Positions 1 to 24,357 of a stretch of 24,357 nt of DNA are shown here, one piece after another. Numbering within the stretch: position 1 is the first letter of the stretch; each line of letters opens with the position of its first letter. The position numbers and the translations under genes were made by a program. The stretch covers positions 1 through 24,357 of the IMG/VR virus record IMGVR_UViG_3300027759_000410; one strand, given 5' to 3'. Under the pieces are notes generated by a model. The model saw only the letters and a program-made list of their open reading frames with translations. It did no database searches and was not told the DNA's origin. The DNA comes from a virus.

Positions 1-729
1 GATGATGACCTGTCATCAGTAGAAGTAGACGTATGTGGATTATCCGCGATGGCTGAGATTTGTCAATTCTCTTTGGAGCAATCATTCGTTTCATTGCAAA
101 TGACAAAAGGATCTAACGGTGATTTCACTGTTGCGTCTTTCATGGACTTCTATTGGGGAGAAATGGCGAAAACAATCGCTGAGAACATCGAGAAATTACG
201 TTGGTTAGGTGACACAACTTCATTAGTTCCTGCACTTGCATTGTGTGATGGTTATGTGAAGTCATTGGTTGCTGATTCAGCTAACGTAATTGATATCACA
301 TCTCCAGTTGCAATCACTCCATCAAATGTTCTTGCTAAATTAGCATTGGTGTACGCTGCAATTCCTGCTGCGGTTATCGCTAACCAAGAGGAGTTGAGAA
401 TCTATGTATCTACACCGGTAGCTACTGCTTACCGTGCTGCGGTTGCTGCTGCCAACACTCAAGCCAACTTGACTCAAGCATTGGATTTCTCTTACTTAGG
501 TATCAAAATGGTAATGTGTCCAGGAATGGGTACAACATCTAAAATTGTCGCTACGTTACGCGGAAATCTTTTGTATGCATTTGATGCTGAAGGAGATGGA
601 AAAGCGTTGAGAGCTATCAATCTTGCTGATACAGTTGCTGAGCCGGTTATCCGTACTCGTGCAAACATGAAAGTTGGATTCACTCATGTGAATGGTAATG
701 AGATTGTATTCTACAACTCTGCATCTTAA
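1..729 (+). CDS. Major capsid protein, HK97-fold-like (5' truncated by window edge)
   Basis: The reading frame is open from base 1, so the gene begins upstream. The first internal ATG at 49 is only a Met inside the protein. The visible 242 residues resemble the C-terminal part of capsid proteins of Bacteroidetes phages: a block with DFYWGEMAKTIAENI, then LALCDGYVKSL, then a stretch with AKLALVYAAIPAAVI and ELRIYVSTPVATAYRAA, and a beta-rich end with TLRGNLLYAFDAEGD. The protein would form the head shell. It is followed by a terminator-like hairpin and a tail-tube-like gene, which fits a structural module. The call rests on remembered family pattern and context; a protease or scaffold region, if any, lies outside the window. 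Another head protein is the main alternative. Confidence 0.72.
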   Translation, partial: DDDLSSVEVDVCGLSAMAEICQFSLEQSFVSLQMTKGSNGDFTVASFMDFYWGEMAKTIAENIEKLRWLGDTTSLVPALALCDGYVKSLVADSANVIDITSPVAITPSNVLAKLALVYAAIPAAVIANQEELRIYVSTPVATAYRAAVAAANTQANLTQALDFSYLGIKMVMCPGMGTTSKIVATLRGNLLYAFDAEGDGKALRAINLADTVAEPVIRTRANMKVGFTHVNGNEIVFYNSAS

Positions 730-740
730 TTAATATTCTT

Positions 741-770
741 GAGGGGATGAAATACTCCCCTCTATTTTTT
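741..770 (+). terminator. Rho-independent terminator after the capsid gene
   Basis: A perfect 7-bp stem GAGGGGA (741-747) / TCCCCTC (756-762) with an 8-nt loop is followed by TATTTTTT. It lies 12 bases after the capsid stop. It may lower transcription of downstream genes relative to the capsid gene, a common arrangement in phages. Confidence 0.85.
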
Positions 771-789
771 AATATTTAAAACAACAAAA

Positions 790-1314
790 ATGGCTTGTGA
801 AAATTTAGAAACTATTGTCAAATCATGTTTGAACAACAGTGGGGGGATTTTCAAAGTGTACATAAATCAACAAGATAACATCGATACAATCGCATTTGCT
901 GCGGCTCCTAACACATGGACAATCGATGAAATTAACCTGATCGTGGGTGGTGATTTATATACTGAATTTGAAATCCGTAGAAATACCGGAAGTTACACCG
1001 AAGATGCAGCGATTGACCTTGTCAATGGTAGCTCATATGTAACCGCAACAATCAGCTTGATGTTCCACCGCCGTGATCAAGCGAAATCTCAAGCAATTAA
1101 AGTTCTTGGTGCTGGTCAACAATACCTGAACGCAATCATTCAAGATGCTAATGGTTTGTATTGGTACTTCCCATACTTGCAATTGAGTGCAGTTGGTGAA
1201 GGCTCAGGAACTGCTCGTGCAGATGGTAGCAAATATTCAGTGACATTGATTGCTGAGAATGATTTCCTTGCATACCAGGTAGATCCAACAATCATCCCTG
1301 CGTTGATTGCTTAA
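790..1314 (+). CDS. Tail tube-like structural protein
   Basis: This 174-residue protein starts MACENLETI in an A-rich leader typical of Bacteroidetes starts. It is mostly beta-strand in character, with a central segment around residues 60-130 (AAIDLVNGSSYVTATISLMF, then QQYLNAIIQDANGLYW) and a C-terminal TLIAENDFLAYQVD. The size and beta-rich pattern suit the tube-forming or neck proteins encoded beside the capsid in Bacteroidetes phages. It sits alone between two terminators, as expected for a highly expressed structural protein made in many copies. No catalytic motif is visible. A head decoration or neck protein is the main alternative. Confidence 0.5.
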   Translation: MACENLETIVKSCLNNSGGIFKVYINQQDNIDTIAFAAAPNTWTIDEINLIVGGDLYTEFEIRRNTGSYTEDAAIDLVNGSSYVTATISLMFHRRDQAKSQAIKVLGAGQQYLNAIIQDANGLYWYFPYLQLSAVGEGSGTARADGSKYSVTLIAENDFLAYQVDPTIIPALIA

Positions 1315-1334
1315 TATTATCTAAAAAAAGAGAG

Positions 1335-1360
1335 AGCCATCCATTAGGGTGGCTTTTTTT
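1335..1360 (+). terminator. Rho-independent terminator after the tube-like gene
   Basis: An 8-bp stem AGCCATCC (1335-1342) / GGGTGGCT (1347-1354), with one G-T pair and an ATTA loop, runs into seven T residues. A run of A residues at 1323-1329 mirrors the T tract, so it could also work on the opposite strand. Confidence 0.88.
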
Positions 1361-1374
1361 ATAAACATTTTTCC

Positions 1375-1395
1375 TACTTTTTATAATATATTAGT
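1375..1395 (+). promoter_or_regulatory. Possible late promoter element
   Basis: Immediately downstream of a terminator, TACTTTTT followed by ATAATATATTAGT runs up to the ATG at 1396. The layout closely matches 16950-16968 (TATTTTTG then TTAATATATAT, then ATG), the only other large transcription restart in the structural genes. TACTTTTT differs from the Bacteroidetes TAnnTTTG box at its last base. A restart of transcription is needed here if the terminator at 1335 is efficient. The call is inference. Confidence 0.35.
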
Positions 1396-1737
1396 ATGAT
1401 TTACATTGATAAAGGTGAGGTGAATTCAATTGTGCTGACTCTAACCGAGGTAAGCACTCTCTCGAATCCGTATTATTTGTTCGTTTTTAACAACGAAATG
1501 GATACAACCGACACTCCAATCCTATTCACGACCGATGACATCTCCACTTGGAAGGAAAGATTCAATCTCTTCCTATTGGATGAGCCGGTTGATGTGATTT
1601 TGGTCAAAGGACAATACCGATATCAAGTGTATGAATCAACAATTCCACCAACATCTATCCAGGACACAACGGGAATCGTTATTGAAGAGGGTAGAATGGT
1701 TGTAAGTGGTGCAATACAAAACTCAATCTACGATTAA
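1396..1737 (+). CDS. Hypothetical phage protein in structural module
   Basis: The 113-residue product is not recognised. It looks beta-rich and acidic, starting MIYIDKGEVNSIVLTL and ending in VVSGAIQNSIYD, with no membrane segment or catalytic motif. It is the first gene after a terminator and lies one base upstream of the portal start at 1739, so it is probably co-transcribed with the portal. A head-tail joining or neck role is possible from position only. Confidence 0.7.
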   Translation: MIYIDKGEVNSIVLTLTEVSTLSNPYYLFVFNNEMDTTDTPILFTTDDISTWKERFNLFLLDEPVDVILVKGQYRYQVYESTIPPTSIQDTTGIVIEEGRMVVSGAIQNSIYD

Positions 1738-1738
1738 C

Positions 1739-3052
1739 ATGGGATTATTTGACCGATTTAGAACAACAAAACAACAGTCACCGGAAGTGGTGGAAGGATA
1801 TCAATCCTTTTCAACACCATTCCTTAAAATTGGCTCAGGGAATTTATCTCTTCCATATGTGAATGGGAGGCATCAAACAAGTGGATGGATTCCATTTGGT
1901 GATGCGAATTTATTTCCTTCCGTATTGAATCAATTGGTATACTCATCACCATTGCATGGAAGTATCGTTGACTACAAAACAAATGCAGTCATTGGTGGAG
2001 GAATTGAATTACAAACAACCACAACGACACCTCAGGAGTTACTTGAATTGTACACATTTGAGAAGAAATCAAAATTGAAAAAGACAGTTCGGATAACAAC
2101 CGAACAATTGATTGTCCACAACCGCGTATATTTCAAATTGTACTTTGATGATAAGATGAAGCTCACACGAATAGAGAATGTATCTCCGGACAAAGTGAGA
2201 AGAGGACAAAATCCTAACAACTACTTTATTTGCGATGATTGGGCAGCAAGAATTGACGTGCGTGATATCCAAAGACATCATCCAACTTGCACCGACCGAT
2301 GCCAATTATTTGTATATGAGGTTGAGTGTTTAGGTCAAGAGTGGTATCCGCTTCCAAAATACACATCGGCACTTAATTTTGCATATCTCTCGGGCGAGTT
2401 ATCGTACTTCGCAAAATCAAACATTCAGAACAGTGTTTTCCCATCATTTGCGATGATGTTCCCTAAGCGACCGCAGTCGGAAGAGGAGAAGAATGTACTT
2501 CGGTCCACAATGGACAAGATGAAAGGTGCGGCAAATGCAGGAAAAGCAGTTGCATTCTTTGCCAATGGTGCAGAGCAGATGCCTAAAATTGAAGCTATTC
2601 CAACAAATCAAAACGATAAACTATTCCAGGAAGCATCCGGATTGAATACTGAGCAGATTTGTTTTGCTCATACAATAGATCCGATACTGATGGGAGTTCG
2701 AACAACCGGCTCACTTGGCTCAGGTAGTGATATCAAACAAGCGTATGTGATATTTGAAAAGAATGTCGTGATGCCATTGAGAGAGCAGGTTGCTGATATC
2801 TTCAATGAGATACTTCGAATTGCAAAAATTAACGCAGATTTCAGAATCAACAACTTCCAAATCATCAATGAAACAATTGTTGAGGTGGAGGGAGATGCAT
2901 CCAAAACACAAGACGCATTGAATGCCATGAGTCCATTGGTTGCGACCAAGGTACTTAACACAATGACCACAAATGAAGTTCGTGCATTAGCTGCCTTGGC
3001 TCCGGTTGAAGGCGGTGATGTAGTTCCATCCACACAAACACCTCAAGCATAA
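1739..3052 (+). CDS. Portal protein
   Basis: The 437-residue product is predicted to form the dodecameric portal ring through which DNA enters the head. I place the start at MGLFDRF (1739), one base after the upstream stop. An in-frame ATG at 1706 would add 11 residues overlapping the previous gene and is less likely. Portal-like features are the N-terminal LHGSIVDYKTNAVIGGG helix region, a mixed alpha/beta core, and a C-terminal helical part with LMGVRTTGSLGSGSDIKQ followed by FEKNVVMPLREQVADIFNEIL, the usual pre-stem pattern of SPP1-like portals. Its stop overlaps the next start (TAATG). The assignment is from family resemblance; it lies after the capsid gene, the reverse of the usual order. 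Confidence 0.75.
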   Translation: MGLFDRFRTTKQQSPEVVEGYQSFSTPFLKIGSGNLSLPYVNGRHQTSGWIPFGDANLFPSVLNQLVYSSPLHGSIVDYKTNAVIGGGIELQTTTTTPQELLELYTFEKKSKLKKTVRITTEQLIVHNRVYFKLYFDDKMKLTRIENVSPDKVRRGQNPNNYFICDDWAARIDVRDIQRHHPTCTDRCQLFVYEVECLGQEWYPLPKYTSALNFAYLSGELSYFAKSNIQNSVFPSFAMMFPKRPQSEEEKNVLRSTMDKMKGAANAGKAVAFFANGAEQMPKIEAIPTNQNDKLFQEASGLNTEQICFAHTIDPILMGVRTTGSLGSGSDIKQAYVIFEKNVVMPLREQVADIFNEILRIAKINADFRINNFQIINETIVEVEGDASKTQDALNAMSPLVATKVLNTMTTNEVRALAALAPVEGGDVVPSTQTPQA

Positions 3053-3618
3053 TGTTGTATTTCATCACCGAAACCTACCTCAAAACAAATACACCAATCA
3101 CTGCCAATGTGGATGTGACTGATGTGACACCATACATCGCTACTCAAGCACAATTGAGAGTGATGCCAATCCTTGGGACTGTCTTTTATGATTATTTATT
3201 GGAGGCATACAACGACCAAACATTGACACCGGAAGAGGAAGCTCTTGTTCTATTCATCCAACCGGTGATTGCTTGGCGTTCAGCTGAGGATGCAATCTTT
3301 GGATTGACCTACCAATTGAAAAACAAAGGACTTCAAACTCAGTTCGGTGATAACTCATCCAGTGTATCGCGTTCAGATGTCGCATTTGGGATGGAACACT
3401 ATGCTCAAAAAGCATCATTCTTTGAGATGAGATTGATTCGCTACCTGGTAAAGAACAAAGCAGAATTTCCACTATTCACATCCCATGAGAATCGCGATAC
3501 CGATTTAAGACCTCAGATTGATTGTCATATGTGTGTTGGAAATTGCTTCATGAATGGAACTTGGACTTGTGGATATCCAACTGATAACGGTTATAACAAT
3601 CAAATCTTGGTATTATGA
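3052..3618 (+). CDS. Head-tail connector-like protein (DUF6712-like)
   Basis: The product of 188 residues starts MLYFITETYLKTNTPI and has a helical middle (AWRSAEDAIFGLTYQL, then EHYAQKASFFEMRLIRYLVKN). It resembles the family of Bacteroidetes phage proteins found right after the portal, which I recall as DUF6712; I could not confirm this. By position a head-tail connector or completion protein is likely. The C-terminal 35 residues are unusual, with four cysteines in the order C-x2-C-x3-C-x8-C (CHMCVGNCFMNGTWTC), which could bind a metal. It overlaps the portal stop and the holin start. Confidence 0.55.
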   Translation: MLYFITETYLKTNTPITANVDVTDVTPYIATQAQLRVMPILGTVFYDYLLEAYNDQTLTPEEEALVLFIQPVIAWRSAEDAIFGLTYQLKNKGLQTQFGDNSSSVSRSDVAFGMEHYAQKASFFEMRLIRYLVKNKAEFPLFTSHENRDTDLRPQIDCHMCVGNCFMNGTWTCGYPTDNGYNNQILVL

Positions 3619-4040
3619 GGCAGAATGTGTTGATGTTGACTGCATCCTTTTGGGCGATACTCTCACCAGTGATGCCAATGATATACTTGGCAATGTTAGC
3701 CATCTTCATTGATACCTGCTTCGGCATTTGGCGATCAGTAAAAAAAGGAGGATGGAATGCATTCCAATCTCGCAGATTATCCGACACAATTTCCAAGTCA
3801 TTACTTTATGGTGGTGCAATTATGTTCACCTTCCTCATCGAGAAGTACATCGCAGGAGATATCATCGCACAATTTATCTCGGTTGAGCTTATAATGACCA
3901 AAGTATTCGCATTCTTTTGTGTGATGGTGGAAATCAAGTCAATCAACGAATCATATGAGAGTGTGACCGGCAAGAATGTACTCGCAGCTCTTCGCAAATT
4001 TATCACCAGGACAAAAACAAACTTAGACGAATTCAAATGA
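3615..4040 (+). CDS. Phage holin (holin 4 / phi29-Cp-1-like family)
   Basis: This 141-residue membrane protein has about three hydrophobic stretches: residues 8-38, 62-80 and 90-110. Conserved elements of toxin-secretion/lysis holins can be seen: FIDTCFGIWRSVKKGG after the first hydrophobic region, RRLSDTISKSLLYGG, and VEIKSINESYESVTG near the end. It would form lesions in the inner membrane and time the release of the endolysin, whose start overlaps this stop by four bases (ATGA). The charged tail after residue 110 should be cytoplasmic. Confidence 0.8.
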   Translation: MRQNVLMLTASFWAILSPVMPMIYLAMLAIFIDTCFGIWRSVKKGGWNAFQSRRLSDTISKSLLYGGAIMFTFLIEKYIAGDIIAQFISVELIMTKVFAFFCVMVEIKSINESYESVTGKNVLAALRKFITRTKTNLDEFK

Positions 4041-4600
4041 CATTGATTGAAAAGTACGTTGTTTTCACTAAAAAGTGGGAAGGTGGACTATCCAAAGATA
4101 AATCAGATTCAGCATCTAGCTATCCTTGTCCAACTCCTTATAAGGGAAAAACGGGATATCACACAAACGCAGGAATAACTTACAAAGCGTGGGTTTCGTT
4201 TTTTGGAACTGACAATGATTCACGTTTCTATCTTATGAACGCTGAGGATTGGTTTAAGATATTTAAGAAGGGATATTGGGATGCAGTCAAAGGTGATTTG
4301 TATATGTCACAAAATATTGCAATATTTGTTACCGGAATGGCATGGGGGAGTGGAGCTAAACAAGCAATCAAATCACTTCAAACTGCAATCAATCACTGCG
4401 GAGTTAAATGTGAAGTAGATGGAGTCATTGGAAGTCAAACAATAAATGCAGCCAATTCAATTGAGCCGAGAGTATTATTTGATACCTTAACAAATGAGAG
4501 AGAGAGATTTTTTTATGCAATTGGAGTGGGAAAAAATGCTAAATTTATTAACGGATGGATCAATCGACTAAACGCTTATCGTTCTACATTTCGACCTTAA
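4037..4600 (+). CDS. Endolysin, glycoside hydrolase family 108 muramidase
   Basis: The 187-residue enzyme should cut the peptidoglycan sugar backbone. The N-terminal motif KWEGGLSKD supplies the expected catalytic Glu15, and GYHTNAGITYKAW (residues 40-52) matches the family's G-x-T-x-x-GIT element. Residues 110-187 contain DGVIGSQTINAANS and TLTNERERFFYAI, the pattern of the small predicted peptidoglycan-binding domain that follows GH108 in many phage lysins. There is no signal peptide, so export should depend on the holin upstream. The 3' end overlaps the spanin-like gene by 46 bases. Confidence 0.87.
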   Translation: MTLIEKYVVFTKKWEGGLSKDKSDSASSYPCPTPYKGKTGYHTNAGITYKAWVSFFGTDNDSRFYLMNAEDWFKIFKKGYWDAVKGDLYMSQNIAIFVTGMAWGSGAKQAIKSLQTAINHCGVKCEVDGVIGSQTINAANSIEPRVLFDTLTNERERFFYAIGVGKNAKFINGWINRLNAYRSTFRP

Positions 4601-4986
4601 TTTTATTAAGTTCATGTTCAGCTGAACATCATTTGAACAAAGCAATCAAAAAAGGATACAAATGTGAGGAGGTATCCGATACCATCCAAATCACATCGGT
4701 TGATTCATTTCCCGTGATCGTTAACAACGAAATTGTGTGGGAGAAATTCATCACTCAAAAGGATACGGTTGTAATGTGGCACACGCAGTATGTTCCAAAG
4801 ACTAGGTGGGAGAAAAAGATTGAGTATAAATTGAAAAGAGATACTATTCGCCAAATTCAAAAGGTGGAAGTTGCAAAATATAAGAGTCAAAGGAAAACAC
4901 GACCTAACATATGGCTCTTTATAATCGGATTCCTCTTGGGAATCGTTACCAAATACCTCTTGAGATATGCTAAAAAAGCACTCTAA
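4555..4986 (+). CDS. Candidate unimolecular spanin (u-spanin)
   Basis: The 143-residue product has a short N-terminal signal sequence with a good lipobox, LLSSC (lipid-anchored Cys21), and a single C-terminal transmembrane segment at about residues 119-137, ending in the positive tail RYAKKAL. About 95 periplasmic residues lie between them. An outer-membrane lipid anchor joined to an inner-membrane anchor in one chain is the topology of u-spanins such as T1 gp11 (known family property), which fuse inner and outer membranes at the end of lysis. Its position directly after holin and endolysin, overlapping the latter by 46 bases, supports this. The call comes from topology and context, not sequence identity. 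Confidence 0.72.
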   Translation: MDQSTKRLSFYISTLILLSSCSAEHHLNKAIKKGYKCEEVSDTIQITSVDSFPVIVNNEIVWEKFITQKDTVVMWHTQYVPKTRWEKKIEYKLKRDTIRQIQKVEVAKYKSQRKTRPNIWLFIIGFLLGIVTKYLLRYAKKAL

Positions 4987-5842
4987 AAACATTCACGAGC
5001 TTCATCTTGATGGCGCGACTGTTCAACTTGCAATGATGTCCGACCTTCACTGGGATAATCCGAAATGCGATTGGGATCTATTGAAACGTGATTTTGATTA
5101 CTGCCTTGAGAACGATATTAAGGTCATGGTGAATGGTGACTTCTTTTGTTTGATGCAAGGGAAAGGTGATAAACGAGGAAATAAGTCAGATATCCGACCG
5201 GAACACAACAACGCAAAGTATTTGGATTCAATCGTTGAAACCGCGGTTGAATGGTTTAGTCCATATGCTCACATCCTTACTGTTATAGGATACGGTAATC
5301 ATGAAACTGCAATCATCAAGCATCAAGAAACCGACATCCTTCAACGATTCGTTGACTTGCTTAATTACAAGAATGGTAGCAACGTAATGACCGGAGGTTA
5401 TGGTGGATGGATTATCATTCATCAACAATATACAACGAGTTCATGGACCACAACCAAATTAAAATACTTCCACGGATCAGGCGGTGGAGGAATCGTGACC
5501 AAAGGAGCAATCAACTTGACCAGGGCATTGGAAACATACGAGGACTTCGATATCTTCTCAATGGGCCACATCCATGAGAATGCTTGTCGAAATGATGTGA
5601 GAGATACAGTAACTCATTCACCGAAGCATGGATATGTCAACCATCACAAAAACATTCACCTCATGCTTACCGGAACTTACAAAGAGGAGTACGGTGATGG
5701 CTCCAAAGGATGGCATGTTGAGCGAGGAGCTCCCATCAAACCAACCGGAGGAAGAATACTCAAGATAAATGCCAAAGAAATAAAGAAGGAAGGTATAAGA
5801 AAAATGTACAAAAGTATCGACTCAATCAAATTTCCTTTGTAA
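4967..5842 (+). CDS. Calcineurin-like metallophosphoesterase
   Basis: This 291-residue protein has the full metal-binding set of the family: SDLHWD (Asp26, His28), NGDFF (Asp58), GNHE (Asn111-His112), FHGSG (His169) and GHIHE (His201, His203). It should hydrolyse phosphate mono- or diesters with two metal ions; a DNA-related or cyclic-nucleotide substrate is possible but unproven. The start overlaps the spanin-like gene by 20 bases, the first motif begins at residue 25, and no better start is visible. It is the last gene before a terminator. No signal peptide is seen, so it should be cytoplasmic. Confidence 0.88.
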   Translation: MLKKHSKNIHELHLDGATVQLAMMSDLHWDNPKCDWDLLKRDFDYCLENDIKVMVNGDFFCLMQGKGDKRGNKSDIRPEHNNAKYLDSIVETAVEWFSPYAHILTVIGYGNHETAIIKHQETDILQRFVDLLNYKNGSNVMTGGYGGWIIIHQQYTTSSWTTTKLKYFHGSGGGGIVTKGAINLTRALETYEDFDIFSMGHIHENACRNDVRDTVTHSPKHGYVNHHKNIHLMLTGTYKEEYGDGSKGWHVERGAPIKPTGGRILKINAKEIKKEGIRKMYKSIDSIKFPL

Positions 5843-5866
5843 ATTAGCGAATCATTAGCGTGTGTT

Positions 5867-5897
5867 AAGGGGGATGTCGAGAGGCTCCCCTTTTTTT
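5867..5897 (+). terminator. Rho-independent terminator ending the lysis operon
   Basis: AAGGGGG (5867-5873) pairs with TCCCCTT (5886-5892), including one G-T pair, around a 12-nt loop ATGTCGAGAGGC, followed by a run of T. It lies 25 bases after the phosphoesterase stop and closes the rightward late transcript. The loop shares the TGTCG..AGGC block with the leader at 8075-8092. Confidence 0.82.
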
Positions 5898-5915
5898 ATG
5901 GGTATAACCTGAGTT

Positions 5916-5977
5916 TTGTCAACTTTTTTCAGGCTATAACTTGACAAACATTTGACACTATTTAGATTTATTGTCAA
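5916..5977. repeat. Four TTGACA/TTGTCAA half-sites
   Basis: TTGTCAA occurs at 5916-5922 and 5971-5977, and the opposite orientation TTGACA(A) at 5941-5947 and 5952-5957. They form two facing pairs around an AT-rich centre, as an operator might. TTGACA also resembles a sigma70 -35 box, but Bacteroidetes promoters do not use that box. Confidence 0.45.
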
Positions 5978-5983
5978 TTGTAT

Positions 5984-6023
5984 ATACGCATTGATACGAA
6001 TCGATACGCAAAATATACGAATT
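5984..6023. repeat. Four ATACG iterons with 10-11 bp spacing
   Basis: ATACG begins at 5984, 5994, 6004 and 6015, as ATACGCATTG, ATACGAATCG, ATACGCAAAAT and ATACGAATTT. One-turn spacing places all copies on the same helix face, a pattern typical of replication-initiator or repressor arrays. Confidence 0.65.
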
Positions 6024-6034
6024 TCACCTTCATT

Positions 6035-6048
6035 AAGTAAATTTACTT
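6035..6048. repeat. 14-bp perfect palindrome
   Basis: AAGTAAATTTACTT is identical on both strands, consistent with a dimer-binding site. It lies about 73 bases upstream of the -33 box of the early promoter. Confidence 0.5.
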
Positions 6049-6120
6049 TACATGAATACCCCATCGGGTATAGCATTCACAATTAATTTTGTTCAAAAGT
6101 GAAAAAAAAGTTAAAAAAGT

Positions 6121-6150
6121 TTTGCATTTGTGAAACCTTTCATATCTTTG
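6121..6150 (+). promoter_or_regulatory. Bacteroidetes-type promoter for the early small-gene operon
   Basis: TTTG (6121-6124) and TATCTTTG (6143-6150) are separated by 18 bases, a very good match to the Bacteroidetes primary sigma factor consensus TTTG-N~19-TAnnTTTG. An A-rich tract lies just upstream. Transcription would start near 6156, leaving about a 20-base A-rich leader before the ATG at 6177. Confidence 0.82.
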
Positions 6151-6176
6151 TGGAGTAAACAATTAAAAAACACGCA

Positions 6177-6344
6177 ATGAAAAAACAAGAAATGATTGAC
6201 GCAATTATCCAGGAACATGATGTTCTATGGAATGAGTACATGGAGATGCTTGAGGCATTTGGAATCAATGATGAGGGAACTCAGAGAGCAGGAACACGAG
6301 CTGCAACACTTGGACAATTAATCGACAAACTTGAAATCAGATGA
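6177..6344 (+). CDS. Small hypothetical protein, first gene of early operon
   Basis: This 55-residue ORF starts MKKQEMIDAIIQEHD and ends DKLEIR; it is strongly helical, acidic and lacks any membrane segment. It is the first ORF after the promoter at 6121-6150, its ATG follows an A-rich leader, and its stop overlaps the next start (ATGA at 6341). I do not recognise a family. Position as the first early product suggests a host-interaction or regulatory role, which is inference. Confidence 0.72.
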   Translation: MKKQEMIDAIIQEHDVLWNEYMEMLEAFGINDEGTQRAGTRAATLGQLIDKLEIR

Positions 6345-6544
6345 GAACACTAAACGAAAATCAAAAGGACATCCTTGGCACTGTTGTAGCCTTGTCATTA
6401 TTTTGGCTTGTAATCGGTTATCTTTCGATTAACCAAGCTAACTATTGCAATACGGAGAAAGCTCCGCAAATCGAAGAAAAACACGTTCAATCAAAGGTAT
6501 TGGATGCATATGGGGAACTAATTACTAAACACACGCAGAAATGA
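6341..6544 (+). CDS. Small single-pass membrane protein
   Basis: The 67-residue product has one hydrophobic segment at about residues 11-31 (ILGTVVALSLFWLVIGYLSI) followed by a hydrophilic tail of about 36 residues. It belongs to no family I recognise. ATGA overlaps with both neighbours indicate translational coupling. An early membrane protein could act in superinfection exclusion or simply be an accessory; nothing in the sequence decides. Confidence 0.7.
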   Translation: MRTLNENQKDILGTVVALSLFWLVIGYLSINQANYCNTEKAPQIEEKHVQSKVLDAYGELITKHTQK

Positions 6545-6891
6545 ATTGGAAAAAAGAGATTGATCGCATTGATTTAGATTTCATGGAAGTAAATCACCAC
6601 TCCATGGTTGGATATTATCAAATCAAAGATGTGCATTTCAAAGTGAACATTGATTGGTGGAAAAACAATTATGATTTTGAAACCGCTCGATATGACATTG
6701 ACATCAAGATGGTAGATGGAGTATGGTGGACCGATGAGGAGCCAACCGATAAGGTCATGGAGTTTGGTCCAGGATACAAGGAATGGATGCTTTCAATGAT
6801 TGAGCACTTGATGGATGAGAGAGATTTCCTAAATGAATATACTTGGGGAAATGATAATGATGAAATTGATTGGGATGAGTATGGTATTTAA
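6541..6891 (+). CDS. Hypothetical acidic protein
   Basis: The product is 116 residues, very rich in Asp, Glu and Trp, with DVHFKVNIDWWKNNYDFETA in the middle and an acidic tail (NDNDEIDWDEYGI). Residues 20-55 look like beta-strands and residues 75-97 like a helix. The strong negative charge would suit DNA mimicry or binding to a basic host protein, but this is speculation. It overlaps the previous stop by four bases. Confidence 0.7.
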   Translation: MNWKKEIDRIDLDFMEVNHHSMVGYYQIKDVHFKVNIDWWKNNYDFETARYDIDIKMVDGVWWTDEEPTDKVMEFGPGYKEWMLSMIEHLMDERDFLNEYTWGNDNDEIDWDEYGI

Positions 6892-6901
6892 ACTACAAAG
6901 G

Positions 6902-7009
6902 ATGAAAAGGTTTTGGACAACCAAGTCATCCGCAGAAACAATCAGAGGTACATTTAACGAGGAACTGTACAAAAGAATTTGTGAAATAAAGTTCAATCAA
7001 AAGCTATGA
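6902..7009 (+). CDS. Tiny basic hypothetical protein
   Basis: The ORF encodes 35 residues starting MKRFWTTKSSAETIRG. It lies 10 bases after the acidic protein gene and its stop overlaps the next start (ATGA at 7006). The chain of overlaps through 7250 supports real translation. No function is evident. Confidence 0.5.
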   Translation: MKRFWTTKSSAETIRGTFNEELYKRICEIKFNQKL

Positions 7010-7119
7010 GCTACAAAAGAAAAGAGAACTATGAAGCATCAATGCTTGGTATTGCGTTGAGCTTCGGTATCGCAGGAGTGTTAATCATCATTAAATTAGT
7101 GTCGCTATGTATAAATTAA
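7006..7119 (+). CDS. Tiny single-pass membrane protein
   Basis: The 37-residue ORF starts MSYKRKENYEASM and continues into a hydrophobic segment, LGIALSFGIAGVLIIIKLV, covering most of the second half. The basic N-terminus predicts cytoplasmic placement. It is the second small membrane protein in the early operon. It overlaps the preceding stop by four bases and the following start by 13. Confidence 0.52.
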   Translation: MSYKRKENYEASMLGIALSFGIAGVLIIIKLVSLCIN

Positions 7120-7250
7120 CCTACATTATCGGAAAAAGAACAGTTCAAAGTTGGAATTTTCACTCAAAGTCACTTGCATACTGGATGAAGTCGGAGCTTT
7201 TAACCAAAGGAGGATATGACATGGGGAAATTTAAAGTGGAGCCGTTATGA
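7107..7250 (+). CDS. Small basic hypothetical protein
   Basis: This 47-residue ORF begins MYKLTYIIGKRTVQSW and ends KFKVEPL. It has the look of a compact beta-alpha-beta mini-domain and carries a net positive charge. It overlaps the membrane mini-protein by 13 bases and the winged-helix gene by four (ATGA at 7247). The family is unknown. Confidence 0.55.
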   Translation: MYKLTYIIGKRTVQSWNFHSKSLAYWMKSELLTKGGYDMGKFKVEPL

Positions 7251-7435
7251 ATCAGCATCGAATCATGCGAGTAATCAAGCTCATTGAATTCCTTAAAGAG
7301 AAGCCTCGACACATTTACACGATGAGCAGATATCTTCAAATCAGTGAACGATCAGTATACCGATATCTCAAGATGTATGAGCAGTTAGGATACCAGGTGG
7401 AAAGAGATATAAACAAAAAATACTTTATAAGATGA
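7247..7435 (+). CDS. Winged-helix DNA-binding protein (HTH_11/DeoR-like)
   Basis: The 62 residues are essentially one wHTH domain: a first helix (IMRVIKLIEFLKEKP), a helix-turn-helix at about 24-42 (YTMSRYLQISERSVYRYLKM) and the wing LGYQVERDINKKYFIR. The form is that of the N-terminal domains of DeoR/HTH_11 regulators, here without an effector domain. It is probably an early transcription regulator and could bind the symmetrical sites in either flanking intergenic region. It is coupled to the DnaA-like gene by an ATGA overlap. Confidence 0.75.
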   Translation: MNQHRIMRVIKLIEFLKEKPRHIYTMSRYLQISERSVYRYLKMYEQLGYQVERDINKKYFIR

Positions 7436-7833
7436 CAAAACAAGATAAAATAAAAGCAATCAAACACATCATTCAACGCGATCAATTGGATGTAACAAGT
7501 CGACACCAGGTATTGACAATGAGGAGAAGATATCTAATGGCAGAACTGAGGGGATTGAATCTTCCATTTCATGCGATTGGTGAGTATTTCAATCGAGGTC
7601 ATGCAACAGTGATGCACAACATCAAGCTGCACAATTGGTCCATTGAAAGTGGTGATTTATATTACATCACCGTTATCCAAGATGATATTGACGAGCTTCA
7701 GGGGAATGCTCATGTGAAAAAAATGAGATTTCTTCGTGATGAGATTCTTAAATGTAAGTCATACAATCAGCTCAAAGCAATCAAGAGAAGAGTGTTGAGG
7801 AACGAATATGAGGAATTGTTATCAGTTGAGTAA
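7432..7833 (+). CDS. DnaA domain IV-like DNA-binding protein
   Basis: The 133-residue product contains RRRYLMAELRGLNLPFHAIGEYFNRGHATVMHNI... across residues 31-66, which follows the DnaA C-terminal pattern: a helix ending in R, LxLPxIG, then F..R.HATV.H, the DnaA-box-binding signature. There is no ATPase domain. It is likely to bind a DnaA-box-like site and either help the host DnaA or primase-helicase open the origin, or repress. Its neighbour downstream is the iteron-bearing gap at 7834-8157, which is the natural candidate target. The stop is at 7831-7833, just before the first iteron. Confidence 0.72.
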   Translation: MTKQDKIKAIKHIIQRDQLDVTSRHQVLTMRRRYLMAELRGLNLPFHAIGEYFNRGHATVMHNIKLHNWSIESGDLYYITVIQDDIDELQGNAHVKKMRFLRDEILKCKSYNQLKAIKRRVLRNEYEELLSVE

Positions 7834-8035
7834 TAAAATAGGTACACAAGTACACATTTTCGGTCATATACTTATACTTATTTAATTATTTTGAGAATCG
7901 GAAAAAATAATATTTTCAAAAAATACCAAAAAAACGTGAAAATGTGTACCAAAATCGCCGAAACACTAGTAAACATTGAATTTTAATAGGTACACATTTA
8001 GGTACACATTGAGGTACTAATTGAAAATAAAGTGT
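7834..8035 (+). other. Candidate phage replication origin (iterons flanking an AT-rich tract)
   Basis: This gap has no gene. It contains repeats of GGTACACATT on both sides of a very AT-rich stretch (about 7866-7937, including ACTTATACTTAT), directly after a DnaA domain IV-like gene and before the primase-helicase. Iterons plus a probable unwinding element plus adjacent initiator genes is the classical phage and plasmid origin layout. Function is inferred; an operator array is the alternative. Confidence 0.6.
7841..8022. repeat. GGTACACATT iteron family
   Basis: Direct copies are at 7841-7848 (GGTACACA), 7850-7861 (GTACACATTTTC), 7989-7998 and 8001-8010 (GGTACACATT), and a degenerate one at 8013-8022 (GGTACTAATT). 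The last three have exact 12-bp spacing. An inverted copy at 7938-7950 (GAAAATGTGTACC) is the exact complement of the 7850 copy over 12 bases. Confidence 0.85.
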
Positions 8036-8037
8036 AT

Positions 8038-8070
8038 TTTGTTGAGTAATGGAATAAATTACTATCTTTG
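8038..8070 (+). promoter_or_regulatory. Bacteroidetes-type promoter for the replication operon
   Basis: TTTG (8038-8041) and TATCTTTG (8063-8070) are 21 bases apart. The -7 box is identical to that of the early promoter at 6143-6150, so the same host sigma factor probably reads both. Transcription would start about 8075-8077, at the edge of the G-rich leader arm. Confidence 0.75.
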
Positions 8071-8072
8071 TT

Positions 8073-8144
8073 GAGGGGTTGTCGGAGGCATCCACTTAAA
8101 AGGTTTTCACTGTTCCTTTCCCCCTCTTTTTTTTTAACAGTGAA
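8073..8144 (+). promoter_or_regulatory. Structured leader with interleaved hairpins (attenuator or pseudoknot)
   Basis: Two arms pair in an interleaved order: GAGGGG (8073-8078) with CCCCTC (8121-8126), and TTCACTGTT (8106-8114) with AACAGTGAA (8136-8144). The first pairing is followed at once by nine T residues, like a terminator. The second pairing encloses a 21-base loop made only of pyrimidines. The pairings can coexist only as a pseudoknot, otherwise they exclude each other. The structure ends 13 bases before the primase-helicase ATG, so control of that operon is plausible. Confidence 0.55.
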
Positions 8145-8157
8145 CTAAAACAGTATT

Positions 8158-10548
8158 ATGATCGTTTCAATTTTTAAGAAGGTAACGGATACCACAAATC
8201 CATTCAACAAATCAGCTCTCTATTGTCTTGAAAGAATTCGAGATGGTAAGTCAAAGGAATTGGTTGAGCAAATCAGAGCTTGTGCCACAAAGGATGAGCA
8301 AAAACAATACAAGAATCAGCTTCCTGGAGTTTGCTTCAATGGAACTTTCAAGAGTCGCTCAGTGAAAGGTATCGAACAAAGGTCCGGATTAATGATATTG
8401 GACTTTGACAACATGAGTCACACTGCTGAGGCAATTCAATTCAAGGATGCATTGATGTTCAACAACTATGTTTTCAGTGCATGGATATCACCAAGCGGAA
8501 AAGGAGTGAAGGCATTGGTCAAGATTCCAACTGAGGGAGATTTCAAAGGATATTTCGATGCCTTGAAAACTTACTTTGATTCTGATTATTGGGATAGTTC
8601 AGGAAGTAACCTTGACCGATTCTGTTTTGAGTCATATGATCCAGATATTTACATAAATCAAGATTCATTGCTTTGGAGTGCTATCGAAGAGCCGGAGATT
8701 GAGGAAATTGGCTCAATGGATGTGATGATTCCAATCAAATCGGACAACCGTATCATTGAAAACTTGATGAAATGGTGGGAACGGAAGTATGGAATGGTAC
8801 CAGGTGAGAAGAATAATAACCTCTTTAAACTTGCAGCTGCATTCAATGACTTCGGTATTCAGAAAACTGAATGCGAGAATGTGATGCTTCGCTTTGATGA
8901 AGGAGGGAAGGAGAATGAGATTCGAAAGATAATCAAATCAGCATATTCAAAGACATCTCAATTCGGGACCAGGTACTTCGAAGATAATACATCTAGGGCG
9001 AAGATTGAAAAGCACATTCGAGCAGGTAAAAAGACAAACGATATCATCAAGATACTTCCTGAGTTTACTCAAGATGAAGTTGAGAAGTGCGTTGATGCCA
9101 TTAAGGAAACCGGAAACATTGAGGATTTTTGGACTTATAACAATCAGAATCGAATTCAACTCAGCATCCATCAATATAAGTTTTGGCTCCAACAAAACAA
9201 CTTTTTCAAATACTTTCCTGCTGATTCCAATACTTACTCATTCATTAAGAAGGAGCAGAATCTGATTGAGGAAACCAATGAGAAGAGAATCAAGGATTTC
9301 ACACTCAGCTCTCTATTATCAAGGGAGGAGATTGGATTCCAACCGTATGATTTGATGGCAGGTGCGACAAAATACTTCACATCTGAATTCCTTTCGATGT
9401 TAGATAGTGCTCAAGTTGAGATGATGGAGGATACTGCGGATAAATGTTATCTATATTACCGGAATTGTGCGGTGGAAATCACCAAGCAAGGGATATTTAA
9501 ACACGAGTACATTGACCTGGATGGATATGTATGGAAAAGGCAGATAATTGACCGAGAATATATTTCTAGTGATCACCATAAAAGTGAGTTTAGAACATTT
9601 CTATGGTTGGTAAGTGGCAAAGATTCAGCAAAGTACAACTCATTTAAGTCAGTTATTGGATACTTGATGCATTCATACAAGACCTCAGCGAGTAATAAAG
9701 CAATAATATTCAATGATGAAACCATATCAGAGAATCCGAATGGAGGAAGTGGAAAAGGATTGTTTTGGAATGCATTGGCTAAGTTAAAAAAGGTAGCATC
9801 AATTGATGGAAAGACATTTGAATTCACCAAAGGATTTCCTTATCAAACAGTGTCAACCGATACTCAGCTCTTGGTATTCGATGATGTGAAAAAGAACTTC
9901 AACTTTGAGAATCTCTTCTCATTGATTACCGAGGGAATCACATTGGAGTACAAAGGGCAGGATGCCATCAAGATACCAGTGAATAAATCTCCCAAAATTA
10001 TCATCACTACCAACTACACAATTGGTGGAGTGGGTGGCTCATTCGAGAGAAGGAAGTTTGAAGTGGAGATGAGTAACTATTTTGGTCACACACGATCACC
10101 ATTGGATGAGTTTGGTCATATGTTGTTTGATGATTGGAATGATGAGGAATGGGTAATCTTTGACAACTTCATGATTCAATGCTGCCAATACTACCTGAAG
10201 AATGGATTGGTATCTCATGAGTTCACCAACCTGGATGTGCGTAAATTTATCAAAGAAACGTGTTTTGAGTTTTACGATTGGTCCAATGATGGGAATCTTC
10301 CATTGAATGTACGGTTGTACAAAGACGAGCTTCATGAGGCATTCACTAATGAATACACCGATTACGCCAAACTGAGCAAAAAGAAATTCTCTCAATGGCT
10401 GAGTATTTTTGGACATTATCATGGATACAAGATTGATGAGAATAAAACAAACAACCGGAGATGGATTGAATTCGGAAGGACCGATAAAACACCAAGTGAT
10501 CCGGATGATATTTGGGATGAGTTAAACGATAAAGCAAAGAAGATATGA
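8158..10548 (+). CDS. Primase-helicase (VirE-N/BT4734-like primase domain plus D5-like SF3 helicase)
   Basis: This 796-residue protein is the main replication enzyme here. The N-terminal third matches the BT4734/VirE N-terminal family, related to archaeo-eukaryotic primases: LDFDN (Asp82, Asp84), SPSGKGVKAL (from residue 111) and CFESYDPDIYI (from about 156). The C-terminal half is a D5-like superfamily 3 helicase: Walker A NGGSGKG (Lys533), Walker B LLVFDD (Asp575-Asp576), sensor TTNYT (Asn619) and likely arginine finger SFERR (Arg631-632). It should unwind the origin and prime synthesis. It follows the iteron gap and structured leader, and overlaps the nuclease gene by four bases. Confidence 0.88.
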   Translation: MIVSIFKKVTDTTNPFNKSALYCLERIRDGKSKELVEQIRACATKDEQKQYKNQLPGVCFNGTFKSRSVKGIEQRSGLMILDFDNMSHTAEAIQFKDALMFNNYVFSAWISPSGKGVKALVKIPTEGDFKGYFDALKTYFDSDYWDSSGSNLDRFCFESYDPDIYINQDSLLWSAIEEPEIEEIGSMDVMIPIKSDNRIIENLMKWWERKYGMVPGEKNNNLFKLAAAFNDFGIQKTECENVMLRFDEGGKENEIRKIIKSAYSKTSQFGTRYFEDNTSRAKIEKHIRAGKKTNDIIKILPEFTQDEVEKCVDAIKETGNIEDFWTYNNQNRIQLSIHQYKFWLQQNNFFKYFPADSNTYSFIKKEQNLIEETNEKRIKDFTLSSLLSREEIGFQPYDLMAGATKYFTSEFLSMLDSAQVEMMEDTADKCYLYYRNCAVEITKQGIFKHEYIDLDGYVWKRQIIDREYISSDHHKSEFRTFLWLVSGKDSAKYNSFKSVIGYLMHSYKTSASNKAIIFNDETISENPNGGSGKGLFWNALAKLKKVASIDGKTFEFTKGFPYQTVSTDTQLLVFDDVKKNFNFENLFSLITEGITLEYKGQDAIKIPVNKSPKIIITTNYTIGGVGGSFERRKFEVEMSNYFGHTRSPLDEFGHMLFDDWNDEEWVIFDNFMIQCCQYYLKNGLVSHEFTNLDVRKFIKETCFEFYDWSNDGNLPLNVRLYKDELHEAFTNEYTDYAKLSKKKFSQWLSIFGHYHGYKIDENKTNNRRWIEFGRTDKTPSDPDDIWDELNDKAKKI

Positions 10549-11003
10549 CAAAACAAAACAAAGAACGAATCAAAGACCTCGAAAGAGCTCTCACACGAGC
10601 GAAGTATCCAAAGATGCCATATGTGGATTCATTTCTCACCAATTGGAAGGATAACTCAGCGAATGCACTCACCAAATCCATATGCGGATTCCTTCAGATG
10701 AGTGGATGCCAAGCGGAGCGAATCAACACCATGGGAGTGTATCGCAAAAAGTACCGTACTGATGGAGTGGAGATGGGAGGGCAATGGACCAAAGGAACGG
10801 GAACACCAGGCTCTGCGGATATCTCGGCAACCATTAGAGGTCGCTCAGTCAAGATTGAAGTCAAGTATGGGAAGGATAGGCAATCAGATGCACAAAAAGT
10901 ATATCAAAAAATGATTGAAGATGCTGGAGGAGTGTACTATATCTCAAGAACTTTTGATGATTTCATTGAATTTTACGATGAATTTATTGCCAATCTAAAA
11001 TAG
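10545..11003 (+). CDS. VRR-NUC domain nuclease
   Basis: The 152-residue protein carries a PD-(D/E)xK nuclease core in its C-terminal half: GTPGSADI (Asp92), then KIEVKYG (Glu105, Lys107), then RQSDAQKVYQKMIEDAGGVYYI. This order is the VRR-NUC pattern found in phage structure-specific nucleases and Holliday-junction resolvases. It is likely to process branched DNA made in replication and recombination. Its start overlaps the primase-helicase stop (ATGA), and a promoter-like site separates it from the annealing-protein gene. Confidence 0.82.
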   Translation: MTKQNKERIKDLERALTRAKYPKMPYVDSFLTNWKDNSANALTKSICGFLQMSGCQAERINTMGVYRKKYRTDGVEMGGQWTKGTGTPGSADISATIRGRSVKIEVKYGKDRQSDAQKVYQKMIEDAGGVYYISRTFDDFIEFYDEFIANLK

Positions 11004-11016
11004 TTTATTATCTTTA
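10987..11016 (+). promoter_or_regulatory. Probable promoter for the recombination operon
   Basis: TTG (10987-10989) and TATCTTTA (11009-11016) are 19 bases apart, a one-base variant of the box used at 6143 and 8063. It overlaps the end of the nuclease gene and would give a leader of about 18 bases before the ATG at 11039. Confidence 0.6.
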
Positions 11017-11038
11017 TTGAAAATTAACACGCTAAATA

Positions 11039-11560
11039 ATGGAAAAACAAGAGAAAACAGTCGCAACACTGTACCAAAAGTTGCATCTTGCTAAGCAGCA
11101 AATCGGAAAGGTAGCAAAGAATGCTACGAATCCACATTTCAAAAAGTCATATGCCGACATCAATGCACTGCTCACCGCAGTCGAGCCAATTCTTTTAGAG
11201 AATGGATTGATTCTACTTCAACCAATTGTTGGAAATGATGTGGTGACGAGAATCATTGACATCGATTCAGGTGAGATGGTTGAATCATTCATGACTTTGC
11301 CGATTATTACGGATCCACAAAAGGTATTGAGTGCAGTGACTTACTTCCGAAGAGGAACATTGCAATCACTTCTCTCACTTCAGGCAGTGGATGATGATGG
11401 AAAGGCAGCATCGATTGCAGTCGCTCCGGTTAAACCTGCATTGGACAATGCGAGATTCGAATCCGCAGTGGCATCCATTCAAGCAGGAAAGTACACAAAG
11501 GAACAATTGATTGAGAAATGGTCATTGACTGAGGTACAACTTAAAGCATTAGAATTATGA
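11039..11560 (+). CDS. erf: ERF-family single-strand annealing protein
   Basis: The 173-residue product follows the ERF recombinase pattern: LYQKLHLAKQQIGKVAKNATNPHFKKSYADINALL, then a VEPILLENGLILLQP block, VVTRIIDIDSGEMVES, and the conserved end of the core AVTYFRRGTLQSLLSL followed by DDDGKAAS. It anneals complementary single strands and drives phage recombination and perhaps circularisation. The C-terminal 45 residues end in a helical module (KYTKEQLIEKWSLTEVQLKAL). The next gene encodes the expected exonuclease partner and overlaps by four bases. Confidence 0.9.
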   Translation: MEKQEKTVATLYQKLHLAKQQIGKVAKNATNPHFKKSYADINALLTAVEPILLENGLILLQPIVGNDVVTRIIDIDSGEMVESFMTLPIITDPQKVLSAVTYFRRGTLQSLLSLQAVDDDGKAASIAVAPVKPALDNARFESAVASIQAGKYTKEQLIEKWSLTEVQLKALEL

Positions 11561-12174
11561 AATGGCATCCATCCTCCATCGGCAAGTTGATGACCAATGG
11601 CCGAGGCAAGAATGAAATGGGACAAACTGCAAAAACTTACATCAAGCAAGTTGCTAAGGAAAACTTCTACGGATACCGCAGTCAAATCAATTCCAAGTAT
11701 ATTGAGAAGGGATTGAGTCAAGAGCAGGATTCAATTGACCTGCTCAACACGGTGCGATTCGAGGGATACGTCAAGAATACCGTGCGAATGGTTGACGAGC
11801 TGATGACCGGTGAAGCGGATATCATCACCAACGATTCAATCATTGACATCAAAACATCCTGGTCATTGGATACCTTTCCAGTGATGGCAGAGGATGGATA
11901 TGATGCAATCTATGAGTGGCAGCTTCGTGCTTACATGATGCTATATGACCGACCTAAAGCAGAATTAATCTATTGCATGGTAACTACATCCAACGAGCTA
12001 CTGAACGAGTGGGAGAACTTAGATATGCACCGCGTTGACCACATCGCACCGGAGAAGAGAATCACCGTACTTTCATTTGATCGTGATGAGCAGAAGGAGA
12101 AGGAGATGGTTGAGAGATTGGAATTGTGTACTGAGTATTATAATGAGTATTATAAATTATTGGAAGCGAAATGA
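11557..12174 (+). CDS. Lambda-exonuclease/YqaJ-like recombination nuclease
   Basis: The 205-residue protein has the PD-(D/E)xK exonuclease signature: KGLSQEQDSI with Glu56, TGEADII with Asp88, IDIKTSW with Asp97 and Lys99, and the following EWQLRAYM with Gln122. Such enzymes resect double-stranded ends to give single strands for the annealing protein encoded just upstream. The pair overlap by four bases, consistent with a functional complex. The ERF-exonuclease pairing is well known in phages. Confidence 0.85.
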   Translation: MKWHPSSIGKLMTNGRGKNEMGQTAKTYIKQVAKENFYGYRSQINSKYIEKGLSQEQDSIDLLNTVRFEGYVKNTVRMVDELMTGEADIITNDSIIDIKTSWSLDTFPVMAEDGYDAIYEWQLRAYMMLYDRPKAELIYCMVTTSNELLNEWENLDMHRVDHIAPEKRITVLSFDRDEQKEKEMVERLELCTEYYNEYYKLLEAK

Positions 12175-12365
12175 AAATAACTATACAACAATACGAACAC
12201 ACTGTAAGCCACGAAGTACCTCACAATGATGTTGACCTTGACGAAGCATTGAGAATGTGTGAAGGACTACTAAAGGCAATTGGCTACCATTTCACTGGCA
12301 ACCTTGAGATAGTAAACGAGTGGAAAGATAACGATGAGTGGAAGGAACAAATCAATCAAGAATAA
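12171..12365 (+). CDS. Small hypothetical protein
   Basis: The 64-residue ORF begins MKITIQQYEHTVSHEVPHND and continues with a helix (DLDEALRMCEGLLKAIGY) and an acidic end. It overlaps the exonuclease stop (ATGA). The pattern of a short beta start, DVDLDEAL helix and acidic tail is common in small Bacteroidetes phage proteins between recombination genes, but I assign no function. It marks the start of a stretch whose base use is less biased than its neighbours. Confidence 0.65.
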   Translation: MKITIQQYEHTVSHEVPHNDVDLDEALRMCEGLLKAIGYHFTGNLEIVNEWKDNDEWKEQINQE

Positions 12366-12382
12366 GTGGCAATTTTTACCAC
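12366..12382. repeat. Short inverted repeat after a stop codon
   Basis: GTGGCAA (12366-12372) faces TTACCAC (12376-12382) with one mismatch, immediately after the stop at 12363-12365. There is no long T tract, so an operator or weak RNA hairpin is more likely than a terminator. Confidence 0.35.
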
Positions 12383-12405
12383 ATATATTAAATAGAAATG
12401 ATAAC

Positions 12406-12597
12406 TAAACAACAAGAACAATGAAACAAGATAAGTCATGGAAAATAGAGAAAAGACTTTTTTTCTTAAAAAACAAAATACTTTATTGTAAAGCAAATGG
12501 TTTAAGACCTTATTATTTCCATCAACAATTGGAAGTTGAAACAAACAAATGGTTCAAGCAAAGAAGCGAAGAATATAAACAACAAGAACAATGAAAC
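12406..12597 (+). repeat. Exact 22-bp direct repeat spanning two start codons
   Basis: The same 22 bases occur at 12406-12427 and 12576-12597, exactly 170 bases apart, each spanning AACAACAAGAACAATGAAAC with the ATG of a gene inside it. The unit in between holds one small gene (12421-12594). This suggests insertion or deletion of a one-gene cassette by recombination between the copies. Confidence 0.85.
12421..12594 (+). CDS. Small basic hypothetical protein in repeat-bounded cassette
   Basis: This 57-residue ORF starts MKQDKSWKIEKRLFFLKNK and ends EYKQQEQ, rich in Lys, Gln and aromatic residues. Its start codon lies in the first copy of the 22-bp repeat and its stop overlaps the second (ATGA at 12591). 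Its A+T-rich codons differ from the flanking recombination genes, so it may be a recent gain. The family is unknown. Confidence 0.6.
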   Translation: MKQDKSWKIEKRLFFLKNKILYCKANGLRPYYFHQQLEVETNKWFKQRSEEYKQQEQ

Positions 12598-13106
12598 TAT
12601 ACGAGAATTTTATTAATGACGGCACTTTAACTAATTTTTATGGTGGCAAGACAGATAGTGGGTATAAATTACAAATTAACGGTGAAGAAAAAATGAAGAT
12701 AGATATTGATGACTTCAACCGAAAGGCAGAACACATTATTGAAACTGTTGTTAAACCACAAGTAGCAAAATACGAATTAAGTAAACAATTAAACAAATCA
12801 AATATGGAATTAACAGTAACCGGCACAATCAAAGTAATTGAGCCAATCAAGCAAATCAGCGACAAGTTCTCAGTGAGAATGTTCGTATTAACAGTTCCCA
12901 ATGGAGAGTATCCTCAAGAGGTTATCTTCCAACTAGCTCAAGACAAGTGCAAATTGATTGAGAACTATTCACCTGGTATCGACATCACTGTGAAATTCAA
13001 TCTCAGAGGTCGTGAGTACAATGGGAAGTATTATAATACTTTGGATGTATGGAATGTTCAATCAACACCGGTAGTAAGTGAGAGCTTTGACGATTCACCT
13101 TTCTGA
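12591..13106 (+). CDS. Single-stranded DNA-binding protein, DUF3127-like, with N-terminal extension
   Basis: Residues 72-171 form a DUF3127-type OB-fold protein: MELTVTGTIKVIEPIKQI, FSVRMFVLTV, EVIFQLAQDKC, ITVKFNLRGREYNGKYYNTLDVW, ending in FDDSPF. That acidic tip resembles the SSB tail used to recruit partner proteins. It should coat single strands for the ERF and exonuclease set. The first 71 residues are an extra module not usual in the family, ending just before Met72 (ATG at 12804), which is preceded by an A-rich leader-like stretch and could be a second start. The stop overlaps the next reading frames. Confidence 0.75.
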   Translation: MKLYENFINDGTLTNFYGGKTDSGYKLQINGEEKMKIDIDDFNRKAEHIIETVVKPQVAKYELSKQLNKSNMELTVTGTIKVIEPIKQISDKFSVRMFVLTVPNGEYPQEVIFQLAQDKCKLIENYSPGIDITVKFNLRGREYNGKYYNTLDVWNVQSTPVVSESFDDSPF

Positions 13107-13287
13107 TGGGGAAACCATTCGTGACTTCATCGATAGAGAGGTGAGGTCACGAGTATCCAAGAGATACAAATTAGCACACATTGCTGAGGATATGGGAATC
13201 ACTTACCTTCAGTTGTGGAGATTCTTGAAAGGTCATCCAGTGAATGAGGAATTTTACATCAAATTTTTTAAGTATTATGAGAGATAG
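13078..13287 (+). CDS. Small HTH protein, probable regulator
   Basis: The 69-residue frame has a clear helix-turn-helix at about residues 31-51 (YKLAHIAEDMGITYLQLWRFLKGH), with basic residues before it (REVRSRVSKRYK). The start is uncertain: the only early start codons are GTG at 13078 or TTG at 13087, both overlapping the SSB gene; the first in-frame ATG is inside the HTH. A phage transcription regulator is likely from the fold. No operator for it can be named. Confidence 0.6.
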   Translation: MRALTIHLSDGETIRDFIDREVRSRVSKRYKLAHIAEDMGITYLQLWRFLKGHPVNEEFYIKFFKYYER

Positions 13288-13471
13288 ATACTTCATTGCC
13301 TATGTTGGCACCCAAAATGAGAATCCCCACATGATCATCAATCGATTTCAAGATGTGTTCAGTGGGATGAACGTCAATTATTGCATTGTGTTAACGATGG
13401 AAGATGATGAGGTATATATCGAGGAAGTGGATGCAGCTGCATTCGAGGAAGTTAAATGTCAAATGAATTGA
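13277..13471 (+). CDS. Hypothetical acidic protein
   Basis: With the start at MRDRYFIAYVG the product is 64 residues, with alternating strand-like segments (DRYFIAYVG, NYCIVLTM, EVYIEEVD) and an acidic end. An in-frame ATG at 13244 would add 11 residues but overlap the HTH gene by 44 bases; 13277 overlaps by 11. The family is not recognised. Confidence 0.62.
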   Translation: MRDRYFIAYVGTQNENPHMIINRFQDVFSGMNVNYCIVLTMEDDEVYIEEVDAAAFEEVKCQMN

Positions 13472-13472
13472 G

Positions 13473-13859
13473 ATGGGATGTAAACCACTTACAGGACGAA
13501 TAGAATACAAAGAACCTATGAAAAAAACAAACCAAGAATTAGAAGATTTATACGATTTAATGGAGCTAATCATGCATGAACTGAAACCAAATACAATCAG
13601 CATATATCGACAAGAGCTGAGTGCATTAGGTGAAATGCTTTCGGAAGTGGAGGTCATCCCCGAGGATAAACCAATCAACACCGATCCAATTCTCACCAAG
13701 GTCATGACCAAGTATTATGAGCGTTCCGAAATGGGAATCAAAAAATATGGTACAACATTGGAGAATAATTCGTTACCTTTACTCGATTGGTTGAATCATC
13801 TCCAGGAGGAATTGATGGATGCGACCTTGTATATTGAAAAATTAAAGCAAGAAATATGA
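13473..13859 (+). CDS. MazG-like nucleotide pyrophosphohydrolase-related protein
   Basis: The C-terminal half (about residues 79-128) has MTKYYERSEMGIKKYG then LDWLNHLQEELMDATLYIEKL, the pattern of phage dATP/dGTP pyrophosphohydrolase N-terminal and MazG-related helical proteins, with the EELxD metal-ligand motif at residues 112-116. A role in clearing or rebalancing dNTPs, or in altering host nucleotide signalling, is possible. The ATG at 13473 follows the previous stop by one base; MKKTNQELED at 13518 is an equally good start in an A-rich context. Only one acidic motif is clear, so activity is not certain. Confidence 0.6.
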   Translation: MGCKPLTGRIEYKEPMKKTNQELEDLYDLMELIMHELKPNTISIYRQELSALGEMLSEVEVIPEDKPINTDPILTKVMTKYYERSEMGIKKYGTTLENNSLPLLDWLNHLQEELMDATLYIEKLKQEI

Positions 13860-14104
13860 CTTACTTAGCTTCACTCGCACTCAGTTGGTTTCTAGTATCA
13901 TTCGAGCCAATTCAGATGATATGGGATAACATCGCAGTGCGAATCCGACCGAATCACCTAGTCAACTACATTCATGCCGGACTTGGTTGTTGGAAGTGCA
14001 TGAGCTTTTGGTCCACATGGATCATCACTGGTGATTTCATTCAGGCAACTATTGTGTCATTCATTGCGTTTATAATTGAGGAATGTTTAGCGAAGCTCAA
14101 GTAA
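13856..14104 (+). CDS. Small membrane protein with CxxC motif
   Basis: The 82-residue product has a hydrophobic start (MTYLASLALSWFLVSF), a central GLGCWKCMSFWSTWI and a hydrophobic C-terminal segment (FIQATIVSFIAFIIEECLA). The CWKC motif beside aromatic residues at a likely membrane boundary is notable and could be redox-active or metal-binding. It overlaps both neighbours and belongs to the accessory set before the terminase. I do not recognise a named family. Confidence 0.65.
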   Translation: MTYLASLALSWFLVSFEPIQMIWDNIAVRIRPNHLVNYIHAGLGCWKCMSFWSTWIITGDFIQATIVSFIAFIIEECLAKLK

Positions 14105-14286
14105 AATATATCAATGAGATTATCACGTCAAGTGATGCGTCTAAGTATGCCAAGATTACGCTTAAAGCACTGTACCGAATATACGATGAGCACACCGGAG
14201 AGATTACAACCGATTGCTTTTGTGCCAGGACAGTGAGAAAGATATACTATAAGCAATTTATTGAATGGTATGAAGCGAACACTTGA
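14083..14286 (+). CDS. Hypothetical helical protein
   Basis: The 67-residue ORF begins MFSEAQVKYINEIITSSDASKY and reads as mostly alpha-helical, with DCFCARTVRKIYYKQFIEWY at the end. The start overlaps the membrane protein gene by 22 bases and the end overlaps the sigma-like gene by 26. The function is unknown; adjacency suggests it works with the regulator that follows. Confidence 0.6.
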   Translation: MFSEAQVKYINEIITSSDASKYAKITLKALYRIYDEHTGEITTDCFCARTVRKIYYKQFIEWYEANT

Positions 14287-14809
14287 CCGATATATCTCAA
14301 GGCATTATGATGAGGTGAGGACATATACTGAGTATTTCCTCGCAAAATTCAAGGCCAACATGATTGCCGATGTAGTCATCAACAACAGTTATCTTTATGT
14401 AGCTGAGATAAGTGATGATACAAAGGATGAGAATAAGGTTAAGAGCTATTTGTTGAACACGATCAAGAAACAAATCCTTTGGTCAACTTCAATCAGTCAA
14501 CTGGAGGAAAGAGTCAATGCCAATGAGCTAGATATTCCGAATGACTGCGATGACGAGGAGGATTTGGAGTACAAGATTCGAGAGGAAAAGAAATACCACG
14601 ACCACAAGTCATGCATTGAGATATATAAGAGAGAGGTCAAGGATAGAATCAAGTTGATAATCTTTGAGGCATATTATGAGAAGGGATACACAACCGCCAG
14701 GTCAATGGCCAAATACTTTGACATTCCGGTAACCTCAGCTCATTACTATATTAGGGACATTAAACACGATCTAAATAAGATAAAAGATGAGAATAAAAGC
14801 AGAATATAA
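14261..14809 (+). CDS. Sigma-like HTH protein, candidate late-gene regulator
   Basis: The 182-residue product looks like a diverged sigma factor. Residues 58-80 (NKVKSYLLNTIKKQILWSTSIS) resemble the core-binding helix region, a long acidic linker (NDCDDEEDLEYKI) follows, and residues 128-170 (RIKLIIFEAYYEKGY, then TARSMAKYFDIPVTSAHYYIRDIKHDL) form a region-4-like HTH. Its place immediately before the packaging genes is typical of late-transcription activators. The start could also be the ATG at 14270. The sigma call is inference; a different HTH activator is the alternative. Confidence 0.6.
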   Translation: MNGMKRTLDRYISRHYDEVRTYTEYFLAKFKANMIADVVINNSYLYVAEISDDTKDENKVKSYLLNTIKKQILWSTSISQLEERVNANELDIPNDCDDEEDLEYKIREEKKYHDHKSCIEIYKREVKDRIKLIIFEAYYEKGYTTARSMAKYFDIPVTSAHYYIRDIKHDLNKIKDENKSRI

Positions 14810-15053
14810 AGGCAAAACTATTGTCAAGCATACAACGGTTAGAAACATTATCGTGGTTGTTGATAATATAGATGTATCAAAGTACAAATATTATGTGTCT
14901 ATTGGCATGGGATATTTATTTGAGAAGGAATCAGAAACAACAACCGCACCGGAGCCAATCAAATATGAGGGCATCGAGCAGGAAGTGAGTGCAAAACCGA
15001 TTCCAAAGAGAAAAAGAAGAACAAAACCAACACCAGGAAAAGGAGAAGAATGA
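14787..15053 (+). CDS. Hypothetical protein with basic tail
   Basis: The 88-residue product has a beta-rich first half (KTIVKHTTVRNIIVVVDNID, then YKYYVSIGMGYLFEKE) and a Pro/Lys/Arg-rich tail (KPIPKRKRRTKPTPGKGEE) that could bind nucleic acid. It overlaps the sigma-like gene by 23 bases and the phosphatase gene by four. The family is not recognised. Confidence 0.6.
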   Translation: MRIKAEYKGKTIVKHTTVRNIIVVVDNIDVSKYKYYVSIGMGYLFEKESETTTAPEPIKYEGIEQEVSAKPIPKRKRRTKPTPGKGEE

Positions 15054-15370
15054 TACTTGAGAAATATTTATTTGCTTTGAAACGCATCTCATTTGATTAT
15101 GATGAAACATTGACTCAAGCCAAGGAGATTGCAAGGAATTGGATTAGAAAAGGAGCTGAGGTATATATCATTTCAGCACGACACAATAAAGAAGGCATGA
15201 TGAAAACTGCTCAAGAATTAGGAATACCAGCATCGAGAGTTTATGCTACTGGAAGCAATAAGAGCAAAATTGAGATAATTCAGAAATTGAAGATTGACAA
15301 ACACTATGATAACAATCCGGATGTAATCAAGCAGATTGGTGTCCGAGGAGAATTATGGATAAATAAATAG
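15050..15370 (+). CDS. HAD-superfamily phosphatase-like protein
   Basis: This small 106-residue protein has the four HAD motifs in order: FDYDETLT (nucleophile Asp16, acid Asp18), ISAR (Ser42), the basic position in GSNKSKIEII (Lys71 or Lys73), and HYDNNPDVI (Asp87). No cap domain is present, so the active site would be open to large substrates such as nucleic-acid ends or proteins; polynucleotide 3'-phosphatase-like or deoxynucleotidase roles are possible. It ends two bases before the small terminase gene. Confidence 0.8.
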   Translation: MILEKYLFALKRISFDYDETLTQAKEIARNWIRKGAEVYIISARHNKEGMMKTAQELGIPASRVYATGSNKSKIEIIQKLKIDKHYDNNPDVIKQIGVRGELWINK

Positions 15371-15372
15371 AA

Positions 15373-15801
15373 ATGGGAAGGCCACGCAACTTTGAAACAC
15401 CGGAGGATTTATATGAGCTATTCGAGAAGTATCGGAAGCACGTTAAGGAGAATCCAAGATACCAATATTCACTGAGCAACAAAACTGGTAAGGCTGAGCC
15501 TATTCCATTGGAAGCTCCATTGACTTTGAGTGGATTCAGAGTATTTTGTCACGATCATTCTTTGGTTGTGCAGGATTATTTTGCAAATAGCGGAGGGAAT
15601 TATTCGGCATTCTCGACAATCTGCTCACGTATAAGCGATGAAATTCGAAACGACCAAATCATGGGAGGGATGGTTGGTCAATACAACGCATCAATCACTC
15701 AACGCTTAAATGGACTTACCGAGAAGTCGGACATCACAACCAATGGAAAGGACATCAACGAAATCAAGGTGAACATCATCAAGCCGGATGGAGATAAATA
15801 G
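15373..15801 (+). CDS. Terminase small subunit
   Basis: The 142-residue product starts MGRPRNFETPEDLYELFEKY and continues PLTLSGFRVFCHDHSL and VVQDYFANSGGNYSAF, the pattern of Bacteroidetes small terminases related to DNA-packaging protein gp3. It should recognise the packaging site and recruit the large subunit, whose gene overlaps by 14 bases. The N-terminal GRPR plus helix is the likely DNA-contact part and the C-terminal 40 residues the partner contact. Confidence 0.8.
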   Translation: MGRPRNFETPEDLYELFEKYRKHVKENPRYQYSLSNKTGKAEPIPLEAPLTLSGFRVFCHDHSLVVQDYFANSGGNYSAFSTICSRISDEIRNDQIMGGMVGQYNASITQRLNGLTEKSDITTNGKDINEIKVNIIKPDGDK

Positions 15802-16939
15802 CACCGTTATCTTTGAGAAGAACTACGAAGCTCTCCAGAATAAGGATGTACGGTTTATAATAAATGAGGGAGGAAGTAGGTCATCCAAGACATATTCCCT
15901 TTGTCAAATGATAATTGTCTACTCTCTCCAAAATAGGGGGAAGGTTACCTCTATTATCAGAAAAACGTTTCCTGCACTTCGAGCAACAGTCATGCGAGAT
16001 TTCCTTGAGATTATGAAGGATATGGATTTGTATGACGTCAATGCTCATAACAAGAGTGAACACATCTACACATTCCCGAATGGAAGCATCGTGGAGTTCT
16101 TTTCAGTCGATGACGAGCAAAAGATACGAGGAAGGAAACGTGACCTAGCATGGTGTAATGAAGCCAATGAGCTCTTCTATGATGACTTCACTCAGCTTAA
16201 CATGAGAACTGAATGGAAGCTCATCTTCGACTACAATCCAAGTGAATCAGCATCCTGGTTGTATGAGCTACCTAAGGAGGAGAGCATCCTCATCAAATCA
16301 ACGTACCGCGACAATCCATTCCTCCCCGATTCCATCCGTAGGCAAATCGAGGACCTCAAGCGAACTGATGAATCACTGTATCAAATTTATGCACTGGGAG
16401 AGAAGGCAATCAGCAAGAGCAACATCTATTCCAATTGGACATTCGTGAAGCATCGACCTGCTAGATTCGTCAACTATGTTTATGGACTTGACTTCGGTTA
16501 CAATCACCCCACTGCTCTCATGCGAGTGTATTGGTGTGAGGATGACATCTACATCGAGCCGGTGATATACGAGAGCTACCTCACCACCACCAACCTCATC
16601 GAGAAATGTGAGCAACTTGGAGTGGAGAAGCACATCACGATCGTGGCAGATTACGCACGACCTGAGATAATCGCGGAGATGAATAATGCAGGATACGATG
16701 TGCAGAACGCGAACAAGGTTGTGAAGAAGGGCATCGACAACATCAAGACCTTCGGAGTGTTCTGCGAGGATGAGTCCAGGATTAAAAAGGAATACGAGAA
16801 TTATAAGTGGAAGAAGATAGGTGACCAAATCACCGATGAGCCGGTGAAGTTATGGGATGATGCGATGGATGCGGTGCGATATGCCGGTACTTACATCCGA
16901 AAGGAATACTATACCGATGACTCATACTTCGCCTTCTAA
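15788..16939 (+). CDS. terL: Terminase large subunit (PBSX/Terminase_3-like)
   Basis: The 383-residue packaging motor has an ATPase half with Walker A GGSRSSKT (residues 28-35), Walker B-like DLAWCNEANE with Glu125 as the probable catalytic residue, and a coupling region LIFDYNPS. The nuclease half has GLDFGYNHPTA (Asp235), IVADYARPE (Asp288) and KLWDDAMDAVRY (Asp357-Asp361), the expected RNase H-like metal ligands. It translocates DNA into the head and makes the cuts. It is about 40-60 residues shorter than many relatives but no motif is missing. Confidence 0.92.
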   Translation: MEINSTVIFEKNYEALQNKDVRFIINEGGSRSSKTYSLCQMIIVYSLQNRGKVTSIIRKTFPALRATVMRDFLEIMKDMDLYDVNAHNKSEHIYTFPNGSIVEFFSVDDEQKIRGRKRDLAWCNEANELFYDDFTQLNMRTEWKLIFDYNPSESASWLYELPKEESILIKSTYRDNPFLPDSIRRQIEDLKRTDESLYQIYALGEKAISKSNIYSNWTFVKHRPARFVNYVYGLDFGYNHPTALMRVYWCEDDIYIEPVIYESYLTTTNLIEKCEQLGVEKHITIVADYARPEIIAEMNNAGYDVQNANKVVKKGIDNIKTFGVFCEDESRIKKEYENYKWKKIGDQITDEPVKLWDDAMDAVRYAGTYIRKEYYTDDSYFAF

Positions 16940-16968
16940 ACAAAAGAGGTATTTTTGTTAATATATAT
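16931..16968 (+). promoter_or_regulatory. Possible promoter before the tail-fibre gene
   Basis: TATTTTTG (16950-16957) fits the Bacteroidetes TAnnTTTG box, with a weak TTCG (16928-16931) 18 bases upstream in place of TTTG. The following TTAATATATAT runs to the ATG at 16969, leaving a very short leader. The layout parallels 1375-1395. Confidence 0.45.
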
Positions 16969-18285
16969 ATGGCATTTAGAACAAAGAAAATATCGCAGAT
17001 GGATCCGAAAGGAGCTCCATTAGCATCGACCGATTTATTGGAGATATCTGAATTGGTGAGTGGAAGCTATGTAACCAAGTCAATCACTGGAGCGGAAATC
17101 GTTGCCGGAGCGACAACGGGATATGTTCCATACGTTGGTGCAACACAAGACCTAGAACTTGGAGCTAACGAATTATACACGGGTAAACTTTGGTTGTATG
17201 ATGCGGTCAATGATAACTATGGAAGCGTTCACTTCACCGATACTGATTTTCATATCGAGGATGCGGATGGGCATAAGATGCTAGTCATTGAGGATGGGTT
17301 TATGCAAATCCACAAGACCGATACAATTCAATCCAATCTATTCACAAGCGGATTAACTGCGACACGCGACCACTATTTACCAAATGCTAGTGGAACTATT
17401 GCCTTGACTTCGGACATTCCTTCATTAGCTGGATACGTTCCAACGACTCGCACCCTAACAATAAACGGAACTACACAAGACCTATCAGCAGATAGAACAT
17501 TCACTATATCTACGGGAATCACAATCGGTACGACTGCAATCACTTCGGGTACTGTTGGACGTGTATTGTTTGAAGGTACGGGGAATGTAGTTCAAGAATC
17601 GGCTAACTTGTTTTGGGATAATACGAATGGAAGGTTGGGTGTTGGAACTTCATCACCTTCTGAAAAATTAGAAATTGTTTCGGGTGCTATTCAACTTTCC
17701 AATGCTCAAGGTATTCGTTCAAGATATACGGGAGGTGCAGCTTTTACCATTTTACAAATGTTTAGTGATAACAACACTTACTTGGATGGTGCAAATGATA
17801 TTTTATTTCGTGTTGCCGCAGGTGCTACAACTGCAATGAGATTAAAGTCAGCAACGGGCAACGTCCTCATCAACACCACCACAGACGCAGGATTCAAGCT
17901 AGACGTTAATGGTACTGCGATATTTAGAAGTAACATTACATTGAATAGTAATGCTTTGTACATAGGTACAAATTCAGCTATGCAATTATATACTGCGAGT
18001 TCTGACATTTATATAGATAACGGAAATACAAGTAGAAAAATTATTTTTAATTGTACAGGTTCGGGGCAATTTCAATTTAATAACGGAAATGTATTAGTGG
18101 GAACAACATCTAATATTGTTTCGTCTAAACTTACAATCGAAAGTACTACACAAGGCTTCCTTCCTCCACGAATGACAACAACACAAAAGAACGCCATTGC
18201 ATCACCTGCTGAAGGCTTGCAAGTTTGGGATACAACACTTAAATTAATGTCGGTTTATAACGGCACAACTTGGATAACTTTATAA
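16969..18285 (+). CDS. Tail fibre / receptor-binding protein
   Basis: The 438-residue product is repetitive and beta-rich as expected of a trimeric fibre. The N-terminal 60 residues (RTKKISQMDPKGAPL, GATTGYVPYVGATQ) are the usual attachment part. Residues 160-180 carry RTLTINGTTQDLSADRTFTI. Three modules of the form GN-V-L-V-x-T-T...KL-x-V follow at about 220-237 (LGVGTSSPSEKLEI), 297-315 and 373-392, and it ends LPPRMTTTQKNAI...WITL. These last motifs are shared with Bacteroidetes surface proteins and fibres. The fibre would decide host binding. Codon use shifts after about 17440, suggesting exchange of the distal part. Confidence 0.78.
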   Translation: MAFRTKKISQMDPKGAPLASTDLLEISELVSGSYVTKSITGAEIVAGATTGYVPYVGATQDLELGANELYTGKLWLYDAVNDNYGSVHFTDTDFHIEDADGHKMLVIEDGFMQIHKTDTIQSNLFTSGLTATRDHYLPNASGTIALTSDIPSLAGYVPTTRTLTINGTTQDLSADRTFTISTGITIGTTAITSGTVGRVLFEGTGNVVQESANLFWDNTNGRLGVGTSSPSEKLEIVSGAIQLSNAQGIRSRYTGGAAFTILQMFSDNNTYLDGANDILFRVAAGATTAMRLKSATGNVLINTTTDAGFKLDVNGTAIFRSNITLNSNALYIGTNSAMQLYTASSDIYIDNGNTSRKIIFNCTGSGQFQFNNGNVLVGTTSNIVSSKLTIESTTQGFLPPRMTTTQKNAIASPAEGLQVWDTTLKLMSVYNGTTWITL

Positions 18286-18286
18286 T

Positions 18287-18553
18287 ATGGAAACACAAAC
18301 AAACGGAGTAGCGATTCAACCAATCGTCTACCCACTTAACGAAGGTACTGCGACACGATTATCCGTGTTAGTATTGAACTTCACAACGGATGCAACGACT
18401 TGCACAACGTATTGGCAATTGCTAACTGAGGAAGGAAAAACTTTAGCTCAAGACAATTACACCTTGACTGAAGAACAATTCTTAACTTGGGGTACTGATA
18501 ATTCAGTAGTGAACGAGTATGTCGCTGAAGCAATCGGAGTTACAATCATCTAA
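18287..18553 (+). CDS. Small fibre-associated hypothetical protein
   Basis: The 88-residue ORF starts one base after the fibre stop. It has beta segments (RLSVLVLNFTT, TYWQLLTEEGKTL) and ends AEAIGVTII. Small genes of this type sit directly after fibre genes in Bacteroidetes phages, so a fibre chaperone or tip subunit is possible, but nothing proves it. It shares the looser codon use of the distal fibre region. Confidence 0.6.
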   Translation: METQTNGVAIQPIVYPLNEGTATRLSVLVLNFTTDATTCTTYWQLLTEEGKTLAQDNYTLTEEQFLTWGTDNSVVNEYVAEAIGVTII

Positions 18554-18563
18554 AACACGGACT

Positions 18564-18689
18564 ATGTTAACACTATCAGAAGAACAAGTAAAGCAATTAG
18601 AAGCAATCTTAAGTGAATTACCGATGAAGTTCGGGGTTCCTATTTTGAATATCTTAAACGAAGCTAGTAAACCAAGCGAAACAGAATGA
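18564..18689 (+). CDS. Tiny helical hypothetical protein
   Basis: This 41-residue ORF (MLTLSEEQVKQLEAILSELP at the start, then PILNILNEASK) predicts one or two amphipathic helices. It starts 10 bases after the preceding stop and its own stop overlaps the next start (ATGA at 18686), which supports translation. Its role is unknown; a small assembly factor is a guess. Confidence 0.6.
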   Translation: MLTLSEEQVKQLEAILSELPMKFGVPILNILNEASKPSETE

Positions 18690-20155
18690 GTCAATCAACC
18701 ATTGCATCACCTCAGGCATTCAGTCCGGCATACAATCCTTTGAAGTTCATCGTTGATTCAACCAACAAGAACAACACTGGATTCAAATACATATTCCAAG
18801 TATTCGAGGCAGGAACTGCGAATAAAATTGCGGAGTATAAAGTGCTCCCTACCTACGTTGATGGATATGGTGAGATTGATTTATCTAAGTTACTTCAAAC
18901 ACAAGTATCATGGGACCTCAATACACTGAGCACATCATGGTACAACGCACCGAATTCGAGATACCTTTACGATGTCAAAGTTGGTGAGGAGCAATTGGCT
19001 GAATACTTTTGGGCTGCCAACCTAACAAACAATGCAGGGAACACGAGAGTCCATGCAACCAACACATTCGTGGTAGGTGACCAGGTAGTGATCACGCAAG
19101 ATGATGGTGGAGTGGCGAATCCTCAGCTCGAAGGGCTTCATACCGTACTGAGTGCAACGACATCGACATTCACTGTTGGCGTTCCATTCAGCTCCATCAC
19201 TGATATCACCATGGATGGATTGGTACACTACGCTGATAACCGTAAATTGATTACGTTAAACATTACTAACTTCGATGACTTTGTTGTGTTCAATGGAGCA
19301 TTCAGATGGTTAGATTGGTCAGTGTACGATAACTCAGATTATAAACTAACCTTCGCAGATAGCTATTGGTTGACAAATCAACCTCAGCAATTCAGTTGCA
19401 CATTAGGACAAGATTTGTATCTCAACCTCCGCAGTGCTCAAGGGCATGATCGTATTGTGTTCGTCAATAGCAATGGAGCTACATTTTACAAAGCAATCAA
19501 CAACGTAGATATCATCTCTCAAGTTCCCGTTGGTCCGAACAACTATGGTATCTTGGTTGGCACTGGTGACCTAATCACCAACACTGTGGAATGGTACGAT
19601 GTGTATTATCGCACTGCATTAGGCATTGAGTCATTCAAGTACCGAATCAACCTGGATAGGAGAACAACCATCTCAGAATATCATATGCTCTTCCTTGACC
19701 GATTAGGCTCATACTCATCATTCGCTTTCCAATTGAAATCATATGAGAGAGGTGAAATCACTCGCGAGATATTCAATAAGGATGTCCAAGGATATGTGAG
19801 TGGAGCCAAATGGAAGTATCGCACAGAGGATATGGGATTCATGCAGTCAAACATTAACGTAACCAAGTCATTTGACCTCAATACCAATTGGATGGAAGAG
19901 AGTGCAGGGCAATACTTCGAAGAGCTCTTGACATCACCTCAGACATTCGTGAAGATTGTGCAGTACAATACCACTGAGGATGGACTTCCAATCATTGGAG
20001 AGGATGGATGTCCGATTCACATCGCAGAGTCAACCGCATATCAACCATGCATCGTGCAGAACAACGCATACGAGGTATATCAACAACGCAATAAGAATCT
20101 AATCAAGCAAAGCATCACCATCAAATTATCAAATCAAGACAACATCAATGGTTAG
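18686..20155 (+). CDS. Tail/baseplate structural protein (Dit-like position)
   Basis: The 489-residue product starts MSQSTIASPQAFSPAYNPLKF and has beta-sandwich character throughout. A compact extra domain of about 75 residues (112-185, with VHATNTFVVGDQVVITQDDG and TSTFTVGVPFS) appears inserted, and residues 325-365 (TTISEYHMLFLDRLGSYSSF, then SYERGEITREIF) form a conserved block I associate with Bacteroidetes phage tails. It probably builds the distal tail or baseplate together with the large protein that follows and overlaps by eight bases. Exact role is inferred from position. Confidence 0.6.
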   Translation: MSQSTIASPQAFSPAYNPLKFIVDSTNKNNTGFKYIFQVFEAGTANKIAEYKVLPTYVDGYGEIDLSKLLQTQVSWDLNTLSTSWYNAPNSRYLYDVKVGEEQLAEYFWAANLTNNAGNTRVHATNTFVVGDQVVITQDDGGVANPQLEGLHTVLSATTSTFTVGVPFSSITDITMDGLVHYADNRKLITLNITNFDDFVVFNGAFRWLDWSVYDNSDYKLTFADSYWLTNQPQQFSCTLGQDLYLNLRSAQGHDRIVFVNSNGATFYKAINNVDIISQVPVGPNNYGILVGTGDLITNTVEWYDVYYRTALGIESFKYRINLDRRTTISEYHMLFLDRLGSYSSFAFQLKSYERGEITREIFNKDVQGYVSGAKWKYRTEDMGFMQSNINVTKSFDLNTNWMEESAGQYFEELLTSPQTFVKIVQYNTTEDGLPIIGEDGCPIHIAESTAYQPCIVQNNAYEVYQQRNKNLIKQSITIKLSNQDNING

Positions 20156-22922
20156 AATTCAACTATCAAATGGCTATCTTGACGTAAAGGAAGGTACTGC
20201 ATTCCCTTTGAACTTCTCAATCGGTGATATCCGTGACCTCACGAAGCGTACCGGTACGTTTTCCAAGACTATCACATTGGTTGGAAGTAAGAACAACCAT
20301 AACCTCCTTGGACATCATTACGATGTAAATATTGAGGAGGGTACATTCAACATCAACACCATCACGAGATGCACCGTACTTCAGAACGATGTGCCAATCA
20401 TGGAGGATGCATTGCTTCAGTTAGTCAATGTTCGCAAATCTCAGATGACCGATGCATATGAGCAGATGGTTGAGTACGATGTCCTGGTGAAAGATACTCA
20501 GTGCGAATTTTACACCGCGATCACCAACAAGGAATTGACTGATTTGGACTTCAGTGATTTGAATCACATCTTCGGTACCGATACGATATACAACTCATTC
20601 AACAATACCGTGGTGGATGGATACAAATACCTTCTCCCATACAAGAATGCTTTGGAGTATTCAGTGAACGAGCTGAAACCTGCAATATATGCGAAGACAT
20701 ACTTTGACCGTATCTTCTCGAATGCAGGATTCACATACGAATGGAGTGGCTTGAGTGCTGCACATTTCGACAAATTACTCATCCCTTACAATGGGGATGT
20801 CAATAACTTTGATTATAACGATTACTTGGTTGAGGCATCCAATACATGGACCACATCCTATACTCAACCGAGTGGATTGAACGTTACCTTCTCAGAGCCA
20901 ATCACCGGATGGACTGAGATAACCGATGTACAATCATTATTCAATCCAACAACCGCACAATATTCCACACCATTCACATCTAATGCAGCAGCAGGACAAT
21001 ACTATCAATGGAAGATATCGATTGCAGGAAATTTGATTCTTGATAATAACTATTCACAAACCGCAGTATTGGCTCCATTGGTTGGTGGCTCAGCTGCATT
21101 CAATAGATATCGAGTATTCGCAAAAGTAAATGTGGCAGGATATGGAAATGGTGCAGTATATAGCGAGGGAGTAACAATCGAATACACACCTGGCTCACCT
21201 CTTCCAATTGGCAACACAGTAATTCAATCACTTTCAGCAACATTGGACTTTAACGCGTTATTTAATACCGCAGTGGGAACACCAGTTATCAATGCCTCTG
21301 ATATTCAAATCATGAGCATTGGAGTTGAGGTTGTTCCATGCCTTGATGCTGTGGGTACCATTCCAAGTAACTTACTTAATTTATGGGTGGGTAGCACTTC
21401 GGGATATGCTCAAGTGGATGTCATCCTTGACTTGTCATCAATCAATATTCAGGTCCTTCCATCAGACAATATCCAAGTAATCGGTGGAATCCAAGAGGTG
21501 AATGATTTCATTCCTCTCAAGATTAAGCAATCGGACTTCGTGAAGTCAATCTTTCAAATGTACAATATTTATGTTGAGGTGGATACTGATCAACCTAACA
21601 AATTAACTTTTCGCCATCGTGATGAGTTCTATGATTCGGGTGCGGAAAAGGATTGGACATATAAACTGATGAAGGATAAGGAGCAGAATTTGATGTTTCT
21701 TCCGGATGTCACTAACAAGAAATTAAAGCTAACATACAAATCGGATACCGATTCAGCCAATGTGGTGTACACTCAAATGACTGATGAGATATATGGGCAG
21801 ATTGAGTACACCTTTGACAATGAATATGTCAAGGATACCGATACCAAGGAGTTGATATTCTCACCAACACCAGTGACACAAACACCATTTGGAGCGATTG
21901 TGCCAATGATTAGCGGTCAAGCTCCCAAAACAAATATCCGTATTTGTTATGATGGAGGGCAACAGTCATGTAACTCATGGAATCTGATTGCATATGGAAG
22001 CACTGGATTGTATGGCATTCAGGAATATCCTGCAATTGGTCACTTTGACAATCCATTGACACCAACATTTGACATAAACTTTGGTACTTGTGACTATTAT
22101 TTTTACCAAGTTCCAACATTAACCGCGAACAACCTATACAATTTGTATTGGAGGAGAACAGTCAACCAAATCAATGTCGGGAAAATGCTCACCGCATATT
22201 TCGATTTGAGAGAAGATGACATCCAAACATTGCTATTGAATGACAAGATTCGCATCGACAACTCATGGTGGAACATCAACCAAGTGATTGACTACGATGC
22301 GAACACATCATCACCAACCAAAGTCGAATTGATTTCAGTTGACTCGGATATTGAATTGGCACCATTCCAAACAAGACCAGGAACAACAACGGGAGGAAAT
22401 GTCATCAATGATGCAATCACCAATGTGCTACGATCAGCAACGACAAGCAACAACACTGTATTGAATGGAGCTGATGTGATTATCAGAGGTCAAGGGAATT
22501 CAGCTCTTCCCAATGTGAGAGGATTAATCATTGGAGATAGTCAAACATTAGACCAGGATGGAATCATCACACCTCGAATCAATGGTATATTAACATCGGA
22601 TGCACTAATCGGATACAAGAAATATACTACTCTTTTGAGTCAAGTGGGCACATCTGCACCAACTGCAATCATCTTTGAGAATGCTTTGACTGCAATCACC
22701 TGGACTCGCACCGCTCAAGGTGAGTATCTTGGCACACCATTGATTCCATTGGATACATTGACTACCTTTGTAACTATTGGAAACACTGAACATGATTATC
22801 TCGCAACCGCATACATCAACACTGATGGCAATGTGGTGGTGAGAACAACCAAAACATCCAACCATCAACATACCGATGGGAGGCTTAATTATTCACCCTT
22901 AGAAATCCGAACATATGAGTAA
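20148..22922 (+). CDS. Large tail-tip/baseplate protein (Tal-like position)
   Basis: At 924 residues this is the longest complete gene here. The N-terminus (FPLNFSIGDIRDLTKRTGTF, then SKTITLVGSKNN) is a pattern recurring in Bacteroidetes phage tail proteins. The middle is long and beta-rich. The last 160 residues look like a fibre-type end: repeats of short strands around VLNGADVIIRGQGN, then LLSQVGTSAPTAIIFENAL and TATAYINTDGN-like decoration. A Tal-like tip protein binding fibres is the best guess. No peptidase motif is seen. It overlaps both neighbours by eight bases. Confidence 0.6.
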   Translation: MVRIQLSNGYLDVKEGTAFPLNFSIGDIRDLTKRTGTFSKTITLVGSKNNHNLLGHHYDVNIEEGTFNINTITRCTVLQNDVPIMEDALLQLVNVRKSQMTDAYEQMVEYDVLVKDTQCEFYTAITNKELTDLDFSDLNHIFGTDTIYNSFNNTVVDGYKYLLPYKNALEYSVNELKPAIYAKTYFDRIFSNAGFTYEWSGLSAAHFDKLLIPYNGDVNNFDYNDYLVEASNTWTTSYTQPSGLNVTFSEPITGWTEITDVQSLFNPTTAQYSTPFTSNAAAGQYYQWKISIAGNLILDNNYSQTAVLAPLVGGSAAFNRYRVFAKVNVAGYGNGAVYSEGVTIEYTPGSPLPIGNTVIQSLSATLDFNALFNTAVGTPVINASDIQIMSIGVEVVPCLDAVGTIPSNLLNLWVGSTSGYAQVDVILDLSSINIQVLPSDNIQVIGGIQEVNDFIPLKIKQSDFVKSIFQMYNIYVEVDTDQPNKLTFRHRDEFYDSGAEKDWTYKLMKDKEQNLMFLPDVTNKKLKLTYKSDTDSANVVYTQMTDEIYGQIEYTFDNEYVKDTDTKELIFSPTPVTQTPFGAIVPMISGQAPKTNIRICYDGGQQSCNSWNLIAYGSTGLYGIQEYPAIGHFDNPLTPTFDINFGTCDYYFYQVPTLTANNLYNLYWRRTVNQINVGKMLTAYFDLREDDIQTLLLNDKIRIDNSWWNINQVIDYDANTSSPTKVELISVDSDIELAPFQTRPGTTTGGNVINDAITNVLRSATTSNNTVLNGADVIIRGQGNSALPNVRGLIIGDSQTLDQDGIITPRINGILTSDALIGYKKYTTLLSQVGTSAPTAIIFENALTAITWTRTAQGEYLGTPLIPLDTLTTFVTIGNTEHDYLATAYINTDGNVVVRTTKTSNHQHTDGRLNYSPLEIRTYE

Positions 22923-24357
22923 TGAAGTAGCAATTGACTTGACGTTGAATGGGGTATCCTCCCTTAAAACTCAATTAAGACAATTAAAGGCAGAGATTGC
23001 CAATGCAACTGATCCAACTCAGATGGCTGCACTCGCACAACAAGCGGGAGAGGTATCGGATAGGATTAAGGATGCGAATGATGCAGTGAATGTATTCGCC
23101 TCAGGCTCTAAATTTGAGCAGATATCCAATTCATTTGGTGGCATCAAGGATTCAATCATGTCATTGGATTTTGAAGAGGCAGCACAAAAAGCTCAGACCT
23201 TCCAAAAAGTAATGGGATCAATTGGCAAAGCTGAGATAACAACTGCAATCAAAGGTATTGGTAAAACAGTGTCAACACTTGGTGCCACATTCGTGAAGCT
23301 CGGTGCTCAGATATTAGCCAATCCAATCTTCCTATTGGCTGCGGTTATCACTGCAATCATTGGAGCAATTGTTTTGTTCTTGAAAAAGATTGGAGTCCTG
23401 GATGATGTACTTGCTGCGCTCATGGCTCCCATAAATATCCTAATTGATGGATTTAAGGAGTTGACTGATTGGATTGGATTGACATCATATGCTGCGGAAG
23501 AGAATGCAGAGAAGATTGGCAAAGCGAATGAGAAAGCAATCGAGTCATCCAAGAAACGCGTCACAACTATTGGTGACAATTACGACATCGAGATTGCAAG
23601 AGCTAAGGCAGCAGGAAAAGATACCACTCAACTTGAATTGGACAAATCAAAAGCACTTGAAAAAGAGGCGATATACCGCAGACAAAAAGCTCAAGAGGAA
23701 TACAATGCATTGAATAAGGTTGCCAATGCTGATAACATGGAGAAACGCAAGAAGCTCCGCGAACAAATCACCGCAGAGAATGACATCATCAAGGCAGGAA
23801 GAAAAGACCGTACGTTGATTGCAATCGCTGATGATGCAGAGGAAAAAGCAAAGGCAGATGCTGCGAAAGAAAAAGCGAAGGCAGATGCTGAGGCAAAAGC
23901 GAAGGCATACAAGGATGGAGTGAAAGCTATCCAGGCAGAGATTGCCACTGCCAACAAGCTAGTGGTTGACTCAACCAAAACTCAAACTCAAAAAGAGATT
24001 GATGATACCGTTGCCAAATATGACAAGCTAATTGCTGAGGCGAAGAAATACAAGCAGGATGTGACCGCATTGGAAACCGCCAAAAATCTTGAGGTGAATA
24101 ATATTCGCAAGGCAGATGGAGCGAATGAGGAAACAGTGCAGATTGAAAGTGCAGCGAAAGCGGTCACTAGAATAGTAGCATCAAACAATCAAAAACTTCA
24201 ATTGCAAGGTGAGGCAAATATGGCTTCATTTAAAGATTTAAAGGCATACAATGATGCAGTGGCTCAAGCGGACCAAGAACTTGCCGATGCTAAATTGGGA
24301 GCGGTCAAAGGAACGCTCGATGCAATTGGATCACTTGCCGGAGAGAATAAAAAAGTA
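22915..24357 (+). CDS. Tail tape measure protein (3' truncated by window edge)
   Basis: The frame stays open for 481 codons to the last base. The start MSNEVAIDLTLNGVSSL overlaps the previous gene by eight bases. The opening (SLKTQLRQLKAEIANATDPTQ) is typical of tape measures. A hydrophobic segment lies at about residues 132-156 (ILANPIFLLAAVITAIIGAIVL), and a long Ala/Lys/Glu coiled coil follows (about 190-345 and on). The protein would set tail length and be ejected with the DNA, where its hydrophobic part can enter the host membrane. The remainder of the gene lies beyond the window. Confidence 0.82.
   Translation, partial: MSNEVAIDLTLNGVSSLKTQLRQLKAEIANATDPTQMAALAQQAGEVSDRIKDANDAVNVFASGSKFEQISNSFGGIKDSIMSLDFEEAAQKAQTFQKVMGSIGKAEITTAIKGIGKTVSTLGATFVKLGAQILANPIFLLAAVITAIIGAIVLFLKKIGVLDDVLAALMAPINILIDGFKELTDWIGLTSYAAEENAEKIGKANEKAIESSKKRVTTIGDNYDIEIARAKAAGKDTTQLELDKSKALEKEAIYRRQKAQEEYNALNKVANADNMEKRKKLREQITAENDIIKAGRKDRTLIAIADDAEEKAKADAAKEKAKADAEAKAKAYKDGVKAIQAEIATANKLVVDSTKTQTQKEIDDTVAKYDKLIAEAKKYKQDVTALETAKNLEVNNIRKADGANEETVQIESAAKAVTRIVASNNQKLQLQGEANMASFKDLKAYNDAVAQADQELADAKLGAVKGTLDAIGSLAGENKKV

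Follow-up and report, generated by a model that had tools for sequence, protein, structure and literature searches.

The alpha protein of phage P4 combines priming, unwinding and recognition of its own site in one protein. Alpha and its cognate ori site are mentioned in work that describes the PICI origin as two sets of iterons flanking an A+T-rich region, located immediately 3' of the rep gene (PMC6092414). In SaPI5 Rep and the pri-rep-ori modules of SaPIs and PICIs, primase and D5-type helicase are fused, and a DNA-binding domain forms the C-terminus. Their initiators are allelic (PMC6092414, PMC7581432), and the iterons are specific to the initiator allele. SaPI Rep and Cch2 were shown to bind origin repeats through the C-terminal domain (PMC7581432). 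In the case of SCCmec Cch2, the isolated C-terminal domain binds the putative origin in a manner dependent on direct repeats (PMC7581432); its primase is a separate protein pair and its origin lies downstream.

The window analysed here, a stretch of 24,357 nucleotides, carries genes for a portal and both terminase subunits, small and large, of its own, and is by its gene content a tailed phage. The genes at issue are all on one strand. Relatives of its primase are found in contigs of Flavobacterium, Cytophagales, Pedobacter and other Bacteroidota, and the type of promoter at the locus fits Bacteroidota. Elsewhere in the window, a 335-bp stretch (5842-6177) in which no + strand gene is called holds a terminator-like GGGGGATGTCGAGAGGCTCCCC with a T-run, and a promoter-like TATCTTTG ahead of the next genes.

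The locus is a gap of 324 bp (7834-8157) between the gene of a DnaA domain IV-like protein and that of a primase-helicase (Table 1). A first-pass annotation of the DNA had described these flanking genes as encoding a DnaA C-terminal-like protein without an ATPase and a primase-helicase, in agreement with Pfam. It had also reported five direct or near copies and one exact inverted copy of a repeat, three of them at 12-bp spacing, and all of these were located in the gap as GGTACACATT-like units flanking the 80-bp stretch of lowest stability in the window. The left pair is also found in type-A relatives (defined below), and an inverted iteron lies at the matching position in relatives with other iteron words. 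At up to two mismatches, GGTACACATT has 29 matches in the 24-kb window versus 23.9 expected from window-wide shuffles, and seven in the 324-bp gap versus approximately 0.3 expected. Five GTACAC/GTGTAC words in the gap were matched by none of 20,000 Markov simulations of it. The iterons do flank an A+T-rich tract as annotated, but the description of this tract as almost pure A+T was too strong, its content being 79-82.5%; it ranks top in A+T among 24,277 80-bp windows and is also the least stable. Cumulative GC skew, suggested as a check, shows no turn at 8 kb, yet is uninformative here because the genes run on one strand.

Table 1. Features of the candidate origin, the flanking genes and the exchanged cassette (window coordinates).
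Feature	Position	Strand	Remarks
DnaA domain IV-like gene, 133 aa	7432-7833	+	outside the swapped cassette
Exchanged cassette: iterons, promoter, leader, primase-helicase	7815-10502	+	flanks 93-98% identical, inside replaced
Left iteron pair, GGTACACAAG and AGTACACATT	7841-7858	+	overlapping, starts 8 bp apart
Left iteron 1	7841-7850	+	2 mismatches to GGTACACATT
Left iteron 2	7849-7858	+	1 mismatch to GGTACACATT
A+T-rich stretch, candidate unwinding element	7863-7942 (about 7863-7945)	.	A+T about 0.82; weakest nearest-neighbour stability
Exact inverted iteron, AATGTGTACC on the + strand	7941-7950	-	0 mismatches
Seventh, weak GGTACACATT-like copy	7968-7977		2 mismatches
Right iteron array	7989-8022	+	three units, starts 7989, 8001 and 8013, exact 12-bp spacing
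Right array, first unit	7989-7998	+	0 mismatches
Right array, second unit	8001-8010	+	0 mismatches
Right array, third unit	8013-8022	+	2 mismatches
Bacteroidota-type promoter	8038-8070	+	-33 TTTG 8038-8041; -7 TATCTTTG 8063-8070
Leader RNA	8073-8157	+	P1 GAGGGG/CCCCUC; hairpin AAAGG/CCUUU
Primase-helicase gene, 796 aa, proposed iteron reader and initiator	8158-10548	+	Pfam, AF2 model, linkage to iteron type
Winged helix, proposed origin-binding domain	codons 703-773, 10264-10476	+	secondary structure, pLDDT ~90
46-bp block common to type-A and type-B cassettes, right exchange boundary	10503-10548	+	97.8-100% A-B identity

The primase-helicase contains a BT4734-like N-terminal domain and PriCT_1 (Pfam BT4734-like_N and PriCT_1), followed by an SF3/D5-type helicase and a predicted C-terminal winged helix. 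A primase domain fused to an SF3/D5-type helicase, as in P4-alpha/SaPI5-Rep-like initiators, is thereby present. The best structural match of its AF2 model (mean pLDDT 81) is the SaPI5 primase-helicase (7OM0, Z 16.1), over model residues 319-769 with the winged helix covered, and the next matches are poxvirus D5/E5; the helicase part reaches Z 15-16 against SaPI5 Rep and vaccinia D5. In the structural alignment, approximately 14% of residues are identical to SaPI5 Rep, and the primase part is BT4734-like. In phage records, one near full-length relative was found (MW202828, 43% identical).

The locus shares with the SaPI/PICI modules the fused primase and D5-type helicase and the two iteron sets around an A+T-rich region, and it matches their allele-specific iterons as co-inheritance, not as binding. 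The winged helix, predicted with high confidence, is the proposed counterpart of their C-terminal DNA-binding domain. Unlike in those modules, the array lies 5' of the gene, beside its promoter, and is carried by a phage with its own portal and terminase instead of a phage satellite. With SCCmec Cch2, it has the D5-type helicase, here a proposed initiator, in common. To phage P4 alpha with its cognate ori/crr it is likened by description: the proposed one-protein scheme is the same, whereas P4 is a satellite of Enterobacterales and the window a tailed phage of Bacteroidota.

The best reading of the locus is a P4-alpha/SaPI-Rep-like self-loading initiator of tailed phages of Bacteroidota, whose cognate iteron origin lies directly upstream of the initiator's own promoter. 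We put the probability at about 0.77 that this gap serves as the origin for a self-contained initiator cassette, with the phage primase-helicase as the protein that recognises the iterons, melts the tract, loads there and primes synthesis. For DNA binding, melting, the start of replication and autoregulation, we infer the following course. The primase-helicase would bind the iterons, probably through its C-terminal winged helix, and would assemble on the two iteron groups flanking the A+T-rich tract. It would then open the tract, load itself as an SF3/D5-type helicase and prime synthesis. Binding at the right array, near the -33 element, would probably also repress transcription of the initiator gene, because the array ends approximately 15 bp ahead of that element. 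Iterons and primase-helicase are exchanged together between related phages, so that the pair stays cognate.

The assignment of iteron reading to the winged helix was addressed by comparing close primases with different iterons (GTAC versus GGGC classes) against a same-iteron control. Twenty-one of the 50 class-disjoint columns fall within residues 681-800, and winged-helix substitutions were modestly enriched over the control (odds ratio approximately 2, p 0.06-0.08). That specificity residues concentrate cleanly in the winged helix was rejected, as the same-iteron control shows that this region varies fast anyway. The winged helix is favoured as the iteron reader mainly by homology, the substitution enrichment being suggestive.

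Because the origin here is upstream, at the promoter, and not downstream as in SaPI/PICI/Cch2, the iterons may be only an operator, by which the primase-helicase or a regulator controls the primase promoter while replication starts elsewhere. The right array is directly upstream of a Bacteroidota promoter, and a search for an iteron-independent protein site common to all origins yielded mainly this promoter, whose CTATATTTGC is the most shared such motif (20 of 25 origins versus 13 in shuffles). However, a number of units arranged in two groups on either side of the least stable 80 bp, together with a conserved inverted unit, exceed the needs of a simple operator, the window shows no further iteron cluster, and comparable arrays act as origins in the closest homologues (PMC7581432, PMC6092414). 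An operator-only role is accordingly regarded as unlikely, and the site that the first-pass annotation placed between an initiator gene and a helicase gene stays a good origin candidate on the basis of its architecture and of the layout kept in relatives.

Which protein reads the iterons can be approached from their distribution. Among relatives of the DnaA-like gene, the gap is either of type A, carrying GGTACACATT, or of type B, carrying CGTCAC/GTGACG. The primase that follows is A (796 aa) or B (800 aa), the two being approximately 36% identical. DnaA-like pairs at least 95% identical were found to have different iterons in 15 of 66 cases, with proteins 96-98.5% identical standing beside wholly different iterons, and DnaA-like proteins as little as 19% identical can share one iteron type. 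For primase pairs at least 90% identical, the corresponding count is 0 of 463. Over 27 loci, the fewest iteron-type changes are 10 on the DnaA-like tree versus one on the primase tree, and A iterons never occur with a B primase in the set compared; the iteron word alone gives limited resolution, because the GTACAC core also occurs beside primases only 47% identical. The left iteron begins 8 bp past the DnaA-like gene, and 135 bp separate the array from the primase start: the iterons track the farther gene, the primase, and not the nearer one.

TGTG is the core read by DnaA, and the type-A unit contains it. The DnaA-like gene adjoins the origin in many or most relatives, though not all, whatever the iteron, and its product keeps the domain IV fold and the DnaA signature GHATVMH, so that its recognition of the iterons as a compact initiator, the proposal of the first-pass annotation, was tempting. 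That this protein decides which repeat is used is contradicted by the pairs and trees above and by breakpoints that part its gene from the iterons. In addition, two distant origins (L112 and L113) keep the layout with GCAACAC iterons, and no DnaA-like gene was found within the 4 kb and 2 kb upstream, respectively. Loss of the iterons in close relatives, named beforehand as evidence against the proposal, is seen in close relatives of the DnaA-like gene. Recognition by this protein is thus highly improbable. A further argument against it at type-B origins, from TGTG, was dropped, since CACA there is TGTG on the other strand.

The DnaA-like protein itself matches PF08299 weakly (E 6.5e-7, slightly below the Pfam cut-off), and Pfam gave no AAA+ hit in its 133 residues. 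Its all-helical AF2 model (pLDDT 87) has its best PDB match in the DNA-binding domain of M. tuberculosis DnaA (3PVP, TM 0.70 by target, Foldseek E 0.16), and a domain IV DNA-binding fold is supported by this model. Relatives are encoded by 42 viral contigs; none was found in phage records at E 0.01. The proteins are nearly unchanged between type-A and type-B loci, with a consistent difference only in the last residues. The fold and signature are common to DnaA domain IV, whereas the AAA+ ATPase domain of DnaA initiators is missing and the protein is not the determinant of the iteron. DnaA-box origins carry TTATNCACA boxes, in contrast to the window, where no exact TTATNCACA was found on either strand. 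The protein may have a role in the origin neighbourhood other than iteron choice.

The boundaries of exchange bear on the same question. In a blastn comparison of the window with locus L003, near-identity stops at 7814 and returns at 10503, and L039 versus L041 gives the same breakpoint pattern. The left breakpoint (7814/7815) falls 19 bases short of the DnaA-like gene's end, between that gene and the iterons, and the right breakpoint (10502/10503) falls 46 bases short of the end of the primase gene. The 46-bp block that follows is near-identical in A and B cassettes despite the low identity of the two primases, and may serve as an exchange site; together with an Erf-like annealing protein encoded by the same phage, it suggests that the swap proceeds by homologous exchange. 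A pairs (L011, L020, L054) and B pairs (L004, L019, L022 and others) are both found with leader type 2, and recombination between iterons and primase has therefore occurred with the pairing unbroken. In some cassettes the leader is followed by an additional gene, which looks NUMOD4-HNH-like by eye; as only some have it, the primase-helicase is the sole protein common to all cassettes between the breakpoints. Linkage of neighbours is a general confounder, but that proximity alone produced the iteron-primase linkage, the true reader being a host factor or an unlinked phage gene, is hardly credible when only the farther of the two genes is linked, when the leader was exchanged between iterons and primase without mismatching the pair, and when the flanks on both sides are common to A and B phages. 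Most likely, judging from these alignments, related Bacteroidota phages swap origin and initiator as one cassette and keep the pair cognate. A reading of the iterons as LexA boxes was also discarded: no pointer to it was found in PMC8565304, and a host regulator would fit the cassette swap poorly.

The origin layout extends to distant relatives, in the order left iterons, A+T tract, inverted iteron, right iterons, promoter, leader and gene. Iteron words of the wider family were read by eye from upstream sequences. For A-like primases, the words are GGTACACATT-like at 86-100% identity to A, GGGGCACATT or GGGGCAGATT at 80-82%, AGGGCACATT at 73% and AGTACACATT at 47-49%. For B-like primases, they are CGTCAC at 75-100% identity to B, CTTGTCAT at approximately 66%, GTTGTCAC at approximately 62% and GCAACAC at approximately 40%. 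At least seven iteron words paired with cognate primase-helicases in uncultured Bacteroidota phages amount to a natural swap experiment, by which the specificity code of D5-type initiators becomes directly testable and the assignment of a DnaA-like reader is corrected; the cassettes are also candidate minimal replicons for Flavobacterium and related hosts. Another primase family, with a MITKDYLKKLAGLGYSIIPC start, was observed at five loci (L244, L260, L262, L297 and L301) with GTTTACAGT-type iterons and leader 1, which suggests the same origin layout with another initiator family.

The promoter resembles the Bacteroidota consensus TTTG/TANNTTTG with T at -12 and G at -5 (PMC6847099), and transcription is predicted to start at approximately 8075, at the beginning of the GAGGGG strand. 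Between promoter and primase there is a conserved leader, apparently pseudoknotted to judge from its pairing pattern. Its hairpin loop CACUGUU pairs with AACAGUG 3' of a U-run at 8127-8135, where termination may occur, and a second AACAGU lies ahead of the start codon. Loop and 3' strand covary in 15 distinct loops (mean pairing 8.4 bp versus 4.0 in controls), and a piece of the 3' strand of at least 5 nt recurs near the start codon in 12 of the 15. Pair counts on the MAFFT alignment of the leader, which left the loop strands out of register, were not used. Plain folding of the leader was no more stable than shuffles (z 0.36), because nested folding cannot show a pseudoknot, and an Rfam search of it gave no relevant match. 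The core GTTGTCGGAGGCATCCAC is present in 91 viral stretches; it almost always lies approximately 80 nt before a start codon, in most cases that of a primase, and the primases belong to several families.

From this pattern, an alternative-pairing switch, or a terminated small RNA targeting its own start region, is plausible. A more specific and tentative proposal, which we consider possible but somewhat doubtful, is that this is an undescribed pseudoknotted leader whose loop pairs either with the strand behind the U-run or with the start-codon duplicate, which together with iteron autoregulation would control the dose of initiator, and which would move as a separate module between unrelated phage primase families. 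The proposed role is likened to the dose control by plasmid countertranscripts and the P4 immunity RNA. A leader with covarying P1, hairpin, loop-to-3' pairing, U-run and duplicate strand was also seen at L063, L064, L066, L242, L313 and other loci. A second leader type was observed upstream of the primase or of the NUMOD4-HNH-like gene at L004, L011, L041, L089 and L102. It has an H-type pseudoknot pattern (such as GGCAG, AACCUC, CUGCC, GGGGUU) with a U-run at its end, its stem sequences differ between loci, and a third copy of the first strand lies near the start codon.
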